Shown one piece after another: positions 1-64,000 of a DNA stretch of 64,000 nucleotides. The stretch comes from Deltaproteobacteria bacterium (GTDB taxonomy: Bacteria > Desulfobacterota > Desulfobulbia > Desulfobulbales > Desulfurivibrionaceae), in the NCBI GenBank assembly GCA_021802775.1, contig JAJZRJ010000003.1:1-64000 (forward strand), read 5' to 3'. The position numbers were made by a program, and so were the translations under genes. Below the pieces are notes generated by a model. It searched no databases and was not told the origin of the DNA. It worked only from the letters and a program-made list of their open reading frames with translations. Within the stretch, counting starts at the first letter, position 1. The number at the start of each line of letters is the position of its first letter.

Positions 1-11
1 ATTGTGAGTGT

Positions 12-113
12 GATAGCCGGGTCCTGTGCAACAGAGGCTCGCAAACCCCGCCAGGTCCGGAAGGAAGCAACGGTAGCGGGATTCTCTGTGTGCCGCAGGG
101 GTGCCTGGCTATC
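12..113 (+). ncRNA. ffs: 4.5S signal recognition particle RNA (small bacterial type)
   Basis: The RNA binds Ffh and FtsY for co-translational membrane targeting. The conserved apical domain around GGTCCGGAAGGAAGCAACGG is visible at about 53-72. The ends close as a hairpin, GATAGCC at 12-18 pairing with GGCTATC at 107-113. A T-run at 115-120 directly after the stem looks like the terminator. The gene sits just upstream of dnaX, a frequent arrangement in bacteria. The exact ends are inferred from pairing. Confidence 0.93.
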
Positions 114-177
114 CTTTTTTGAAGATCTCGGCCGCCGGATGATCCGCCGGCATGACCAGGCCGTCTCCTTTTAGATC

Positions 178-1887
178 ATGTCCTACCTTGTCCTAGCGCG
201 AAAATGGCGGCCCCAGACCTTTGACGAGGTGGTGGGCCAGCAGCCGGTGGTGCGCACCCTGCGGAACGCCCTGCGTCTGAATCGGGTCGCCCATGCCATG
301 CTCTTTTCCGGGGTGCGCGGTACCGGCAAGACCACCTTGGCGCGGCTGATGGCCAAGGCGATCAACTGCCAGGAGGGCGCACCGGAGACCCCCTGCAACC
401 AGTGCGAATCCTGCCGGGAGATCACCGGGGGCCGCGCCATCGACCTGCACGAGATCGACGGCGCCAGCAATCGCGGCATCCAGGAGATCCGGGAACTCAA
501 GGAAAACATCCGGTTCCTGCCCACCAAGTCCAAGTACAAGATCATCATCATCGACGAAGTCCACATGCTCACGGTGGAGGCCTTCAATGCCCTGCTGAAG
601 ACCCTGGAAGAGCCGCCGGCCCATGTCTACTTCATGTTCGCCACCACCGAGCTGCACAAGATTCCCACCACCATCCTCTCCCGCTGCCAGCGCTATGAAC
701 TGAAACGGGTCGCCTTTGCCGAGCTGTTCGCCTTTTTCAAGAAGATTTCGGCCGCCGAGGAGGTGGCCATCGACGATCAGGCCCTGGAGATGATCGCCCG
801 CGAGGCCGAGGGCAGTGTCCGCGACGGCCTGAGCCTGCTCGACCAGATCTTTTCCTTTGGCGGCGACCGGATCACCTTGGCGGAGGTGACCCAGGTGCTG
901 GGGCTCGTGGACCGCACCGTCTTCGAACGCCTGGCCCGGGCGCTGCTCGCCGGCGATCTGGCCGCCAGCCTGACGCTTTTTGATCAGAGCTACACCGCCG
1001 GCATCGATCTGAAGCGTTTTGCCAGTGACCTGCTCCACTATTTCCGCGCCCTGGCCATCGTGCGGGCAGTGAAGGAGCCGGGGCCGCTCCTCGATTTGTC
1101 GGACCGGGAACTTGCCACCCTGACGGAGATTGCTTCCGGCCACAGCGCCGAGACCCTGTTCCAGTATTTCAATCTGCTGGTCAAGGGCATCGAAGAGCTG
1201 CAATACTCCTCGCGGCCGCGCTTGACCATGGAGATGGCCATGGTCAAGGCAGTGCAGGCGGGCCAGGTGGTGCCGGCCGGCGAACTCTTGAGCCGGCTCG
1301 ATAATCTGTTGCAGGGGGTGCCGCTGCCGGCCAAGGCCTATGTCCCGCCCTCGGTTGCGGCCGCACCGTCGCTCCGGGAGCCGGAATCCGTTCCGTTTGC
1401 AGCCGCCCCGGTGGCGCAAAAAAAAACTGAAGTTGCCAGCCCGGTAGAGTCGCCGGCGCCAGGGGCGGCCGCAGTCGTGGCTGCGCCTCCTGCCGCACCA
1501 TCCCGCGATATCCGCCGTCACTGGGATGAATTCCTGCGTTATGTCAAGGAGCGCAAACTGTGGATGGCCCAGATGCTGGGTCTGGCCGACGGGGTGCGGG
1601 AAGAAGGCGCGGAGCTGTGCATCAAGTTCGGCGATGCTGCCGACTGCAAGATGTTGCAGGAGTCCGAAAACCTGAAGCTGCTAAGCGAGCTTGCCCAGAA
1701 CTTTTTCCAGAAGACGCTGGTGATCAAAATCCAGAGCCGCGGCGGTATCGCGGTCGAGAAGGCGGGCGACGAGGCGACGCCGCAGGAAGAACGGCGCGCG
1801 CTGGGAGGCGACCCTCTGGTGCAGATGGTTGCCGAGGTTTTCGGCGGCCAGGTGACCGGTGTCCGCACCGGGGCCAAGAGCCGGTGA
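178..1887 (+). CDS. dnaX: DNA polymerase III subunits tau and gamma
   Basis: This is the clamp-loader ATPase of the replicase. The 569-residue product has a Walker A motif GVRGTGKT at residues 45-52, a zinc module with Cys64, Cys73, Cys76 and Cys79, and a Walker B motif ending DEVH at 127-130. A Pro/Ala-rich linker at about 385-425 leads to a C-terminal domain that in tau contacts the polymerase and helicase. A run of nine A residues in the linker region (codons 414-417) probably gives a shorter gamma-like product. ybaB and recR follow in the usual order. Confidence 0.97.
   Translation: MSYLVLARKWRPQTFDEVVGQQPVVRTLRNALRLNRVAHAMLFSGVRGTGKTTLARLMAKAINCQEGAPETPCNQCESCREITGGRAIDLHEIDGASNRGIQEIRELKENIRFLPTKSKYKIIIIDEVHMLTVEAFNALLKTLEEPPAHVYFMFATTELHKIPTTILSRCQRYELKRVAFAELFAFFKKISAAEEVAIDDQALEMIAREAEGSVRDGLSLLDQIFSFGGDRITLAEVTQVLGLVDRTVFERLARALLAGDLAASLTLFDQSYTAGIDLKRFASDLLHYFRALAIVRAVKEPGPLLDLSDRELATLTEIASGHSAETLFQYFNLLVKGIEELQYSSRPRLTMEMAMVKAVQAGQVVPAGELLSRLDNLLQGVPLPAKAYVPPSVAAAPSLREPESVPFAAAPVAQKKTEVASPVESPAPGAAAVVAAPPAAPSRDIRRHWDEFLRYVKERKLWMAQMLGLADGVREEGAELCIKFGDAADCKMLQESENLKLLSELAQNFFQKTLVIKIQSRGGIAVEKAGDEATPQEERRALGGDPLVQMVAEVFGGQVTGVRTGAKSR
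1418..1430 (+). promoter_or_regulatory. dnaX A9 slippage/frameshift site with immediate alternate stop
   Basis: Nine consecutive A at 1418-1426 are read in frame as CAA AAA AAA ACT. A -1 ribosomal slip, or one extra A in the mRNA, gives AAC then TGA (1428-1430), so a 417-residue product. A +1 slip also stops within a few codons (TAG at about 1444). Known dnaX genes make gamma by ribosomal frameshifting (E. coli) or A9 transcript slippage (Thermus). Product size and codon position here match that arrangement. Which mechanism operates is not visible. Confidence 0.7.
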
Positions 1888-1904
1888 AAAAATGAAAAAT
1901 GAAA

Positions 1905-1984
1905 AATTAAGAATGAAGAATGAATAAACAACGCAACGTATCCCCCTCATTCCATTCTTCATTTTTAATTCTTCATTCTTAATT
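1905..1984. repeat. AT-rich inverted repeat between dnaX and ybaB
   Basis: A perfect 17-bp inverted repeat pairs 1905-1921 with 1968-1984, inside an AT-rich 121-bp gap built from GAATGAAGAAT-like units. It differs sharply in composition from the GC-rich genes around it and may be a dispersed intergenic repeat or an RNA hairpin in the dnaX-ybaB message. No T-run follows, so it is not a standard terminator. Confidence 0.7.
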
Positions 1985-2008
1985 CGTTAGTTAACGCGGA
2001 GTAATCCC

Positions 2009-2317
2009 ATGAACATGAATCAACTCATACAGCAGGCGCAGCAGTTCCAGCAGAAGCTGGCCCAGATGCAGGGCGAACTCGCCGGCCGCACCGCCTCCTC
2101 CTCGGTGGGGGGCGGCATGGTGCAGGCCACGGTCAACGGCCGCCATGAGCTGGTGAGCCTGGTCATCGACAAAGAGGCGATCAACCCCAACGATCCGGCC
2201 ATGTTGCAGGACCTCATCGTGGCGGCGGTGAACGACGCCATGAAAAAGGCCGAGGCAATGATCCAGGCCGAGATGGGCAAGCTCACCGGCGGCATGAAGA
2301 TTCCCGGAATTTTCTAG
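2009..2317 (+). CDS. ybaB: nucleoid-associated protein, YbaB/EbfC family
   Basis: A 102-residue small DNA-binding protein encoded between dnaX and recR, its standard place. The sequence starts MNMNQLIQQAQQFQQKLAQM, a long amphipathic helix, then a Gly/Ser-rich turn (GGGMVQATVNG) and the conserved VSLVIDKEAINP segment. It ends with a helix and a Gly-rich tail. GGAGT lies upstream of the ATG at 2009. Family members form dimers that bind DNA; the physiological role is not settled. Confidence 0.95.
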   Translation: MNMNQLIQQAQQFQQKLAQMQGELAGRTASSSVGGGMVQATVNGRHELVSLVIDKEAINPNDPAMLQDLIVAAVNDAMKKAEAMIQAEMGKLTGGMKIPGIF

Positions 2318-2326
2318 AGGTTCTCC

Positions 2327-2944
2327 ATGTCCGTGGTGCCGCAGCCCTTAGCCCGGCTCATCGCCGACCTCAACCGCCTGCCCGGTATCGGCAAGAAGAC
2401 CGCGACCCGTTTGGCCCTCCACCTTCTGCGGCGGCCGGCCACCGAGGCGCAGAATCTGGCCCGCGATCTCGTCGAACTGCATAAGCTCATCACCCTCTGC
2501 GCCAACTGCTTTGCCTTTTCCGAGACCGATCCCTGCGCCATCTGTCAGGATCCGGCCCGCGACAGCGCCATGATCTGTGTGGTGGAGGAGCCGGACGATC
2601 TCATGGCCATCGAAAAAACCAGCGCCTACAAGGGAACCTACCATATTTTGCACGGGGTGCTGGCGCCCATGGACGGCATCGGCCCGGAGGAACTCAAGGT
2701 GGATGCCCTGGTCAACCGGGTCAACCGGCAGCAGGTGCGCGAGGTGCTCATCGCCACCAGTTCCACCGTGCCGGGCGAGGCCACCGCCGCCTATCTCATC
2801 AAGCTTCTCCAGGAGCGGGCCAAGGCGAGGGTGACCCGCCTGGCCTACGGGATTCCCATGGGCATGGACATCAAGCATGCCGACGAGCTGACTCTGGTCC
2901 ATGCCATCGAGGCGCGGCAAGAAACGAGCCGGGCCGGCCGATAA
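2327..2944 (+). CDS. recR: recombination protein RecR
   Basis: RecR works with RecF/RecO to load RecA on gapped DNA. The 205-residue product has an N-terminal helix-hairpin-helix (LPGIGKKTATRLA, 18-30), a four-cysteine zinc module at Cys58, Cys61, Cys70 and Cys73, and a Toprim segment beginning VVEEPDD (85-91). The C-terminus ends LARDLV-type features followed by IPMG(M)DIKHADELTL, typical of the family. It starts 9 bp after ybaB, so the two are surely co-transcribed. Confidence 0.97.
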   Translation: MSVVPQPLARLIADLNRLPGIGKKTATRLALHLLRRPATEAQNLARDLVELHKLITLCANCFAFSETDPCAICQDPARDSAMICVVEEPDDLMAIEKTSAYKGTYHILHGVLAPMDGIGPEELKVDALVNRVNRQQVREVLIATSSTVPGEATAAYLIKLLQERAKARVTRLAYGIPMGMDIKHADELTLVHAIEARQETSRAGR

Positions 2945-2991
2945 GGTGATGGCGGCCAGCCAGGGGATGGCTGCGTTGGCCGCTTTTCTCC

Positions 2992-3020
2992 TTGACACTC
3001 TACCGGTTTATTGGTAATTG
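2992..3020 (+). promoter_or_regulatory. probable sigma70 promoter for tRNA-Val
   Basis: A consensus -35 TTGACA at 2992-2997 is followed after 17 bp by TAATTG at 3015-3020, a weak -10. It lies about 60 bp before the tRNA and after the recR stop. The perfect -35 is the main support. Confidence 0.5.
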
Positions 3021-3077
3021 GTTGCCGGTTAGGGCGCCGCTGTGAAGGCGAGTGACGGTGCCCCGTTTTTGACAGAT

Positions 3078-3154
3078 AGGCGCGTAGCTCAGTTGGTTAG
3101 AGCGCTTGCTCGACACGCAAGAGGTCGACGGTTCGAATCCGCCCGTGCCTACCA
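3078..3154 (+). tRNA. tRNA-Val (anticodon GAC), atypical anticodon loop
   Basis: The cloverleaf is readable: acceptor stem AGGCGCG/CGTGCCT, D arm GCTC...GAGC, anticodon stem CTTGC/GCAAG, T loop TTCGAAT and encoded CCA at 3152-3154. The seven-base loop is TCGACAC, placing GAC (Val) at 34-36. Two oddities stand out: position 33 is C instead of the near-universal U, and the T stem GACGG/CCGCC contains an A-C mismatch. Either a functional variant or a degenerating gene. Confidence 0.8.
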
Positions 3155-3166
3155 TTCTGACAATAA

Positions 3167-3197
3167 AGGCTTCGCAGGGCGAGCCCTGGCGAAGCCT
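3167..3197 (+). terminator. strong hairpin between tRNA-Val and thrS
   Basis: AGGCTTCGC (3167-3175) pairs with GCGAAGCCT (3189-3197), and an inner stem AGGGC/GCCCT (3176-3180/3183-3187) closes a GA turn. The stem is long and GC-rich, but no T-run follows (CGTTATT). It could stop transcription from the tRNA weakly, define the tRNA 3' processing end, or act in the thrS leader. Confidence 0.5.
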
Positions 3198-3268
3198 CGT
3201 TATTCGGGCAGATTGACGGTGTCAATGTGCTTGTTTTATTTTAGGGCCGCTTGACGCGGTAAGGTGCG

Positions 3269-5209
3269 ATGGCAACGATAGCCGTGACCCTCACAGGGGG
3301 CGAAGCCAAACAAGTTCCGGCCGGAATCACCGCGGCGGCGGCGCTCAAAGAGCTCCTCTCCAACAAGGAGCGCAAGCAGACGCTGGCCGTGCGGGTACAG
3401 GGCGAGTTGCGCGATCTGGCGACCGTGCTTACCGCCGACTGCGCGCTCGAACCGGTGACGGCGGAAAGCCCGGAAGGGCTCACGATTCTGCGCCACAGCG
3501 CCGCCCACATCATGGCCGAGGCGGTACTTGATCTCTTTGGCCAGGAGGTCCAGGTGGCCATCGGCCCGGCGATCGACGACGGCTTCTACTACGACTTCGA
3601 CCGGGCAGTTGCCTTCACCCCGGAGGATTTCGAGAAGATCGAGCAGCGGATGGCCGCAATCGTGGCCGCCAATGCCCCCTTTGTCCGCAAGGGGATGACC
3701 AGGGCCGAGGCCATCGCCCTTTTCGAGGCCAAAGGCCAGAAGTATAAGGTCGAATTGCTCCAGGAGATCGAGGCCGAGACCGTGTCGGTTTACGAGCAGG
3801 GCGGCTTTGTCGATCTCTGCCGCGGGCCGCATCTGCCCAATACCGGCTGGCTCAAGGCCTTCAAGATTGTCAAATTGGCCGGCGCCTATTGGCGCGGCGA
3901 CGAAAAGCGGCAGATGCTCCAGCGCCTCTATGGCACCGCGTTCTTTGACAGCAAGGCCCTCAAGGCCTACCTCAATCAGCTGGAAGAGGCCAAGAAGCGC
4001 GACCACCGCAAGCTCGGCAAGGAACTGGGGCTCTTCACCATCCAGGACCAGATCGGGCCCGGGCTCATCCTCTGGCAGCCCAAGGGCGCGCTCATGCGGC
4101 GGGTGATCGAGGACTACTGGCGGGAGGAGCATTACCGCAACGGCTACGAACTGCTCTATACCCCGCACATCGCCCGGCGCGACCTGTGGAAGACCAGTGG
4201 TCACCTTGATTTTTACGGGGAGAACATGTTCTCCGCCATGGATATCGAAGAGGTGCAGTATCAGCTCAAACCGATGAACTGCCCCTTCCATATCGCCATC
4301 TACAAGTCGGACAAGCGGAGCTACCGCCAGTTCCCCCTGCGCTGGTGCGAACTGGGCACGGTGTACCGCTTCGAGAAGACCGGCGCGCTCCATGGCCTCA
4401 TGCGGGTGCGCGGCTTCACCCAGGACGATGCCCATATCTTCTGCCGGCCGGACCAGCTCGAAGAGGAGATATTCCACATCCTCGACCTCAATCTCCACAT
4501 CCTGCGGACCTTCGGCTTCGAGCGGTACGACATCTACCTCTCCACCCGGCCGGAGAAGTACGTGGGCAGCGATGAGCACTGGGAGCAGGCGACCAGCGCC
4601 CTCAAGATGGCGCTGGAGAAAAAGGGGCTCAATTATCAGTTCGATCCGGGCGAGGGTGTTTTCTACGGCCCGAAGATCGACATCAAGATCAAGGACATGC
4701 TGAATCGCGCCTGGCAGTGCTCCACCATCCAGGTGGATTTCAACCTGCCGGAGCGTTTTGCCATCACCTACACCGGTGAAGACGGCAAGGAACATCAGCC
4801 GATCATGATCCACCGGGCCTTGATGGGCTCCCTGGAGCGCTTCTTCGGCGTGCTCATCGAGCATTACGCCGGAGCCTTCCCGGTCTGGCTGGCGCCGGTG
4901 CAGGCGCGCATTTTGAACATCACCGACGCCCAGCTCGGCTATGTGGAGGAGCTCTTCCAGGAGCTGCGCCGCGCCGGGGTGCGGGTCGAGAAGGATACGC
5001 GCAACGAGAAGCTCAACTACAAGATTCGCGAGGCGCAGGTTCAGAAGGTCCCGTACATGCTGGTGGTGGGCGATAAGGAAGTGGCAGAGCGCCAGGTGAC
5101 CGTGCGGCTTCGCGACGGGCAGAACCTGCCGGCCATGTCGGCGGCGGATTTTGTCGCCCTGGTGGCGAAAGAGACCGCCGAACACCGGAAGCCGTATCCT
5201 GCCGCATAA
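3269..5209 (+). CDS. thrS: threonyl-tRNA synthetase
   Basis: A class II synthetase charging tRNA-Thr; 646 residues, normal for the family. An N-terminal TGS-like domain is followed by the editing domain with HSAAHIMAEAV (HxxxH) near 72 and the later CRGPH segment. The catalytic core contains MNCPFH near 339, RWCELGTVYRFE, RGFTQDDAHIF and motif 3 HRALMGSLERFFG. The anticodon-binding domain starts near PVWLAPVQA. It heads the translation cluster; infC follows after 84 bp, as in many bacteria. Confidence 0.98.
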   Translation: MATIAVTLTGGEAKQVPAGITAAAALKELLSNKERKQTLAVRVQGELRDLATVLTADCALEPVTAESPEGLTILRHSAAHIMAEAVLDLFGQEVQVAIGPAIDDGFYYDFDRAVAFTPEDFEKIEQRMAAIVAANAPFVRKGMTRAEAIALFEAKGQKYKVELLQEIEAETVSVYEQGGFVDLCRGPHLPNTGWLKAFKIVKLAGAYWRGDEKRQMLQRLYGTAFFDSKALKAYLNQLEEAKKRDHRKLGKELGLFTIQDQIGPGLILWQPKGALMRRVIEDYWREEHYRNGYELLYTPHIARRDLWKTSGHLDFYGENMFSAMDIEEVQYQLKPMNCPFHIAIYKSDKRSYRQFPLRWCELGTVYRFEKTGALHGLMRVRGFTQDDAHIFCRPDQLEEEIFHILDLNLHILRTFGFERYDIYLSTRPEKYVGSDEHWEQATSALKMALEKKGLNYQFDPGEGVFYGPKIDIKIKDMLNRAWQCSTIQVDFNLPERFAITYTGEDGKEHQPIMIHRALMGSLERFFGVLIEHYAGAFPVWLAPVQARILNITDAQLGYVEELFQELRRAGVRVEKDTRNEKLNYKIREAQVQKVPYMLVVGDKEVAERQVTVRLRDGQNLPAMSAADFVALVAKETAEHRKPYPAA

Positions 5210-5279
5210 ATACGAGAAGGTTGGCGAAAACGTTTTCGGGTGGTATGTTGCCCGATGCGGTAGCGGAGATTCACTCAAC

Positions 5280-5296
5280 GAAGGAGGCACCCTATC
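5280..5296 (+). promoter_or_regulatory. infC ribosome binding site with ATC start codon
   Basis: GAAGGAGG at 5280-5287 lies 6 bases before ATC at 5294. The frame is open upstream only to a TAG at 5261, and no ATG, GTG or TTG occurs between them. The next usable start, GTG at 5330, would remove 12 residues and has no Shine-Dalgarno. Rare AUU/AUC starts are known for IF3 genes and make IF3 repress its own translation. Confidence 0.8.
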
Positions 5297-5830
5297 AAAC
5301 CCCAGAAGAAGGCCCCGGCCGGGAAAGAGGTCCGGGCGCGGGTAAACGGTCAGATCAGCGGCGAGGTGCGGCTCATTGACGAAGAGGGTCAGCAGGCTGG
5401 AGTAGTTCCAGCGGCCGTGGCCTTGGCCAAGGCCCAACAGGCCGGTCTCGATCTGGTTGAGGTGTCGCCCACGGCAGTTCCTCCGGTATGTCGGATCATG
5501 GATTACGGCAAGTACCGGTATGAATTGAGCAAAAAGCAGCAGGAAGCCAAGAAGAAGCAGACCGTCGTCGAGATCAAGGAGATCAAGCTGCGGCCCAAGA
5601 CCGAGAAACACGATCTCGACTTCAAGGTCAGGAATATCCGGAAGTTCCTGCAGCAGAAGAACAAGGTGAAGGTGACCCTGCGGTTCCGCGGCCGGGAGAT
5701 TGTCTACGCCGACACCCTGGGCATCGAGGTGCTGAACAAGATCATCGAGGAACTGGCCGAGGAGGGCGTGGTCTTGCAGACCCCCAAGATCGAGGGGCGG
5801 CAGATGTCCATGTTCCTGGGGCCGAAGTAA
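5294..5830 (+). CDS. infC: translation initiation factor IF-3
   Basis: IF-3 binds the 30S subunit, blocks premature 50S joining and proofreads start-codon choice. From the ATC at 5294 the protein is 178 residues, full family length; a GTG start at 5366 would cut into the conserved RVNGQISGEVRLIDEEG region. The N-domain carries VCRIMDYGKYRYELSKK, then a basic linker KKKQTVVEIKEIKLRPK, and the C-domain contains DLDFKVRNIRKFL and VTLRFRGREI. rpmI and rplT follow in the conserved order. Autoregulation through the rare start codon is inferred from the family. Confidence 0.95.
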   Translation: MKPQKKAPAGKEVRARVNGQISGEVRLIDEEGQQAGVVPAAVALAKAQQAGLDLVEVSPTAVPPVCRIMDYGKYRYELSKKQQEAKKKQTVVEIKEIKLRPKTEKHDLDFKVRNIRKFLQQKNKVKVTLRFRGREIVYADTLGIEVLNKIIEELAEEGVVLQTPKIEGRQMSMFLGPK

Positions 5831-5919
5831 TAAGGCACGCGCAGCAAGAACAAAGTATCGGGGCGACACGGGGCGGGCCTTGTGTTGTCTTTCGTTTTCC
5901 AGAGTAAGGAGTGAAAGCC

Positions 5920-6117
5920 ATGCCGAAGATGAAGAGCAACAGGGGCGCCGCCAAGCGGTTCAAATGCACAGGGTCGGGCAAAATCGCCCGGAGTAAGGCC
6001 TTTACCAGCCATATTCTCACCAAGAAGAGCACCAAACGCAAACGTCAGTTGCGGCAGGGGACCACGGTCGATGCCGCCAACGTCAAGTCGCTGAAGCGCC
6101 TGCTGCCATACCTGTAA
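5920..6117 (+). CDS. rpmI: 50S ribosomal protein L35
   Basis: 65 residues starting [15 protein letters not shown], the standard L35 N-terminus. The ATG at 5920 is preceded by TAAGGAG; an in-frame GTG at 5911 would add three residues not seen in the family. Highly basic, ending KRLLPYL. Lies between infC and rplT, as expected. Confidence 0.97.
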
Positions 6118-6199
6118 AGGCTGTCGCAGTACCAAAAAGAAGAAAAACACCGGGCCGGATGCATGGCCTTGGTGTCCATACGCAAGAAGGAGAAATACC

Positions 6200-6553
6200 A
6201 TGCCTAGGGTAACACGTGGTTTCAAGGCGCGCCGCCGCCGGAAAAAGATTCTCAACCTGGCCAGCGGCTATGTGGGCGGGAAGAGTCGTTTGTTCCGTAC
6301 GGCCGCCGAGGCCGTGGACCGGGCGCTGTGCTACGCGTATCGCGACCGGCGTCAGAAGAAGCGGGATTTCCGCCAGCTGTGGATTGTGCGGATCGGCGCG
6401 GCTGCCGAGGTGCATGGCCTTTCCTACAGCCGACTGATGGGCGGGCTCAAGAAGGCCAACGTGAATCTTGACCGCAAGGCGCTGGCCTACATGGCCCTGA
6501 TGGATCCGGCGGCCTTCGCGCAGGTGGTCAAGGTCGCGTCCAGCACCAATTGA
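6200..6553 (+). CDS. rplT: 50S ribosomal protein L20
   Basis: 117 residues with the basic N-terminal extension ([19 protein letters not shown]) that threads into 23S rRNA and the conserved core [18 protein letters not shown]. The start has AAGGAG 8 bp upstream. In many bacteria L20 represses this operon at the mRNA; the 82-bp gap before the gene could hold such a site but no clear mimic was recognised. Confidence 0.98.
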
Positions 6554-6577
6554 TCGCCCGCTGATCCGCCGTCCGCC

Positions 6578-7588
6578 ATGGAAGAGGATCTGCGTCGCCT
6601 ACACTCAGAGGCGCACGAGGCGCTTGCCGCCATCCGTGCGCCGCAGGATTTAGAGCCATTCCGCGTTAAATATCTGGGCCGCAAGGGGCGGTTCACCCTG
6701 CTCATGCGGCAGCTCGGCCAGGTTTCGGCCGAGGAGCGCCCGCGGCTGGGGAAACTCGCCAACGACCTCAAGGTCGCCCTGGATGAGGCTCTCGTCCTTA
6801 AAGAGGCGGAGTTCGGTGCCGGGGCCGCCAAGGCCGCCAGGGCCGGAGAGGATCTCACCCTGCCCGGCCGGCGCCAGCCCTTTGGCCGCCTCCATCCGGT
6901 CACACAGGTGATGAACGAGGTGTGCGCCATCTTCGAGGGGCTCGGCTTTGCCGTGGCCGAAGGGCCGGACGTCGAGACCGATTTCTACAATTTCGAGGCG
7001 CTCAATATCCCGCCCCATCATCCGGCGCGGGCCATGCACGACACCTTCTACGTCAACGACACCCTGCTGCTCCGCACCCACACCTCGCCCATGCAGGTCC
7101 GGACCATGCAGCGAGAGCGGCCGCCGCTCAGGATGATCGCGCCGGGCAAGGTCTATCGCTGCGATTCGGACATCACCCACACCCCGATGTTTCATCAGGT
7201 GGAGGGCTTTCTCGTTGACCGCAAGGTCTCCTTTGCCGACCTCAAGGGGGTGCTCGCGCTCTTTATCGGCAAGATGTTCGACCCCAAGACCGCCATCCGC
7301 TTTCGCCCCAGCTTCTTCCCCTTCACCGAGCCGAGTGCCGAGGTGGACATCGGCTGCGTGATCTGCGGCGGCAGCGGCTGCCGGGTCTGCAAGCACACCG
7401 GTTGGTTGGAAATTTTAGGCGCCGGCATGATCGACCCCGAGGTCTTCAAGAAGGTGGGTTACGATCCCGAGGAATACACCGGCTTTGCCTTTGGCCTCGG
7501 TATCGAGCGGATCGCCATGCTCAAGTTCGGCATCACCGATATCCGGCTCTTCTACGAAAACGATCTGCGTTTTCTCGCGCAGTTCTAA
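6578..7588 (+). CDS. pheS: phenylalanyl-tRNA synthetase alpha subunit
   Basis: 336 residues. An N-terminal coiled-coil arm (about 1-85) precedes the class II core: [38 protein letters not shown], the motif 2 region [20 protein letters not shown], and motif 3 [15 protein letters not shown]. The cysteines in [19 protein letters not shown] form a metal-binding knuckle seen in many PheS. It is co-transcribed with pheT. Confidence 0.98.
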
Positions 7589-7711
7589 TTCCGTTTTCAA
7601 ATCAAAATGGAAACGCGAAGGCGAGCGAGCAGTGACGAGACAGTACAGTGAGTACGGCGAGGAGCGGCGCAGTGAAGCCGACAAAGTTAACGTTTGATTT
7701 GAAAATGGAAT
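7588..7711. repeat. 124-bp inverted-repeat element between pheS and pheT
   Basis: Arms at 7588-7606 and 7693-7711 are complementary at 18 of 19 positions. The interior is GA/CG-rich with repeated CAGTGA and GTACGG-like units and no credible gene. There is no clear target duplication. It resembles a dispersed palindromic element of the MITE or REPIN kind, or could fold as a long RNA hairpin separating translation of pheS and pheT. Confidence 0.6.
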
Positions 7712-7720
7712 CGACCAGGC

Positions 7721-10138
7721 ATGAAGTTTACCCTCAACTGGCTTCGTGAATATCTGCCCACCGACCTCGATGCGGCCACCATCGCGGCCCGTCTCTCCAT
7801 GCTCGGTCTGGAGGTCGATGCGGTGCAGCCGCTTTGCCCGGACCTTTCCGGCGTGGTGGTGGCGCGGGTGGAGAGCGTGCAGCGCCATCCCAATGCCGAT
7901 AAGCTGACCCTCTGTGACGTCTCGGTGGGTGATGCTGTCAAGCGGGTGGTCTGCGGCGCGCCCAATGTGCGGGCCGGCCTGATTACCGCCATGGCCCTGC
8001 CGGGCGCGGTATTGCCCGGCGGCTTCACCATCAAGCCGACCAGGATCCGCGGCGAGGCCTCGGAGGGCATGCTCTGCTCGGCCAAGGAACTGGGGATGGG
8101 TGACGACCATGGCGGCATCATGGAGATCACCGCCGCTGTCGCCCCCGGTCAGCCGATCGTTGCGGCCCTGGGACTCGACGATACCCTGATCGAGGTCGAT
8201 CTCACCCCTAATCGGCCCGATTGCGCGAGCGTCATCGGCATCGCCCGCGAGGTCGCGGCCTTTGCCGGCGGCACCCTCAAGAAGCCGGTGGAAAAGTTCC
8301 CGCAACTCACCGGTCAGGGGCTGCCTTTCAGCGTGCAGGTGGAGGCGGTGGCTGACTGTCCGCGCTACGCCGCCCGCATGGTGCGGAACGTGAAAATCGG
8401 CCCGTCGCCCGACTGGCTCCGGCAGCGGTTGCTGGCCGTGGGTTTGCGGCCGATCAACAACGTGGTCGACATCACCAATTTCGTCATGCTGGAATATGGT
8501 CAGCCGCTGCACGCCTTTGACTTCGATAAACTGGCCGGCGGCCGCATTGTGGTGCGGAAGGCCAGGCCCGGCGAGACCATCGAGACTCTCGACGGCACCA
8601 GCCGGACCCTCGACCCCGAGATGCTCCTCATCTGCGACGCGGAGCGGGCGGTGGCCGTGGCCGGCGTCATGGGCGGGGCCAATTCCGAGGTCGGGAACGA
8701 AACCACCACCATCCTGCTGGAAAGCGCCTGCTTCAACCCGGTGACCACCCGCCGCACCGCTGGCCGGCTCAATATGAATACCGATGCCTCCTACCGTTTC
8801 GAGCGCGGGGTGGACCCGCAAGGGGCGCCGGTGGCGATGGAGCGGGCGGTCAGGCTCATGGCCGAATTGGCCGGCGGCGAGATCGTGCCGGATGGTATCG
8901 ATTTCTGCGATGGGGTCAAGCCGCCCCTGACCATCACGCTGCGGGTAGGCCGCACCTGCGATCTCTTGGGCATGCCGCTTGACGCCGCCACCATTGCCAA
9001 GACGCTGCAAAGTATCGAGATCGGCTGCACGGCCCGCGATAGCGAGACCATCATGGTGCAGGTGCCTTCCTTCCGGGTTGACCTGGAACGGGAGATCGAC
9101 CTCGTCGAAGAGGTGGCGCGGCTGGTTGGCTACAACGAGATTCCCACCACCCTGCCGCTGGTGCCCATGCGTTTCCCGGAACGGGATGCGTTGCGCAGCC
9201 AACGCCAGGAGTTGGCCGCGGTGATGGTTGCCCTGGGCTTCAATGAGGCAGTGAATTACAGCTTTGTCGCGCCGCAGCATGCCGATCTGTTGGGCCTGCC
9301 GCCGGAGGATGCGCGGCGCCGGACCATCAGCCTGCTGAACCCGCTGGCCGAAGACCAGAGCGTCATGCGCACCACCTTGCTGCCGGGGCTGCTGGAAAAC
9401 GCCCGGCGAAACATCTACCATCAGCAGACCGACGTGCGGCTCTTCGAGCTGGGCAAGGTTTTCTACCGGCGCGAGGCGCACAGGCAGCCCGATGAGGAAG
9501 AGCGGCTGGCCGCGGTGCTCACCGGCCGCCGTCATCCGGGCGCGCCGCTGTTGCGGGAAGGCGAGACCAAGGTGGATTTCTTCGACGTTAAGGGCGTGGT
9601 CGAGGAACTGGCTGTCCGGTTGCGCTTGCCCCAGTTGCAGATGGTGGCCGTCACCGCCGTGCCGCCTTATGCCGATCCTGATCTGGCCATGGCAATCATG
9701 GCCAACGGCCAGGTGATCGGCGAGCTGGGTCGCTGCGCGGCGGCGGTACAGAAGGGTTTCGGCATCAAGCAGGAACTCTTCTACCTTGATCTGAGCTGCC
9801 GCGCCTTGCTGGCGCTGCAGGCGGCGCCGCGGGCCTTTGCGCCGCTGCCCAAATTCCCGGCGGTGCGCTGGGATGTGGCCATCGTGGTGCCGGAGCAGGT
9901 GGCCGCCGGCGAAATGGTGGCGGCGATCACCGCAAGCGGCGCCGACTATCTGGAACAGGTCGAACTTTTCGACGTGTTCCAAGGCAAGAACATCGGCCCG
10001 GGGCTCAAGAGTGTGGCCCTGGCCATGACGTACCGGGCGGCGGATCGCACCCTGGACGACGAGACGGTGGGGAAGGTCCACCAGAAAATTATCGAATTGC
10101 TGCTGTCCCGCTTTAATGGGCAGCTTCGCGAGGCATGA
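7721..10138 (+). CDS. pheT: phenylalanyl-tRNA synthetase beta subunit
   Basis: 805 residues, full bacterial length. The N-terminus MKFTLNWLREYLPTDLD is followed by an EMAP/tRNA-binding domain (VVVARVESVQRHPNADKLTLC, about 44-150), the B3/4 editing domain around DLTPNRPDCASVIGIAREVAAF and later NNVVDITNFVMLEYGQPLHAFD, the B5 domain, a degenerate class II core, and a ferredoxin-like anticodon-binding domain ending with the TYRAADRTLDDETV region. It forms the alpha2-beta2 enzyme with PheS. ihfA begins 3 bp after the stop. Confidence 0.98.
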   Translation: MKFTLNWLREYLPTDLDAATIAARLSMLGLEVDAVQPLCPDLSGVVVARVESVQRHPNADKLTLCDVSVGDAVKRVVCGAPNVRAGLITAMALPGAVLPGGFTIKPTRIRGEASEGMLCSAKELGMGDDHGGIMEITAAVAPGQPIVAALGLDDTLIEVDLTPNRPDCASVIGIAREVAAFAGGTLKKPVEKFPQLTGQGLPFSVQVEAVADCPRYAARMVRNVKIGPSPDWLRQRLLAVGLRPINNVVDITNFVMLEYGQPLHAFDFDKLAGGRIVVRKARPGETIETLDGTSRTLDPEMLLICDAERAVAVAGVMGGANSEVGNETTTILLESACFNPVTTRRTAGRLNMNTDASYRFERGVDPQGAPVAMERAVRLMAELAGGEIVPDGIDFCDGVKPPLTITLRVGRTCDLLGMPLDAATIAKTLQSIEIGCTARDSETIMVQVPSFRVDLEREIDLVEEVARLVGYNEIPTTLPLVPMRFPERDALRSQRQELAAVMVALGFNEAVNYSFVAPQHADLLGLPPEDARRRTISLLNPLAEDQSVMRTTLLPGLLENARRNIYHQQTDVRLFELGKVFYRREAHRQPDEEERLAAVLTGRRHPGAPLLREGETKVDFFDVKGVVEELAVRLRLPQLQMVAVTAVPPYADPDLAMAIMANGQVIGELGRCAAAVQKGFGIKQELFYLDLSCRALLALQAAPRAFAPLPKFPAVRWDVAIVVPEQVAAGEMVAAITASGADYLEQVELFDVFQGKNIGPGLKSVALAMTYRAADRTLDDETVGKVHQKIIELLLSRFNGQLREA

Positions 10139-10141
10139 TCC

Positions 10142-10435
10142 ATGAAACGTTCGAATCTGACCCGCAAGGATTTGGCCAAGGCCATCAATGAAAAGATGGG
10201 ATTTTCCCAGCGTGGCGCCGGCGATCTGGTGGATGCGGTGTTTGACACCCTGAAAAAGGCGTTGCTGGCCGAAGAGGCGGTAAAGCTGGTCCAGTTTGGC
10301 ACCTTCAATGTACGGAAAAAGGCCCCCCGCAAAGGGCGGAACCCCCGCACCGGCGCGGCCATGGAGATATCAAAACGCAGTATGATCTCCTTCCGTCCCA
10401 GCAAGATCGTGCGGGAGAAAATCAACCAGAGCTGA
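10142..10435 (+). CDS. ihfA: integration host factor alpha subunit
   Basis: A 97-residue HU/IHF-family DNA-bending protein. It starts [20 protein letters not shown] and has the beta-arm segment [20 protein letters not shown], where the intercalating Pro lies in RNPRTG. The location directly after pheT is the classical ihfA position. IHF-type bending proteins assist phage integration and Mu transposition, so this host gene may also serve the neighbouring prophage. Confidence 0.93.
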
Positions 10436-10445
10436 ACGAGGCCGT

Positions 10446-10853
10446 GTGACCCGGGAGACGCAGCCGCGCACCCGCGAGGGGGAAGCGCCGGATCAGGTAA
10501 CCATTCCCGACAAGCTTTATTTCAAGATCGGGGAGGTCTGTGAACTGACCGGCGTCAAGCAGCATGTGTTGCGCTATTGGGAAACCGAGTTCGCCATCCT
10601 GCACCCGCAGCGGGCCAGTTCGCGGCAGCGGCTTTACCGCCGCAGCGACGTGGAGAACATCCTGCGGATCAAGCGGCTCCTCAAGAACGAGGGCTTTACC
10701 ATCAGCGGCGCTAAAAAGCTGCTGGCCCGCGAGCAGCGGGGGGAGCAGGAGGAAGCCGCAGTGGAGAGTCCGGCCGAGGCGCCTTCGGTTGTCGCGGCGA
10801 TGCAGAGCATCCGCCACGAATTGCAGGAGCTCAAGCGGCTGCTCGAAGACTAG
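10446..10853 (+). CDS. MerR-family transcriptional regulator
   Basis: 135 residues with a GTG start at 10446. A winged-helix MerR domain begins [27 protein letters not shown] (about 22-48), followed by the wing [23 protein letters not shown] and a C-terminal helix [15 protein letters not shown]...[10 protein letters not shown] likely for dimerisation. No effector-binding Cys cluster is seen. A MerR-like gene after ihfA is common in proteobacteria; its targets are unknown. Confidence 0.9.
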
Positions 10854-10870
10854 CGGCGGGGCCGCCGCAC

Positions 10871-10899
10871 TTGACAGGCAGCGGGCGAGGGGGTAAATA
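10871..10899 (+). promoter_or_regulatory. probable sigma70 promoter of tRNA-Pro
   Basis: Consensus -35 TTGACA at 10871-10876, a 17-bp spacer, then TAAATA at 10894-10899. Predicted start is about 35 bp before the tRNA, and a GC-rich discriminator-like sequence follows. Confidence 0.6.
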
Positions 10900-10942
10900 G
10901 ACCTTTCGCCGCCGTCTGGCGACGGAAGAAGTGCAACAGGGT

Positions 10943-11019
10943 CGGGATGTAGCGCAGTCTGGTAGCGCACCTGAATGGGGTTCAGGGGGCCGGAGGTTCG
11001 AATCCTCTCATCCCGACCA
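10943..11019 (+). tRNA. tRNA-Pro (anticodon GGG)
   Basis: The acceptor stem CGGGATG/CATCCCG, D arm GCGC...GCGC, anticodon stem CCTGA/TCAGG with loop ATGGGGT (anticodon GGG), T loop TTCGAAT and encoded CCA at 11017-11019 are all readable. The last 33 bases plus 6 bp downstream are duplicated at the far end of the prophage, so the 3' half of the present gene was probably delivered by an integrating element. Confidence 0.95.
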
Positions 11020-11025
11020 GTAATA
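10987..11025 (+). other. attL: 39-bp core overlapping the tRNA-Pro 3' end
   Basis: The 39 bases at 10987-11025 are identical to 49967-50005. The repeat begins in the variable-loop side of the tRNA, includes the T arm, acceptor strand and CCA, and ends in GTAATA. Weaker similarity continues on both sides. This is the classic footprint of tyrosine-recombinase integration into a tRNA gene. Confidence 0.88.
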
Positions 11026-11029
11026 GCAA

Positions 11030-11064
11030 GGGGTTACGATTTTTGGATCGTAGCCCCTTTTTTA
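11030..11064 (+). terminator. rho-independent terminator after tRNA-Pro
   Basis: GGGGTTACGAT (11030-11040) pairs with ATCGTAGCCCC (11047-11057) with one G-T pair, followed by TTTTTT. It lies inside attL, so it is element DNA replacing the host terminator now found at 50009-50041. Confidence 0.85.
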
Positions 11065-11113
11065 TTTGTCCGGCTTTTAAGAGCAGCGCAAAGCCATTCT
11101 CCACGCCTCATAA

Positions 11114-11154
11114 CATTTCATCTGTCTGCCTATTATAGGCAGACAGATGAAATG
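11114..11154. repeat. 41-bp perfect palindrome (20-bp arms, 1-nt centre)
   Basis: Bases 11114-11133 are perfectly complementary to 11135-11154 around T11134. It stands in non-coding DNA between attL and the repressor. No T-run follows. It may be a recombination or replication site of the element, or a binding site for a dimeric protein. Confidence 0.85.
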
Positions 11155-11182
11155 AGAAAAATGGTTCGGCTGGATTTGAGGT

Positions 11183-11216
11183 GGGATTTGCCGGGAATTG
11201 ATGGGACTTTGCGGGA
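11183..11216 (+). repeat. helically phased GGGA repeats near attL
   Basis: GGGA occurs at 11183, 11193, 11203 and 11213, exactly 10 bp apart, each followed by an A/T-rich run with TTTG-like ends. Such phased direct repeats resemble arm-type sites bound by tRNA-targeting phage integrases. Function is inferred. Nothing else is recognised between 11065 and 11364 except the palindrome at 11114 and a GCGCGAAAAACGCGC inverted repeat near 11225. Confidence 0.5.
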
Positions 11217-11364
11217 AATTTGCGGCGCGAAAAACGCGCGATTTTGATTCTAAGAAAATTGGCCGGCGTTGACCCGAGGTGACAACCTTTTTTTGCAATC
11301 TAACTCAGAAAAAAGCGAGGCGATTTAATCTGCTGGCGCCCCCCCATAATTCTCCCTCCTGCCT

Positions 11365-12162
11365 CTATTCTGTATCTGTGATCAAGTATTTTCTGTTGCT
11401 TTTGAGAACTTTCTTATTCAGAACCGGATATCCGGTTATTGCGATATTGATATTGCCGATGATGCCGCCAAAAACTGTTTCTTTTGCTTTTTTTATCGAT
11501 GGCGTTTTTTCTGGTAACTGATCGAAGGCAATCCTTAACAACTGTAGAATTTCAGCTGAACCATAGTCGATTTCGATAATTCCCCTTTCTTCATTCGATA
11601 GAAGGTCAACTTTGGTAACAGTGCCGAAGTTCTTTAGGGTTCCTCTGAAATTTCCAACAGTCTTTTTTGCGTTAATCCACTTTTCTACAATTGAGCAAAT
11701 CAAGGCAGCTTCTTCCCTATTATCAGGTTGAAGGAAAACAGACGCCAACGAGATTACATCCAGTTCCTGCTTTTCTGATAATCTGTCCGGGAATGATGCC
11801 TTGTAGGCGTGTAGCTCGTTGAAGATGTGGGAGAGTAATTCCGCATCAAAGGGCGGGGCCTTCGACAGTAGGTGTCCGTCCGCGTGCAGGGCACCGACGC
11901 AACGCGGGTCGGTGCAAGCCCCTTCTCTCTGCGCAGCCTCCTGAACGCCCGCCTCCTCTTTATATTTTGCGCCCTCGCCCATCAGCAACCAAGACGGATC
12001 GACACCGTAGTGTTTGACGAGCGCAGTTAGGAATCCTGCATCGGGTGGGTTTTTGTTGGTTTCATAACGTCTTAGCGTGTCAGCAGTGACGCCAAAAATC
12101 TTCCCAAACTCCCTCTGGGAGAGTTCGCTCCTTACTTCCTTTATGCGATCACCTAAGGTCAT
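11365..12162 (-). CDS. phage repressor, XRE-type helix-turn-helix (CI-like)
   Basis: 265 residues from the ATG at 12162, which is preceded by GGAGG; the open frame extends upstream but lacks support. The N-terminus MTLGDRIKEVRSELSQREFG followed by FGVTADTLRRYETNKNPPDAGFLTALV is an XRE HTH. The C-terminal 170 residues show no S24 peptidase Ser/Lys pattern, so it may not respond to RecA by self-cleavage. It is transcribed leftward away from the early promoter, like Mu c. It probably maintains lysogeny by binding the repeats at 12193-12350. Confidence 0.85.
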   Translation of the reverse strand: MTLGDRIKEVRSELSQREFGKIFGVTADTLRRYETNKNPPDAGFLTALVKHYGVDPSWLLMGEGAKYKEEAGVQEAAQREGACTDPRCVGALHADGHLLSKAPPFDAELLSHIFNELHAYKASFPDRLSEKQELDVISLASVFLQPDNREEAALICSIVEKWINAKKTVGNFRGTLKNFGTVTKVDLLSNEERGIIEIDYGSAEILQLLRIAFDQLPEKTPSIKKAKETVFGGIIGNINIAITGYPVLNKKVLKSNRKYLITDTE

Positions 12163-12192
12163 TTTTCCTCCGCACACTTTATTTTTACTGTC

Positions 12193-12221
12193 ACGCGAAA
12201 GCGCGCAACGCGAAGTGCGCA
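12193..12221. promoter_or_regulatory. tandem GCG-rich repeats upstream of the repressor
   Basis: Two similar units, ACGCGAAAGCGCGCA (12193-12207) and ACGCGAAGTGCGCA (12208-12221), lie just upstream of the repressor start. Further GCGTAACGC and GTTAACGCGC half-sites follow to about 12275. They are candidate operators for the repressor or Ner, or internal transposase-binding sites as in the Mu operator/enhancer. Confidence 0.5.
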
Positions 12222-12311
12222 AAAAATACAGCATAAAAAACGAGCGTAACGCATTGTTTTGGCGCTGTTAACGCGCATCTGTCCTAAAATTTCATGAAAA
12301 AATAAGTGCGT

Positions 12312-12356
12312 GCAGTATTTTTAGCGTTGACTAAGCGCTAAAAATACTGCTATCGT
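12312..12356 (+). promoter_or_regulatory. early promoter inside a 15-bp inverted-repeat operator
   Basis: GCAGTATTTTTAGCG (12312-12326) and its perfect reverse complement (12336-12350) flank a 9-bp spacer that contains the -35 TTGACT (12327-12332). After 18 bp comes the -10 TATCGT at 12351-12356. A repressor dimer on the inverted repeat would cover the promoter. Transcription would begin at about 12363, the A of the Ner ATG, so the early mRNA may be leaderless. Confidence 0.7.
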
Positions 12357-12362
12357 CTCCCT

Positions 12363-12626
12363 ATGCGTATAAACACACCGCCACAAAAAACCGACAAGAA
12401 ACGTCGGGCTTGGATCAAGTACCAGTTGGAGATGAAGGGTTATTCCCTGGCCAGCCTCGGCCTAAAACACGGGCTCAGCCGGTCTTGCGTGCGCCAGGCC
12501 TTTGTGAAGCCGTACCCCAAAATGGAACGGCTCATCGCCCACACGCTTGGTCTCCGGCCCGAAGAAATCTGGCCTGAGCGCTACATTCAAAGCCATGGTA
12601 ACAGAAGAAGGAAGCGCGGGCAATGA
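12363..12626 (+). CDS. Ner-like DNA-binding protein
   Basis: 87 residues; first rightward gene opposite the repressor. The Ner/Nlp winged-HTH pattern is seen in WIKYQLEMKGYSLASLGLKHGLS, RSCVRQAF and ERLIAHTLGLRPEEIWPERY. In Mu, Ner turns down early and repressor transcription. There is no Shine-Dalgarno, consistent with a leaderless transcript. It overlaps the next gene by 4 bp. Confidence 0.88.
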   Translation: MRINTPPQKTDKKRRAWIKYQLEMKGYSLASLGLKHGLSRSCVRQAFVKPYPKMERLIAHTLGLRPEEIWPERYIQSHGNRRRKRGQ

Positions 12627-13093
12627 CGAAGGCGCGCAAAAAATTCGTCAGCGCCCTTGGGCAGATGAGCCTTTTTGACCTGTTGACCCAGGAGCGCCAG
12701 CAGCGCGTTGCCAACGCCACCGGCCGACTCAATGTGTCGGCAGCTCTCCATGCCGCCATCCGCGACGCAACCAAACAGGCGCCAAAGAGCCGCGAGACGA
12801 TCGCGGAAGAGATGTCCGCCCTTTCCGGCCTCCAGGTCACGGTCCACCAGGTCAATAACTGGACCGCCGAAAGCCACCCCCACCGCATACCGGCGGAGCT
12901 GCTGCCGGCATTTTGCCAGGCCACGGGCAGCATCGAGCCCTTGCGGCTGCTGGCCGAGATGGCCGGGGTGTTCACCTTGCCGGGGCCGGACGCGCTGCGG
13001 GCCGAGATTCAGAAGCTCGACGAAGAAGCGCGGCAGATCGGCCGCGAGAAGCGGAAGCGCGAACTCTTTCTAAAGGAGATGGAGGGGCAATGA
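12623..13093 (+). CDS. early phage protein, function unknown
   Basis: 156 residues, not recognised beyond a similar position in other Mu-like phages. The segment SRETIAEEMSALSGLQVTVHQVNNW looks like a helix-turn-helix with a following helix, and the C-terminus is a charged helix (LDEEARQIGREKRKREL). A DNA-binding early regulator is likely, but no specific role can be given. It overlaps both neighbours by 4 bp. Confidence 0.75.
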   Translation: MTKARKKFVSALGQMSLFDLLTQERQQRVANATGRLNVSAALHAAIRDATKQAPKSRETIAEEMSALSGLQVTVHQVNNWTAESHPHRIPAELLPAFCQATGSIEPLRLLAEMAGVFTLPGPDALRAEIQKLDEEARQIGREKRKRELFLKEMEGQ

Positions 13094-13482
13094 TCGATCT
13101 GCCTGTTTTAGCAAGAAACCTAAAAGGGATGGAGGTTGTAGAGGCCGGAGGCGTGGCGGTGGTCACGGCGCGGAATCTGGCGGCAACACTGGGCTATAAA
13201 TGCGAAAAAGCGGTCTCTCTTATTTTTAGTAGACACAAAAAGGTCTTCAGGGAGGCGCCTATTTACGGGATAGAGCACCCTTCAGCCCTGAGAGGGCCTG
13301 TGGACACAGGGATTATCCGCCTGGAAACGGCTGGCGGAGTTCAAGATATCCGAGTCTTTACCATAAAGGGAGCCCTCAAAATTTGTGCCAAATCTCACCA
13401 GCCAAAGAGCATGGAAGTGATCGAAATGATTATTGACCTGTACGACGAGGCGGCCAAGAGGATAGGAGGGGGAGCCCAATGA
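13090..13482 (+). CDS. BRO-N/Rha-like phage protein, first tandem copy
   Basis: 130 residues starting at ATG 13090, which overlaps the previous stop. Its first 24 residues equal those of the next gene. The pattern VVTARNLAATLGYKCEKAVSLIF, then VQDIRVFTIKGALKICAKSHQPKS resembles the N-terminal domain of phage antirepressors (BRO-N/Rha type). It ends where the second copy continues into a long extension. Probably a product of tandem duplication followed by divergence. Confidence 0.75.
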   Translation: MIDLPVLARNLKGMEVVEAGGVAVVTARNLAATLGYKCEKAVSLIFSRHKKVFREAPIYGIEHPSALRGPVDTGIIRLETAGGVQDIRVFTIKGALKICAKSHQPKSMEVIEMIIDLYDEAAKRIGGGAQ

Positions 13483-14366
13483 TAGATCTTCCTGTTTTGG
13501 CAAGAAATTTAAAAGGGATGGAGGTTGTGGAGGCTGGCGGTGTGGCGGTGACCACAGCGCAGAATCTGTCTGCTGCCTTGGAGTACAAAAGTGAAAACGC
13601 TGTCCATGTGATCTTCACCAGGAACGCCAAATCCTTCAAGGACGCCGGAGTCGTTGACCTGACACAAAGGTCTTTCAACTTGAAAGACCCTGTCGGAGGG
13701 GATGGTTTTCAAATTGAAAACCCCTGCTCCGGAGGGGTGACCCAAATTGACTCACCCTGCTTTTCCGACAAGTACGACACAGCCCTGGTGCAGCTTTACA
13801 CGCCTGGCCGCCCGGACGGAAACGGCGGCGGCGGGCTGCAAAGCGTCCGCGTCTTTACCAAGCGCGGGGCGATGAAGGTGTGTATGAAGTCGAACCAGCC
13901 AAAGGCGGTGATGGTGCAGGATATGCTGCTCGATCTCTACGAGCAGGTGGAAAGCGGCCAACTCATGGGCGCGGAGCGGTTCGGGCGGATGCTGGAAGGC
14001 TTGGCCCAGGGCCTGGCGGCCCTGCAACAAGAGGTGGCCCACCTGAAGAGCCGGCCACCGGTGCACATCAACCTGCCGGACGATACGGCTCTGCCGATCG
14101 TGCTGGAGCGGCAGCGGAAACACTGCTGCTATTTCGTGGGGCCGTTCCGGTTCAAAGAGGTGCGCGATATGGCCCTGACCATGCGGAGGGCCGGCCACAC
14201 ATATAAGGACATTGTGGAGGCTATACGGAAAAGGTGGCCGGGCGAACCGGAGAAGCACACAAGCAGGTCGAGTGTGCAACGCCTTTGGGCGAACGCCCGG
14301 ACCGGCAAACTGAAGGAATACGGCATCGACGCAACCATTCATTTTTTGCGGGAGGGTGAGAAGTGA
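13479..14366 (+). CDS. BRO-N/Rha-like phage protein with C-terminal extension, second tandem copy
   Basis: 295 residues. Residues 1-24 match the preceding gene exactly, and VRVFTKRGAMKVCMKSNQPKA aligns with that gene's C-terminal half. A 40-residue insertion (around 65-105, with two Cys and repeated DPVGG/ENPCSGG-like turns) separates them. A new C-terminal part contains a helix LEGLAQGLAALQQEVAHLKS and a putative HTH (MTMRRAGHTYKDIVEAIRKRWPG...SSVQRLWANA), suggesting DNA binding. Overlaps the transposase start by 4 bp. Confidence 0.8.
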   Translation: MIDLPVLARNLKGMEVVEAGGVAVTTAQNLSAALEYKSENAVHVIFTRNAKSFKDAGVVDLTQRSFNLKDPVGGDGFQIENPCSGGVTQIDSPCFSDKYDTALVQLYTPGRPDGNGGGGLQSVRVFTKRGAMKVCMKSNQPKAVMVQDMLLDLYEQVESGQLMGAERFGRMLEGLAQGLAALQQEVAHLKSRPPVHINLPDDTALPIVLERQRKHCCYFVGPFRFKEVRDMALTMRRAGHTYKDIVEAIRKRWPGEPEKHTSRSSVQRLWANARTGKLKEYGIDATIHFLREGEK

Positions 14367-16654
14367 AAGTCACCACCGCAGATAGCTGGCCCACGGCCGG
14401 CGAGATCGCCGAGGCCCTTGGGACGAAGAAACGGGCGGTCCAGCATCGCGCCACCAAGGAGAGATGGGCCTACAAAGAAGAGCCGTGCCGTGGCGGTCAG
14501 ATCCGGCGTTTCAACCCCGCCTCTCTACCCAAGGATGTGTGGCGACGGATCAAGGGCCACCGCGAGGCCCAGGCCATCGGCAAGGCCATCGCCACGGTGT
14601 CGCCGGCGTCGGTACCGGCACCAGTGGAAGACTCAGCCACCCCCGATCTTGCCAAGCTCAACCTGCCGGTGGCGGTGGGGCAGTTCCCCGCGAAACCGCC
14701 GGCCGCTCGCGCCATCACCGAGGCGCAGCGGGCAAAGGCCCTGGCCAAGGCGGATATCCTCAAGCTCTACACCGCCGCCATCGCCGCAGCACCAAGGGGC
14801 CAACAGGTAACTGCCCGCGACGAGTTCATCACCACCTACAACGCCGGCCTCGCCTGGCCCGCGCTCTTTACCCAGGTCGGACCGGTCCATTGGAAGACCA
14901 TCGAGGGCTGGAAGCAGCGGCTGAAAAATAGCCGGAACGACGCCTTTGCCCTGGCAGATACTCGCGGCGCCCACCACCGTGGCATGCATTACCGCCTTGC
15001 CGCTACACATACCGAAACCCTACTGGCCCATGCGTTGGTTCCCGGCAAGCGCAAGGTATCCGAGGCCATCCGCCTTACCCGCTCCACCATGGCGGCCCAG
15101 CGCATCGAATTGCCCTGCTCTGACGCCACCCTGTATAGATGGCTCGAAAACTGGAAGAGCCGCAATTTCGACCTCTGGGTGATGATCCGCGAAGGCCGCA
15201 AGGCATGGAGCGAGCAGTGCGAGCCGTACCTCATCTGCGACTACTCCAATATGGCGGTTGGCGATGCCCTGGTGGCCGACGGCCACCCGCTCAACTTCAG
15301 GATCATCAACCCCTGGACCGGCAAGGCCCAGAACCACATGACCCTGCTGCTCTTCTCGGACATGCTGAGCACCAAGCCGCTGGGCTGGGAGATCATGCCC
15401 ACCGAGAACACGGCGGCGATCCACGCGGCCCTGCGCCGGGCGATCATCGCCCTGGGCAAGATACCCAAGAAGGTCTACCTGGACAACGGCAAGGCGTTCC
15501 GTGGCGCGCACTTCAAGAGTGTGCGGAACTTCGACGAGGTCGGCTTCGAGGGGCTTTACAGCCGCCTCGGCATCGGGGTGAGCCACGCCATGCCCTACAA
15601 CGCCAAGGCAAAGCCCATCGAGCGCTTCTTCGAATCATTCGGCGAACTGGAGCGCCTGCTCTACCCGGTCTACACCGGCACCTCCATCGACCAGAAGCCG
15701 CCCCGGATGCACCGGGGGGAGCGGATGCACCGCGAGGCGCACGCCAAGGTATTCGGCGAGGAGTGCGCCATCACCATGGAGCAGGCCCATGTGGCCATTG
15801 CCGCCTGGTTTGACGAGTATTCGCGGCGGCCGAGCCGCAGCGAGCACCTTGCCGGCGCCACCCCGCAGGAGGTGTTCATGGCCGGCCGGGGGCCAGGGGT
15901 TGACCCGGCCGAACTCACCTTCCTGATGATGAGCATCGAGGGCAAGCGTATCCGCCGGGGGCAGATCACCCACAATGGCGGCATGATCTACCGGCACAAG
16001 GAGCTGTACGGGCAGGACCGCGAGGTTTCGATCCGTTACGACCTGCAAGACCCGTCGGTGATCTACGTCTACAACCCGGATGGCAGCTTCCTCTGCGCGG
16101 CGCCGCAGGCGGCCACGGTTGACCGGATGGCCGACCTGGTGGGCGACGAGGCGGTGGCGCGGCTGGCCGACGAGATGGGCAGCAAGCGCGGCCTGGAGAA
16201 ACAGACCACGGTTACAGCCAAGGCCATTCTGGAGCAGCATGTGCTGGTTGAGCACCGGCGGCAAATGGAGACCATCGGCGCCCTGCCGGCCCCTCTGGCC
16301 ACGGGCCGGAAGGAGAAGGTGCGGCAACTGCCGGCGCCGAAGATGACCGTGGAGGAGTGCGAGCGGAAGATTGCCGAGGCGGAAGAGGCGGGCCGGATGT
16401 TCGCGGAGCGCGAGGCGGCGGCCCTGGCCGAAGAGCTTATGGGCCTGAGCGAGGCGGACCGCTACGAGCGGATGATCGAGATGGAGATGAAGGGCGAACC
16501 GCTTACCCAGGAGCAGCGAGGGTTTTTGCGGGTCTATGAGCAGGGCGACGAATACCTGCGCAACGAGGATTACTGGACCAGCCGCCGCTCGGCGCTGGCC
16601 ATTCTGTATGGGCAAAAAGAAATGGCGGCTGATGACGCAGCCGCCAAAGAGTAA
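14363..16654 (+). CDS. Mu-type transposase (MuA homologue, DDE family)
   Basis: 763 residues. The N-terminus (WPTAGEIAEALGTKKRAVQHRATKERWAYKE) is the MuA winged-helix DNA-binding domain. Then come further end-binding helical domains and an RNase H-fold core with catalytic Asp306 (VADGHPLNF), Asp374 (YLDNGKAF) and Glu420 (KPIERFFESFGE). After a beta-barrel domain a long charged C-terminal tail (about 650-763) probably contacts the MuB-like ATPase and ClpX. It cuts phage ends and joins them to target DNA. All three catalytic residues are present, so it looks functional. Confidence 0.95.
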   Translation: MKVTTADSWPTAGEIAEALGTKKRAVQHRATKERWAYKEEPCRGGQIRRFNPASLPKDVWRRIKGHREAQAIGKAIATVSPASVPAPVEDSATPDLAKLNLPVAVGQFPAKPPAARAITEAQRAKALAKADILKLYTAAIAAAPRGQQVTARDEFITTYNAGLAWPALFTQVGPVHWKTIEGWKQRLKNSRNDAFALADTRGAHHRGMHYRLAATHTETLLAHALVPGKRKVSEAIRLTRSTMAAQRIELPCSDATLYRWLENWKSRNFDLWVMIREGRKAWSEQCEPYLICDYSNMAVGDALVADGHPLNFRIINPWTGKAQNHMTLLLFSDMLSTKPLGWEIMPTENTAAIHAALRRAIIALGKIPKKVYLDNGKAFRGAHFKSVRNFDEVGFEGLYSRLGIGVSHAMPYNAKAKPIERFFESFGELERLLYPVYTGTSIDQKPPRMHRGERMHREAHAKVFGEECAITMEQAHVAIAAWFDEYSRRPSRSEHLAGATPQEVFMAGRGPGVDPAELTFLMMSIEGKRIRRGQITHNGGMIYRHKELYGQDREVSIRYDLQDPSVIYVYNPDGSFLCAAPQAATVDRMADLVGDEAVARLADEMGSKRGLEKQTTVTAKAILEQHVLVEHRRQMETIGALPAPLATGRKEKVRQLPAPKMTVEECERKIAEAEEAGRMFAEREAAALAEELMGLSEADRYERMIEMEMKGEPLTQEQRGFLRVYEQGDEYLRNEDYWTSRRSALAILYGQKEMAADDAAAKE

Positions 16655-16678
16655 CCCCTCAACAACCAGCAAGGAGGT

Positions 16679-17404
16679 TTGATGAAAGAGATACGCGTTT
16701 CTCCGGTATTTGTCAACAAGGTTCGGAACGTCCGCAACTTCCAGGTCATGCTCGACGCCCTGATGCTGTCGGCCGGCGAGGGTAGGCTGGCGGCGGTGGT
16801 CGGCCCGGCCGGGCGCGGCAAGACCAGGACGGCCCAGTGGTACGCGGCCAACAACGGCTGCGCCTTTGTGCGCTGCCTCTCTATCTGGCGGCACAGCGAG
16901 CTGGGGTTCTTGCAGGCCCTGTGCCGCGAGCTTGGGGTTAAGGAAGTCCACCACCGCAAAAACCCGGCCTTTCTGGCGGTGATGGACGCGCTCAACAAAC
17001 AGGAGGGCCGACCGGTCTTTATCGAGGAGATCGAGAAGCTGCCCAGGCTGCATCTTGAATTGGTCCGCGACCTCTCGGACCTTTCCAGCGCCCCGTTCGT
17101 GCTGATCGGCGAGGAGGAGCTGGAGGGCCACCTGAAGCCGATCCGCCGCATGTGGAACCGTTGCTTCCAGCTCCTGCAATTCGAGGCCCTGGACGTGGCG
17201 GACACCATGGTCTTTGTCCAGGCCGCCTCGGGGCTCAACCTGCCGGGCGATGTCGCGGACCTGCTGCACCAAAGCGCCGCGGGCTGCTTCCGGGTCATTA
17301 AGCGCGACCTACAGAATCTGGCCAACATCATGAACGCCAAGCGGGCCGCCGCGCCCACCCTGGAAATGGCCAAGCTGGCGATCAAGCAGAGTTTGAGGGG
17401 GTGA
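16679..17404 (+). CDS. MuB-type AAA ATPase, transposition target-capture protein
   Basis: 241 residues with Walker A GPAGRGKT (41-48) and Walker B VFIEEIEK (112-119). Order after the transposase and size fit MuB/TnsC-like ATPases, which pick target DNA, stimulate the transposase and give target immunity. It lacks the N-terminal HTH of Mu MuB, beginning with VSPVFVNKVRNV, as in the shorter B proteins of many Mu-like phages. AAGGAGG is 8 bp upstream of the ATG. Confidence 0.9.
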   Translation: MMKEIRVSPVFVNKVRNVRNFQVMLDALMLSAGEGRLAAVVGPAGRGKTRTAQWYAANNGCAFVRCLSIWRHSELGFLQALCRELGVKEVHHRKNPAFLAVMDALNKQEGRPVFIEEIEKLPRLHLELVRDLSDLSSAPFVLIGEEELEGHLKPIRRMWNRCFQLLQFEALDVADTMVFVQAASGLNLPGDVADLLHQSAAGCFRVIKRDLQNLANIMNAKRAAAPTLEMAKLAIKQSLRG

Positions 17405-17409
17405 GGGCC

Positions 17410-17982
17410 ATGGCGCACGAATCATTCGCGGGCAGGGTGCTCGACACCCTCGCCAGGCTGGCGGCGAAGTCCACGGCCGGGCTGGTCCATGTTGACGACA
17501 TTTCCAGCGCCCTGATGGTGCAGACCAGGGCGCAGCACAAGCAGGTGCTCAACGCGCTCTCCGACCTTTACCAGGCCGGGCGGATCACGCGGGAGCGGCA
17601 AGGGGTCTATGCGCTGGCGGACGGCAAGCGCAGGCCCGACAAGCGCGAGGTGATGTGGCGGCTCTTGAGGATGCGTAAGCGGGTCACCGTCGCCGACTTG
17701 GTGGAGCTGGCCGGGGTCTCGCGGGAGTATGCCAAGGAGTGGCTCCAGATGCTTGGCAATCGCGGCATCGCCCGCCGCATTCCCCAGCCGAACAACCAGC
17801 CGCACGTCTGGCAACTGGTCAACGACACCGTGGCCATGCCGGTGGACGAGGAAAAGGCGGCAGAGCTGCGCGAGTTGCGGCTCCGCAAGAGAAAACAGGC
17901 CATGGCCGACCTGCTGGCGGCGCGGGAGCTGATCGGCAAGGCGTGCCTGGCCATCAACGAGATGGAGGCTGGCCATGAATAA
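17410..17982 (+). CDS. phage HTH protein, function unknown
   Basis: About 190 residues. The ATG at 17410 has GGGGGTGAGG upstream; a GTG at 17401 overlapping the previous stop is possible. Two winged-helix-like segments are suggested: VDDISSALMVQTRAQHKQVLNALSDLYQAGRITRER and VADLVELAGVSREYAKEWLQMLGNRGIARR. A C-terminal Arg/Lys-rich helix follows. It lies directly after the MuB gene and probably regulates or assists replication. Confidence 0.75.
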   Translation: MAHESFAGRVLDTLARLAAKSTAGLVHVDDISSALMVQTRAQHKQVLNALSDLYQAGRITRERQGVYALADGKRRPDKREVMWRLLRMRKRVTVADLVELAGVSREYAKEWLQMLGNRGIARRIPQPNNQPHVWQLVNDTVAMPVDEEKAAELRELRLRKRKQAMADLLAARELIGKACLAINEMEAGHE

Positions 17983-18433
17983 TAGCGCGAAGGTGGTTGG
18001 CATAGGGCAGGCGGCCAGGAAGCGGGAACGCCTGCAAGAGGTGGCCAAGACGTTTATCGAGGACGTGACCTATGTGAAGGTGCTGCTCGGGCGCACCCTG
18101 GCGCCAGCGGTTGGCCGCGAGGTGCTTGATACCCTGGATAAGATCGGGGAGGCGGCGGAATATTTCTATCTTGGCAAGGAGCCGGCTACCAGAGATGCCA
18201 CGCCACGCCGGGCTGCGGATCGTTATCACCAGGGCATGTCCAGCACCCTGAATGTGGTGGCGAAAAAGCTGGCCGAGGTGCTTGCCGCCGACAGGCCCAC
18301 CGTCAAGGAGTTATCTGATGTGGCCATGCTGCTTGGGTTTGGTGTTGACGCCATCCACAACTACTTGGCGGCGGTGGATATTGAGCGGGAAATCGAACTG
18401 GCCAATGGCCAGCAATCAATACTGGAGGATTGA
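17975..18433 (+). CDS. hypothetical phage protein
   Basis: 152 residues, mostly predicted helix, no recognised domain. Segments such as VKVLLGRTLAPAVGREVLDTLDKIGEAAEYF suggest a helical bundle. ATG at 17975 overlaps the preceding gene by 8 bp; the next gene starts 2 bp after its stop. Position fits early functions between MuB and the DUF3164 gene. Confidence 0.7.
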   Translation: MNNSAKVVGIGQAARKRERLQEVAKTFIEDVTYVKVLLGRTLAPAVGREVLDTLDKIGEAAEYFYLGKEPATRDATPRRAADRYHQGMSSTLNVVAKKLAEVLAADRPTVKELSDVAMLLGFGVDAIHNYLAAVDIEREIELANGQQSILED

Positions 18434-18435
18434 CC

Positions 18436-18825
18436 ATGGGACAATGCACAGTGCTGTACCGGCCGCCGCAAGGGCCGGCGGATGTCGGCGAGACGGCCCG
18501 GCGGATCATCGACGACGTGCTCACGGTGCAGGCCGCGGTGGGATCGATGCACACAGCCCGCACCGAAACGGAACAGGCGCTCGTCAGCATCCAGCGGCAA
18601 GCCAGGATGCTGCTGCGGGCAGAGACGGCCAACAACCTCGGGGCGGATGCCCAGCCGGTTGACCGGCTCGATGGCTTGGTGGAGCTGGTCACCCGGCTGG
18701 AGCGGGGCGAGCCGATCCGGCACAACGAGTTGCGTCAGACCCTGGTTACCCTGGAGGTGGCCTCGGCCAAGATCAAGCGCTATCTCGCGGAGGCCGGGAA
18801 TGGAGTGGCTCACCCTGCTGCGTAA
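18436..18825 (+). CDS. hypothetical phage protein
   Basis: 129 residues from ATG 18436, with GGAGG 8 bp upstream. Predicted helical, with a central VSIQRQARMLLRAETANNLGADAQPVDRLDGLVELVTRLERGE. No family recognised. It overlaps the following gene by 26 bp, typical of a compact phage operon. Confidence 0.65.
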   Translation: MGQCTVLYRPPQGPADVGETARRIIDDVLTVQAAVGSMHTARTETEQALVSIQRQARMLLRAETANNLGADAQPVDRLDGLVELVTRLERGEPIRHNELRQTLVTLEVASAKIKRYLAEAGNGVAHPAA

Positions 18826-19588
18826 GGCGGTGCGGGCCGAGGGCGGCCAGGCGGCCGTGGGTCGCAAGCTCGGCTATAGCCCCGCCACCATCAGCTTGGC
18901 TTTGAATGGCAACTACAACGGCGGCACCGAGGCGATTGAGCGCAAGGTGCTGGAAATCTACGGAGGGAAGACAATGCAAGACAAGCCAGTGCCAGAGGGC
19001 TACATGCGCAACGGCGTGGGCAATCTGGTGCCAATCGACGCCATCAAGGAGATCGATCTGGTCAGGGACGGCTTTGTCCGTCAGGTAGCGACCAAGGCCA
19101 AGGAGTTCAGCGCCTCGCTGCACGCCTACAAGGAGGGCATGGCCGGCGACATCCAGGCATTCCTGGAGATGAGCGCCGAGAAGTACGGCGCCGACCTGGG
19201 GGGCGCACGCGGCAACCTGACCCTGACCTGCTTCGACGGCCAGTACAAGGTGATGCGCTGCGTGGCCGACCGGCTGGAGTTCAACGAGCAGCTCCATGCG
19301 GCCAAGGCGTTGATCGACCAGTGCCTGCGGGAATGGACCTTTGGCGGCGACTCTCGGGTGCGGGCGCTCATCGACCAGGCATTCCAGGTGGACAAAAAGG
19401 GCCGGATCAACACCAAGCGCATCCTCGCGCTGCGCCAGCTCAAGATCGAGGACGCGACCTGGCAGCGGGCTATGGAGGCCATCGGCGACGCGGTAACGAT
19501 CACCGGCTCCTCCACCTATTACCGGGTCTACGAGCGGGACGAGAAGGGCGAGTACCAGCAGATCGCGCTGGATTTCTCGGCGGTGTGA
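18800..19588 (+). CDS. DUF3164 phage protein with N-terminal HTH extension
   Basis: 262 residues from ATG 18800. Residues 1-58 form a small HTH (AVGRKLGYSPATISLALNG), like XRE-type early proteins. From residue 59 (MQDKPVPEGYMRNGVGNLVP) the sequence is the DUF3164 family common in Mu-like phages (AKEFSASLHAYKEGMAGDIQAF, EKYGADLGGARGNLTLTCFDG, INTKRILALRQL). ATG 18974 has a strong GGAGGG upstream and would give DUF3164 alone (204 residues). So this is either a fusion or two products from one frame. Molecular function is not known. Confidence 0.8.
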   Translation: MEWLTLLRKAVRAEGGQAAVGRKLGYSPATISLALNGNYNGGTEAIERKVLEIYGGKTMQDKPVPEGYMRNGVGNLVPIDAIKEIDLVRDGFVRQVATKAKEFSASLHAYKEGMAGDIQAFLEMSAEKYGADLGGARGNLTLTCFDGQYKVMRCVADRLEFNEQLHAAKALIDQCLREWTFGGDSRVRALIDQAFQVDKKGRINTKRILALRQLKIEDATWQRAMEAIGDAVTITGSSTYYRVYERDEKGEYQQIALDFSAV

Positions 19589-19591
19589 GCC

Positions 19592-19747
19592 ATGGCTGAA
19601 TTTATCCACTACATCGCCAAGGTGCTGGAGCTGTTGAGCCTGGTATTCCTTTGCGGCATGGCTTTTACCGCTGGCCAGCGGGCATTCTCCACCCTCTTCC
19701 CCAGGGCGCCGCTCACCATCACCTATACGGCGGAAAAGCAAAAATAA
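19592..19747 (+). CDS. small single-span membrane protein
   Basis: 51 residues beginning MAEFIHYIAKVLELLSLVFL, with one hydrophobic segment at about 12-27 and a short polar tail ending AEKQK. Starts 3 bp after the DUF3164 stop. Unknown function. Confidence 0.55.
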   Translation: MAEFIHYIAKVLELLSLVFLCGMAFTAGQRAFSTLFPRAPLTITYTAEKQK

Positions 19748-19836
19748 CCGTGCGAAACCGGGGCGCAAGCCCTGGTCATCCAGGCGTGGCGGCCTGGGTC
19801 TGATGATGCAGCCAATAACGAGGAGGATCTGGCACC

Positions 19837-20589
19837 GTGAGCAACGAGAAAATTTCGAGGCGATCATGGACCCTGCCCGAGCAGAAGGTGGTGCGGGAAC
19901 ATTACGCCACCGGCGGGGCCAGGGCGTGCCGTGCCCTGCTGCCACACCGGAGCGAGGGCGCCATCCATCAGCAGGCGATCAAAATAGGCATCCGGTCCGC
20001 GCGGCAACAGCGGCCATCCCGGCCGTGGCCTGTGGATGCGGAGATGGACCGTCATATCGTGGAGTGTTACCGCAACCATCCGGAACGGGGCGCGGTGAAT
20101 CGCTTAGCAGCCAGACTTGGCCGTCCGGTCTGGTGGGTGAAAAAACGCGCAGTGGTCCTGGGGGTCACGATCCGGCTCACGAAAGAGCCGGCTTGGAGCG
20201 CCGCGGAGATCGAGTTGCTGCGCAAACATGCTCACAAAACCCCTGAAGTTATCCGGCGCATCTTTACCAAGCACGGCTTCCGCCGCACCCCCACAGCCAT
20301 CGTGGTGAAGCGCTGCCGGCTGCAACTGGACACCATTGATTACGACCACTACACGGCGCGTCAACTGGCCGCCGAGTTCGGGGTTGATCCCACCACTGTC
20401 TCTGCATGGATCGAGCGGGGGTGGCTCAAGGCTACCCGCCGTGGCACGGCCCGCAACGAGGCTCAAGGCGGCGACCACTGGTGGATCAAGCGTAAAGATG
20501 TGCGGGAGTTCATCGCCGAGAACGCCGGCGTGATCGATCTCCGTAAGGTGGATAAGGTGTGGTTCATCGACCTATTGGTGAGCCCATGA
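19837..20589 (+). CDS. phage protein with repeated SANT/HTH-like segments
   Basis: 250 residues, GTG start at 19837 with GAGGAGG upstream. Three similar helical segments are seen: RSWTLPEQKVVREHYATGG, then WPVDAEMDRHIVECYRNHP and PAWSAAEIELLRKHAHKTP; each opens with W and acidic residues like SANT/Myb repeats. A later HTH (YTARQLAAEFGVDPTTVSAWIERGW) is MerR/excisionase-like. Likely a DNA-binding regulator of the middle region. Overlaps the next gene by 4 bp. Confidence 0.75.
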   Translation: MSNEKISRRSWTLPEQKVVREHYATGGARACRALLPHRSEGAIHQQAIKIGIRSARQQRPSRPWPVDAEMDRHIVECYRNHPERGAVNRLAARLGRPVWWVKKRAVVLGVTIRLTKEPAWSAAEIELLRKHAHKTPEVIRRIFTKHGFRRTPTAIVVKRCRLQLDTIDYDHYTARQLAAEFGVDPTTVSAWIERGWLKATRRGTARNEAQGGDHWWIKRKDVREFIAENAGVIDLRKVDKVWFIDLLVSP

Positions 20590-20804
20590 GTACCGATCCG
20601 GCAGAGCACGAGCAGCAGGAAGAGGATCGCCCGTACCGGCCGAAGCCGAGAGCCGTGAAGCTCCAACCGGCCGACCGGGAGCCGCGCCACCCTTGCCCGG
20701 CGTACCCGCCCGTAGGGCTCATGGCTGGCGCCACCATCGGGTGGTGCCGCAGGAGCCGAGGCAAGCTCGCGGCCTGCGCCAAATGCGAATGGAGGAATGT
20801 GTGA
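20586..20804 (+). CDS. small hypothetical protein with a Cys pair
   Basis: 72 residues, ATG 20586 overlapping the previous stop. Pro/Arg-rich first half, then GLMAGATIGWCRRSRGKLAACAKCEW. CAKC near the C-terminus may bind metal. Unrecognised. Confidence 0.6.
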   Translation: MSTDPAEHEQQEEDRPYRPKPRAVKLQPADREPRHPCPAYPPVGLMAGATIGWCRRSRGKLAACAKCEWRNV

Positions 20805-20902
20805 TGAGCTGTCGAGCCGCAGCCCTGCTCGTGATTGGCGCCGCCTGGGTGCTCTACGGCTATCTGCGAAACGATCGGCCAGCCGACCGGCGGCAACGAT
20901 GA
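20804..20902 (+). CDS. very small membrane protein
   Basis: 32 residues, MSCRAAALLVIGAAWVLYGY then a charged tail. The ATG overlaps the upstream stop (TGATG) and the stop overlaps the next ATG, so translational coupling supports it being real. One membrane span. Confidence 0.5.
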   Translation: MSCRAAALLVIGAAWVLYGYLRNDRPADRRQR

Positions 20903-21189
20903 ATACCTGGTGCCGGGGCGGTTACTGCGAGATGTGCCCGGCCAAAATACAACGAGAGTGCGACATGACACCGATTGAGAGAATTGACCATATCGAACAA
21001 TGCCTGGTCCGTATGCGGCCGACCATGGGATACGAGCTGGACGGCGCGGCCGAGATCAGAAAAGAGCTGGCCACCCTGCGGGAGATCTTCGGCCGGCTGG
21101 ATCGCATGATCGAAGGTGCTGCCGGCATCGGGCAGCGGGCCACGGAAGCCATGACCCTCGACGCGCTGAGTGGTGACACATGCGGCTGA
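20899..21189 (+). CDS. hypothetical phage protein
   Basis: 96 residues. The first 25 contain four Cys (MNTWCRGGYCEMCPAKIQRE, then C), suggesting a metal site. The rest is a helix (IEQCLVRMRP, AAEIRKELATLREIFGRLDRMI). ATG start overlaps the upstream gene by 4 bp. Unrecognised. Confidence 0.6.
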   Translation: MNTWCRGGYCEMCPAKIQRECDMTPIERIDHIEQCLVRMRPTMGYELDGAAEIRKELATLREIFGRLDRMIEGAAGIGQRATEAMTLDALSGDTCG

Positions 21190-21668
21190 TCTGCCCTGGT
21201 TGTGGGCTGACTGCCTCGGCCGAGGCGTGGCTCAATGATGCCGAGGCCCGCGAGCTGTTGCTGGCGGTGGCCAAGCTGGCGGCCCCGCTGCCCGAGGCCG
21301 TGCTGCCGTACCTGGGGCTCTTCCGGCCGGAGCAGAAGGCGCTCACCTGGAAAAAGGCCAAACGGCTGGTGGCCGAGCTGGTGCAGCTCACCGGCGCCGG
21401 CCACGTGCAGGTGCAGGGCAAGCCGGCGCGGCCGTGCCCGCCGAAGCTGTGGGCCGAGGCCATGGGCCAGATGGTGGAACGGCGCGACAAGATCACCAGG
21501 CCGATGCCGAATCACAACTACCTGCGGCAGATCGCCTGGCAGCTTGCCGACCAGGCAGACAGCCAGGCGGAGCGGACTCGCACCGAGCAGATAATGGCCG
21601 GCAACTACCAACGGCCGAGCGTTGCCAGCAGCAACCCGCTGGCCGAACTGATGGGGTACGACGAATGA
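21180..21668 (+). CDS. hypothetical phage protein with N-terminal CxxC
   Basis: 162 residues starting MRLICPGCGLTASAEAWLND, then helical (ELLLAVAKLAAPLPEAVLPYLGLF). A basic patch KPARPCPPKLWAEAMGQMVERRDKI follows. Related small proteins occur upstream of gemA in Mu-like phages; role unknown. It overlaps the next gene by 4 bp. Confidence 0.7.
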   Translation: MRLICPGCGLTASAEAWLNDAEARELLLAVAKLAAPLPEAVLPYLGLFRPEQKALTWKKAKRLVAELVQLTGAGHVQVQGKPARPCPPKLWAEAMGQMVERRDKITRPMPNHNYLRQIAWQLADQADSQAERTRTEQIMAGNYQRPSVASSNPLAELMGYDE

Positions 21669-21853
21669 ACTATCTGGTCTCGTTTGCAGGATGTGTGGTC
21701 CTCACTGTGCTATCGGCGCTAGGCGATTCCCCACACACCAAGTGCCTGATTGTGAGCGACGTCAACGTCGCAATCTGGCTGTGGGTCGCTTGGGTGGCGG
21801 ACACGAAGCGGCGGGGTATCGACATCAATCTGACCATTCGTCGCGGTGAATGA
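21665..21853 (+). CDS. small two-span membrane protein
   Basis: 62 residues. Hydrophobic stretches MNYLVSFAGCVVLTVLSAL and VNVAIWLWVAWVAD, with a charged end RRGIDINLTIRRGE. ATG 21665 overlaps the upstream TGA. Unknown. Confidence 0.55.
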   Translation: MNYLVSFAGCVVLTVLSALGDSPHTKCLIVSDVNVAIWLWVAWVADTKRRGIDINLTIRRGE

Positions 21854-22310
21854 TATGCCGAGCGCCGCCGATCTTGCCAAAATTCACATCGCCAAGAAGG
21901 AGCTGGGCCTCACCGACGAGGCGTACCGCGACATCTTGCGGACGCATTTCCGTGTGGAGAGCGCCAAAGACCTGGCGCCCAAGCAGGTGATCGTGCTGCT
22001 CAACAAGTTCCGCGCCAAGGGCTGGAAGCCAAAGCAGGGCGCCGTGGTAAAGCACGGTCGCACCGGCACGCGCCGCAAGGCCGACAACTTCATCCAGATA
22101 CAGCCCGGCCCGGCGGCACGGCAGCAGCGCTACGCCCTGGCCCTCTGGAACGCCCTGGGCTATGACGTGGACAAGCTCCACACCCGCTGCAAAAAGCAGT
22201 TCGGCGTGGACCGCTTCGAGTGGCTGACCGAACATGACCACCTGCACATCCTCATCACCGATCTCCAGCAGCGGTGCTGGAATGCAGGCATCGACCCGGA
22301 GCCGCAATGA
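21846..22310 (+). CDS. GemA/gp16-like regulatory protein (DUF1018)
   Basis: 154 residues from GTG 21846 (an ATG at 21855 is possible). The signature IHIAKKELGLTDEAYRDILR is characteristic of the Mu gp16 family, and the C-terminal half RQQRYALALWNALGYDVDKL completes it. In Mu, GemA modulates host gene expression and DNA topology. It is immediately upstream of the Mor-like activator, as in Mu. Confidence 0.92.
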   Translation: MNDMPSAADLAKIHIAKKELGLTDEAYRDILRTHFRVESAKDLAPKQVIVLLNKFRAKGWKPKQGAVVKHGRTGTRRKADNFIQIQPGPAARQQRYALALWNALGYDVDKLHTRCKKQFGVDRFEWLTEHDHLHILITDLQQRCWNAGIDPEPQ

Positions 22311-22642
22311 ACGCCATCGCCAAAGAGCTACCGGCAGAAGTAATGCCGGCCCTTGAAGAGCTGCCTGGCGACCTGCGGCTGATCGCCGAGGTGATCGGCG
22401 TGGAGGCGACCATGAAACTGGCCAAGGCATTCGGCGGCACCCCGCTCTATATCGTCAAGATCGACGCTTTTACCCGCCGCCTGCGGGACAAGGCTTTTCG
22501 TGAGGAGTTCGACCGCCGCACGGCTCAAGGCGAGACCGCCACCGCCGTGGTGCGGGACATCGCCCGCCGCCGGGATATGTGCGAGCGCCAACTATGGAAC
22601 ATCATCAACGCGCCGGATGAGCGCCAGATGAGGATGTGGTGA
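22307..22642 (+). CDS. Mor-family middle-operon transcription activator
   Basis: 111 residues from ATG 22307. LPGDLRLIAEVIGVEATMKLAKAFGG followed by PLYIVK is the Mor/C dimerisation domain, and the C-terminus EETATAVVRDIARRRDMCERQLWNIIN-like segment is the DNA-binding HTH. In Mu, Mor activates the middle promoter that leads to late expression. Overlaps gemA by 4 bp. Its target here may lie in the 24580-24740 gap. Confidence 0.88.
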   Translation: MNAIAKELPAEVMPALEELPGDLRLIAEVIGVEATMKLAKAFGGTPLYIVKIDAFTRRLRDKAFREEFDRRTAQGETATAVVRDIARRRDMCERQLWNIINAPDERQMRMW

Positions 22643-22659
22643 TGGGTCGGGCGAGGAGT

Positions 22660-23088
22660 TTAATCCTTCGCGGTCAGCTTTTTCTCGACCATGTCCAGCA
22701 AAGGGAGAACCTTTGGGCAGTCGGCGCCGTTGCCCCCGCAGTAAACGCAGATGAAGGCGCAATCCGCTGCCTGGATCAGGCTGATTTTGTCAAGACGCGG
22801 GGAGGCCCACGGAGAGATCGCCATCGCCTGCTGCCGAATCGCCGCGGCCCGATCTCTGTAAGAGCGGTATTCAGCCACACATTCACGCCGTTCATTCATG
22901 TTGTTGATGTTGTACTTTTTAGGGATGGCTACTCCAGCCCGGTGGATCGCCCGAAGATCCTTTGCCATCTGTGTGAATGCAGCCTCCGCTTCTTTAGCTT
23001 TCTTGATTTCTGCCTCGGTGGCCGCCAAGGCAGCCCCGGACCAGAGCAGGAAAACGGCAACGGCAACAAGGCATTTAAAGAGCTTCAT
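22660..23088 (-). CDS. secreted Cys-containing protein, possible lysogenic-conversion gene
   Basis: 142 residues from ATG 23088 with AAAGGAGG upstream. A clear signal peptide MKLFKCLVAVAVFLLWSGAALA (cut after ALA) is followed by a charged helix (TEAEIKKAKEAEAAFTQMAK) and a C-terminal Cys cluster (CAFICVYCGGNGADC). It is on the strand opposite to the surrounding lytic genes, so it can be expressed in the lysogen. No family recognised. Confidence 0.75.
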   Translation of the reverse strand: MKLFKCLVAVAVFLLWSGAALAATEAEIKKAKEAEAAFTQMAKDLRAIHRAGVAIPKKYNINNMNERRECVAEYRSYRDRAAAIRQQAMAISPWASPRLDKISLIQAADCAFICVYCGGNGADCPKVLPLLDMVEKKLTAKD

Positions 23089-23173
23089 GGCGGCCTCCTT
23101 TGGGTTTGAGATACCGGAAGTATACAGAAACGGATAGGCAGAGCACCAGTAAAATGAGCAAAACATTTGACAT
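23075..23173 (-). CDS. very small membrane protein upstream of the secreted protein
   Basis: 32 residues, MSNVLLILLVLCLSVSVYFR then a basic tail; one membrane span. It overlaps the start of the secreted-protein gene by 14 bp, so the two would be one leftward unit. Small size keeps confidence low. Confidence 0.4.
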   Translation of the reverse strand: MSNVLLILLVLCLSVSVYFRYLKPKGGRHEAL

Positions 23174-23199
23174 CCGTCCGCCTTTCGGGCTACCCTGTG

Positions 23200-23440
23200 G
23201 CTGTCGTGGCAAAATCCACGGCCGGTCTTGCAAGGGCCGAATCTCAGAGGCGGACGCACCGCCACATTCATTTGTTCGGCGGTTTTTTTGCGTCCATTGT
23301 GCGGCACTCCCTCTTGGGCGGGCCGTGCGGGGAGCCTTCGGGCTCGCCGGTTGCCTCTGGGACCGGTCTTGCAACCTGCACGGTTCCGCCCTTTTTGCGT
23401 TTGCAAGCGCGGGGCGGGAAAACTCAATTCTCAGAGGAGG
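23200..23440 (+). ncRNA. C4-like antisense RNA/leader of the antirepressor gene
   Basis: This segment has the layout of C4-type RNAs found before phage antirepressor genes. Two hairpins (23205-23220 and 23220-23238) are followed by a terminator (23258-23289) and a GC-rich region up to the antirepressor. The second hairpin loop holds CTTGCAA (23227-23233), complementary to TTGCAAG at 23401-23407 before the start codon. CCTCTG at 23354-23359 could mask the CAGAGG of the ribosome site (23432-23437). In P1/P7 such RNA represses ant. No covariance search was possible. Confidence 0.5.
23258..23289 (+). terminator. rho-independent terminator in the antirepressor leader
   Basis: ACCGCC (23258-23263) pairs with GGCGGT (23278-23283), followed by seven T. 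Flanking GGACGCA and TGCGTCC could pair outside it as a competing longer hairpin. It would separate a short leader RNA from the antirepressor message. Confidence 0.75.
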
Positions 23441-23446
23441 AGTAGC

Positions 23447-24322
23447 ATGAACCAGCAGCACGAAATCGAGGAAGTAAAACGGCACCACAACCTGTTCTTC
23501 GGCAACAGCCCAGTCCGGATTATCGAGGATGACCACGGCCAGCCCTGGTGGGTGGTCAAGGACGTCTGCGAGATTCTTGAGCACTCGCAGGCAGCAAAAG
23601 CCGTCGCCGGGCTGGATAGCGATGAGGTGAAAAAAATTCACCTTGCCAACAGTACCGGGCATTTGCGGGAGATGATAGCCGTAAACGAGTCTGGCCTCTA
23701 CACCTTGATTATCCGTTCCCATAAGCCCCAGGCCAAACCCTTCCGCAAGTGGGTCACCTCCGAAGTCTTACCCACCATCCGCAAGACCGGCGGCTACATC
23801 CACCCGGCGGCGGAGCAGGTCGCCGCCCCTGCCGAATCCCGCTTGCTGGTCGCCCTGGCCGAGACCACCTCGCGGATGTTCGAGTCCATGACCAGCACCC
23901 TGGAAAAGGTGGCCTCCCGCATTGACCGCCTCGAAGCCGCCAGGCCCTTGCCCAAGGCCGTTGCCCCGGCCCGCGCCGCCAGGCCGAAGATCGCCAGCTA
24001 CGGTGCCTTCCAGGTGGCGGGCTTTGTGCAGGCCTGCTGCCGCACCAGCGCCACCGGCGCCTGCCGCAAGGAGGTTCTCTACCGTCACTATCAAGCATTC
24101 TGCCAAGAGCATGGATTCCAGGCGTTTACCTACAACGGCTTTTTTCGGCTCCTCTGGCAGGCCACCGGCGTCCGGCAGTCCCGCGCCGGCTCCGGGTCGC
24201 GCCTGGTGCTCGGCATCGTGCCGGACAGCGCCCCGCGCCAGCGATCCCTCCCCGGCGCGGGAGAGCATCTTGCCGCCGGCCTGGGCCACAACGGCAAGAA
24301 GTGGCACGGCATGGAGGCGTAG
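23447..24322 (+). CDS. BRO-N family phage antirepressor
   Basis: 291 residues from ATG 23447, preceded by GAGGAGG. The BRO-N domain (about 15-120) shows IIEDDHGQPWWVVKDVCEIL, KKIHLANSTG, MIAVNESGLYTLIIRSHKPQA and FRKWVTSEVLPTIRKTGGY. A middle helix (FESMTSTLEKVASRIDRLEAA) and an Ala/Pro linker lead to a C-terminal domain with FCQEHGFQAFTYNGFFRLLWQ. Antirepressors of this type inactivate phage repressors, so it could drive induction. Its C4-like leader supports that reading. Confidence 0.88.
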   Translation: MNQQHEIEEVKRHHNLFFGNSPVRIIEDDHGQPWWVVKDVCEILEHSQAAKAVAGLDSDEVKKIHLANSTGHLREMIAVNESGLYTLIIRSHKPQAKPFRKWVTSEVLPTIRKTGGYIHPAAEQVAAPAESRLLVALAETTSRMFESMTSTLEKVASRIDRLEAARPLPKAVAPARAARPKIASYGAFQVAGFVQACCRTSATGACRKEVLYRHYQAFCQEHGFQAFTYNGFFRLLWQATGVRQSRAGSGSRLVLGIVPDSAPRQRSLPGAGEHLAAGLGHNGKKWHGMEA

Positions 24323-24325
24323 CCT

Positions 24326-24535
24326 ATGGACTCTCCCTGCTTCTGCTTTGCCACCGACAACCCGCTGGACATGCTGGACCACGCCAGCGATGTCTGCCGC
24401 TTCCTGGCGGACGTGAGCCCGGCCTTTGCCAGTGACGGCGCCCGGGTCGGCCTGAACGACAAGTCAGCCAACGGCCTCTGCCTGATTCTGCTGGCGGTGG
24501 AATCCACCATCAACGAGGCGGTGATCCGCCTCTAG
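24326..24535 (+). CDS. hypothetical small phage protein
   Basis: 69 residues starting MDSPCFCFATDNPLDMLDHA; acidic, with a C-terminal helix LILLAVESTINEAVIRL. Starts 3 bp after the antirepressor stop, so translationally linked. Resembles small proteins of unknown function that sense or bind partners; none recognised. Confidence 0.6.
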   Translation: MDSPCFCFATDNPLDMLDHASDVCRFLADVSPAFASDGARVGLNDKSANGLCLILLAVESTINEAVIRL

Positions 24536-24543
24536 CCCCCGCA

Positions 24544-24570
24544 GGGGGCGGCCTTCTCCGGGCCGCCCCC
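24544..24570 (+). terminator. GC hairpin ending the middle/antirepressor unit
   Basis: GGGGGCGGCC (24544-24553) and GGCCGCCCCC (24561-24570) form a perfect 10-bp stem with a 7-base loop just after the stop codon. No T-run follows, only TCCTCTCC, so termination efficiency is uncertain. Confidence 0.55.
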
Positions 24571-24673
24571 TCCTCTCCGCTGCAATCCAACCACTGAAAC
24601 GCTTCAGCTTATCTTCCCCCCCCCACCGTGTAATTCTGATCCCGTAACGCTCTACCTCATCTCCTTTCTCCCG

Positions 24674-24712
24674 CTCGATAGCGGGGTGGTCGCCAGCCAC
24701 CCCGCTATCGAG
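24674..24712. repeat. 16-bp perfect inverted repeat before the late genes
   Basis: Bases 24674-24689 are perfectly complementary to 24697-24712 around a 7-base loop. It lies in the non-coding gap 24536-24741 between antirepressor unit and lysis genes. Possible roles are a terminator, a regulator binding site or an RNA structure before the late operon. A C-tract (24617-24625) lies nearby. Confidence 0.75.
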
Positions 24713-24741
24713 GCACCACCGCCGCCGGAGGGCTGCTGAAC

Positions 24742-24912
24742 ATGAAATGGATCGGAGTAGCTGTGCTCGTGGTGATCGCCATCGGTTGCGTTGTTTTCGG
24801 CCTGCTGGCCGGTGCAGATGCCCAGGGCCGTGGCGGCCAGTGGATGCTGGCGCTGTGGGGCGCGGCAGTAGTTGCAGCCGGCGCCGCCATCGCCCTCGCG
24901 GTATCCGCGTGA
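24742..24912 (+). CDS. small two-span membrane protein
   Basis: 56 residues: MKWIGVAVLVVIAIGCVVFG forms the first span and WMLALWGAAVVAAGAAIALA the second, separated by DAQGRGGQ. First gene after the inverted repeat at 24674. May belong to the lysis set (holin or antiholin-like); unproven. Confidence 0.55.
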   Translation: MKWIGVAVLVVIAIGCVVFGLLAGADAQGRGGQWMLALWGAAVVAAGAAIALAVSA

Positions 24913-25019
24913 TGCACAAGATCGTCGCCTCAAAACTGGCCGCCAGGCTGCGGGCCATGAGCCGTGAGCGGCGGCTCGAATATCTCGCCAACGCCGTGTT
25001 GAGCGGCGCGCATGATTAA
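24912..25019 (+). CDS. very small basic protein
   Basis: 35 residues, MHKIVASKLAARLRAMSRER then RLEYLANAVLSGAHD. Its ATG overlaps the previous TGA. Amphipathic basic helix. Unknown. Confidence 0.45.
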   Translation: MHKIVASKLAARLRAMSRERRLEYLANAVLSGAHD

Positions 25020-25076
25020 GTTAAATAGTGGCGCGACGTATGACGCGTCCGTTCGAACTAAGAGTTAGGTGCCGGC

Positions 25077-25268
25077 ATGAGAAAAGAGGATTTGAGGCCG
25101 TGGCTACGCGAGCGAACATATCTGTTACCGATTATCGGAGTAGCTTTGATTCTAGCCTCGCCTGTGCTGATGCCTGTGCTCGCCCTATGGCGAGTCCGAG
25201 AAGACTTGTCCGAGGCCGCGGCAGATTATTGCCGAGAGTGTGCTAATGCATTTAAACGAGTTACCTAA
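25077..25268 (+). CDS. small membrane protein
   Basis: 63 residues; charged start MRKEDLRPWLRERTY, one membrane span LLPIIGVALILASPVLMPVL, then an acidic tail with two Cys. Weak ribosome site. Between phage small genes and the endolysin, so possibly a lysis accessory. Confidence 0.5.
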   Translation: MRKEDLRPWLRERTYLLPIIGVALILASPVLMPVLALWRVREDLSEAAADYCRECANAFKRVT

Positions 25269-25322
25269 CCTGCGCGTCATCTGGAAGTGGCGGCGCAATA
25301 TGTCGGAAAAAGGAAGCTCAAT

Positions 25323-25703
25323 ATGACCCAGGTCACGAAACATTTCACCGGCGAGGAGTTGCAGTGCAAGTGCTGCGGCCGCATGGAGATTCCGCCGGCG
25401 TTCCTTGGCAAACTGGAAGAGCTGCGTGAGGCATACGGCAAACCCATTGTCGTCACCTCCGGCTACCGCTGCCCGCGGCACAACGCCGATGTGTCGGACA
25501 CCGGCGAGGCTGGGCCGCATACCCTGGGCGCGGTGGACATTGCCGTGGCCGGCGCCGACGTGCACCGGCTCTTGCAGCTCGCCTTCATCGTCGGCTTCTC
25601 CGGCATCGGCATCAAGCAGAAAGGCCCATTCTCCGGCCGGTTCATCCACCTGGATGACCTGCCGGCAACCACCCACCCGCGCCCGCGCGTGTGGACCTAC
25701 TGA
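25323..25703 (+). CDS. M15-family peptidase, phage endolysin
   Basis: 126 residues from ATG 25323. The D,D-carboxypeptidase-like pattern is clear: VTKHFTGEELQCKCCG, VVTSGYRCPRHNADV (His and Asp zinc ligands), HTLGAVDIAV and FIHLDDL with the C-terminal His. Single-domain M15 proteins cut peptidoglycan peptide links and act as endolysins in many Mu-like phages. No signal peptide, so release would need the neighbouring holin-like protein. Confidence 0.88.
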   Translation: MTQVTKHFTGEELQCKCCGRMEIPPAFLGKLEELREAYGKPIVVTSGYRCPRHNADVSDTGEAGPHTLGAVDIAVAGADVHRLLQLAFIVGFSGIGIKQKGPFSGRFIHLDDLPATTHPRPRVWTY

Positions 25704-25715
25704 GGAGGCTCTACC

Positions 25716-25904
25716 ATGGCAAAAGCTACCGGCAAGAAATTCTGGCACTCCAAGACCTTCTACGCGAACCTGCTGGCCATCGCGGCGCTCATCGCGCAGA
25801 ACCAGTTCGGGTTCGAGCTGTCGGCCGAGACCCAGGTGTCGGCCCTGGCCGCCATCAACGTGGCGCTGCGGTTCATCACCAAGGAAGAGATCGTTTGGGG
25901 CTAG
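25716..25904 (+). CDS. holin-like membrane protein
   Basis: 62 residues: basic N-terminus MAKATGKKFWHSKTFYANLL, a hydrophobic stretch LLAIAALIAQNQFGF, then QVSALAAINVALRFITKEEI. Position directly after the endolysin and before the spanins suggests a holin or pinholin, though the sequence is not diagnostic. Confidence 0.6.
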   Translation: MAKATGKKFWHSKTFYANLLAIAALIAQNQFGFELSAETQVSALAAINVALRFITKEEIVWG

Positions 25905-25907
25905 GCA

Positions 25908-26147
25908 ATGTGGGAGGTGGTTGCAGCGCTGCTGGCCATTGCCGGCGCCATTCTTAGCTCCTACCTCTCGGCCCGCGCCAAGCGCGAGGAGCACACCTAT
26001 GAAAACGACTTGGCGCGGTTTGACGAGGCGCAGGCTGGTGGCGACGCTGATGCTCTCAGTGCTGCTTTTGAACGGCTGCGCATCCCGGCAAGTGACGGTG
26101 ATCCCGGAGGACCGGATGATCCGGCAGCTCGACAACGGCAACTATGA
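25908..26147 (+). CDS. inner-membrane spanin (Rz-like)
   Basis: 79 residues: one N-terminal membrane span (MWEVVAALLAIAGAILSSYL), then a periplasmic charged helix. A second gene for a lipoprotein is embedded in another frame, the classic Rz/Rz1 arrangement. The pair would link inner and outer membranes and complete lysis in a Gram-negative host. Function rests on architecture, not homology. Confidence 0.65.
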   Translation: MWEVVAALLAIAGAILSSYLSARAKREEHTYENDLARFDEAQAGGDADALSAAFERLRIPASDGDPGGPDDPAARQRQL

Positions 26148-26223
26148 GGTCACGCCGGCATGGCTCCAGGAACGCTACCGCCTGGAACGCTGGCAGGCCG
26201 AACGGCTGAAGGAGTGCAGGTAG
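25999..26223 (+). CDS. outer-membrane spanin lipoprotein (Rz1-like)
   Basis: 74 residues in the frame shifted relative to the Rz-like gene, starting within it. A basic start (MKTTWRGLTRRRL) and hydrophobic segment lead to a lipobox LLLNGC, so Cys would be lipid-modified. The mature part is short and Pro-poor, ending RYRLERWQAERLKECR. Embedded or overlapping Rz1 genes are common, supporting the assignment. Confidence 0.7.
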   Translation: MKTTWRGLTRRRLVATLMLSVLLLNGCASRQVTVIPEDRMIRQLDNGNYEVTPAWLQERYRLERWQAERLKECR

Positions 26224-26459
26224 TGCAGCACCGCGACGTAATGGACGAGGGTGACGTGGCCAAAAGCTACGCCGACCGCCACAACCAGGATGCGCTCAAC
26301 CGGGTGCTGGCCAATGCCAGGCGCCCGGTTGGTTTAGGCTCGGAGTTTTGCATCGACTGCGAGGACGAAATACCGGCGGATCGCCGCCAGGCCCAGCCAG
26401 GGTGTACCCGCTGCGCCGAATGTCAACGGGTACACGAACGGCTCACGGGGGGTGTTTGA
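26223..26459 (+). CDS. TraR/DksA-type zinc-finger protein
   Basis: 78 residues from GTG 26223 (overlapping the upstream TAG, AAGGAG 8 bp before); ATG 26241 is an alternative. The C-terminal zinc finger CIDCEDEIPADRRQAQPGCT..C is the TraR/DksA signature (CxxC-x17-CxxC). Short phage TraR-like proteins bind RNA polymerase and can mimic DksA-ppGpp. In Mu-like phages this gene sits at the start of the morphogenesis cluster, as here. Confidence 0.88.
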   Translation: MQHRDVMDEGDVAKSYADRHNQDALNRVLANARRPVGLGSEFCIDCEDEIPADRRQAQPGCTRCAECQRVHERLTGGV

Positions 26460-26791
26460 TGGATTGGCTGTTGAAGTGGTGGCCGGTGATTCTCTTTCTC
26501 GCCCAGGTGCTGCAAGGGTGGTTTGTCTGGAGCCTCAAGCAGCAGTTCATCAGCCGCTCCGACTGCAAGGAGTGCAAGCGCGAGGCGGTGGAGCAGGATA
26601 AGGACGCCACCTCACGGCTCGGCACCCTGGAAGCGGACGTACATGCCCTGCCGGCCCGGCCGGAAGTCCAAGCCCTGGGTGACAAGATCGAGAAACTGAC
26701 CGAGAAGCTCGGCCATCTGGACGGCCGGCTGACCGGCATCAACCGGGCGGTTGACCTTATTCACCAACACCTTTTGCGGGTGAACGGATGA
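26459..26791 (+). CDS. DUF2730-type membrane/coiled-coil phage protein
   Basis: 110 residues: an N-terminal membrane span (WLLKWWPVILFLAQVLQGWF) and a long charged helix (VQALGDKIEKLTEKLGHLDGRL) like a coiled coil. Size and position before the terminase genes match the DUF2730 (Mu gp25) family. Function unknown, possibly related to lysis or head assembly. Overlaps both neighbours by 1-4 bp. Confidence 0.75.
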   Translation: MDWLLKWWPVILFLAQVLQGWFVWSLKQQFISRSDCKECKREAVEQDKDATSRLGTLEADVHALPARPEVQALGDKIEKLTEKLGHLDGRLTGINRAVDLIHQHLLRVNG

Positions 26792-27087
26792 ACGAATTCG
26801 AGAAGCTTCGCCAGGCCGACCGGCGGCTGGCCATCCTCCAGCTCCTGAAGGCAGAAGGCTGGAGCATGAACGAGTACCTGCTGCGCCGGGCGCTTGAGCT
26901 GGGGCACGGCCACAAGATCAGCCGCGATTTACTCCTCTCCGATCTGGCGTGGCTCAAGGAGCAGGGACTGGCCAATCTCAACGTTGTCCAGGAAATGACC
27001 ATGGCCAAGCTCACCGCCCGTGGCCTCGATGTCGCCACCGGCGCCGTGGTGGTGCCTGGGGTGCAGCGGCCGGAGCCGGAGGCGTAG
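26788..27087 (+). CDS. Mu gp26-like protein with winged-helix features
   Basis: 99 residues: LAILQLLKAEGWSMNEYLLRRALELG, then ISRDLLLSDLAWLKEQGLANL, the pattern of an ArsR-like winged helix. It sits between the DUF2730 and DUF3486 genes as in Mu (gp26). Exact role unknown, possibly accessory to packaging. Confidence 0.8.
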   Translation: MNEFEKLRQADRRLAILQLLKAEGWSMNEYLLRRALELGHGHKISRDLLLSDLAWLKEQGLANLNVVQEMTMAKLTARGLDVATGAVVVPGVQRPEPEA

Positions 27088-27654
27088 ATGGGCCAGTCAT
27101 CCACCATCGAGCGGTTGCCCGAGGATATTCTGGAGCGGCTGCACGAGCTGCTCCGCGATCCGCGCGTGACCCAGCTTGAGGCGACCCGCCAGATCAATGA
27201 AATCCTCGCGGCCGACGGGCACCCGGAACGGGTGACCAAGAGCGCCATCAACCGCTACGACCTCCGGATGCGCGAGGCGGGCGAGAAGCTACGCCAGAGC
27301 CGCGAGGTGGCCAAGATGTGGATCGGCAAGCTCGGGGCCGCGCCCCAGGGGCAGGTGGGCCACCTGGTCAACGAGATGCTGCGGACCCTGGCCTTCGACC
27401 TCTCCCTCAAACTCCAGGACACGGAACTGAGCGAAGAGAGCCTGCCGGGCGTGATCGACCAGGTCAAGGCCCTGGCCCTGGCCGTGCAGCGGCTGGAAAC
27501 CTCCAGCACCATGAACGTCAAACGCGAGGGCGAGATCCGCAAGCAGGCCCTGGAAGACGCTGCCGCCGCCGTTGGTGAAACCGCCCGCGAGGCCGGTGTT
27601 TCCGCCGAGACCATCGCCACCATCCGCACGCGAGTGCTGGGGATGAGCGCATGA
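27088..27654 (+). CDS. Mu gp27-like protein (DUF3486), probable small terminase
   Basis: 188 residues. The sequence begins with a helical DNA-binding-like part (LPEDILERLHELLRDPRVTQLEATRQINEIL), the family hallmark, and a long helical C-terminal half with a conserved TSSTMNVKREGEIRKQALEDAA segment. It precedes the large terminase with a 4-bp overlap, so it is taken as the small terminase subunit for DNA recognition in head-full packaging. Confidence 0.85.
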   Translation: MGQSSTIERLPEDILERLHELLRDPRVTQLEATRQINEILAADGHPERVTKSAINRYDLRMREAGEKLRQSREVAKMWIGKLGAAPQGQVGHLVNEMLRTLAFDLSLKLQDTELSEESLPGVIDQVKALALAVQRLETSSTMNVKREGEIRKQALEDAAAAVGETAREAGVSAETIATIRTRVLGMSA

Positions 27655-29093
27655 CCACCGGCGCCGCCAAAATCAAGCCGCTCAATAAGGCTGCCCTCTT
27701 TCTGCCCTATCAGGAGCAGTGGATCAAGGACCGCAGCCGGTTGAAGCTCATGGAGAAGGCCCGGCAGATCGGCCTTTCGTGGAGCACGGCCTATGCGGCG
27801 GACGAACGCACCGCCGAGGCGGGGGCCAAGTGGGACCAATGGATCAGCAGCCGCGATGATCTGCAGGCGCGTCTGGTGATCGAGGATTGCAAGATGTTCG
27901 CCAAGGTGTTGCAGCTCGCGGCCGAAGACCTTGGCGAGCGGGTGATCGACGAGGAGCGCAAGATCAGCGCCTATGTGCTGCACTTCGCCAACGGCCGCCG
28001 CATCCACTCCATGAGCAGCAACCCGGATGCCCAGGCCGGCAAGCGCGGCGGCCGCATCCTCGACGAGTTCGCCCTGCATCCGGACCCGCGCAAGCTGTGG
28101 GCCATTGCCTATCCGGGCATCACCTGGGGCGGCAACATGGAGGTCATCTCCACCCACCGGGGCAGCGCCAATTTCTTCAACCTGCTGATCCGCGAGATCC
28201 GCGAGCACGGCAACCCCAAGAAGATCAGCCTGCACCGGGTGACGCTCCAGGATGCCCTGGACCAGGGCTTCCTCTGGAAGCTCCAGCAATCGCTGCCTGA
28301 TGACCACGAGGTCAAGGGTATGACCGAGCCGGAATACTTCGACCTCATCAAGGCTGGCTGCGCGGATGAAGAGTCGTTTCAGCAGGAATACATGTGCATG
28401 CCGGCCGACGACGCCAGCGCCTTCCTCGAATATGACCTGATCGCGGGCTGTGAGTACGGCCAGGCCGAGGTCTGGGAGTGGAACGGCCTCATCGAGGCCA
28501 GACCCAAGGGCCGTCTCTTCGCCGGGCTCGACATCGGCCGCAAGAAAGACCTTACCGTGCTCTGGGTGCTGGAGCTGTTGGGCGACGTGCTCCACACCAG
28601 GATGGTGGTCGAGCTGAAGAACATGAGCAAGCCGGACCAAGAGAAGGTGCTCTGGCCGATACTGGCCAGCCTCGACCGCTGCTGCCTGGACTACACCGGC
28701 CTGGGTATCGGCTGGGGCGATGACGCCCAGAAGCAATTCGGGGAATACCGGGTCGAACTGGTGACCTTCACCCCGCGCGTCAAAGAGGCGCTGGCCTACC
28801 CGGTGCGTGGGCGGATGGAAGACAAGAAGTTGCGCATCCCCTACCGCCCGGCGATCCGCGCCGACCTGCGGGCGGTGACCAAGGAGACCACGGCGGCCGG
28901 CAATATCCGCTTCACCGCCGAACGCAGCGAGAACGGCCACGCCGACCGCTTCTGGGCACTGGCCCTGGCAGTTCATGCGGCCTCCACGCCGGCTACCGAG
29001 TACGCCTATTACCCGGTAACGGACAAGGATATGCGCGCGGGCCATCAGATCAACACCACTGCCGGCTTCGGCCGGGTGCATGGAGCATGGTGA
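27651..29093 (+). CDS. terminase large subunit (Mu gp28-like)
   Basis: 480 residues. The ATPase part contains FLPYQEQWIKDRSRLKLMEKARQIGLSWS, with a Walker-A-like region, and the following RILDEFALHPD. The nuclease part shows FAGLDIGRKKDLTVLWVLE and LDYTGLGIGWGDD, with acidic residues typical of the RNase H-like terminase nuclease. It drives packaging of phage DNA into the prohead, in Mu-like phages with attached host flanks. The portal gene starts 3 bp downstream. Confidence 0.93.
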   Translation: MTTGAAKIKPLNKAALFLPYQEQWIKDRSRLKLMEKARQIGLSWSTAYAADERTAEAGAKWDQWISSRDDLQARLVIEDCKMFAKVLQLAAEDLGERVIDEERKISAYVLHFANGRRIHSMSSNPDAQAGKRGGRILDEFALHPDPRKLWAIAYPGITWGGNMEVISTHRGSANFFNLLIREIREHGNPKKISLHRVTLQDALDQGFLWKLQQSLPDDHEVKGMTEPEYFDLIKAGCADEESFQQEYMCMPADDASAFLEYDLIAGCEYGQAEVWEWNGLIEARPKGRLFAGLDIGRKKDLTVLWVLELLGDVLHTRMVVELKNMSKPDQEKVLWPILASLDRCCLDYTGLGIGWGDDAQKQFGEYRVELVTFTPRVKEALAYPVRGRMEDKKLRIPYRPAIRADLRAVTKETTAAGNIRFTAERSENGHADRFWALALAVHAASTPATEYAYYPVTDKDMRAGHQINTTAGFGRVHGAW

Positions 29094-29096
29094 TAA

Positions 29097-30656
29097 ATGG
29101 CGACCTTGGTTGACCAACACGGCAGACCGATCAGGAAGGAGCAACTCACCGAGGAGTTGGCGGCGCCGAGTATGGCCGGGGTGCGCACTGTCTGGACCAG
29201 CGCGGTCACCAGTGGCCTTACCCCGAGACGGCTTGCGGCACTGCTCCAGGGCGCGGCCGAGGGTGACATGCACGACTACCTGACCCTGGCCGAGGAGATG
29301 GAAGAGCGCGACCTGCATTACCGCTGCGAGCTGGGCAAACGCAAGCTGGCGGTATCCAGCCTGCCGGCCAACGTCGAGGCGGCCAGCGATTCGGCCCATG
29401 ATGTAATGCTGGCCGACGAGGTGCGCGCCCTGGTGAGGCGGCCCGGCTTCCGTGGCCTGCTCACCGACCTGCTCGATGCGCTCGGTAAGGGGTACTCCGT
29501 GGCCGAGATCATCTGGCAGCGCGGGGCCAAGTGGTGGCCGGAACGCTACGAATGGCGGGATCCCCGCTTCTTTACCTTCGACCGCGAGAGCCGCCGCCAG
29601 CTCCTGCTGCTGGATGAGGCCGACATGGCGAACGGCGTGCCACTGGCGCCGTACAAGTTCATCGTCCACCTGCCGCACCTCAAGACCGGCATCCCAATCC
29701 GTGGCGGCCTGGCCCGCGTGGCAGCGTGGTCGTACCTGTGCAAGAACTACGACATCAAGGACTGGCTCGCCTTTGTCGAGGTCTTCGGGATGCCGCTGCG
29801 CGTGGGGCGGTATGGCGCCGGGGCGGGCGACAAGGACATCAACATCCTCAAGGCGGCGGTGGCCAACCTCGGCAGCGATGCGGCGGCGGTGATCCCGCAG
29901 TCCATGCAGATCGAATTTATCGAGAGCGGCAAGAAGGGCGGCGGGGAGGAGATATTCAGGAAGCTGGCGGAATGGCTCGACGACCAGGTGAGCAAGGGCA
30001 TACTCGGCCAGACCGCCTCCAGCTCCGGAACTCCCGGCCGGCTTGGTGACGACAAGCTGCAAGCCGAGGTGCGTGACGACATCCGCGACGACGACGCCAT
30101 GCAGCTTGCGGGGACGATCAACCGCTATCTGGTCAAGCCGTTCATCGACCTGAACCATGGGCCGCAGGAGAACTACCCGGAGCTGACCATTAAGGCGCTG
30201 GAGCAGGAGGACATCAAGACCCTGACCGCCGCCCTGGAGAAATTGGTGCCGCTGGGCCTGAAGGTTGAGCAGTCGGTGGTGCGCGATAAGATCGGCCTGC
30301 CCGATCCGGATGAGGGCGCGGAGTTGCTTGGTGTGCAATCCGCCACGGCACAGAACAGCCAGCGCCTCGGGCGAGCACGGAACAACCAGTCCGACGGCCA
30401 GGACAATATCGACAAGCTCGCGGAGCAGACCATGGCGGATGCGGATGGCGGCGACATGGTGGAGCAGGTGTACCGCCTGCTGGAGGAGTCCGGCAGTCTG
30501 GAGGAGGCAACGGAGAAGCTGCTCGATATTTATGACCGCCTGCCGGTGAACAAAACCGGAGCAGCTCTAGGCGACCGGCTCTTCCAAGCCGACCTGACCG
30601 GCCGGGCGGAGATCCTCGACGAGGCTGGCGGCAACAATGGGCGCGGCGATGGTTGA
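29097..30656 (+). CDS. portal protein (Mu gp29-like, DUF935)
   Basis: 519 residues forming the head vertex through which DNA is packed. The DUF935 pattern is clear: MATLVDQHGRPIRKEQLTEE, GLTPRRLAALLQGAAEGD, LAEEMEERDLHYRCELGKRK, FRGLLTDLLDALGKGYSVAEI and the later GILGQTASSS. A C-terminal acidic segment precedes the overlap of 20 bp with the MuF gene. Confidence 0.94.
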   Translation: MATLVDQHGRPIRKEQLTEELAAPSMAGVRTVWTSAVTSGLTPRRLAALLQGAAEGDMHDYLTLAEEMEERDLHYRCELGKRKLAVSSLPANVEAASDSAHDVMLADEVRALVRRPGFRGLLTDLLDALGKGYSVAEIIWQRGAKWWPERYEWRDPRFFTFDRESRRQLLLLDEADMANGVPLAPYKFIVHLPHLKTGIPIRGGLARVAAWSYLCKNYDIKDWLAFVEVFGMPLRVGRYGAGAGDKDINILKAAVANLGSDAAAVIPQSMQIEFIESGKKGGGEEIFRKLAEWLDDQVSKGILGQTASSSGTPGRLGDDKLQAEVRDDIRDDDAMQLAGTINRYLVKPFIDLNHGPQENYPELTIKALEQEDIKTLTAALEKLVPLGLKVEQSVVRDKIGLPDPDEGAELLGVQSATAQNSQRLGRARNNQSDGQDNIDKLAEQTMADADGGDMVEQVYRLLEESGSLEEATEKLLDIYDRLPVNKTGAALGDRLFQADLTGRAEILDEAGGNNGRGDG

Positions 30657-31845
30657 TTACGGCAACTTGCCCTTTGATGAGGCGGAGAAGTTCTTCCGCG
30701 ACAAGGTCAATATCCCGACCCGGCGGTGGGATGACCTCCAGAAGGGGATGCACGCCCGCGGCTTCATGGTGGCCGGCGCCATGCGCGACGACATGCTTTG
30801 CGACTTCCATGCAGCCCTGCGGAAGGCGAGCGAGCAAGGCTCCACTCTGGAGGCGTTCCGTAAGGACTTCGACCAGATCGTGGGGCGCTATGGCTGGAGC
30901 TACAACGGCGGCCGGGGCTGGCGCACCAGGGTGATCTACGACACCAATCTGCGCACCTCATACATGGCTGGCCGGTATGCCCAGATGACCGACCCCGACG
31001 TGCTGGCCTACCGGCCATACTGGCGCTACCGCCATGGCGATAGCCAGCGGCCCCGGCCGCAGCACCTGGCTTGGCACGGGTTGGTGCTGCGGTACGACGA
31101 CGGTTTTTGGTCCAGCCATTATCCACCCAACGGCTGGGGTTGCAAGTGCTCGGTTGAGCCGCTTTCGAGCCGAGACGTGGAACGGCTGGGCAAGAGCGGG
31201 CCGGACACGGCGCCGCCGGTGGTGATCGACCCCAAGACCGGGGCGCCGGTGGGGATCGATAAGGGCTGGGACTACAACGTGGGCGAGGCCGCCTGGGGCC
31301 GGACCCAGGCGAAGCGGCTCATGGAGGATCGGGGGCCGTGGCGCGATCTTTATCCACGGGGGCCGGCGGGCCATGGCCGCCCGGAGAAGTTGTCTGTGGA
31401 TCAGCCCCGCGCCGCCCTTGGTAATCCGGTTGCCAGGGGAAACGCGGATGGGCTGCGGGCTTCGCTCAGGGCGGCGATCGGCGGCGATGAGGCTGTCTTT
31501 GCCGACCCGGCCGGCGGGCGGGTGATGGTCACGCAGGCGATCACCGACCATATCATCGAGAAGCCGGAAACCCGTTGGGACGGCCGCGACGCATACTTCC
31601 CGTTCATCCAGGAGCTGATCGAAGACCCGGCCGAGATATGGATCAACTTCGCGCAGAGCGAGGTGTCCGGGCGGGTGGCGATCCGGCGCAAGTACGTGAA
31701 GGTCGTCGACCTGGGCAAAAGCAAGACGCTTGGGCTTTACGCCGAAATCCAGGACGGGGTCTGGGTGAGCGGAGACATGTTCAGGGGGAGCGTGAGCGGG
31801 GCCAAGAACCTGCGCAAGGGGCGCATGATCTATGGGCGGGAATGA
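30637..31845 (+). CDS. MuF-like head morphogenesis protein with C-terminal PBECR-type nuclease domain
   Basis: 402 residues from ATG 30637 (or 30649). Residues about 25-190 are the Mu F/SPP1 gp7 domain (TRVIYDTNLRTSYMAGRYAQM, then SHYPPNGWGCKCSV). After a Gly/Pro linker, residues about 275-402 (MVTQAITDHIIEK, FIQELIEDPAEIWINF, EVSGRVAIRRKYVKVV, KGRMIYGRE) resemble the PBECR domains of phage RNase-like toxins fused to MuF. MuF proteins are carried in the head, so the domain could be injected with DNA. The toxin assignment is by pattern only. Confidence 0.82.
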   Translation: MGAAMVDYGNLPFDEAEKFFRDKVNIPTRRWDDLQKGMHARGFMVAGAMRDDMLCDFHAALRKASEQGSTLEAFRKDFDQIVGRYGWSYNGGRGWRTRVIYDTNLRTSYMAGRYAQMTDPDVLAYRPYWRYRHGDSQRPRPQHLAWHGLVLRYDDGFWSSHYPPNGWGCKCSVEPLSSRDVERLGKSGPDTAPPVVIDPKTGAPVGIDKGWDYNVGEAAWGRTQAKRLMEDRGPWRDLYPRGPAGHGRPEKLSVDQPRAALGNPVARGNADGLRASLRAAIGGDEAVFADPAGGRVMVTQAITDHIIEKPETRWDGRDAYFPFIQELIEDPAEIWINFAQSEVSGRVAIRRKYVKVVDLGKSKTLGLYAEIQDGVWVSGDMFRGSVSGAKNLRKGRMIYGRE

Positions 31846-31955
31846 GACTATGGCCTCCGCACTGGCCACGTCGCCCGGTCGTTGGGTTTGTTGTCGGGGT
31901 GCGGCCCAACCAACGCCTGCACAGACAACATAGCGTAATCGGTGGGAATTGTCAA

Positions 31956-32498
31956 ATGGCAGGGGCCTCCATCAATATAGTCAGCAAGATCGATGACCGC
32001 GAGGTCGCCAGGGCTCTTGACCGTCTACACGCCAAAGCCGGCAGGATGGCTCCGGCGTTCAAGAACATCGGCGAGGCCCTGCTGCGCTCTACCCAGGACC
32101 GCTTCAGCAGCCAGGTCGATCCGGACGGCCGGCCGTGGCAACGGCTCAAGGCATCGACCATGGCGGCCAAGGCGGCGCGCGGGCACAGTAACAAAATTCT
32201 GCGGGCGCGCGGCTACCTGGCGGACACCATCCGCTACCAGGCCAATGAGGGCGGAGTGCGGATCGGCACCAACCGGGTGTACGGGGCCATCCACCAGTTC
32301 GGCGGCAAGACCGGCGCGCATGTGATCAAGCCGGTGCGGAAGAAGGCGCTGGCCTGGCCAGGCGGCCGGCACCCGGCCCGGAGCGTCAACCACCCCGGCT
32401 CGGATATCCCGGCGCGGCCGTTTCTTGGCCTCTCGCGGCAGGACCGTGAGCGGATATTGGAGGTGGTTGCCGACCACCTGGAAATGAAAACGCGATAA
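31956..32498 (+). CDS. phage virion morphogenesis protein (Mu gpG-like)
   Basis: 180 residues from ATG 31956. Family features: INIVSKIDDREVARALDRL, IGEALLRSTQDRFSSQVDPDG, WQRLKASTMAAKAARG and YGAIHQFGGKTG with PARPFLGLS. The gpG/phage-tail-completion family acts in head-tail joining or tail completion. The 110 bp upstream are non-coding. Confidence 0.9.
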   Translation: MAGASINIVSKIDDREVARALDRLHAKAGRMAPAFKNIGEALLRSTQDRFSSQVDPDGRPWQRLKASTMAAKAARGHSNKILRARGYLADTIRYQANEGGVRIGTNRVYGAIHQFGGKTGAHVIKPVRKKALAWPGGRHPARSVNHPGSDIPARPFLGLSRQDRERILEVVADHLEMKTR

Positions 32499-32557
32499 AC
32501 GGCCCAGGAGCGTTTTCGGGGCAAGAGGCGACCGAGGTATAGGCGAGGGCTAAAGCG

Positions 32558-33637
32558 TTGAACCTGAGCAAAATTAAACGGTGTCTAAACGGGGTTGCGG
32601 TTGCCGGACCCGAAGGAGGGATGGTGGGCAGGGGACACTTGACGACAGCACGGAACAATGAGAGCACCACCGACCACCGCGCGGCCTTGAATTTTGAACT
32701 GCCGGCAGCCCCGGCGGCGGTGCCGGACTGGATTGAACTGTTGCCGGCCGGGCCGGAGGTAAGGGGGCGAGATGGGCGGAGCTGGCGGCTGGACGATCCG
32801 CAGGCAGTGGTGGTGGCGTTTGTGGCCGCTGGCGTTGACCTGCCACTGGACATCGAGCACGCCACCGAACTGAAGGCGCCGAAGGGCGAGCCGGCCCCGG
32901 CCGTGGGATGGATCACCGCCCTGGAGGTACGGAACGGCAGCGTGTGGGGGCGGGTGGACTGGAACAGCGAGGGCGGCTGGTCGGTGGCCTATCGTCAGTA
33001 CCGTTACATCTCCCCGGTATTTACCTACGACAAGGTGACCATGCAGATCCTGCGGCTGACCTCAGTCGCATTGACCAACCAGCCGAACCTGGCACTACAG
33101 GCCCTCAACCGCGAGGAGCAAAAACAAAACGAGGAGGAACCAGCGATGAAGAAGATTTACGCGGCTCTCGGCCTGGCCGAGACAGCCACCGAGGCGGATG
33201 CACTGAACGCCATCGAGAAGATGCGGGGCGATCTGTCCACCGCCACCAACCGGGCGGAGAGCCCGAGCCTGGACAAGTTCGTGCCGCGCGCGGACCACGA
33301 CGCCGCCTTGGCCCGAGCCACCAACGCCGAGAAGAAGCTCGGCGAGATGCAGGCGGCCCAGCTTGAAAAGGAGATCGAGACCGAGGTGGGCGATGCGCTC
33401 AAGGCGGGCAAGATCACCCCGGCCACGGCCGACTACCACAAGGCGCAGTGCCGGCAGGAAGGCGGCCTTGACCGCTTCCGCGATTTCGTGAAGGCGGCGC
33501 CGGTAGTGGGCGGCGCATCCGGCCTTGACGGCAAGAGCCCGGACGAGGGCGGCAAGGCGATGAACGCCGAGGAGGCCAAGGTTGCCGCGATGTTCGGCAA
33601 CACGGCCGACGACCTCAAGAAGTACGGCAACCTGTAA
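32558..33637 (+). CDS. prohead protease and scaffold (Mu gpI-like)
   Basis: 359 residues from TTG 32558; starts at 32621 or 32624 are possible, since the family begins near NFELPAAPAAVPDWIELLP. Conserved protease parts include VAAGVDLPLDIEHATE, PAVGWITALEVRNGSVWGRV and YRYISPVFTYD, followed by LTSVALTNQPNL. The C-terminal third from residue 197 is a scaffold region with its own start at 33146. The protease matures the prohead and degrades the scaffold. Confidence 0.88.
   Translation: MNLSKIKRCLNGVAVAGPEGGMVGRGHLTTARNNESTTDHRAALNFELPAAPAAVPDWIELLPAGPEVRGRDGRSWRLDDPQAVVVAFVAAGVDLPLDIEHATELKAPKGEPAPAVGWITALEVRNGSVWGRVDWNSEGGWSVAYRQYRYISPVFTYDKVTMQILRLTSVALTNQPNLALQALNREEQKQNEEEPAMKKIYAALGLAETATEADALNAIEKMRGDLSTATNRAESPSLDKFVPRADHDAALARATNAEKKLGEMQAAQLEKEIETEVGDALKAGKITPATADYHKAQCRQEGGLDRFRDFVKAAPVVGGASGLDGKSPDEGGKAMNAEEAKVAAMFGNTADDLKKYGNL
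33146..33637 (+). CDS. internal scaffold product (Mu Z-like), nested in the protease gene
   Basis: ATG 33146 in frame with the protease gene has GAGGAGG at about 33131-33137, a far better ribosome site than the long form has. The 163-residue product (MKKIYAALGLAETATEADAL...) is helical and charged (TNAEKKLGEMQAAQLEKEIETE) like a scaffold. Mu makes its Z scaffold from an internal start of gene I in the same manner. Confidence 0.7.
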   Translation: MKKIYAALGLAETATEADALNAIEKMRGDLSTATNRAESPSLDKFVPRADHDAALARATNAEKKLGEMQAAQLEKEIETEVGDALKAGKITPATADYHKAQCRQEGGLDRFRDFVKAAPVVGGASGLDGKSPDEGGKAMNAEEAKVAAMFGNTADDLKKYGNL

Positions 33638-33667
33638 CCTACAGCCAATCCTAAGGAGGAGAGCACC

Positions 33668-34069
33668 ATGGCACTCACTGCTGATCGCAACACCACCATG
33701 AAGGACGGCGAGCTGATCCCCGTCCCGGTGGCCGCCAACGTCAAGATTTACGCGGGCGCGCTGGTGGCGGCCAACGCCACCGGCTACGCCACCCCCGGCG
33801 CCACAACCACCACCCTCACCTACCTCGGCCGCGCCGAGGAGATGATCGACAACACCGGCGGCGCCGACGGCGCCAAGAGTGTGCTGGTCCGCCGCAAGAG
33901 GGCGTTCAAGTTCAAGAACAGCGGCACCGACGCGGTGACCCAGGCCGAGCTGGGCAAGGTCTGCTACATCGTGGACGACGAAACCGTGGCCAAGACCAAC
34001 GGCACCAGTACCCGTTCGGCCGCCGGCACGGTGGTGGGCGTGGAATCGGACGGCGTCTGGGTTGAGTAA
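33668..34069 (+). CDS. capsid decoration-like protein (DUF2190-like)
   Basis: 133 residues, AAGGAGG before the ATG. It reads as an all-beta protein: NTTMKDGELIPVPVAANVKIYAG, GYATPGATTTTLTYLGRAEEM, and RRKRAFKFKNS. The size and place between protease and major head protein fit a small decoration or head-stabilising protein. No firm family match. Confidence 0.65.
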   Translation: MALTADRNTTMKDGELIPVPVAANVKIYAGALVAANATGYATPGATTTTLTYLGRAEEMIDNTGGADGAKSVLVRRKRAFKFKNSGTDAVTQAELGKVCYIVDDETVAKTNGTSTRSAAGTVVGVESDGVWVE

Positions 34070-34106
34070 CCGGGGCCGACAACAATAATCCAAGGAGGAA
34101 CATGCA

Positions 34107-35024
34107 ATGATCGTGAATGCGAGCACCCTGTCTCAGGTCTTCATCAACCTGAAGACCATCTTCAACAAGGCATTCGAGGCCGCCCCCAGCTTCTGGGACA
34201 AGGTGGCCATGCTGGTGCCGTCCGGCAGCGCCACCAACGACTACAAGTGGCTGGCCAACTTCCCGCGCATGAAGAAGTGGATCGGCGACAAACAGGTCAA
34301 GGCCCTGGCCGCCTTCGGCTATTCGGTCACCAACGACGACTGGGAGGCTACCGTCGAGGTCGACCGCAACCACATCGAAGACGATCAGCTCGGCATCTAC
34401 GCACCGCAGGCGCAGATGGCGGGCTTCTCGGCCAAGCAGTTGCCGGATGAGATCGTGGCCGATCTGGTCAACGGCGTCTTCACCACCAAGTGCTATGACG
34501 GCCAGTACATGTGCGACACCGACCACCCGGTGACCGACAAGAACGGCGCGGTGCAGTCGGTATCGAACAAGGGCACCGTGGCGCTTTCCGCCGCCACCCA
34601 GGCTGCGGCTATCGCCTCGCTGGGCGCTGCCCGCACCGCCATGAAGAAGTTCACCGACGATGAGGGGCGGCCGCTCAATATCACTCCCAACGTGCTCCTG
34701 GTCGGCCCGGCCCTGGAGGACATTGCCAACGTGCTGGCCACCAACGACAAGCTCGATGACGGCAAGCCGAACCCGTACAAGGGCACCATCACCGTGGTGT
34801 GCGACGCCCGTCTGACCAGCGACACCGCCTGGTTCCTGCTCGACACCACCAAGCCGGTCAAGCCCTTCATCTATCAGGAGCGCAAGAAGCCGATTTTCGT
34901 GCAGCAGGTCGATCCGCAGGCGGACGACGTGTTCATGCGCAAGAAGTTCAAGTTCGGCGCCGAGGCGCGGGCGGCTGGTGGCTACGGCTTCTGGCAGCTC
35001 ATCTACGGCAGCACCGGCGCATAA
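34107..35024 (+). CDS. major head subunit (Mu gpT-like)
   Basis: 305 residues. The gpT family is recognised by STLSQVFINLKTIFNKAFEA, YKWLANFPRMKKWIGDKQVKAL, ATVEVDRNHIEDDQLGIYAPQ, MCDTDHPVTDKNG and the C-terminal YQERKKPIFVQQVDPQADDVFM. It builds the icosahedral capsid. The strong AAGGAGG site suits a highly expressed protein. Confidence 0.96.
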   Translation: MIVNASTLSQVFINLKTIFNKAFEAAPSFWDKVAMLVPSGSATNDYKWLANFPRMKKWIGDKQVKALAAFGYSVTNDDWEATVEVDRNHIEDDQLGIYAPQAQMAGFSAKQLPDEIVADLVNGVFTTKCYDGQYMCDTDHPVTDKNGAVQSVSNKGTVALSAATQAAAIASLGAARTAMKKFTDDEGRPLNITPNVLLVGPALEDIANVLATNDKLDDGKPNPYKGTITVVCDARLTSDTAWFLLDTTKPVKPFIYQERKKPIFVQQVDPQADDVFMRKKFKFGAEARAAGGYGFWQLIYGSTGA

Positions 35025-35090
35025 TCGCGCAACCGAGCGGCTACCGGCCCCTGACGGCCGGTAGCCGACAACCCACAAGGGAGCGACCAA

Positions 35091-35402
35091 ATGATCCGCA
35101 TTACCGCAAAGACCGCCGGTTTCCGGCGCTGTGGCCTCGCCCACCCGGCGGCGCCGACCGAATACCAGGACGACCATTTCACCAAGGACCAGCTTGTGGA
35201 GATGGAGGCGGAGCCCGAGTTGCTGGTTGAGCGCGTGGCCGCCGCAGCCGGCGGCAGCCAGGCCAAGCCCAACGCCGCCGAGACGATCAAGCTGGCGCAG
35301 GCCGCCTCATCTGTCGAGGAGCTTGACAAACTGGCCGAGGGCGAGGAGCGCAAAACCGTGCTCGATGCCATCGCGGCCCGCCGCAAGGAGCTGGAGGCGT
35401 AA
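35091..35402 (+). CDS. Mu gp35-like protein (HI1506 family)
   Basis: 103 residues, starting MIRITAKTAGFRRCGLAHPA and EYQDDHFTKDQLVEMEAEPEL, which matches the N-terminal domain of the FluMu HI1506 family. The C-terminal half is helical (VEELDKLAEGEERKTVLDAIAAR). It lies between the head protein and the gp36 gene, as expected. Role unknown. Confidence 0.8.
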   Translation: MIRITAKTAGFRRCGLAHPAAPTEYQDDHFTKDQLVEMEAEPELLVERVAAAAGGSQAKPNAAETIKLAQAASSVEELDKLAEGEERKTVLDAIAARRKELEA

Positions 35403-35405
35403 GCC

Positions 35406-35840
35406 ATGTATTGTTCCTTGGGCGACATCCAGGCCACGGTGCCGGCCAACGACCTGGTCCAGTTGACCGATGACACCGTGCCGCCGGTAGCGGTCAACCA
35501 GGTGAACGTGGACCGGGCCATCACCGACGCCGGGGAGTTGATCGACGGCTATCTGCGGGGGAGGTACACCCTCCCCCTTTCTCCGGTGCCGGGGCTCATC
35601 AACACCCTGGCCGCCGACGTGGCGGTCTACCGGCTCTATGCCCGGCGGATCAAGTTGACGCCGCCGGAGGGAGTCACCGAGCGGTACAAGAACGCGCTGA
35701 AGATACTGGAGCAGGTCCAGGCCGGCAAGATCACCCTCGGCGCCGAGAGCACCGGGGGCGATGTGACGCCGGTGGCGGGCGGGCCGCAGTTTGTGGCGGC
35801 GGATCGTGTCTTCACTCGCGACACCTTGGGTGACTTCTGA
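35406..35840 (+). CDS. Mu gp36-like protein (DUF1320)
   Basis: 144 residues with YCSLGDIQATVPANDLVQLTD, INRAITDAGELIDGYLRGRY-like (here VDRAITDAGELIDGYLRGRY) and VAVYRLYARRIKLTPP, all typical of DUF1320 head-tail connector proteins. The stop codon overlaps the next ATG. Confidence 0.92.
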   Translation: MYCSLGDIQATVPANDLVQLTDDTVPPVAVNQVNVDRAITDAGELIDGYLRGRYTLPLSPVPGLINTLAADVAVYRLYARRIKLTPPEGVTERYKNALKILEQVQAGKITLGAESTGGDVTPVAGGPQFVAADRVFTRDTLGDF

Positions 35841-36355
35841 TGCTGGCGCAGATCGAGGAGGCCATTATTAATCGCATCAAGACGCAGCTCGGGGCCAGCG
35901 CCGGCACGCTGGCGGTGCAGCGAGGGGCGGAAGGCATCCCGCAGCCGGCGGTGTATGTCTCCACCGAGGCGGGGAAATTCCAGGCGGTTACCCAGCAGAG
36001 CTTCCGGCAGGAGTTGACCATCTTTGTCGATGTAATCTTCTCGGAGCTTTCCAGCGAGGGCGAGCGGCGCAAGGGCGTGTACCTGATTCTGCAAGGCATT
36101 ATCCAGACCCTGCTGCTCCAAAAGCTCGGGCTCGCGATCAAGCCGATCGTGCCCACGGGCTGGCGGAATACCACCACCGAGGATTTTCGGGACAAGGGCC
36201 TCATCATCTACTCGCTGGAGCTGGCCACCTCGTATGTGGTGGAGAAGCTCGACGACGAGGCGACGGTGGATCTCCTGACCGTTGGCCTCAACTATTACCT
36301 CAAGCCTGGCGACGACACCGTCGATGCCAGCGACACCATAACATTAGCGCCATAG
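35840..36355 (+). CDS. Mu gp37-like tail completion protein
   Basis: 171 residues; IEEAIINRIKTQLGASAGTL at the start and the central EGERRKGVYLILQGIIQTLL match the gp37 family. The C-terminal half is beta-rich. Such proteins join the head and tail. ATG overlaps the upstream stop by one base. Confidence 0.88.
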   Translation: MLAQIEEAIINRIKTQLGASAGTLAVQRGAEGIPQPAVYVSTEAGKFQAVTQQSFRQELTIFVDVIFSELSSEGERRKGVYLILQGIIQTLLLQKLGLAIKPIVPTGWRNTTTEDFRDKGLIIYSLELATSYVVEKLDDEATVDLLTVGLNYYLKPGDDTVDASDTITLAP

Positions 36356-36365
36356 GAGGCAGGCC

Positions 36366-36536
36366 ATGAAAGTGAAAGCCGCATCGGGCCTAAAGTGCCC
36401 GATGGAAGACAACCCCAGGAAATACATCACCGACGACCCCAAGGGCATCGTCGTGCCGGACACGAGCTACTACCAGCGCCTGGTTGACGACGGCTCGCTT
36501 AAGCTGGTGCCGGTAAAAACCAAGGGAGGTGAATGA
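36366..36536 (+). CDS. DUF2635-type small phage protein (Mu gp38-like)
   Basis: 56 residues: MKVKAASGLKCPMEDNPRKY, ITDDPKGIVVPDTSYYQRLVDDG. The family is recognised by the VKPA-like start and the VPDTSYYQRLVDDG motif. Located just before the tail sheath, its usual place, with a 4-bp overlap. Function unknown. Confidence 0.85.
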   Translation: MKVKAASGLKCPMEDNPRKYITDDPKGIVVPDTSYYQRLVDDGSLKLVPVKTKGGE

Positions 36537-37960
36537 GGATGGCATCCAAAAACATCAGCTTTGATACGATTCCGGCCAGTATCCGCAAGCCGGGCAAGTA
36601 TTTCGAGTTCAACACCCGGTTCGCGGTGCGGACCCTGCCGGCCAACCTCCAGCGCATGTTGGTCATCGGCCAGCGCCTGGCTGCCGGCACCGTGGCCGCC
36701 CTGGTGCCCACCCAGGTATTCTCCGACGCCCAGGCGGCGGACTACTTCGGCAACGGCTCACTGGCCCACCTGATGTGCCGCGCGGCGATCACCGCCAACC
36801 GGTACCTGGACCTGACCGTGATCGCCATGGACGACGCCGGCACCGCCATCGCGGCCAGCGGCACCATCACCATCACCGGGCCGGCCACCACCAGCGGCAC
36901 CCTGAGTATCTCCATCGGCTCCCGCCGGGTGGATCTGGGCGTTGCCTCCGGCGATACCGCCACCGCGATCGCCACGGCACTGGCGGCTGAGTTGGCCAAG
37001 TACCCTGACCTGCCGGTGACCGCCAGCTCCGCGCTGGGCGTGGTGACCCTCACCGCCAAGAACAAGGGCACGGTGGCCAACCAGATCGACCTGGCCGCCG
37101 AGTGTACCGCCAAGGGAGTTGCCGCCGCAGTGGCGGCCATGAGTGGTGGCAGCGTAGACCCGACGCTCTCCGAGGCTTTGGCCAAGGTTTTTGCCGAGCA
37201 GTACCATGTGGTGGCGACACCGTACAACGACCAGGCCAACCTGGTCACCCTGCGCGACCATCTGGACGCAGTCTCGGGCTCCATGGAGCAGCGCGGCGCG
37301 GTCGGGGTCTATGGTTTCGACGGGGCGCTGGCCTCGGCCACGACCCTGGCCGGCCAGGTCAACCATGGCCGGGTGGCGGGCGTATATCTGCGCGGCACCA
37401 AGAGCCCGGCCTACGAGATCGCCTGCGCTTTCGGCGGCGTGATGGCCTACGAGGAAGACCCGGCCCGGCCGCTCAACACCCTGGAGCTTAAAGGCATCTC
37501 GGCCCCGGCCATCGACCAGCGGCTCTCCCGCACCGAGCAGGAGAACTGCCTCAACAACGGCGTGGCCCCGCTTGAGGTCGGCCCCGGAGAGCGGGTGCAG
37601 ATCGTGCGGGCCATTACCACCTACATCCAGGATGCCCAGGGTGTGGATGACATCAGCCTGCTCGACATCACCACCATCCGCACCCTCGACTACGCGCGCA
37701 AGGCGTGGGTGGACCGGATCTCGTTGCGTTTCCCCAGGTCGAAGAAGACCGGCCGGGTGAAAAGCGCCATCCGCACCGAGCTGCTCGACGTGGCCTACAA
37801 GCTCGAGGAGCTGGAGATCCTGGAGAACATCGACGAGCACAAGGGCAAGCTCATCGTCGAGGACGACTTGCAGGATCCCAACCGGGTGAATGCCGCCATC
37901 CCGGCGGACGTGGTCAACGGGCTGCACGTGTTCGCCGCCCGTATCGATCTGCTGCTGTAA
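36533..37960 (+). CDS. tail sheath protein (Mu gpL-like)
   Basis: 475 residues; the contractile outer tube of the tail. Starts MRMASKNISFDTIPASIRKP with the gpL signature KPGKYFEFNTRFA. A variable domain (TITGPATTSGTLSISIGSRR) is followed by the conserved sheath C-terminus: FGGVMAYEEDPARPLNTLELKG, EQENCLNNGVAPL, DISLLDITTIRTLDYARKAW and VNGLHVFAARIDLLL. AGGGAGG precedes the ATG. It implies a myovirus particle. Confidence 0.94.
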   Translation: MRMASKNISFDTIPASIRKPGKYFEFNTRFAVRTLPANLQRMLVIGQRLAAGTVAALVPTQVFSDAQAADYFGNGSLAHLMCRAAITANRYLDLTVIAMDDAGTAIAASGTITITGPATTSGTLSISIGSRRVDLGVASGDTATAIATALAAELAKYPDLPVTASSALGVVTLTAKNKGTVANQIDLAAECTAKGVAAAVAAMSGGSVDPTLSEALAKVFAEQYHVVATPYNDQANLVTLRDHLDAVSGSMEQRGAVGVYGFDGALASATTLAGQVNHGRVAGVYLRGTKSPAYEIACAFGGVMAYEEDPARPLNTLELKGISAPAIDQRLSRTEQENCLNNGVAPLEVGPGERVQIVRAITTYIQDAQGVDDISLLDITTIRTLDYARKAWVDRISLRFPRSKKTGRVKSAIRTELLDVAYKLEELEILENIDEHKGKLIVEDDLQDPNRVNAAIPADVVNGLHVFAARIDLLL

Positions 37961-37990
37961 TACCGCGCCACAAGGCAAAGGAGAAACCCC

Positions 37991-38347
37991 ATGGAATATG
38001 TCTCCCGCTGCACTCTGACCGCCAACGGCCAGAGTATCGAGGATTTCAAGACTGTAACGGAAAACGAGATCGAGAAGCACAAGCCGGTGCGGCTTATGAA
38101 CAAGACCGGCGCCTGCAAGGTCACCCCCAGGTATGGCACCAAGGTGGACTACGTGGTGCCGGAGGATGCGCCCGAGTTTGATTGGGAGTCCATGAGCAAT
38201 GGCACCCTGACGATCGAGTATGAGAATGGCCGCCGGACTACTTACACCGGCGTCTATGTCGCCAAGGTCGGCGAACAGAAGGTGGACGGCGAAAACGAAA
38301 CGGTGCGGTCGATCGAGCTGATCTGTGTCGGCCGGGTCAAGGAATAA
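37991..38347 (+). CDS. tail tube protein (Mu gpM-like)
   Basis: 118 residues; MEYVSRCTLTANGQSIEDFK, then VPEDAPEFDWESMSNGTLTIEYENG, a pattern of the Mu gpM family. Polymerises into the inner tail tube under the sheath. Confidence 0.92.
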   Translation: MEYVSRCTLTANGQSIEDFKTVTENEIEKHKPVRLMNKTGACKVTPRYGTKVDYVVPEDAPEFDWESMSNGTLTIEYENGRRTTYTGVYVAKVGEQKVDGENETVRSIELICVGRVKE

Positions 38348-38377
38348 CCAGGCATTTTGCCTTTTGGGAGGACGCGC

Positions 38378-38860
38378 ATGTTCGAAGAGAAAGGAACCCT
38401 GCCCATCGGGGTGGAACACGATGGGAAGTTGTGCCGGGAGTTTGTGTTACGCCCGCAAAAAATACGGGACTCGGTGGAAGCCAGGGCCTCGGCGGATGCC
38501 GCGAGACTCGCCGATCATGATGAGTACATGGGCCTTTACCTGCTCGGCCGGCGGCTGAGCATCGTCGGTCTCCCGCGGGAAGCGATGACCCTCGATCTCA
38601 TGCTGGATATGTGGGATGAGGACGTGAACGCGATCATGGCCGCCGATGCGAGGCTGACGAACGTCCTCGCCAGGTTTCGCGGAACCCATGCGGGTGCATC
38701 GGCAACTGGTGCTGGCGCTCATGAAGATGGGGTTCGGGTATCAGGAGGCACTGGCGATGGAGGAGCAGGAGGCGATGGCGTGGTTGGAGACCTGGGCGGA
38801 ACTCAGGGATCCTCGGGCCGGCGGGGGAAAGACGTACAAGGTCCGTCGGCATCGCCGTAA
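38378..38860 (+). CDS. tail assembly chaperone, short product (Mu gp41-like)
   Basis: 160 residues in frame from ATG 38378 (GGGAGG upstream). The first 100 residues (GTLPIGVEHDGKLCREFVLRPQ, then LSIVGLPREAMTLDLMLDMW) look like tail chaperones. After about residue 103 the frame turns into Gly/Ala-rich low-complexity sequence because the biologically sensible protein continues in another frame (38688-38873). So this is likely the unshifted form of a two-product frameshift pair. Confidence 0.75.
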   Translation: MFEEKGTLPIGVEHDGKLCREFVLRPQKIRDSVEARASADAARLADHDEYMGLYLLGRRLSIVGLPREAMTLDLMLDMWDEDVNAIMAADARLTNVLARFRGTHAGASATGAGAHEDGVRVSGGTGDGGAGGDGVVGDLGGTQGSSGRRGKDVQGPSASP

Positions 38861-38873
38861 AGCAGGACGTTGA
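38688..38873 (+). CDS. tail assembly chaperone extension reached by frameshift (Mu gp42-like)
   Basis: This frame lies +1 (equal to -2) from the upstream gene and is open from 38658. It encodes about 61 residues (MRVHRQLVLALMKMGFGYQE, ALAMEEQEAMAWLETWAELR) with convincing protein composition. The ATG at 38688 has no good ribosome site, so it is probably read by translational frameshift near 38670-38690, for example TTT C. Tail chaperone frameshifting is conserved in many phages, and I recall the Mu shift being in the -2 sense. Confidence 0.6.
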   Translation: MRVHRQLVLALMKMGFGYQEALAMEEQEAMAWLETWAELRDPRAGGGKTYKVRRHRRKAGR

Positions 38874-38959
38874 CGAATCGGCCGATGAGCCGTTCGGCGC
38901 CGTAGAGAAAGAGCAGGAACAGCACACCGCCAAGCAGGAAGAAAGAGAGATCGACCAAC

Positions 38960-40801
38960 ATGGGTATCGGCTCCGTTGCAATTCAATTTACCATAATCGA
39001 CCTGCTTAGTAAAGGGGTGGAGCAGATCAAGGGCCGCATGCAGGCACTGGCTGGTGCCAACAGGGACGTGCAGCAGTCGTTTGACCGCATGACCCAGAGC
39101 GCCAAGCATGCTGCCATGGCCGGAGCGGCCACGGTGGCCATGGCCAGGTCGATGCAGCCGGCCATTGCGGCCGCGGGCGGGCTTGAGGCGGCCACGCTGA
39201 AGGTGAAGGGTAATCTGGCCGGCAGTGCCGCGGACGCGAAAGAGCTGCAACGCCAACTGCGCGAGGTCCGGGCCACCGCCATCACGGTCTCGGCCCAGGC
39301 TCCGTTCTCCGCTGAGGATGTGGTGAATATCGAAAACGCCCTGCTCAAGGCCGGTGTGGCGTTGGAGAACGTGGGGGGCAAATCCGGGGCCGCGTTTGCC
39401 GCCACGGCTCTAGCCACCCTTTCCGGCGAGGCGCCGGAGATGATCGGCGAGGCCATGGCCCGGATCGGCTCGCAGTTCGATCTCAAAGGCGGTCAGTATG
39501 GCGACCTGGCGGATTGGCTGGTGCGGGTGGATGACGCTAGCGCCACCAACATCCCCGAGTTGGTGCAGGGGCTGCGTATGGCTGGCGGCAACGCCAAGGC
39601 CCTGAATATCTCGGCCAAGGACAGCGTCACGACACTGGGCGCCCTGGCGCCCCTGGGTGAACGGGCCGGTAGCTCGTTCAACAACATGCTGATCGGCATG
39701 CTCGGGATGACCAGGGAACAACGGGCGCTGCTTGGCCAGTACAAGCTGAACTTTTTCGACAAGGGGAAGTTCATCGGCATGGATGCCGCAACCTCGCTCC
39801 TGCGCGACCGCTTTGGCGGGATCAAGGACGATCAGCAGCGGTTACTGGTCATGATGAAAATCTTCGGTGAGGAGGGTGGTCGGGCCGCCAACACCCTGGT
39901 CGGCGCAAAGTCCGGTTTTAAGGAGATCGAAAAGGCCGCCGACAAATCTCTTTCGGCAGCGCAAAAACTCGATATCTGGGCGGAAGGATTCAATGCCTCC
40001 ATGACCAAGCTGCACGGCACCGGCCGCACGACCCTGGCCCTATTGTTCACTCCGGCCCTGGCTCCCCTGACCGCAGTGGGGAATAAGCTCAACGAGCTGC
40101 TTTCGCTGATCGGAGAGTTTGCGCAGAAGCATGAGCTTGTCGGTAAGGCGTTCTCCGGCCTGATGTATGGCGGGTTGGCGGCTGGCGGTCTGGCGGCGCT
40201 CGGTTATGGGGTCGATGCGATCCGCTCCGGCCGCAAGGTGCTCAAGGGGGTCGGTGGTTTCAAGGGCCTGCTTGGGAGTGCCACTTCGGTCGCGGGCGGT
40301 ATTGCCACCGGCAAGGCGGTGGAAGCCGCAACCGGTGTCCAGCCGGTCTTTGTCACTAACTGGCCGAGTAGTTTCGGAGGCGGCGCCGGGGCGCTGGCTG
40401 ACGCAGCGACAGGTGCGGCCGCTGGTGGCTGGCTGAAGAACAAGGCCGGTGCATTGGCTAAACTCGCGTTGCCGTTCGTTGCCTCAGCCGGAATACCGGC
40501 GTTGGTGGCGACAGGAACAGGCATGGTGAGCTACCGGGCTGGGCAGGTGATGAATGCGGGGATGGGCTGGGTGTCCGGCCAGGCTACTGGCGGCAAATAC
40601 GGCGGCAGCGGCTGGCTGGGGGGGATGCTTTATGATGCCTTGCACCGCACGAACGGTCGGGACGTTAAAAACGACATCAACCTGACTATCGCGATTGACG
40701 GCAACGGCCGCGTCATGACCGAAACCAGCGACAAGAACACGCACACCAAGATCAACACCATGCGGCGCGGCAGTTTCACCCAGACTGCCTCGGCCCATTA
40801 G
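38960..40801 (+). CDS. tail tape measure protein
   Basis: 613 residues. N-terminal helical part (VAIQFTIIDLLSKGVEQIKGRM), a central TP901-type core (ATLKVKGNLAGSAADAKELQRQL, AQAPFSAEDVVNIENALLKAG, GAFAATALATLSGEAPEMIGEAM-like), and a Gly/Ala-rich C-terminal membrane-seeking region. It sets tail length and helps DNA pass into the cell. Follows the frameshifted chaperone, the universal order. 86 bp before it are non-coding. Confidence 0.92.
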   Translation: MGIGSVAIQFTIIDLLSKGVEQIKGRMQALAGANRDVQQSFDRMTQSAKHAAMAGAATVAMARSMQPAIAAAGGLEAATLKVKGNLAGSAADAKELQRQLREVRATAITVSAQAPFSAEDVVNIENALLKAGVALENVGGKSGAAFAATALATLSGEAPEMIGEAMARIGSQFDLKGGQYGDLADWLVRVDDASATNIPELVQGLRMAGGNAKALNISAKDSVTTLGALAPLGERAGSSFNNMLIGMLGMTREQRALLGQYKLNFFDKGKFIGMDAATSLLRDRFGGIKDDQQRLLVMMKIFGEEGGRAANTLVGAKSGFKEIEKAADKSLSAAQKLDIWAEGFNASMTKLHGTGRTTLALLFTPALAPLTAVGNKLNELLSLIGEFAQKHELVGKAFSGLMYGGLAAGGLAALGYGVDAIRSGRKVLKGVGGFKGLLGSATSVAGGIATGKAVEAATGVQPVFVTNWPSSFGGGAGALADAATGAAAGGWLKNKAGALAKLALPFVASAGIPALVATGTGMVSYRAGQVMNAGMGWVSGQATGGKYGGSGWLGGMLYDALHRTNGRDVKNDINLTIAIDGNGRVMTETSDKNTHTKINTMRRGSFTQTASAH

Positions 40802-40812
40802 GAGCATAGCGC

Positions 40813-42141
40813 ATGGCCGATTTGCACGCAGCCCAGCTTGACGGGTTCGCCCTGGAGATCGAGACGATCGACGATGCGGTCGAAAAGGCGATTGTCCGGC
40901 ACGAGTACCCGTACCAGAACGGGGCGCTGCTGGAAGACATGGGCCAGAAGGCGCGGGTGGTGAAGTTCCGCTGCTACTTCTGGGACGATGGCGCGGACCA
41001 TGCCACCTACGATACCCACACGGAGCTGCTGAAGCACCTCGACTCGATGGATATCTCCGAGCTGGTGCATCCGAAGTACGGCCCGATGAAGGGTCGCGTT
41101 GAGTCCATGGCTGTGCGCCATGACGACCGCGATCGATTCGCGGAGATCGACATCACCTTTGTCGAAGGGCTTATCGAGGATGGCGGGGATACCCGGCACG
41201 AGGATGTCGAGGCCGGAGCCGAAGAGGCGTATAACGACGGCATTGAAAAGCAGAAAGAAGAGTTTGCCAGAGATGTCCAGGATGCCCTGGGGCCTGAGTC
41301 TCAAAGCATTCTGGACAGGGTGCTGGACCCGGCAAGGGGTATCGTGGAGCAGTTTGGCGGCGTCACCACCAAGGCTCGGAACTACCTCAAGGAGGTTGAG
41401 TCCTACGTCGGCACCATGGATGCCGCGGTGAATACCATCGCGAATCCTGCCAACTCCCTGGTCTCCACCATAAATTACGGCACCGACCTGCCCGGCCGGG
41501 TAATCGGCAGCGTGAGCCGCTGCGTGGAACGCTATGCCCTGCTTTACGATTCGCTGAAAACCTCGCCGGCCCGGTTTGTGAACAGCATGGTCTTCGGCCT
41601 CAAGGGGTTGTCGAATGCCTCGGGTAAATTCGCGAAGACCACGACCATCGCGGCGGCAAGCCATACCGCGCTTCAGACTGCCTACCTTTACAAGGCCGAC
41701 GAGACGCTGCGGGTTGCCCAGAAACAGCGCGAGGGTCAGCGGGCCTTTGACGCCGAGGGGAATTACACTGCTCCGGCCACGGTCGTCGGGGGCGGCAACA
41801 TAAGCGGCGGCGCCGCTGCCACCGCCCCCGAAACGGCGATGACGGTGGGTGAGCTGGAAAGCAGTCTGGCCGCCGTGCGGTCCGGACTCCAGGAGGCCAT
41901 CGATATTTCCCGGCAGAATACCAGCCTGAAACAGCAGGCCCTGCAACTCCAGACCCACGTGAACAGCATCAAGCTGGAGCGGGAGAAGATTATCCGGGTG
42001 CTGCTCGACAACCCCCTGCCGCTGCACCTGGTTTGCCTGCGGTACGGCCTCCCTTATAACGCCGCCGAGCGGCTGCTGACGATCAACGCCATCCGCAACC
42101 CCAATTGCGCCAGTGGCGAGGTGAGCGTCTATGCCTCCTGA
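40813..42141 (+). CDS. DNA circularisation/tail protein (Mu gpN-like)
   Basis: 442 residues. The N-terminal domain (IVRHEYPYQNGALLEDMGQKAR, VVKFRCYFWDDGADHATYDTH, LLKHLDSMDISELVHPKYG) is the Mu N family. A helical C-terminal part has VCLRYGLPYNAAERLLTINAIRNPN, where tail proteins of this type end. In Mu, N is a tail component and is linked to circularisation of injected DNA. Overlaps the next gene by 11 bp. Confidence 0.92.
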   Translation: MADLHAAQLDGFALEIETIDDAVEKAIVRHEYPYQNGALLEDMGQKARVVKFRCYFWDDGADHATYDTHTELLKHLDSMDISELVHPKYGPMKGRVESMAVRHDDRDRFAEIDITFVEGLIEDGGDTRHEDVEAGAEEAYNDGIEKQKEEFARDVQDALGPESQSILDRVLDPARGIVEQFGGVTTKARNYLKEVESYVGTMDAAVNTIANPANSLVSTINYGTDLPGRVIGSVSRCVERYALLYDSLKTSPARFVNSMVFGLKGLSNASGKFAKTTTIAAASHTALQTAYLYKADETLRVAQKQREGQRAFDAEGNYTAPATVVGGGNISGGAAATAPETAMTVGELESSLAAVRSGLQEAIDISRQNTSLKQQALQLQTHVNSIKLEREKIIRVLLDNPLPLHLVCLRYGLPYNAAERLLTINAIRNPNCASGEVSVYAS

Positions 42142-43204
42142 TAACGTTACCCTGGAAATATCCGGCCATCGGATTGAACGATTCGTGTCGTATACGGCGG
42201 AGGCGGACCTTTACACGGCCGATGACGCTTTTTCTCTGGAGCTGGCCGCCCCCGAGTTGGAGATCACGCGGGGTCAGCAGTGCAAGCTCTACGTGAACGG
42301 CGCGCTGGAGCTGACCGGTATTATCGATAAGCGTTCCAGAAAATACGACAAAAGCGGCTCGCTGGTCGTGCGGGTCGAGGGTCGAGACCTGATGGGGCTT
42401 CTGGTGGACTCGTATTGCGAGCAGTTCGTCACGGTCCAGGGCATGAAGCTCTCGGCCCTGGCGGAGATGCTGCTCAAGACGGTGCCCTTTATCAACCGCA
42501 AGCATATCCAGTATCAGGAGAACATCGTCGGCAAACTGAAAGGCAAGAAGCGCTCCGTCGATCAGCCCTTGGTCGGCTACCTGGACACCCCGCAGAAGAT
42601 ATCCCAGATCGAGCCGGGTATGACCGTCTTCGATGTGCTGCGGACCTACGCGGCCAGCCGCGGGCTGATGTTTTTCGCCCAGCCGGACGGCACATTTATC
42701 TTCGGGCGGCCAAAGGCCAAGGGGGAGCCGATGTTTACGCTCACCTGCACGAAGAGCGGGGTCGGCAACAATGTGTTGGGTGGTGAGGAGATCGATGACA
42801 TCTCGAAGCGGTACTCGAAGGTGACAGTCATCGGGCAGCAACAGGGCCAGGATGATATGGGTATGGACGCCACCAAGATCACCACCAGCGGGGTGACGGA
42901 GGATAAGGGCTTCCCGTTCTATAAACCCTTTGTCTCCACCGATAACAACGATTCGCAGAGTCCGCAGCTTCACGCCAGGTTCCTGATGGAGCAACAGCGC
43001 CACCAGGGGTATCAACTGCTCTACCGAGTCCAGGGCCACAGCCAGAACAACAAGAACTGGCGGATCAATGAGCTGTGCAAGGTCCACGATGAGGCACTGG
43101 GGATTGACGGCGTCTATCTCATCTACGGCCGCACCTTCGAACGCTCCAAGCAAGACGGCACGTTTACCAGCCTGAAGCTCGGGCCGCCGGGGTTGGTGCA
43201 ATAA
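42131..43204 (+). CDS. baseplate hub protein (Mu gpP/gp44-like)
   Basis: 357 residues with VTLEISGHRIERFVSYTAEADLY, GQQCKLYVNGALELTGIIDK, VVRVEGRDLMGLLVDSYCEQ and VFDVLRTYAASRGLMFFAQPDG, the gp27-like hub family. It forms the trimeric hub on which the spike stands. Its stop overlaps the next ATG. Confidence 0.93.
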   Translation: MPPDNVTLEISGHRIERFVSYTAEADLYTADDAFSLELAAPELEITRGQQCKLYVNGALELTGIIDKRSRKYDKSGSLVVRVEGRDLMGLLVDSYCEQFVTVQGMKLSALAEMLLKTVPFINRKHIQYQENIVGKLKGKKRSVDQPLVGYLDTPQKISQIEPGMTVFDVLRTYAASRGLMFFAQPDGTFIFGRPKAKGEPMFTLTCTKSGVGNNVLGGEEIDDISKRYSKVTVIGQQQGQDDMGMDATKITTSGVTEDKGFPFYKPFVSTDNNDSQSPQLHARFLMEQQRHQGYQLLYRVQGHSQNNKNWRINELCKVHDEALGIDGVYLIYGRTFERSKQDGTFTSLKLGPPGLVQ

Positions 43205-43737
43205 TGGTTCGCGTCATTATCAAATCGGTATGGGAAGGGGTCATCAAGCGCTTCAGCGCCACCGGCCGGCCGGGCGAGGAGTTCATCAACCGGGAATACT
43301 TCCAGCATTACGGCTACACCTCACGCCCGCTGCCGGGCGCCGAAGGGATCATTATCCGGGACGGCAACCACATCATTATGATCGGCTCCGACGATCGCCG
43401 GTACCGGGTCGCGATCGAGGAGGGCGAGGTCGCGCTTTATGACGACCAGGGCCAGGTGATCAGGCTGAAGCGCGGCAAGGAGATTCATATATATGGATGT
43501 GACAAGCTGTTCGCCGCCGTAGCCGTCGAGACCAAGATCACCTGCCCCCTGGTGCGGGTCGTGGCCGCCACGAAAGTGAGGATGGAGACGCCGCTCCTTG
43601 AGGTGACCGGCGAGATCAAGGACCGTTGCGACAGTACCGGCCGGACCATGAGCGAGATGCGCGGCACCTACAACAGCCATACGCATCCGGAAAACGACAA
43701 CGGCGGCCCCACTGGGGCGCCGAACCAGGGGATGTGA
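43204..43737 (+). CDS. baseplate central spike (Mu gpV/gp45-like)
   Basis: 177 residues. An OB-fold-like region is followed by a beta-helix stalk (repeated VRVVAATKVRMETPLLEVTGEI) and a tip with SHTHPEND, the HxH iron-binding motif of Mu-type spikes. It pierces the outer membrane during contraction. Confidence 0.93.
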   Translation: MVRVIIKSVWEGVIKRFSATGRPGEEFINREYFQHYGYTSRPLPGAEGIIIRDGNHIIMIGSDDRRYRVAIEEGEVALYDDQGQVIRLKRGKEIHIYGCDKLFAAVAVETKITCPLVRVVAATKVRMETPLLEVTGEIKDRCDSTGRTMSEMRGTYNSHTHPENDNGGPTGAPNQGM

Positions 43738-44120
43738 TGGACTTTGCGATTGCCATACCAGCAGTCAGCTCGACAGGAGCGCCGGAGCCGCTTGGCCAGA
43801 TGTCCTTCGACGAGGCGGCCGACATCGGCAACAACATCTATCTCAGCCTGGCGGTGGAGAAAGGCGCCTTCTTCCACAATCCAGCATTCGGCCTGCGGCG
43901 GCGCGGGAGGCTGAAGAATACCGAGACCACGGCCGGCCTGATCCGCCAGGATTACCTGGAAGCGCTGCGATGGCTGGTTGACACCGGCCGCGCCAAATCT
44001 GTGGAGGTCTTTGTGGAGCGCGACCGGACGCAAGACTTGGGCCGCCTGAAGGTGCTGATCGAGGCCGTGCAGGCAGACGGCCGCACGGTGACGTTTACGA
44101 CATTCAAAGAGGTGGTGTGA
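43737..44120 (+). CDS. baseplate wedge protein (Mu gp46-like, gpW/gp25 family)
   Basis: 127 residues from ATG 43737, which overlaps the previous TGA. MSFDEAADIGNNIYLSLAVEKG, FFHNPAFGLRRRGRLKNTE and RQDYLEALRWLVDTGRA match gp46. The C-terminal half is a lysozyme-like gp25 fold in related phages. Confidence 0.92.
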   Translation: MDFAIAIPAVSSTGAPEPLGQMSFDEAADIGNNIYLSLAVEKGAFFHNPAFGLRRRGRLKNTETTAGLIRQDYLEALRWLVDTGRAKSVEVFVERDRTQDLGRLKVLIEAVQADGRTVTFTTFKEVV

Positions 44121-44890
44121 TGGCCTTCGAAAGAACCTTTGACGAGATACTGAACGGCATCCTGGTTGACTTCCGGAACATTTTTCCGGGTGTCGATGTT
44201 TCCCAGGGCAGCCTGGCCTACATGAAGGCAGCCGGCTACTCCTCGGCACTGTGGGGGCTCTACAAATACCAGGAATGGATCAGCCGCCAGGCGTTTCCGG
44301 ACACGGCGGAGACCGAAGCCCTGGAACATCATGCCTGGGTGCGCGGGATTGCCCGCACGGCTGGCGAGAGCGATGCCGTCTATCTGGCCCGGCTGCTGGA
44401 TTACATCCGGCGGCCGCCGGCTGGGGGCAACAAATACGACTACGAGAAATGGGCCAAAGAGGTGGACGACGTGGCCGGGGCTTATGCCTTCCCGCTGGCC
44501 CAGGGTGGAGAGAGTGTGGACGTGGTGATCGTGGCCAACAAGACCACGACCGGCTCCGAGATACCGAATCAGACCTTGATCGATGCGGTGGCCGCCTATA
44601 TCGAGGATGTGCGGCCGGTGGGCGCGAGGTTCGTGAGAGTGTTGGCGCCGACCATCATTAGCCAGGCGGTGACGATGACCGGGGTTGGCGGCACGATGAC
44701 GGCGGCGGTGGCGGCTGACATCGAGGCGTACCTCTCCGGCTTCGAGCCGGGGCAGGAGCTGTATCTGCCGCAGTTGATCTCCATTGCCACCGACAACGGC
44801 GCGGCCAACCCGGCGGTTACTGTGCCGGCCGCCACGGTCACGCCCTCCTCCAGCCAAATGCTGCGGCCAGGGGCAATCAATGTCAGTTAG
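44117..44890 (+). CDS. baseplate J-like protein (Mu gp47-like)
   Basis: 257 residues; FERTFDEILNGILVDFRNIFPG, DVSQGSLAYMKAAGYSSALWGLYKYQEWISRQAF (the J-family helix), and ALEHHAWVRGIARTAGESD. Shorter than the about 360 of Mu, with a compact C-terminal part. It is the baseplate wedge that triggers sheath contraction. The end overlaps gp48. Confidence 0.92.
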   Translation: MMAFERTFDEILNGILVDFRNIFPGVDVSQGSLAYMKAAGYSSALWGLYKYQEWISRQAFPDTAETEALEHHAWVRGIARTAGESDAVYLARLLDYIRRPPAGGNKYDYEKWAKEVDDVAGAYAFPLAQGGESVDVVIVANKTTTGSEIPNQTLIDAVAAYIEDVRPVGARFVRVLAPTIISQAVTMTGVGGTMTAAVAADIEAYLSGFEPGQELYLPQLISIATDNGAANPAVTVPAATVTPSSSQMLRPGAINVS

Positions 44891-45440
44891 GGCCAACATC
44901 GATATCCTGCGACTGCTCTTCCCCGTTGAACTCGGTGGGGAGCACAATGCCGACTTGGCGTTGGACGCCAAACACCTGGACACGGCGCAGGCCAGCGCCG
45001 ATACCCTGCTCGCGGAGGTCTTCCCAGATACCACCGAACGGTTGCTCGCGAGCTGGGAGCGGGTTCTTGGTTTGACGCCTGGTGCGGATGATCCGTTGCA
45101 GTTCCGGCGAGAGAAAGTCATGCGGAAGATTCGGGAGAGGGGCGGCCTGTCCATCCCGTATTTCATGACCTTGGCACAAACGCTCGGCTATGTGGTCGAG
45201 ATCGTGGAGCCACTGCCGTTCATGGCCGGATGGGGCGCCGCCGGTGATGAACTGTTTGACGCCACGATCATCTATCAATGGGGCCTGGAGATATACAACC
45301 AGCCGATTTATGAGTTCCGGGCCGGCGAGTCGGTGGCTGGAGAAATGCTGACTTGGTGGGACTCGCGAACGTACCTTGAGGATCTGTTCCGGGAGCTGAA
45401 GCCCGCCCATACCTTTGTCTACTTCAGCTACATCGAATAG
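44880..45440 (+). CDS. tail protein Mu gp48-like (DUF2313)
   Basis: 186 residues from ATG 44880. Core pattern TLLAEVFPDTTERLLASWERVLGLTP followed by RREKVMRKIRERGGLSIPYF fits DUF2313/YmfQ. C-terminus: WWDSRTYLEDLFRELKPAHTFVYF. It attaches fibres to the baseplate in Mu-like phages. Directly upstream of the fibre/DGR module. Confidence 0.93.
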   Translation: MSVRANIDILRLLFPVELGGEHNADLALDAKHLDTAQASADTLLAEVFPDTTERLLASWERVLGLTPGADDPLQFRREKVMRKIRERGGLSIPYFMTLAQTLGYVVEIVEPLPFMAGWGAAGDELFDATIIYQWGLEIYNQPIYEFRAGESVAGEMLTWWDSRTYLEDLFRELKPAHTFVYFSYIE

Positions 45441-45448
45441 GAGGAACC

Positions 45449-45709
45449 ATGGAGAGAATAGGAACGACAAGTGGGTTGTTCAGTGCCGGCGAACCGGCCA
45501 CCAACACCAAGGGCACCGTGGTGACGGCTGCCTGGCTGAATGGCGTGCAGGAGGAGATTGTCAACGTCATCCTCGCCGCCGGTTTGGTTCCTGACGGTGC
45601 CGACCTGGCCCAGCTCACGCAGGCGATTAAACGCTACAAAGACACGGTGACGACCACCAAATACGATCTGCGCGTCGAGAGCGGCGTGCTAGTACTCAAG
45701 GAGGTGTAA
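45449..45709 (+). CDS. short tail-fibre-like adaptor protein
   Basis: 86 residues. SGLFSAGEPATNTKGTVVTAAWLNGVQEEIVNVILAAG matches the N-terminal attachment region of many tail fibre proteins, where TVVTAAWLN is typical. The fibre body is missing: the gene stops after TTKYDLRVESGVLVLKEV. It may act as an adaptor between baseplate and the variable tip protein, or be a truncated fibre. Confidence 0.8.
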   Translation: MERIGTTSGLFSAGEPATNTKGTVVTAAWLNGVQEEIVNVILAAGLVPDGADLAQLTQAIKRYKDTVTTTKYDLRVESGVLVLKEV

Positions 45710-45711
45710 CG

Positions 45712-46047
45712 ATGTACGGATACCCGAAGTTGATCGCCACCCGCCACGACGTCGACGTGCTGATGGGCTATCTCGGGAGCGAGTGGGCGACCGAGGAGAA
45801 CAAGGCCAAGGGGGTGGCGTTTTTCCGCGGTCTTATCGCCAGCGCCCGGGCCTACGTGTTCGACCGGATGCTGGCCGAGGGCGAAGCGGCGGCCGGGCCG
45901 TTGCCCGAGTACATCGTGCTCGTGCAGGAGGATGGCACCCGGCGCCAGGAGCGGCTGGTCGATGATCCGGCCGGCCGCATTTACCGCCTGGGCTACACCG
46001 TGGCCGAGGTCGAGGCGATGATCGCAACTATCGAGGGAGGTGCGTAA
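45712..46047 (+). CDS. hypothetical protein in the DGR module
   Basis: 111 residues; starts 3 bp after the adaptor gene and its stop overlaps the next ATG. Helical (VLMGYLGSEWATEENKAKGVAF, FRGLIASARAYVFDRMLAEGE), with the C-terminus YRLGYTVAEVEAMIATIEGG. Could be a fibre assembly chaperone. It does not show the small basic four-helix features of Avd, so I do not call it so. Confidence 0.7.
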   Translation: MYGYPKLIATRHDVDVLMGYLGSEWATEENKAKGVAFFRGLIASARAYVFDRMLAEGEAAAGPLPEYIVLVQEDGTRRQERLVDDPAGRIYRLGYTVAEVEAMIATIEGGA

Positions 46048-47108
46048 TGGCAGCTGGAGACAAGATCATCGTGCCGGCCATGGCGGCCGGGTTTGTATCG
46101 CTTTTCGGGCAGATCAGCAAAGGGGCGGGCGATACGGTCCACCTGCCCGAGGGCATGGCCAACATCGGTGGCAACGGGTTCGGTTATCTGCTCGCCCCGG
46201 CGGTCAACTGGGACCCGCTGGCGGCCGGCAACAACGACGGCTCGTTTGCCGCGCTCGCCCTGGGCGACAACATCTATATCTACGCCGTCCGGCAGGCCTC
46301 CGGCACGGCGAAGTGGGTCGCCTCCAAAAACTCCACCGTGCCCACCGGCTACGATGCGGCGAGCAGCCGCAAGATCGGAGGGTTCCACGTGGGACGCTAC
46401 CGGGGCGTGGCCAACCGCTACAATACCGCGTATGCCCCGGTGACGCAGATTCTCCCCAACTCCTGCTGGGACCTCGCCCACCGTCCGACCTGCGACCCGA
46501 CCGGCATGGTGGAGGTGATCCCGGGCAGTCTGTGGGTGGATATCTACCCCAACTCCGAGGGCGCCGGCCTCTGGCCGGAAAATGTTCCGGTGAGCGTCTA
46601 CGGCGCCACCATCATCCGGGATACCATTTACAGCCGCTCGGATTTTCACCAGCTCATCAACAACGCCGGCAAGCGGCTGCCCACGGTCGAGGAGTTCCTC
46701 CGCTACGCCGAGGGAGCCCCGGCCGGGCTCGATGGCAGCAACGACCAGGCGTGGTCGATGACCACCAACACCGGCCCTACTACGGCCGGCGGCGTGGCCA
46801 AAGCGGTGAGCCAGTACAACGTGGTCGACGCGGTGGGCAACGTCTGGGATTGGCTCGACAGCCATCATGACATCGGCGACTACAATGGTTCCGTGACCCC
46901 CTACGCCTGGGATGCCGCCGTGGTCAACGTCGGCAAGGATGCCGCCTATCCCCGCGGCAGCGTGGACCACGCGGCGTGGGGGGCGTTCATCGGCGGGGGC
47001 CCTTGGCTCGGCGGCGTGCTCGACGGTGCGCGCTGTCTGTACTCGAGTGCGGTTCCGTGGGATGCGGATGGCCGTGTGGGTCTGCGCGGCGTCTGTGACT
47101 CCCTGTAG
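46047..47108 (+). CDS. DGR variable protein: tail tip with C-type-lectin/FGE-like fold
   Basis: 353 residues. An N-terminal beta-rich part (1-110) is followed by a formylglycine-enzyme/CLec-type domain: IGGFHVGRYRGVANRY, KRLPTVEEFLRYAEGAP, VVDAVGNVWDWLD and the end GRVGLRGVCDSL. The last 35 residues contain the variable repeat. TR-directed substitutions change residues 320-322, 332, 334, 336, 339, 341 and 343 (now W, L, G, Y, S, V, D, D, R), the surface ligand site in this fold; residue 319 is altered silently. It very likely is the receptor-binding protein. Confidence 0.93.
   Translation: MAAGDKIIVPAMAAGFVSLFGQISKGAGDTVHLPEGMANIGGNGFGYLLAPAVNWDPLAAGNNDGSFAALALGDNIYIYAVRQASGTAKWVASKNSTVPTGYDAASSRKIGGFHVGRYRGVANRYNTAYAPVTQILPNSCWDLAHRPTCDPTGMVEVIPGSLWVDIYPNSEGAGLWPENVPVSVYGATIIRDTIYSRSDFHQLINNAGKRLPTVEEFLRYAEGAPAGLDGSNDQAWSMTTNTGPTTAGGVAKAVSQYNVVDAVGNVWDWLDSHHDIGDYNGSVTPYAWDAAVVNVGKDAAYPRGSVDHAAWGAFIGGGPWLGGVLDGARCLYSSAVPWDADGRVGLRGVCDSL
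47001..47099 (+). repeat. DGR variable repeat (VR)
   Basis: 99 bp aligned without gaps to TR at 47156-47254 (offset 155). Twelve differences, at 47003, 47004, 47008, 47010, 47040, 47047, 47052, 47053, 47061, 47067, 47073 and 47074, all opposite TR adenines. None occurs at the other 81 positions. The last 24 bp are invariant, as expected for the initiation side of homing. Confidence 0.97.
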
Positions 47109-47124
47109 CATGAACCCTGATGAG

Positions 47125-47142
47125 GCCCCGCGGCAGCGGGGC
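47125..47142 (+). promoter_or_regulatory. DGR target-recognition hairpin/cruciform after VR
   Basis: GCCCCGC (47125-47131) and GCGGGGC (47136-47142) form a perfect 7-bp stem with loop GGCA (GRNA type). It begins 26 bp after VR and past the stop codon. BPP-1-type DGRs need such a short GC stem with a four-base loop downstream of VR for efficient homing. No T-run follows, so it is not a terminator. Confidence 0.8.
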
Positions 47143-47155
47143 TTACTCCTGCTGG

Positions 47156-47254
47156 CCAAGGCACAGCGGCGTGCTCGACGGTGCGCGCTGTCTGAACTCG
47201 AATGCGAATCCGTGGAATGCGAATGGCAATGTGGGTCTGCGCGGCGTCTGTGAC
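47156..47254 (+). repeat. DGR template repeat (TR)
   Basis: 99 bp with 18 adenines, mostly in six AAC/AAT codons placed in the frame of VR (47195, 47201, 47207, 47216, 47222, 47228). AAY codons allow change to 15 amino acids without stops. Twelve adenines are already altered in VR. TR is transcribed and reverse-transcribed with errors at A. Confidence 0.97.
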
Positions 47255-47432
47255 CACCATCATGCGAGAGGGCGGCGATGGTTCGCCGTCACCCAGCACC
47301 CCACCAGGGGGTCAGCCTGCCCGGCCTGGTCCCGCACAAGCGGGCCGAAGATTTGAAAACGGGCACGCCGCGCGAGTAGCCGAAAGGCGAAAGCCCGGCG
47401 TGGCCACCTCTCATATTAATGATAAGGGAAGC
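47255..47432 (+). other. TR-RT spacer, likely part of the functional TR RNA
   Basis: 178 bp without a convincing gene. Open frames crossing TR here are by-products. GC-rich with local inverted repeats (for example GGCGGCGATGGTTCGCCGTC). In BPP-1 the RNA downstream of TR is needed to prime and guide cDNA synthesis, so this spacer probably has that role. GATAAGGGAAGC near 47421 provides the ribosome site of the RT gene. Confidence 0.6.
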
Positions 47433-48467
47433 ATGGGCCAGAAGCACAAGCGACTGATTGAAAAGATTGTCGACTGGGATAACCTCATCGAGGCCCACCG
47501 ACTGGCACGCCGTGGCAAGCGCAATCGCGAGGAGGTGATCCTTTTTGAGGCCAGCCTCTGGGAGGAGTTGGGCCGGCTGCAGATGGAGCTGCTCTGGGGC
47601 ACCTATCGGCCTGGTGGCTACCGCACCTTCGTGATCCGCGAGCCCAAGCGGCGGGAGATCGCCGCGCTGCCCTACCGCGATCGCGTGGCGCAGCATGCCA
47701 TCTGTAACATCTGCGCGCCCATCTGGCACAGCGGCATGATCAATGACACCTACGCCTGCCGCCCCGGCAAGGGCACCCATGCCGCGGCCAATCGCTGCCA
47801 GCGCTGGCTGCGCGATATGCACAAGAGCGGCCGGCCGGTGTGGCTGCTCAAGATGGACGTGAGCCGCTATTTTCCGAGCATCCGCCATGCCCTGGCCAAG
47901 CAGGTCGTGCGCCGCAAAATTGCCTGCCCGGCCACCCTGCGCCTGCTCGATACGATCATCGACAGCACGGCCGCCTGCGGCGAGACGGACCCCGTGGGCA
48001 TCCCGGTGGGCAACCTCACCAGCCAGTGGATCGCCAACCTGGTCGGCAACGAGCTGGACCAATGGGCCAAGCGCGAGCTGCGGCTCAAGCGTTATATCCG
48101 CTACATGGATGATATGGTGGTGCTCTGCTGGAGCAAGGAGGAGGCCCTGGCCGTCCGCGACCGATTCGAGGGCAAGCTCGCCTCCATGGGGATGACCTTC
48201 AGCAAGACCAGCGTGCTGCCGGCCGGCCGTGGCCTCAACTTTGTGGGCTATCGCATCTGGCACGATCATCGGCTGCTGCGCCGCCAATCCATCGTCACCA
48301 TGAGGCGGCGGCTGAAGGCGCTCCAGGGGCAGTTCCGGGAGGGGCTGATCAGCCTGGACCGGGTCCAGGCCACTGTTTCGTCGTGGGTGGCACATGCCGC
48401 TCATGCGGATAGCTATCGCCTGCGATCCAAGGTATTGGGCGCCGCTGTTTTCCGGCGAGAGAACTGA
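47433..48467 (+). CDS. DGR reverse transcriptase
   Basis: 344 residues from ATG 47433 with AAGGGA upstream; an open frame from 47202 crosses TR and is not the start. RT motifs: catalytic Asp142 in LLKMDVSRYFPSI, then GIPVGNLTSQ (189-198), the DGR-specific SQ form of motif 4, YMDD at 224-227, and NFVGYRIW (269-276). There is no maturase or endonuclease domain. It makes A-mutagenised cDNA from TR RNA that replaces VR. All catalytic residues are intact. Confidence 0.95.
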   Translation: MGQKHKRLIEKIVDWDNLIEAHRLARRGKRNREEVILFEASLWEELGRLQMELLWGTYRPGGYRTFVIREPKRREIAALPYRDRVAQHAICNICAPIWHSGMINDTYACRPGKGTHAAANRCQRWLRDMHKSGRPVWLLKMDVSRYFPSIRHALAKQVVRRKIACPATLRLLDTIIDSTAACGETDPVGIPVGNLTSQWIANLVGNELDQWAKRELRLKRYIRYMDDMVVLCWSKEEALAVRDRFEGKLASMGMTFSKTSVLPAGRGLNFVGYRIWHDHRLLRRQSIVTMRRRLKALQGQFREGLISLDRVQATVSSWVAHAAHADSYRLRSKVLGAAVFRREN

Positions 48468-48474
48468 AGGGCGG

Positions 48475-48690
48475 TTATTTGCTGGGGAAAAAAAGAGCGG
48501 CTAAATCAATGGATCGGGCTGGAGAATGTTGACATTCGCCGTTTCTCGCGAAGCACCGACAGGCAAGGCCCAGCGAGAGGCCACAGGTCGCGCACTGGGC
48601 CTTGCTGCCCATTAGTCCTGTGGTGGGCTGGAGTCCGTCGGGCGAATATGCTGGGTACCGGTGTGTATGGATGGTTTCGCTTTTTTTCAT
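48475..48690 (-). CDS. small Cys-rich protein, leftward
   Basis: 71 residues from ATG 48690 with AAGGAG 8 bp upstream, which supports a real gene. CATCGLSLGLACRCFARNGEC forms a Cys cluster likely to bind zinc. It converges on the RT gene, leaving 7 bp between stops. The position near the phage right end recalls Mu com (a zinc-finger protein), but strand and sequence do not establish this. Confidence 0.6.
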   Translation of the reverse strand: MKKSETIHTHRYPAYSPDGLQPTTGLMGSKAQCATCGLSLGLACRCFARNGECQHSPARSIDLAALFFPSK

Positions 48691-48691
48691 T

Positions 48692-48764
48692 CTTGGTGCT
48701 CCTTGTTGCCTTTAGGTGATAAGATGATATTCCTTTTTTTTAAAAGGAACAAGAGGGCACCAAG
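48692..48764. repeat. imperfect inverted repeat upstream of the Cys-rich gene
   Basis: CTTGGTGC (48692-48699) pairs with GCACCAAG (48757-48764) and partly matched inner arms (CTTGTT/AACAAG) extend it. A run of nine T lies between. It could contain the promoter region of the leftward gene or be part of the Mu-like right end. The remainder of 48691-48916 shows only AT-rich DNA. Confidence 0.5.
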
Positions 48765-48916
48765 ATTATTTTGATCGCTAAGTGTGGGGTGGTGTTTTTT
48801 TCTGCGTTTACTTGCAAAATTTTCTTATTTTGCGTGCGCGCTTACACCTATAGCGCCCTTTAGCGGAGAAATTTCGTCAAATTTTCAAATCTCCTCTCAA
48901 GGCCACCGGTCTTGTT

Positions 48917-49267
48917 TCAAGACTCCCCAAGAAGACATTCGTAGGGGATACGCATTCCTTTGTGCAATTTTTTAATCTGCGGCACAGAAAGACCGCGTTT
49001 CCGGTTCAGCACATCGCTTACTCGACTTTTCGGTCCCAAAAATTCCTGAAGTTTTTTTCGGTCTATCCCCATTTGATCCATTTGGAAAAGAATCGCATTT
49101 ACTGGATCGGACGGGGGAATTGGATAGTGCTTGTTTTCGTATGCCTCGACAAGCACCATTAAAATTTCCAGTTCATCGCCTTCAGGGGTATTGGAGGCAG
49201 CGCCCCAAAGCTCTTCGATGCGCTCAAGGGCCTCTTGGTAGGCATGTTCATTTTTTAACGGTTTCAT
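48917..49267 (-). CDS. HigA-type antitoxin
   Basis: 116 residues. N-terminal helical part (ALERIEELWGAASNTPEGDELEIL, then LVEAYENKHYPIPPSDPVNAI) and C-terminal XRE HTH (MDQMGIDRKKLQEFLGPKSRVSDVLNRKRGLSVPQIKKL), typical of HigA. Its ATG overlaps the toxin stop, giving the toxin-first order of higBA. Neutralises HigB and represses the operon. AT-rich like the surrounding remnant. Confidence 0.92.
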   Translation of the reverse strand: MKPLKNEHAYQEALERIEELWGAASNTPEGDELEILMVLVEAYENKHYPIPPSDPVNAILFQMDQMGIDRKKLQEFLGPKSRVSDVLNRKRGLSVPQIKKLHKGMRIPYECLLGES

Positions 49268-49566
49268 TTCACCACCTCGGTTTCTATTTCATCGTATTCC
49301 TTGTGGGTTCCTACAAATTTGATGAACATTGCCTGCCTTTGATAATCCATCGCGCAGACTACCCTGTAGCTGTTCCCTTTCACATTGAATACGACCCGAT
49401 TTTCTGCCACGATCGAGGCATGGCTGAATGTATTTTTAACATCTTGTGGAGTTGCCCATTTTTGTTTTTTGCAAAAGTGATACCATTCCGTCAGAAATGG
49501 TTGGGCCTTTTCGTTGCCGGGTTTTTCCCAGTACTTTCTCAATCTGCTTTTGGCAATTATTCGCAT
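49264..49566 (-). CDS. HigB-type toxin (RelE-superfamily mRNA interferase)
   Basis: 100 residues from ATG 49566 (MRIIAKSRLRKYWEKPGNEK); an upstream in-frame start at 49608 adds residues not seen in HigB. Conserved features: AQPFLTEWYHFCKKQKWATPQDV, RVVFNVKGNSYRVVCAMDY, and FIKFVGTHKEYDEI. It cuts mRNA at the ribosome. As an addiction module it would stabilise the integrated element. Confidence 0.92.
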   Translation of the reverse strand: MRIIAKSRLRKYWEKPGNEKAQPFLTEWYHFCKKQKWATPQDVKNTFSHASIVAENRVVFNVKGNSYRVVCAMDYQRQAMFIKFVGTHKEYDEIETEVVK

Positions 49567-49966
49567 CCATGAACCCGGTTGTTCCCAATATGGTAACAAC
49601 CTCCCCATTTGTTGTCAATGATGAAAATATCTTTTCAGGGCGAGCCTCTTGCAAAATGACGAATCAAGCCTTTTGTGCAGGCGCGGTAGGTAGAGTAATA
49701 CCGATCCGGGAGAAGGCCGTGCTTCCGGGTTGGATGCTCCCGCTAACGCACCCCAGGCGAGGATGTCTTGACCCAATTTGCCATGGTTTGCACCATAAAT
49801 TTGTCCCGCCTATGTCCAGCTTTTTAGGCTGGCAGGCAATGAAATTACATGAAAGGCAAAATATGGTTTTTTTTCTCGTAAAGTCAACGAGTTTTGTGGC
49901 TGTTTCGGAGGGGTTGAAAGGGGATGAAAAGGGTTGAAAAGTGTTCCGTTTTGAATGGGGGTTCAC
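49567..49966. other. non-coding AT-rich right flank with phased repeats
   Basis: No convincing gene in these 400 bp. Three 10-bp units, GGGTTGAAAG, GGGATGAAAA and GGGTTGAAAA, run tandemly at 49911-49940, 26 bp before attR. Like the phased GGGA repeats by attL they may be arm-type integrase sites. An 8-T run at about 49867-49874 follows a purine-rich stretch. The higBA promoter should lie at 49570-49640. Confidence 0.5.
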
Positions 49967-50005
49967 GGGCCGGAGGTTCGAATCCTCTCATCCCGACCAG
50001 TAATA
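49967..50005 (+). other. attR: displaced 39-bp tRNA-Pro 3' end
   Basis: Identical to 10987-11025. Upstream bases (GAATGGGGGTTCACG) are a slightly diverged copy of the tRNA anticodon-arm sequence. This is a tRNA fragment with no 5' half, so not a gene. Confidence 0.88.
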
Positions 50006-50008
50006 TGC

Positions 50009-50041
50009 AAGAGGTATGGCCTGATGGTCATACCTCTTTTT
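50009..50041 (+). terminator. original host terminator of tRNA-Pro, now past attR
   Basis: AAGAGGTATG (50009-50018) pairs with CATACCTCTT (50029-50038), followed by a T-run. It directly follows the tRNA fragment, and is probably the terminator that served the tRNA gene before the insertion. Confidence 0.85.
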
Positions 50042-50078
50042 GTTGGTGCGTGGGGCGGCTTCCGGGGAAGATCCAGGT

Positions 50079-50297
50079 CTAGCCAGCGCAGCACCCCCGG
50101 GTCTCCCGGGTCTCGGGCACGCCCAGTTTTTTCAGGATGAGGCCCAAGGGGCAGACCTTGGTGAAGCCGAACTGGAAGAGGTTGGCCCCGACAAGGGCGG
50201 TGAAGAAGTACCAGTAAGGATGTATCCAGGTGCCGAGCGCCAGGCTGATCAGGATAAAGGAGCCAGCGAAGACATGAATCCAGTCGTTGACCGTCAT
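50079..50297 (-). CDS. DUF2892 (YgaP-type) membrane protein
   Basis: 72 residues. MTVNDWIHVFAGSFILISLA and a second span WYFFTALVGANLFQFGF, then KVCPLGLILKKLGVPE, match the inner-membrane DUF2892 domain. The KVCP Cys is conserved. It is encoded after an ArsR-family regulator, a pair often linked to sulfur or thiosulfate stress. Not fused to a rhodanese domain here. Confidence 0.85.
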   Translation of the reverse strand: MTVNDWIHVFAGSFILISLALGTWIHPYWYFFTALVGANLFQFGFTKVCPLGLILKKLGVPETRETRGCCAG

Positions 50298-50460
50298 GGG
50301 GTTATCTCCGTGCATGGGTTTGGTTATGCATGGCATCAGCGCCGTGCGAGTTGCCGCGGCAGTTGCCGGTCTTATAGATAATAGATAAGTACGACTGTGC
50401 GAGAGGACAAGGGGAAAAGACGCCATAATGATCGCCAGCGCGCCGTGGAACGCGAGGCTG

Positions 50461-50754
50461 TTATTTCGTTTCGGCTTTGCAGAAGAGATCGCGCATGGTG
50501 CGGATCAGATCGGTGACCCGGCCTTCGGCGATGCGGTTGTAGATGAAGTTGGCATCCTTGCGGTAGGTGATGATCCCCTGGTTCCGGAGGATGGAGAGAT
50601 GCTGCGAGACGTTGGCGTTGGTGGTCTGCACTTCCTTGTGAAGGTCGCCGACGGTCAGTTCCCGATCCTGAAGCAGGCAGAGAATCTTGAGCCGAATGGG
50701 ATGGGACATGGTCTTGAGCAGCTTGGCAATGTCCTCGATCTGGCTTTCTTCCAT
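50461..50754 (-). CDS. ArsR-family transcriptional regulator
   Basis: 97 residues with the winged HTH LLKTMSHPIRLKILCLLQDREL, VGDLHKEVQTTNANVSQHLSILRNQGII. A single Cys near each end (ILCLL and LFCKAE) could sense sulfur species or oxidants, as in YgaV/BigR-type regulators. The downstream DUF2892 gene is 163 bp away and probably a target. Confidence 0.9.
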   Translation of the reverse strand: MEESQIEDIAKLLKTMSHPIRLKILCLLQDRELTVGDLHKEVQTTNANVSQHLSILRNQGIITYRKDANFIYNRIAEGRVTDLIRTMRDLFCKAETK

Positions 50755-50823
50755 TCGTGTCCCCTTTATTGCCTCGTTAAGAACTTACTTTAATACTGAG
50801 CGCCCGAGGTTTTGTAAAGAAAA

Positions 50824-51648
50824 TTATTTGTGCCCTGAATTGGTGGTCAGGAACACCCGACTGCCGATGGGTGCCTGCAGCCGCAGGGCGGCGTTGCCTT
50901 GATTGACCGCGATTTCGAGGGTGCCGCGGCTGCCGAACAGGGCCACCGTTTCGTTAAAGGCGACAGCGGCGTAGGAATGGCGGATTTTTCCCACGGCCTG
51001 ATCATTGACGCTGACCACAATCTGATTGAGGTGACTCGCCAGAGTGGCGAGGTGTTCGCGGCGCAGGTTGGTGAGCAGATTGCCGAAATGGTCGATGGCC
51101 ACCACCTCGCCGGTTGCCGTGCCGGTGGCGGCATCGATCTTCGGCTGCGGCAGCGGTAAGCGGGTGAGTGCCGAGGCGTCCAGGGCCGGGCCGACGCTGG
51201 CCGGATCAGCGCCGTTGGCCAGGGCGGCGGCGACCGGCGCGAAGATGTCGCGGCCGTGGAAGGTACCGCTGACCGGGTTGAGGAAGAGCGCCTGATTGCT
51301 GACTACATAGGCCTGCCGTAGCCCCGGCTCATCCAGCAGCAGGGTGAGCACGCCATTGTCCGGGGCGAGAAAACGGCCATGATCCGTGTCGAGCAGCAGG
51401 ATGCGGCGTTCCGTGCCCACCCCCGGGTCCACCACCACCACGTGGAGGGTGGCCGACGGAAAGTAGCGCCGGGACGCGTGCAGCAGATAGGCCGCGCAGC
51501 GGAGATCCTGGGGTGGCACTGTATGGCAGAGGTCGATGATGCGGGCCTGGGGAGCGCGGGCGGCGATGACCCCGTGCAGCACCCCGACATATTCGTCGGC
51601 CAGACCGAAGTCGGTGGTCAGCGTGATGAACGGCGGATCAACGGCCAT
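50824..51648 (-). CDS. SAM hydroxide adenosyltransferase (DUF62)
   Basis: 274 residues. The family converts S-adenosylmethionine and water to adenosine and methionine. Features: FITLTTDFGLADEYVGVLHG (the conserved Asp), IDLCHTVPPQDLR, VVVDPGVGTERR, FLAPDNGVLTLLL, FHGRDIFAPVAAAL and the C-terminal IDHFGNLLTNL. It overlaps the deacetylase gene upstream by 11 bp, so is co-transcribed with it. Confidence 0.9.
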   Translation of the reverse strand: MAVDPPFITLTTDFGLADEYVGVLHGVIAARAPQARIIDLCHTVPPQDLRCAAYLLHASRRYFPSATLHVVVVDPGVGTERRILLLDTDHGRFLAPDNGVLTLLLDEPGLRQAYVVSNQALFLNPVSGTFHGRDIFAPVAAALANGADPASVGPALDASALTRLPLPQPKIDAATGTATGEVVAIDHFGNLLTNLRREHLATLASHLNQIVVSVNDQAVGKIRHSYAAVAFNETVALFGSRGTLEIAVNQGNAALRLQAPIGSRVFLTTNSGHK

Positions 51649-52768
51649 GGGTGCGGAAGATGGTTCCGATGCCCACCACCGCGGCCCGTTCGGTGAGCGC
51701 CTGCTGGCGCGCGGTCAGGGCGGCCAGCGTTGCCGGGTGGGGATGGCCGATGCCCACGGCCCAGCCATTTTTCTCCGCCAGGGCCAGGAGGGCGTCCACT
51801 TGCTTGACGACGGCCGCCTGGCTCTGGTCGTTGTCGAGAAAGAGGTGCCGGGAGAGGCAGGGTACACCAGCTTCCTTCGCCACGGCGCAGGCCACGCTCT
51901 TGTTCGAAGTGCGGCTGTCGAGGAAGAAAAGACCACGCTGCCTGACCTGGGTGAGCAGGGCCGCCATCGCTGGCCGTTCTTCGGTGAAGCGGGAGCCCAT
52001 GTGGTTATTGAGGCCGATGGCCATGGGCACGGCGGCCAGGTCCTCGGCGAATTTTTTTTCCAATTCCTGGGGGTCCATTGCCACGGCGAGAGTACCGGGG
52101 CCGGGGTCCACCTTGCGGTCGGTCGCCTCCAGGGGCAGGTGGAGCAGGATGTCGCGTTTCCTGCTTTTGGCCGCGCTGGCCAGCTCCTTGGTCTGCGGGC
52201 CGCCAGGCAGGAAGGAGAAGGAGAGAGGGAGAGGCAGGTCGAGCATCTTGCGGCCGATGGCCGGTTGATAGCCCATGTCGTCGATGATGATGGCCACCAT
52301 CGGTTTCTTGCGTGGGGTTGCCGGTGGTTCCTTGTGCGCGGCGGGGGTTGCTGCCGGCGGCGGGACTTCCGTTGCAGACGTTGATTCGGCGGCCTGTTTG
52401 GCAGGTGCCGCGGGGGCGATGGCCGGTTCGGACGGCACGGCGACCGGTGGTGCCGCAGGCGGTGCCATAACCGGCGCCATGTCGGCTGCCGGTGCCGGCG
52501 GAGTCGTTTCCGGCGGTGTGGGCTCGGGCGGCAGTGACTCAGCCGCGGGCGGAGTGGTCAGTGGTTCGTCAACGGACGGTTGGGCCTGAGGCGTTTTCGC
52601 CACTTCGCTGGTCGGCGTTTGCTCTGCTGCCGGGGGAAAAAGCGGGACCTGGAGAAAGACGAAGTAGCCAATCCCGGCCAGGCTGGCCAGCGCCAGGAGG
52701 ATCAGGATGAATCGGCCGTAGGGCCGTGATTTCGATTTTTTCTGGCGGGTGCGGGCTTTGGTCGCCAT
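51638..52768 (-). CDS. divergent polysaccharide deacetylase family protein
   Basis: 376 residues. N-terminal basic segment, one membrane span (FILILLALASLAGIGYFVFL, about 20-40), a long Pro/Ala/Thr-rich periplasmic linker (50-150), and a C-terminal NodB-like domain starting VAIIIDDMGYQ with SFSFLPGGPQ, HLPLEA, MGSRFTEERPAM and GVPCLSRHLFLDND. Anchored in the inner membrane and probably acts on cell-wall or surface polysaccharide. Family members often lie near envelope genes. Confidence 0.88.
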   Translation of the reverse strand: MATKARTRQKKSKSRPYGRFILILLALASLAGIGYFVFLQVPLFPPAAEQTPTSEVAKTPQAQPSVDEPLTTPPAAESLPPEPTPPETTPPAPAADMAPVMAPPAAPPVAVPSEPAIAPAAPAKQAAESTSATEVPPPAATPAAHKEPPATPRKKPMVAIIIDDMGYQPAIGRKMLDLPLPLSFSFLPGGPQTKELASAAKSRKRDILLHLPLEATDRKVDPGPGTLAVAMDPQELEKKFAEDLAAVPMAIGLNNHMGSRFTEERPAMAALLTQVRQRGLFFLDSRTSNKSVACAVAKEAGVPCLSRHLFLDNDQSQAAVVKQVDALLALAEKNGWAVGIGHPHPATLAALTARQQALTERAAVVGIGTIFRTHGR

Positions 52769-52774
52769 GGGCTC

Positions 52775-53752
52775 CTACTTGGTGCGGGTGAGGACGTAGC
52801 CGGCCAGCCCGGTCAAGACCTGGCGGGCGGCAGTGTCCGGAAAGATGGCCAGGGAGGCAATCGCTTCGGTGATGAGGGTTTCCGCCTTGGCACGGGCGTT
52901 GGCAAAGGCGCCGCTGGCATCGAGCAGGCGTCGCGCCTCGGCAAAGGCGGCTCGCCGTGTTTCGGGCGTGGCGGCCAGCAATGCCTCAAGGCGGGCGCGG
53001 TCGGCGCCTCCGGCGTTGGCCAGGGCCATGAGGAGCGGCAGGGTCATCTTGCCCTCCTGAAAGTCGTTACCCACCGCCTTGCCGGTTTCATTGGGGTCGC
53101 CGTGATAATCGAGGAGATCGTCGATGATCTGGAAGGCGAGGCCGAGGTTGGTGCCGTAGGTGCGAAGCGCCCGGCGTTGTTGCCTGGTGCCGCCGGCAAA
53201 GACGATGCCCACCTCGCAGGCCGCGCCGATCAGGGCCGCGGTCTTGCCCTGCAGGATGGCGAAGTAACTCGCCTCGGAGGCGTTTCTGGTTTCGGCCACG
53301 CGCATCTGGAGAAATTCCCCTTCCACCATCCTCCGGATGGCCTCGCTGACGAGGCGCTGGCATTCGGCTCCGCCGAAGGCGGCCACCAACTCCATGGCCC
53401 GGGCGAGAAGATAGTCGCCGGCCAGGATCACCGCCTCATTGCCCCAAAGACGGTTGGCGGTCTCCTTGCCCCGCCGCAGGTCCGCATGATCGATGACGTC
53501 GTCGTGGAGCAGGCTTGCGGCATGGAGATATTCAAAAACGCTGGCCAGGGTGTTGACGTGAGCAGGCGGCTCACCGATGAGGCTGGCGCTGTAACGGACG
53601 AGCAGAGGGCGGATACGTTTGCCCCCCTGGAAAAGGGCGTGGCAAAGTACTTCGTGGAGCAGCGGACTCTGGACCGCGACGAGATCGGCCTCCATGGCGG
53701 CGTCGATGGTGGCGGCCTCGGCCTTCAGGATATTCCGTAAGATTTGATCCAT
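52775..53752 (-). CDS. polyprenyl diphosphate synthase
   Basis: 325 residues from ATG 53752, 1 bp after the DinG stop. Two Asp-rich motifs, DDVID at 84-88 and DDLLD at 211-215, and GGKRIRPLLV near 43 define trans-isoprenyl synthases. EYLHAASLLHDDVIDHADLRRG is typical of the long-chain (octaprenyl/heptaprenyl) type that makes the quinone side chain. Chain length cannot be fixed from sequence alone. Confidence 0.92.
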   Translation of the reverse strand: MDQILRNILKAEAATIDAAMEADLVAVQSPLLHEVLCHALFQGGKRIRPLLVRYSASLIGEPPAHVNTLASVFEYLHAASLLHDDVIDHADLRRGKETANRLWGNEAVILAGDYLLARAMELVAAFGGAECQRLVSEAIRRMVEGEFLQMRVAETRNASEASYFAILQGKTAALIGAACEVGIVFAGGTRQQRRALRTYGTNLGLAFQIIDDLLDYHGDPNETGKAVGNDFQEGKMTLPLLMALANAGGADRARLEALLAATPETRRAAFAEARRLLDASGAFANARAKAETLITEAIASLAIFPDTAARQVLTGLAGYVLTRTK

Positions 53753-53753
53753 C

Positions 53754-55712
<1,959 letters not shown>

Positions 55713-55874
55713 GGGGGCGGGGAGAGGGCGGGCAGTGGCATTGGTCGGGCTATCTTGTTAGAAATATTTGTAAAATTTTCTGACCGCCTTGACAGGGCGG
55801 CCGGGAACTTGCTACAAATAAGAGAGGCCCCGCGCTTGGTGAGGCCACCCGATCTATACCATACAGGAGGGGTT

Positions 55875-56321
55875 ATGAACGAGATCAAAAAGATTCTGGT
55901 CCCGGTCGATTTTTCCGAGAACTCCCAGAAGATCCTCCGGTCCGCCATCATGCTGGCCGGCAAGTTCCAGGCGCAGCTCAGTGTGGTCTTTGTGGTGCAG
56001 AGCTTTGACGACTATTCCGGCTTCTTCGTTCCCCATATCCCCATCGCCCAGTTCGAGGAGGAGATGGTGCAGGCGGCCCAGCAGAAGATGACCGCCTTTG
56101 TGGCGGAGACCATGGACCCGGCCCTGCCCCACGAGGCCACGGTGTTGCGCGGGGACGTGGCCAACGAGATTCTCCGTCACGCCGAGGAGACCGGAATCGA
56201 CCTCATTGTCATGGGCACCCACGGCTACAAGGGGCTGGAGAAGGTGCTTTTCGGCAGCGTGGCCGAGAAGGTGGTGAAACTTGCTCCCTGTCCGGTATTG
56301 ACCATCAACCCGTATCACTAA
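55875..56321 (+). CDS. universal stress protein, UspA family
   Basis: 148 residues from ATG 55875, AGGAGGGG upstream. KKILVPVDFSENSQKILRSA at the N-terminus and the ATP-binding GTHGYKGLEKVLFGSVAEKV near the end match the family; LIVMGTHG and ending CPVLTINPY. A strong terminator follows. Divergent from dinG across 162 bp. Confidence 0.93.
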   Translation: MNEIKKILVPVDFSENSQKILRSAIMLAGKFQAQLSVVFVVQSFDDYSGFFVPHIPIAQFEEEMVQAAQQKMTAFVAETMDPALPHEATVLRGDVANEILRHAEETGIDLIVMGTHGYKGLEKVLFGSVAEKVVKLAPCPVLTINPYH

Positions 56322-57373
56322 ACAGGTTCCGCGAAATGCGCGAGCAGGCCATGGGGAAATGCCCCATGGCCTTTTTTGTTGCTGCTCCTGGTCAGCCGGC
56401 TGAAGAGGCCGACCAAAGAGGCACCGGGCAGGGCCGAGATGGTGAGCAGCCGCTGGGACTGGCCGGCAAAGTGGCGCTGATACGCCTGCTCCCACTGTTG
56501 GGCCACCGCCTCGCATCCCGCCGTATCGATCACCCCTTCGCGGGCAAAGGCGAAGAGCAGGGAGTGGAGCCGGGCGAGCAGGTCGGCCTCGGTGGTGCGC
56601 CATTGCTGGCGAGCCTGGGCAAAATCGGTTTCGCCCAGTTCCGGCACCGGCAGGGTGAGCAGCGCCAGCGGGCGGGCGTCGCTCACGGAGGCGGCCAGAT
56701 CGAGCAGCAGCAGGGCGGGGCCAGGATGGCTCACGGCCAGCAGGGGGAACTCGGCACTGTCCCGCAGGAAGAGCTGGCCCCAGGCCCTGGTCAGTTTTTC
56801 CTGATTGAGCCCGGTGGCGGCTGTTTGCTCCTCCGCCGCAAGGGCCGCGAGCTGCGCGGCAACCTCCTCGTCACCCTTCAGTTCATCGAAGAGCGCTGCC
56901 TGCTTGCGGTCGACTGCCGCCAAGTGTGCCGCGATCTCCCGCTCCTCGGCCTGGTGCTGCTCCGCCAGTTTGAGGAGCAATAGGGTATTCCAGACCGTTT
57001 CCAGTTCCGGTTCCGTTGCCGGCGTCCCTTTGCCCTGCCGGCGCAGGTTGGCCACCAGCGACCAGACCGCGGCCTCGTCCGGATGAGGCTCACGGGTGCG
57101 GGCCAGGGCATTCAGGGAACCGCCGTAGAACTCGCCGCCGGCCCGGCCGAGTTCCTGGAGTAATTGCCGGAAGCGCGGCAGATGTTCGCCCAGGTCGACC
57201 GGGGTATGGCCCGTGCAAAGACCGGCCGTTGTCAGCGGCGCCAGCTCCGCGGGCGTCGGGTCATCGGCCAGGAGGCGGTAGTAGGCGAGGGTATCCGCCA
57301 GCCAGAGCAAGGCGCGGCAGGCGGACACCGCGGGCTGGGTGTCGGGGCAGAGCAGCAGGGGAAAATCACTCAT
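56318..57373 (-). CDS. hypothetical protein, helical
   Basis: 351 residues, not recognised. SDFPLLLCPDTQPAVSACRALLWLADTLAYYRLLADD opens the protein. A central charged helix (EQHQAEEREIAAHLAAVDRKQ...) may form a coiled coil. Trp and Leu repeats and no signal peptide suggest a cytoplasmic scaffold. Its C-terminus overlaps the UspA stop by 4 bp and runs through the UspA terminator. Orphan family of the host lineage, perhaps. Confidence 0.75.
   Translation of the reverse strand: MSDFPLLLCPDTQPAVSACRALLWLADTLAYYRLLADDPTPAELAPLTTAGLCTGHTPVDLGEHLPRFRQLLQELGRAGGEFYGGSLNALARTREPHPDEAAVWSLVANLRRQGKGTPATEPELETVWNTLLLLKLAEQHQAEEREIAAHLAAVDRKQAALFDELKGDEEVAAQLAALAAEEQTAATGLNQEKLTRAWGQLFLRDSAEFPLLAVSHPGPALLLLDLAASVSDARPLALLTLPVPELGETDFAQARQQWRTTEADLLARLHSLLFAFAREGVIDTAGCEAVAQQWEQAYQRHFAGQSQRLLTISALPGASLVGLFSRLTRSSNKKGHGAFPHGLLAHFAEPV
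56347..56377 (+). terminator. rho-independent terminator of the UspA gene
   Basis: GGCCATGGGG (56347-56356) pairs perfectly with CCCCATGGCC (56362-56371) and TTTTTT follows. It overlaps the 3' end of the convergent 351-residue gene, whose last residues are encoded through it. Confidence 0.93.
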
Positions 57374-57479
57374 GGTTGTCCGCCGGGTTTTGGTGCTTTT
57401 GTGCGTCCATCATCTTTTCATTTCGTGACAAATCGGCTAAGGTAGGGCGCCTGTGATCCACACTGGGGATACTGAATAA

Positions 57480-57779
57480 ATGGACAACGTACGCCGGATT
57501 GTTGGTTTTGTTCTGCTCCTCGCCCTCTACCTGCTGGCGAGTTTCCGCTATTTCCCCGGCCGTCCGCTGGATTCGCTCCAGGCGACCGGACTCCACATCA
57601 TCCGTTCCGCCCCGTTTACCGTGGGATTGACCCTGATCACCATTTCCATGGTGCAGCGGATGGCCAAGGAGCGGTTGCCGTGGCCCCGCATCCTGCGGTT
57701 TTTTCTCACCATCAGCCTGTTCTACGAATTCCTCTTTGCCCTCTACCACTATCTCGGCAAAGGCCAGGCCGGCATCTAG
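57480..57779 (+). CDS. small integral membrane protein, unknown
   Basis: 99 residues with two or three membrane segments (IVGFVLLLALYLLASF, SAPFTVGLTLITISMVQRM, FFLTISLFYEFLFALYHYL). Starts divergently from the preceding hypothetical gene (106 bp gap) and its stop overlaps the end of the next, convergent gene by 4 bp. No family recognised. Confidence 0.7.
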   Translation: MDNVRRIVGFVLLLALYLLASFRYFPGRPLDSLQATGLHIIRSAPFTVGLTLITISMVQRMAKERLPWPRILRFFLTISLFYEFLFALYHYLGKGQAGI

Positions 57780-58621
57780 CGGATCAGCATATTGGCCGGG
57801 TGATAGCCGGAAGGCGCGGTGGTGTTGGGCAGCAGCACGCATTTTTTCCCCAGCACTGTGCCGGGATTGGTCACCGAGTTGCAGCCGGTCTGGCAGCGGT
57901 CGCCCAAAATACCCCCCAGTTTCTTGAGGCCGGTGGGCATGGGGCCGTCAATGGTTTTCACCTGCACCTCGCCGCTCTGGAAGCGCAGATTGGCGAGTTT
58001 GGTGCCGGCGCCGAGGTTGACGTGGTTGCCGAGGATGCTGTCGCCCAGGTAGGCAAAGTGGCCGGCCTTGGCGTCGTCGAACAGGATGGAATGCTTCACC
58101 TCGGTGGTATGGCCGACCACGCACCTCCTGCCCACCAGGCAGTAGCCCCGCAGATAGGCGCCCTGGCGGACCTCGGTCTGGTCGCCGATGATGGCCGGTT
58201 CCTTGAGGTAGGCGCCGGATTCCACCAGTACCCCCTGGCCGAAGCGGAAACGGCTGCCGACCAGCACCGCGCCGGCCATGAGGACGCTGGCCCCTTCGAG
58301 CAGGATGCCGCCGCGGCTGACCCGCAGCTTGCCCTTGGTGGCGTCGCCGAAGTCGATGGCGCATTCGGTGCCATCGAGTAGGGTCCCTTCATGGAGCACC
58401 AGGGTCCGGGCCAGCGGCCAGTTGGCCGCCAGGTCGGCGAAGCACTCCGGGTATTCCTGGCCGTTCATGTAGGCCTTGAGTCCGGCGAGCGCCTGCCAGA
58501 CCGGTTTGTCTTCGTCAAAAAGCGGCTGGTGGCCCCAGTCGGCCAGGTCGAAAAAAAGCGATGGGGGCAGGGACACAGCGGCCACCTCACGGGCATTGTG
58601 TTTTGACGGACGCCATGGCAT
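57776..58621 (-). CDS. left-handed beta-helix protein, UDP-GlcNAc diphosphorylase-like
   Basis: 281 residues from ATG 58621; the frame extends to 58801 but the added basic residues look non-genuine. Hexapeptide repeats run from about residue 95 to 250 (VLHEGTLLDGTECAIDF, GASVLMAGAVLVGSRF, IIGDQTEVRQGAYLRGYCLVGRRCVVGHTTEVKHS, YLGDSILGNHVNLGAGTKLANLR). This is the acyl/sugar-nucleotide transferase helix, similar to the C-terminal half of GlmU-like enzymes, but the N-terminal nucleotidyltransferase is missing. Possibly a transferase partner; the substrate is unknown. Confidence 0.82.
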   Translation of the reverse strand: MPWRPSKHNAREVAAVSLPPSLFFDLADWGHQPLFDEDKPVWQALAGLKAYMNGQEYPECFADLAANWPLARTLVLHEGTLLDGTECAIDFGDATKGKLRVSRGGILLEGASVLMAGAVLVGSRFRFGQGVLVESGAYLKEPAIIGDQTEVRQGAYLRGYCLVGRRCVVGHTTEVKHSILFDDAKAGHFAYLGDSILGNHVNLGAGTKLANLRFQSGEVQVKTIDGPMPTGLKKLGGILGDRCQTGCNSVTNPGTVLGKKCVLLPNTTAPSGYHPANMLIR

Positions 58622-59012
58622 GATGGGGGCAGGCAGGGCATCCGCGGCCGGCGTTTCTTGCCGGCGTCGCCAAAGGCCGCGTCGCCGGCGGGCACGCATT
58701 GTAACGCCTTGCCTTCTCGTGACCGCCCGCCGGGGATTGGTGCTTTTGGCGCGTCCGTTTTTCTTGGCCACCACTATGGTGCAAAGTGGTTCGTTGTGCA
58801 AGATTTTTGTCGGTATGGCCGGCAGAGCGAGCCGCTAAGGCAGCGTTCTGGCAGGAGGTTGGCGTCGGGTGAAACGGCGCCGAGAAAGCTGGTTGACTTC
58901 ATTTATTGTAGTGCTTAGTGTTGCCACTCCGGAAGAGCAGGATGCCGTTCTGACGGGTAGCGGCCCATGGGCTTACGGGTGCCGTTCCCCTACACTATAG
59001 AGGAGGAAGGTC
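58622..59012. other. intergenic region between the beta-helix gene and lon
   Basis: Nearly 400 bp with no convincing gene. On the right half TTGACT near 58891, then 17 bp and TAGTGT, is a possible lon promoter; no clear heat-shock sigma32 site was recognised. GAGGAGGAAGG at 58999-59009 is the lon ribosome site. Confidence 0.4.
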
Positions 59013-61391
<2,379 letters not shown>

Positions 61392-61428
61392 GCCCTTTGG
61401 CCTTTCGGGCCGCAACCTTGGTGTGACC

Positions 61429-62517
61429 ATGGCTCTTGATGCCAGTCTGACGCGCCGTAGGAAGAAGAAAACCGGCAGCCGCCCGCTCGGGGGGTGGTTT
61501 GCCGGTTTTTTATTGCTGCTGGTCCTGCTGGCTGGCCTGTTGCTGTGGCGCTATGGTCGTACCCCTGGCCCGCTGCATGAGGGCGAGGTGGTGGTCTTGA
61601 TTCCGCCGCGCTCCTCATTGAGTGCCATTCAAGGCTATCTGCAAGCCGCGCGGGTCATCCCGCCGGATGGCCGTTTCCAGTGGTATGCCCGGCTACGTGG
61701 CAAGGCCACCCGGCTTCAGGCCGGAGAATATGCCTTCCGGCCGGGCCAGACGCCGGAGGATGTGCTTCAAATCCTGGCTAGCGGCAGAGGTATCCGGCAC
61801 AAGATCACCATCCCGGAAGGATTCTCCATCGCGCAGATCGGCGGCCTGGTGGAGACGGTGGGGCTAGGCACCCGCGAGCAGTTCATCGCCCTGGCCAAGG
61901 ACCGAGAGATTCCCCAACGGTTGGGAATCGAGGCAGAGAGCCTGGAGGGCTATCTTTATCCCGATACCTATTATTTCAGCCGGAATCAGACCTTGTCGGA
62001 GATGGTCACGAGCATGGCGGAGCGGGGGCGCAGGGTACTCGATGAGATGGTGGCCGCCGCCCCGGCCAACCACGGGCTGACCCCGCATCAGGTGCTCACC
62101 CTGGCCTCGATTGTCGAAAAGGAAACCGGCCAGCCCCAGGAGCGGCCGCTGATTGCCAGGGTCTTTCTGAATCGGCTCAGCCAGGGGATGCGGCTTCAGG
62201 CCGATCCCACGGTGATCTACGGCCTCCGCCAGTTTGACGGCAACATCACCAAGGCCGATTTGAAGGCCTCAAACCCCTATAACACCTACGTGAACTCCGG
62301 CCTGCCCCCCGGGCCCATCGCCAGCCCCGGCCGGGAGGCGATTGCCGCTGTACTCAACCCGGCTCCTGGCGCCTACCTTTACTTTGTCTCCCGCAACGAC
62401 GGCTCGCACCAGTTCTCCGCCACCCTGGCCGAACACAACCGGGCAGTGAACACCTACCAGCCGAAAAAACCGCCAACGGCGGCAGTTGCCAGATCTCGTC
62501 GAGCAGCCCGGAAATAG
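61429..62517 (+). CDS. mltG: endolytic murein transglycosylase MltG
   Basis: 362 residues from ATG 61429 (an in-frame GTG lies 6 bp earlier). A basic start is followed by one membrane span (WFAGFLLLLVLLAGLLLW), then a LysM-like region and the YceG catalytic domain with Glu230 in ASIVEKETG, LQADPTVIYGL, NPYNTYVNSGLPPGPIASPG and LYFVSRNDGSHQFS. It cuts nascent glycan strands and sets their length. Starts 37 bp after lon. Confidence 0.96.
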   Translation: MALDASLTRRRKKKTGSRPLGGWFAGFLLLLVLLAGLLLWRYGRTPGPLHEGEVVVLIPPRSSLSAIQGYLQAARVIPPDGRFQWYARLRGKATRLQAGEYAFRPGQTPEDVLQILASGRGIRHKITIPEGFSIAQIGGLVETVGLGTREQFIALAKDREIPQRLGIEAESLEGYLYPDTYYFSRNQTLSEMVTSMAERGRRVLDEMVAAAPANHGLTPHQVLTLASIVEKETGQPQERPLIARVFLNRLSQGMRLQADPTVIYGLRQFDGNITKADLKASNPYNTYVNSGLPPGPIASPGREAIAAVLNPAPGAYLYFVSRNDGSHQFSATLAEHNRAVNTYQPKKPPTAAVARSRRAARK

Positions 62518-62537
62518 GCGCTTGGCGAATTCCCCAG

Positions 62538-63707
62538 CTACACGCCGAGGCTGTCCATCTTGCCCAGCAGGGTCCAGGCGTTGTTGAATTCGGGGTTCTG
62601 TCTGAGGATGCGGTCCAAGGTCTTGCGGGCTCCAGCGTATTCCTTCATCTCCACCAGCAGCACCGCGTAGTTGTAATTGACCAGGTCGTTGTTCGGGGTG
62701 ATCTTGAGCGCCCGCTCGTAGTAGTTCCTGGCCCGCTGGTATTCCTTGCGTCTGCGGCAGACAATGCCCATGTGGTTCAGGGTGACGATCTCCTCGGTCT
62801 CGGCGCCGAGGTTTTTGCGCATGATCTCTTCGGCCTCTGTGTCGAGCCCGCAGTTGAGGCATGCCTCGATGAACTTATGGGGCAGGGTGCCGGCCTTTTT
62901 GCTGAGTTTTAATCCGGCCGCCAGCGCCTCTTTGGCCGCTTCGCTCTTGCCCATCCGGTTCTGTTCCAGTGAAAGATCCACGTAGCGGTCCGCGTTGTTG
63001 GGCGACAGTTCGATCCCCTTCTGCAAGGCCGCCACGGCATCGGCGTGGTTATGTTTTTTGATATGGATTCGGGCAAGGCCGTCCAGGGATTTCACGTAGA
63101 GGTCGTTGCTGCAATCCTTGCAACGCTGGTAATTGGCCGCCGCCTCGTCGAGTTCGTCCCGTTTTTCCAGGAGATGGCCCAGGTAGTAGTAGGTGGCGGA
63201 CTGGCCGGGCTGGATATCTTTGGCCTTGGTGAGCGATTGCTGGGCGGCATCGAGGCGTCCTTCGTAGAGGTGGCGTTTGCCGGCGTAAAGGGCGCGATGG
63301 TACGGGTCCGGATCGTAGACCTTTTTGAGAGCGGTTTCAACCTTCTGCCGCAAGGCAGCCGGGGTGACCGGCTTGACCAGATAGCCGTCCACGTGCTCCT
63401 CGGTGATCGCCATGATCCGGTCCATGTCGTCCACCACGGTGATCATGAGGAAGGGCAGATGCCAGTGGTTTTCCGATTTCCGGATGCGTTGGAGGAGTTG
63501 CAGGCCGTCCATTTCCGGCATCAGCAGGTCCGAGAGGACGATATCGATGGGTGGATGGGGGACCTGCACCTTGTCCCACCCCTCCTTGCCGTTTCTGGCC
63601 ATCACCACATTGTCGTACCCAAGATTGCCCAGCATGTTGACGAGCAACTGCGCCATGGCGAGGTTGTCCTCGACGACAAGAAAATTGTAGTGGTGATTGC
63701 TGGGCAT
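62538..63707 (-). CDS. response regulator with TPR repeats
   Basis: 389 residues. A receiver domain (1-125) has acidic pocket residues around Glu13/Asp14, the phosphoacceptor Asp60 (VLSDLLMPEMDG) and Lys112 (YLVKPVTP). Residues about 135-385 form TPR-like helical repeats (YYYLGHLLEKRDELDEAAANYQRC, LDGLARIHIKKHNHADAVAALQKG, and RRKEYQRARNYYERALKI). No DNA-binding output, so it likely signals by protein binding. The cognate kinase is not in the window. Confidence 0.93.
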   Translation of the reverse strand: MPSNHHYNFLVVEDNLAMAQLLVNMLGNLGYDNVVMARNGKEGWDKVQVPHPPIDIVLSDLLMPEMDGLQLLQRIRKSENHWHLPFLMITVVDDMDRIMAITEEHVDGYLVKPVTPAALRQKVETALKKVYDPDPYHRALYAGKRHLYEGRLDAAQQSLTKAKDIQPGQSATYYYLGHLLEKRDELDEAAANYQRCKDCSNDLYVKSLDGLARIHIKKHNHADAVAALQKGIELSPNNADRYVDLSLEQNRMGKSEAAKEALAAGLKLSKKAGTLPHKFIEACLNCGLDTEAEEIMRKNLGAETEEIVTLNHMGIVCRRRKEYQRARNYYERALKITPNNDLVNYNYAVLLVEMKEYAGARKTLDRILRQNPEFNNAWTLLGKMDSLGV

Positions 63708-63771
63708 GGGGAATGGCCTCGTGGGCTGGTTTTTCCTGTTCCGGTTGTGGAAGGGGGCAGGCAGGGCATGG

Positions 63772-64000
63772 TTATTCGCCCTTGATGAACTCGATTGAGC
63801 TCTCCGCCGGGGTCATGGCCGGGTCTGCCTCGATGACGATCTCGGCCTGGTGGCGGCTTTCCAGTTCCACCAGGTCGGCCCGTTTCTTGTTGAGGATGTA
63901 CTGGGCCACCTCAATGGGCAGCCGGCAGAGCACCTTTTTCGCCTGGCGCCGGCTCATGCCGGTTTGGATCTGGCGCAGATGCATGAGCGCCAGGGTCTCC
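63772..64000 (-). CDS. ribonuclease E/G family protein, C-terminal part (runs off the window)
   Basis: Partial gene; the 5' end lies beyond 64000. The encoded part, ETLALMHLRQIQTGMSRRQA..., then LPIEVAQYILNKKRADLVELES and the end TPAESSIEFIKGE, is the late catalytic/small-domain region of the RNase E/G family. The 64 bp between it and the response-regulator start (63708-63771) suggest a common transcript. Rne or Rng cannot be distinguished from this fragment. Confidence 0.85.
   Translation of the reverse strand, partial: ETLALMHLRQIQTGMSRRQAKKVLCRLPIEVAQYILNKKRADLVELESRHQAEIVIEADPAMTPAESSIEFIKGE

Follow-up and report, generated by a model that had tools for sequence, protein, structure and literature searches.

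The 64,000-nucleotide stretch of DNA analysed here, which we refer to as the window, contains a Mu-like prophage with a diversity-generating retroelement (DGR) at its right end. Genes for a MuA-type transposase (14363-16654, + strand; PHROG 310, 4.6e-90) and a MuB-type DNA transposition protein (16679-17404, + strand; PHROG 296, 1.6e-38) together span 14363-17404 and are followed downstream by terminase, portal, head protein, sheath and baseplate genes. This combination of MuA/MuB transposition genes with a Mu-type head and tail module bears out the Mu-like assignment made in the initial annotation. The right end of the prophage is perhaps near 48.85 kb, as judged by similarity to the related locus L094; a search for the prophage ends and a target-site duplication did not find the left end. 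The gp47 baseplate gene is short (257 aa) and had raised the suspicion of general prophage decay, which was ruled out by the equal length of this gene in the related phage L016.

Tail protein, reverse transcriptase and conserved structures

The Mu-like tail and baseplate genes lead into a gene for a 353-residue Mtd homologue (46047-47108, + strand), the tail receptor-binding protein that is the target of the DGR. Its product matches Pfam mtd_2nd (3.5e-21), the tail family PHROG 11262 (3e-48) and the Mtd-I1 structure (PDB 1yu3, 1.3e-16), with Mtd structures matching through to the C-terminus, and shares 51% identity with Mtd of the phage YPCBV-1 from end to end. The protein has a weak FGE-sulfatase match besides that to mtd_2nd, as befits a target with a C-type-lectin (FGE/Mtd) variable domain. 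VR lies at the 3' end of this gene, in agreement with the tail-tip location originally proposed. By homology to the TR of relatives its full extent is ~141 bp (46959-47099, + strand; blastn to the TR of L093, positions 4686-4826, 85.8%), of which only 47009-47099 is still templated in this genome. The genome holds one VR and one reverse transcriptase (RT), and no second copy of either was found in it.

The DGR RT (344 aa, 47433-48467, + strand) is encoded by an intact open reading frame that carries the GNLTSQ and YMDD motifs, as had been noted, and the profile search for the DGR-RT family that had been suggested as a check returned PHROG 1423 (1.7e-130). Among solved structures the BPP-1 RT (8ub7) is nearest (7e-69). 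In our tree the window RT is nested with strong support in the Avd-bearing DGR clade, and group II-type RTs are separate with 100/100 support. Homology to Mtd and Brt, the PHROG and PDB matches and the tree all confirm the classification of the element as a BPP-1-type DGR.

Downstream of VR is an inverted repeat, GCCCCGC-GGCA-GCGGGGC, that constitutes a candidate IMH hairpin or cruciform with a GRNA loop (47124-47141, + strand). The 7-bp stem is 97% paired over 11 sequences, with compensatory changes in 3 pairs, and sliding the helix as a control left no compensatory pairs. This structure conforms to the rule for IMH hairpins of phage DGRs, namely a GC stem of 7-10 bp and a 4-nt GRNA loop located 4-34 bp after VR (PMC3240598). 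The hairpin is placed within the first avd codons in this clade, and in the window it lies inside the avd remnant described below, untouched by the deletion. The TR-RT spacer (47255-47432, + strand) is a conserved structured RNA that is also intact: the consensus fold of 12 sequences has compensatory change in 20 of its 41 pairs, and the window retains 40 of the 41. No credible Rfam match was obtained for the TR-spacer RNA.

The avd remnant and the truncated TR

Directly after the mtd stop codon come the first ~18 codons of an avd gene (MNPDEAPRQRGLLLLAKA; 47110-47163, + strand), which run straight into a 5'-truncated TR, with the junction at about 47162-47164. The remnant matches the Avd of YPCBV-1 (phmmer, E 8.8e-5) and agrees with the Avd N-termini of eight relatives. 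For comparison we used close relatives with RTs 63-90% identical to that of the window, taken from viral and genome collections, and from GenBank in the case of YPCBV-1. In each close relative fetched avd is located between mtd and TR, and a complete avd and full TR occupy the same place in L011, L018, L093, L094, L095 and YPCBV-1. The NCBIfam Avd model NF033474 (cut-off 80) scores 93 bits for L093 and 96.8 bits for YPCBV-1. Measured against L011, L018 and L093, the window is missing 371-372 bp, comprising everything in avd beginning at roughly codon 19, together with ~46 bp of the TR 5' end (about a third of the template), so that the earlier description of all parts of the element as intact does not hold. 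A functional DGR of the Avd-dependent BPP-1 type requires a complete avd and a TR as long as VR; the window has only ~18 codons of the former, and its TR is 91 bp long against a VR of ~141 bp.

The same relatives define where TR begins. VR and TR pair without gaps at an offset of 155 and with mismatches exclusively at TR adenines, as first described, but the start originally given for TR (47156) and the counts derived from it (12 of 18 adenines and 0 of 81 other bases changed) have to be revised. In the alignment with L011, L018, L093, L094, L095 and YPCBV-1, bases 47156-47162 (CCAAGGC) fall in avd codons (L-A-K-A) and not in TR. Because the earlier start lies in avd, the mismatches counted at 47003, 47004 and 47008 are all three chance pairings of VR with avd. 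The VR/TR counts and the alignment with the complete TRs of relatives give a remaining TR of 91 bp out of about 141 (47164-47254, + strand), which truly overlaps VR at 47009-47099. Within this overlap 9 of 15 TR adenines are changed and 0 of 76 other bases (hypergeometric p = 6e-9), and a strict count from 47012 gives 8 of 14 adenines and 0 of 74 others. TR limits drawn from a single sequence may thus take in foreign bases that pair at adenines by chance.

No Avd above the cut-off was found elsewhere in the genome; with an assembly completeness of 91%, the portion not recovered may contain one. At G000:C68:10957-11265 and C49:63977-64291 the genome encodes two members of the Avd superfamily with a four-helix bundle (TIGR02436). 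Among viral loci with upstream DNA, 65 of 67 have Avd, the exceptions being the window element and the distant L082. The deletion is observed in one genome only, and the sole other copy of the element, L010 from IMG/VR, is 100% identical and probably derives from the same genome. The lack of a visible Avd in the window therefore reflects a deletion that left an N-terminal remnant behind, and the persistence of the avd start indicates a recent loss and no ancestral trait. The remnant, together with the presence of Avd in all close relatives examined, argues against the element being a natural Avd-less variant, and corrects the attractive but wrong reading of an intact DGR without Avd.

Activity before and after the deletion

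Comparison of VR among related phages, an approach already proposed for this locus, yields direct evidence of natural DGR activity for L016 and L017, near-identical phages with Avd from two metagenomes. Their identity over 6,084 bp is 99.77%, their TRs are identical, and all 14 differences are at VR positions opposite TR adenines. Since they differ solely at such positions, the Avd-bearing DGRs of this clade are active in nature. The window VR appears from the alignment to have been made by a complete system, because it is diversified also upstream of the present TR start.

In reconstituted BPP-1 DGR, loss of Avd reduces activity to about 1e-9, and the avd RNA carries near its 3' terminus, in its 3' end, a motif that terminates reverse transcription (PMC12875486). 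Both avd and its 3'-end terminating motif are gone from the window. Given the essential role of Avd in BPP-1, the window DGR is likely, by analogy, to have lost its activity, and the suggestion that it may be active finds no support. Avd nevertheless seems not to be indispensable to every DGR, because a compact phage lineage apparently without it exists: in the distant L082 lineage (L082 4587-4876, loci L182-L257), 66 of the 69 loci whose DNA was examined have no Avd match. The members of this lineage are mostly compact VR-TR-RT cassettes with a VR to TR distance of mostly 150-350 bp and strict adenine bias (in L227, 29 of 33 adenines changed and 0 other bases). Avd-independent DGRs thus seem to exist, but the window RT lies outside that lineage, nested with strong support among Avd-bearing elements.

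The remnant, the deletion, the intactness of the remaining parts and the lack of another Avd in the assembly are direct observations, and we consider it highly probable that the locus is a BPP-1-type DGR in a Mu-like prophage that was recently disabled by a deletion of ~371 bp. The element was once active and is now probably stuck. By homology to characterized systems, an RT-Avd complex would formerly have reverse-transcribed TR RNA with its structured spacer, making errors at adenines; the IMH hairpin would then have directed the resulting cDNA to the end of mtd, where it took the place of VR and gave an altered receptor-binding tail protein. Comparison with relatives suggests that the deletion probably arose by slippage or recombination at a short imperfect repeat of ~11 bp common to avd and TR (GGC-n-GAGCGGC versus GGAACAGCGGC). 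It spared VR, the hairpin, the TR 3' end, the spacer and RT and, barring an Avd provided in trans, would have left the prophage with a single frozen sequence at the tail tip. The zero non-adenine differences between VR and the remaining TR fit a recent loss but equally a still-active element.

It is this last ambiguity, together with the intact RT, spacer and hairpin, that could favor reading the element as an intact, active Avd-free DGR in which adenine-mutagenic retrohoming needs no more than RT and the shortened TR RNA. Such a reading could also draw on the compact Avd-less DGRs with strict adenine bias of another phage lineage and on the tolerance of BPP-1 for internal TR deletions (pMX-deltaTR23-96, PMC3240598). 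We nevertheless regard it as unlikely, given that the window RT sits within a clade whose examined neighbors all carry Avd, that the retained avd start marks the loss as recent rather than ancestral, and that Avd is essential in BPP-1 (PMC12875486). We think it quite unlikely that the locus, within the Avd-dependent BPP-1 clade, represents a derivative that has naturally become independent of Avd and still retrohomes despite the loss of avd and of part of TR; were this true, RT and a minimal TR-spacer RNA would be sufficient for retrohoming. Diversification in trans of a cassette that is defective alone, by a host four-helix-bundle protein or by the Avd of a co-resident phage, has a precedent in the function of BPP-1 DGR parts in trans from plasmids (PMC3240598), and the genome does encode the two four-helix-bundle proteins mentioned above. 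However, both are TIGR02436 proteins and were rejected as Avd (L006 has no match and L007, at 16.9 bits, falls short of the cut-off of 80), and no genomic Avd reaches the cut-off, making this explanation very improbable.

Near-identical VR and TR sequences 155 bp apart are a known hazard for short-read assembly, and the deletion comes from a single assembly, so the true genome might have a full avd and TR that were lost when the assembler collapsed the VR/TR region. This seems quite improbable to us: the junction joins avd to TR and not VR to TR, the repeat that these share is ~11 bp, imperfect and below usual assembly k-mers, and VR and TR are both there as distinct sequences with continuous flanks. 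The IMG/VR copy (L010) is identical, though probably not independent. The probability that RT is a group II intron or retron enzyme, with the repeat unrelated, is negligible. Although the top NCBIfam match of RT is a group II RT model, its 111 bits are far under the cut-off of 300; PHROG, PDB and the tree, with group II-type RTs apart at 100/100, place the enzyme with BPP-1 Brt and refute such an origin, and no intron or retron RNA match was found.

Related elements and genomic surroundings

Among the closest known counterparts of the window element is that of the Mu-like Chromohalobacter phage YPCBV-1 (OP380511, PMC9769972), which has the same arrangement of baseplate genes, mtd, avd, TR and RT at its right end, an RT 68% and an Mtd 51% identical to those of the window, and the same hairpin and spacer RNA, but differs in possessing a complete avd (NF033474, 96.8 bits) and a 126-bp TR. 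Bordetella phage BPP-1 (mtd-avd-TR-brt) shares the target family, the RT family, the order of parts, the IMH hairpin rule and adenine mutagenesis; it differs from the window element in not being Mu-like, in possessing Avd together with a TR of 134 bp, and in being more distant in sequence (RT 40%, Mtd 30% identical). The DGR of MAG SKS1.bin10 (Deltaproteobacteria, L093/L174), from the same host family, has a 90% identical RT, the same spacer and a nearly identical TR 3' part, but its avd and TR are complete. Bacillus BalMu-1, the Bacteroides hankyphage (PMC6199706, PMC12135933) and prophages of Desulfovibrio piger (PMC12724379) are also transposable and have tail-fiber DGRs, but unlike the window element they have an Avd-like accessory gene, either reported or seen here. 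D. piger, too, is a sulfate-reducing member of the former Deltaproteobacteria. Mu-like phages bearing DGRs, in Desulfovibrio among others, are already published (PMC9769972, PMC6199706, PMC12724379); the avd/TR lesion is the instructive feature of an otherwise ordinary member of a known group. Together with the complete sister element from its host family, this natural knock-out makes Avd dependence and DGR decay testable.

The deltaproteobacterial host guessed from the sequence agrees with this relationship, in that L093, the RT relative recovered in a Deltaproteobacteria-labelled MAG, and G018, which belongs to the window's host family, are the same DNA. Among the related genomes checked for the same prophage, G018 is the only one in the host family with a close RT, and an RT of this kind is absent from the one other genome of the host's genus. 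G018 has, besides its 90% copy, a second RT (G018:C3:1031-1996) that is 40% identical to the window RT and perhaps represents a second DGR.

Adjoining the DGR are genes on the - strand for a HigB-type toxin (49264-49608) and its HTH antitoxin (48917-49267), a pair (48917-49608) that lies between the likely phage end and a tRNA-Pro fragment. This fragment (49952-50015) is a copy of the 3' part of tRNA-Pro plus terminator, ~39 kb from a complete tRNA-Pro gene (10943-11019) to the left of the prophage region. The duplication looks like an attachment-site duplication, which would be odd for a purely Mu-like phage.
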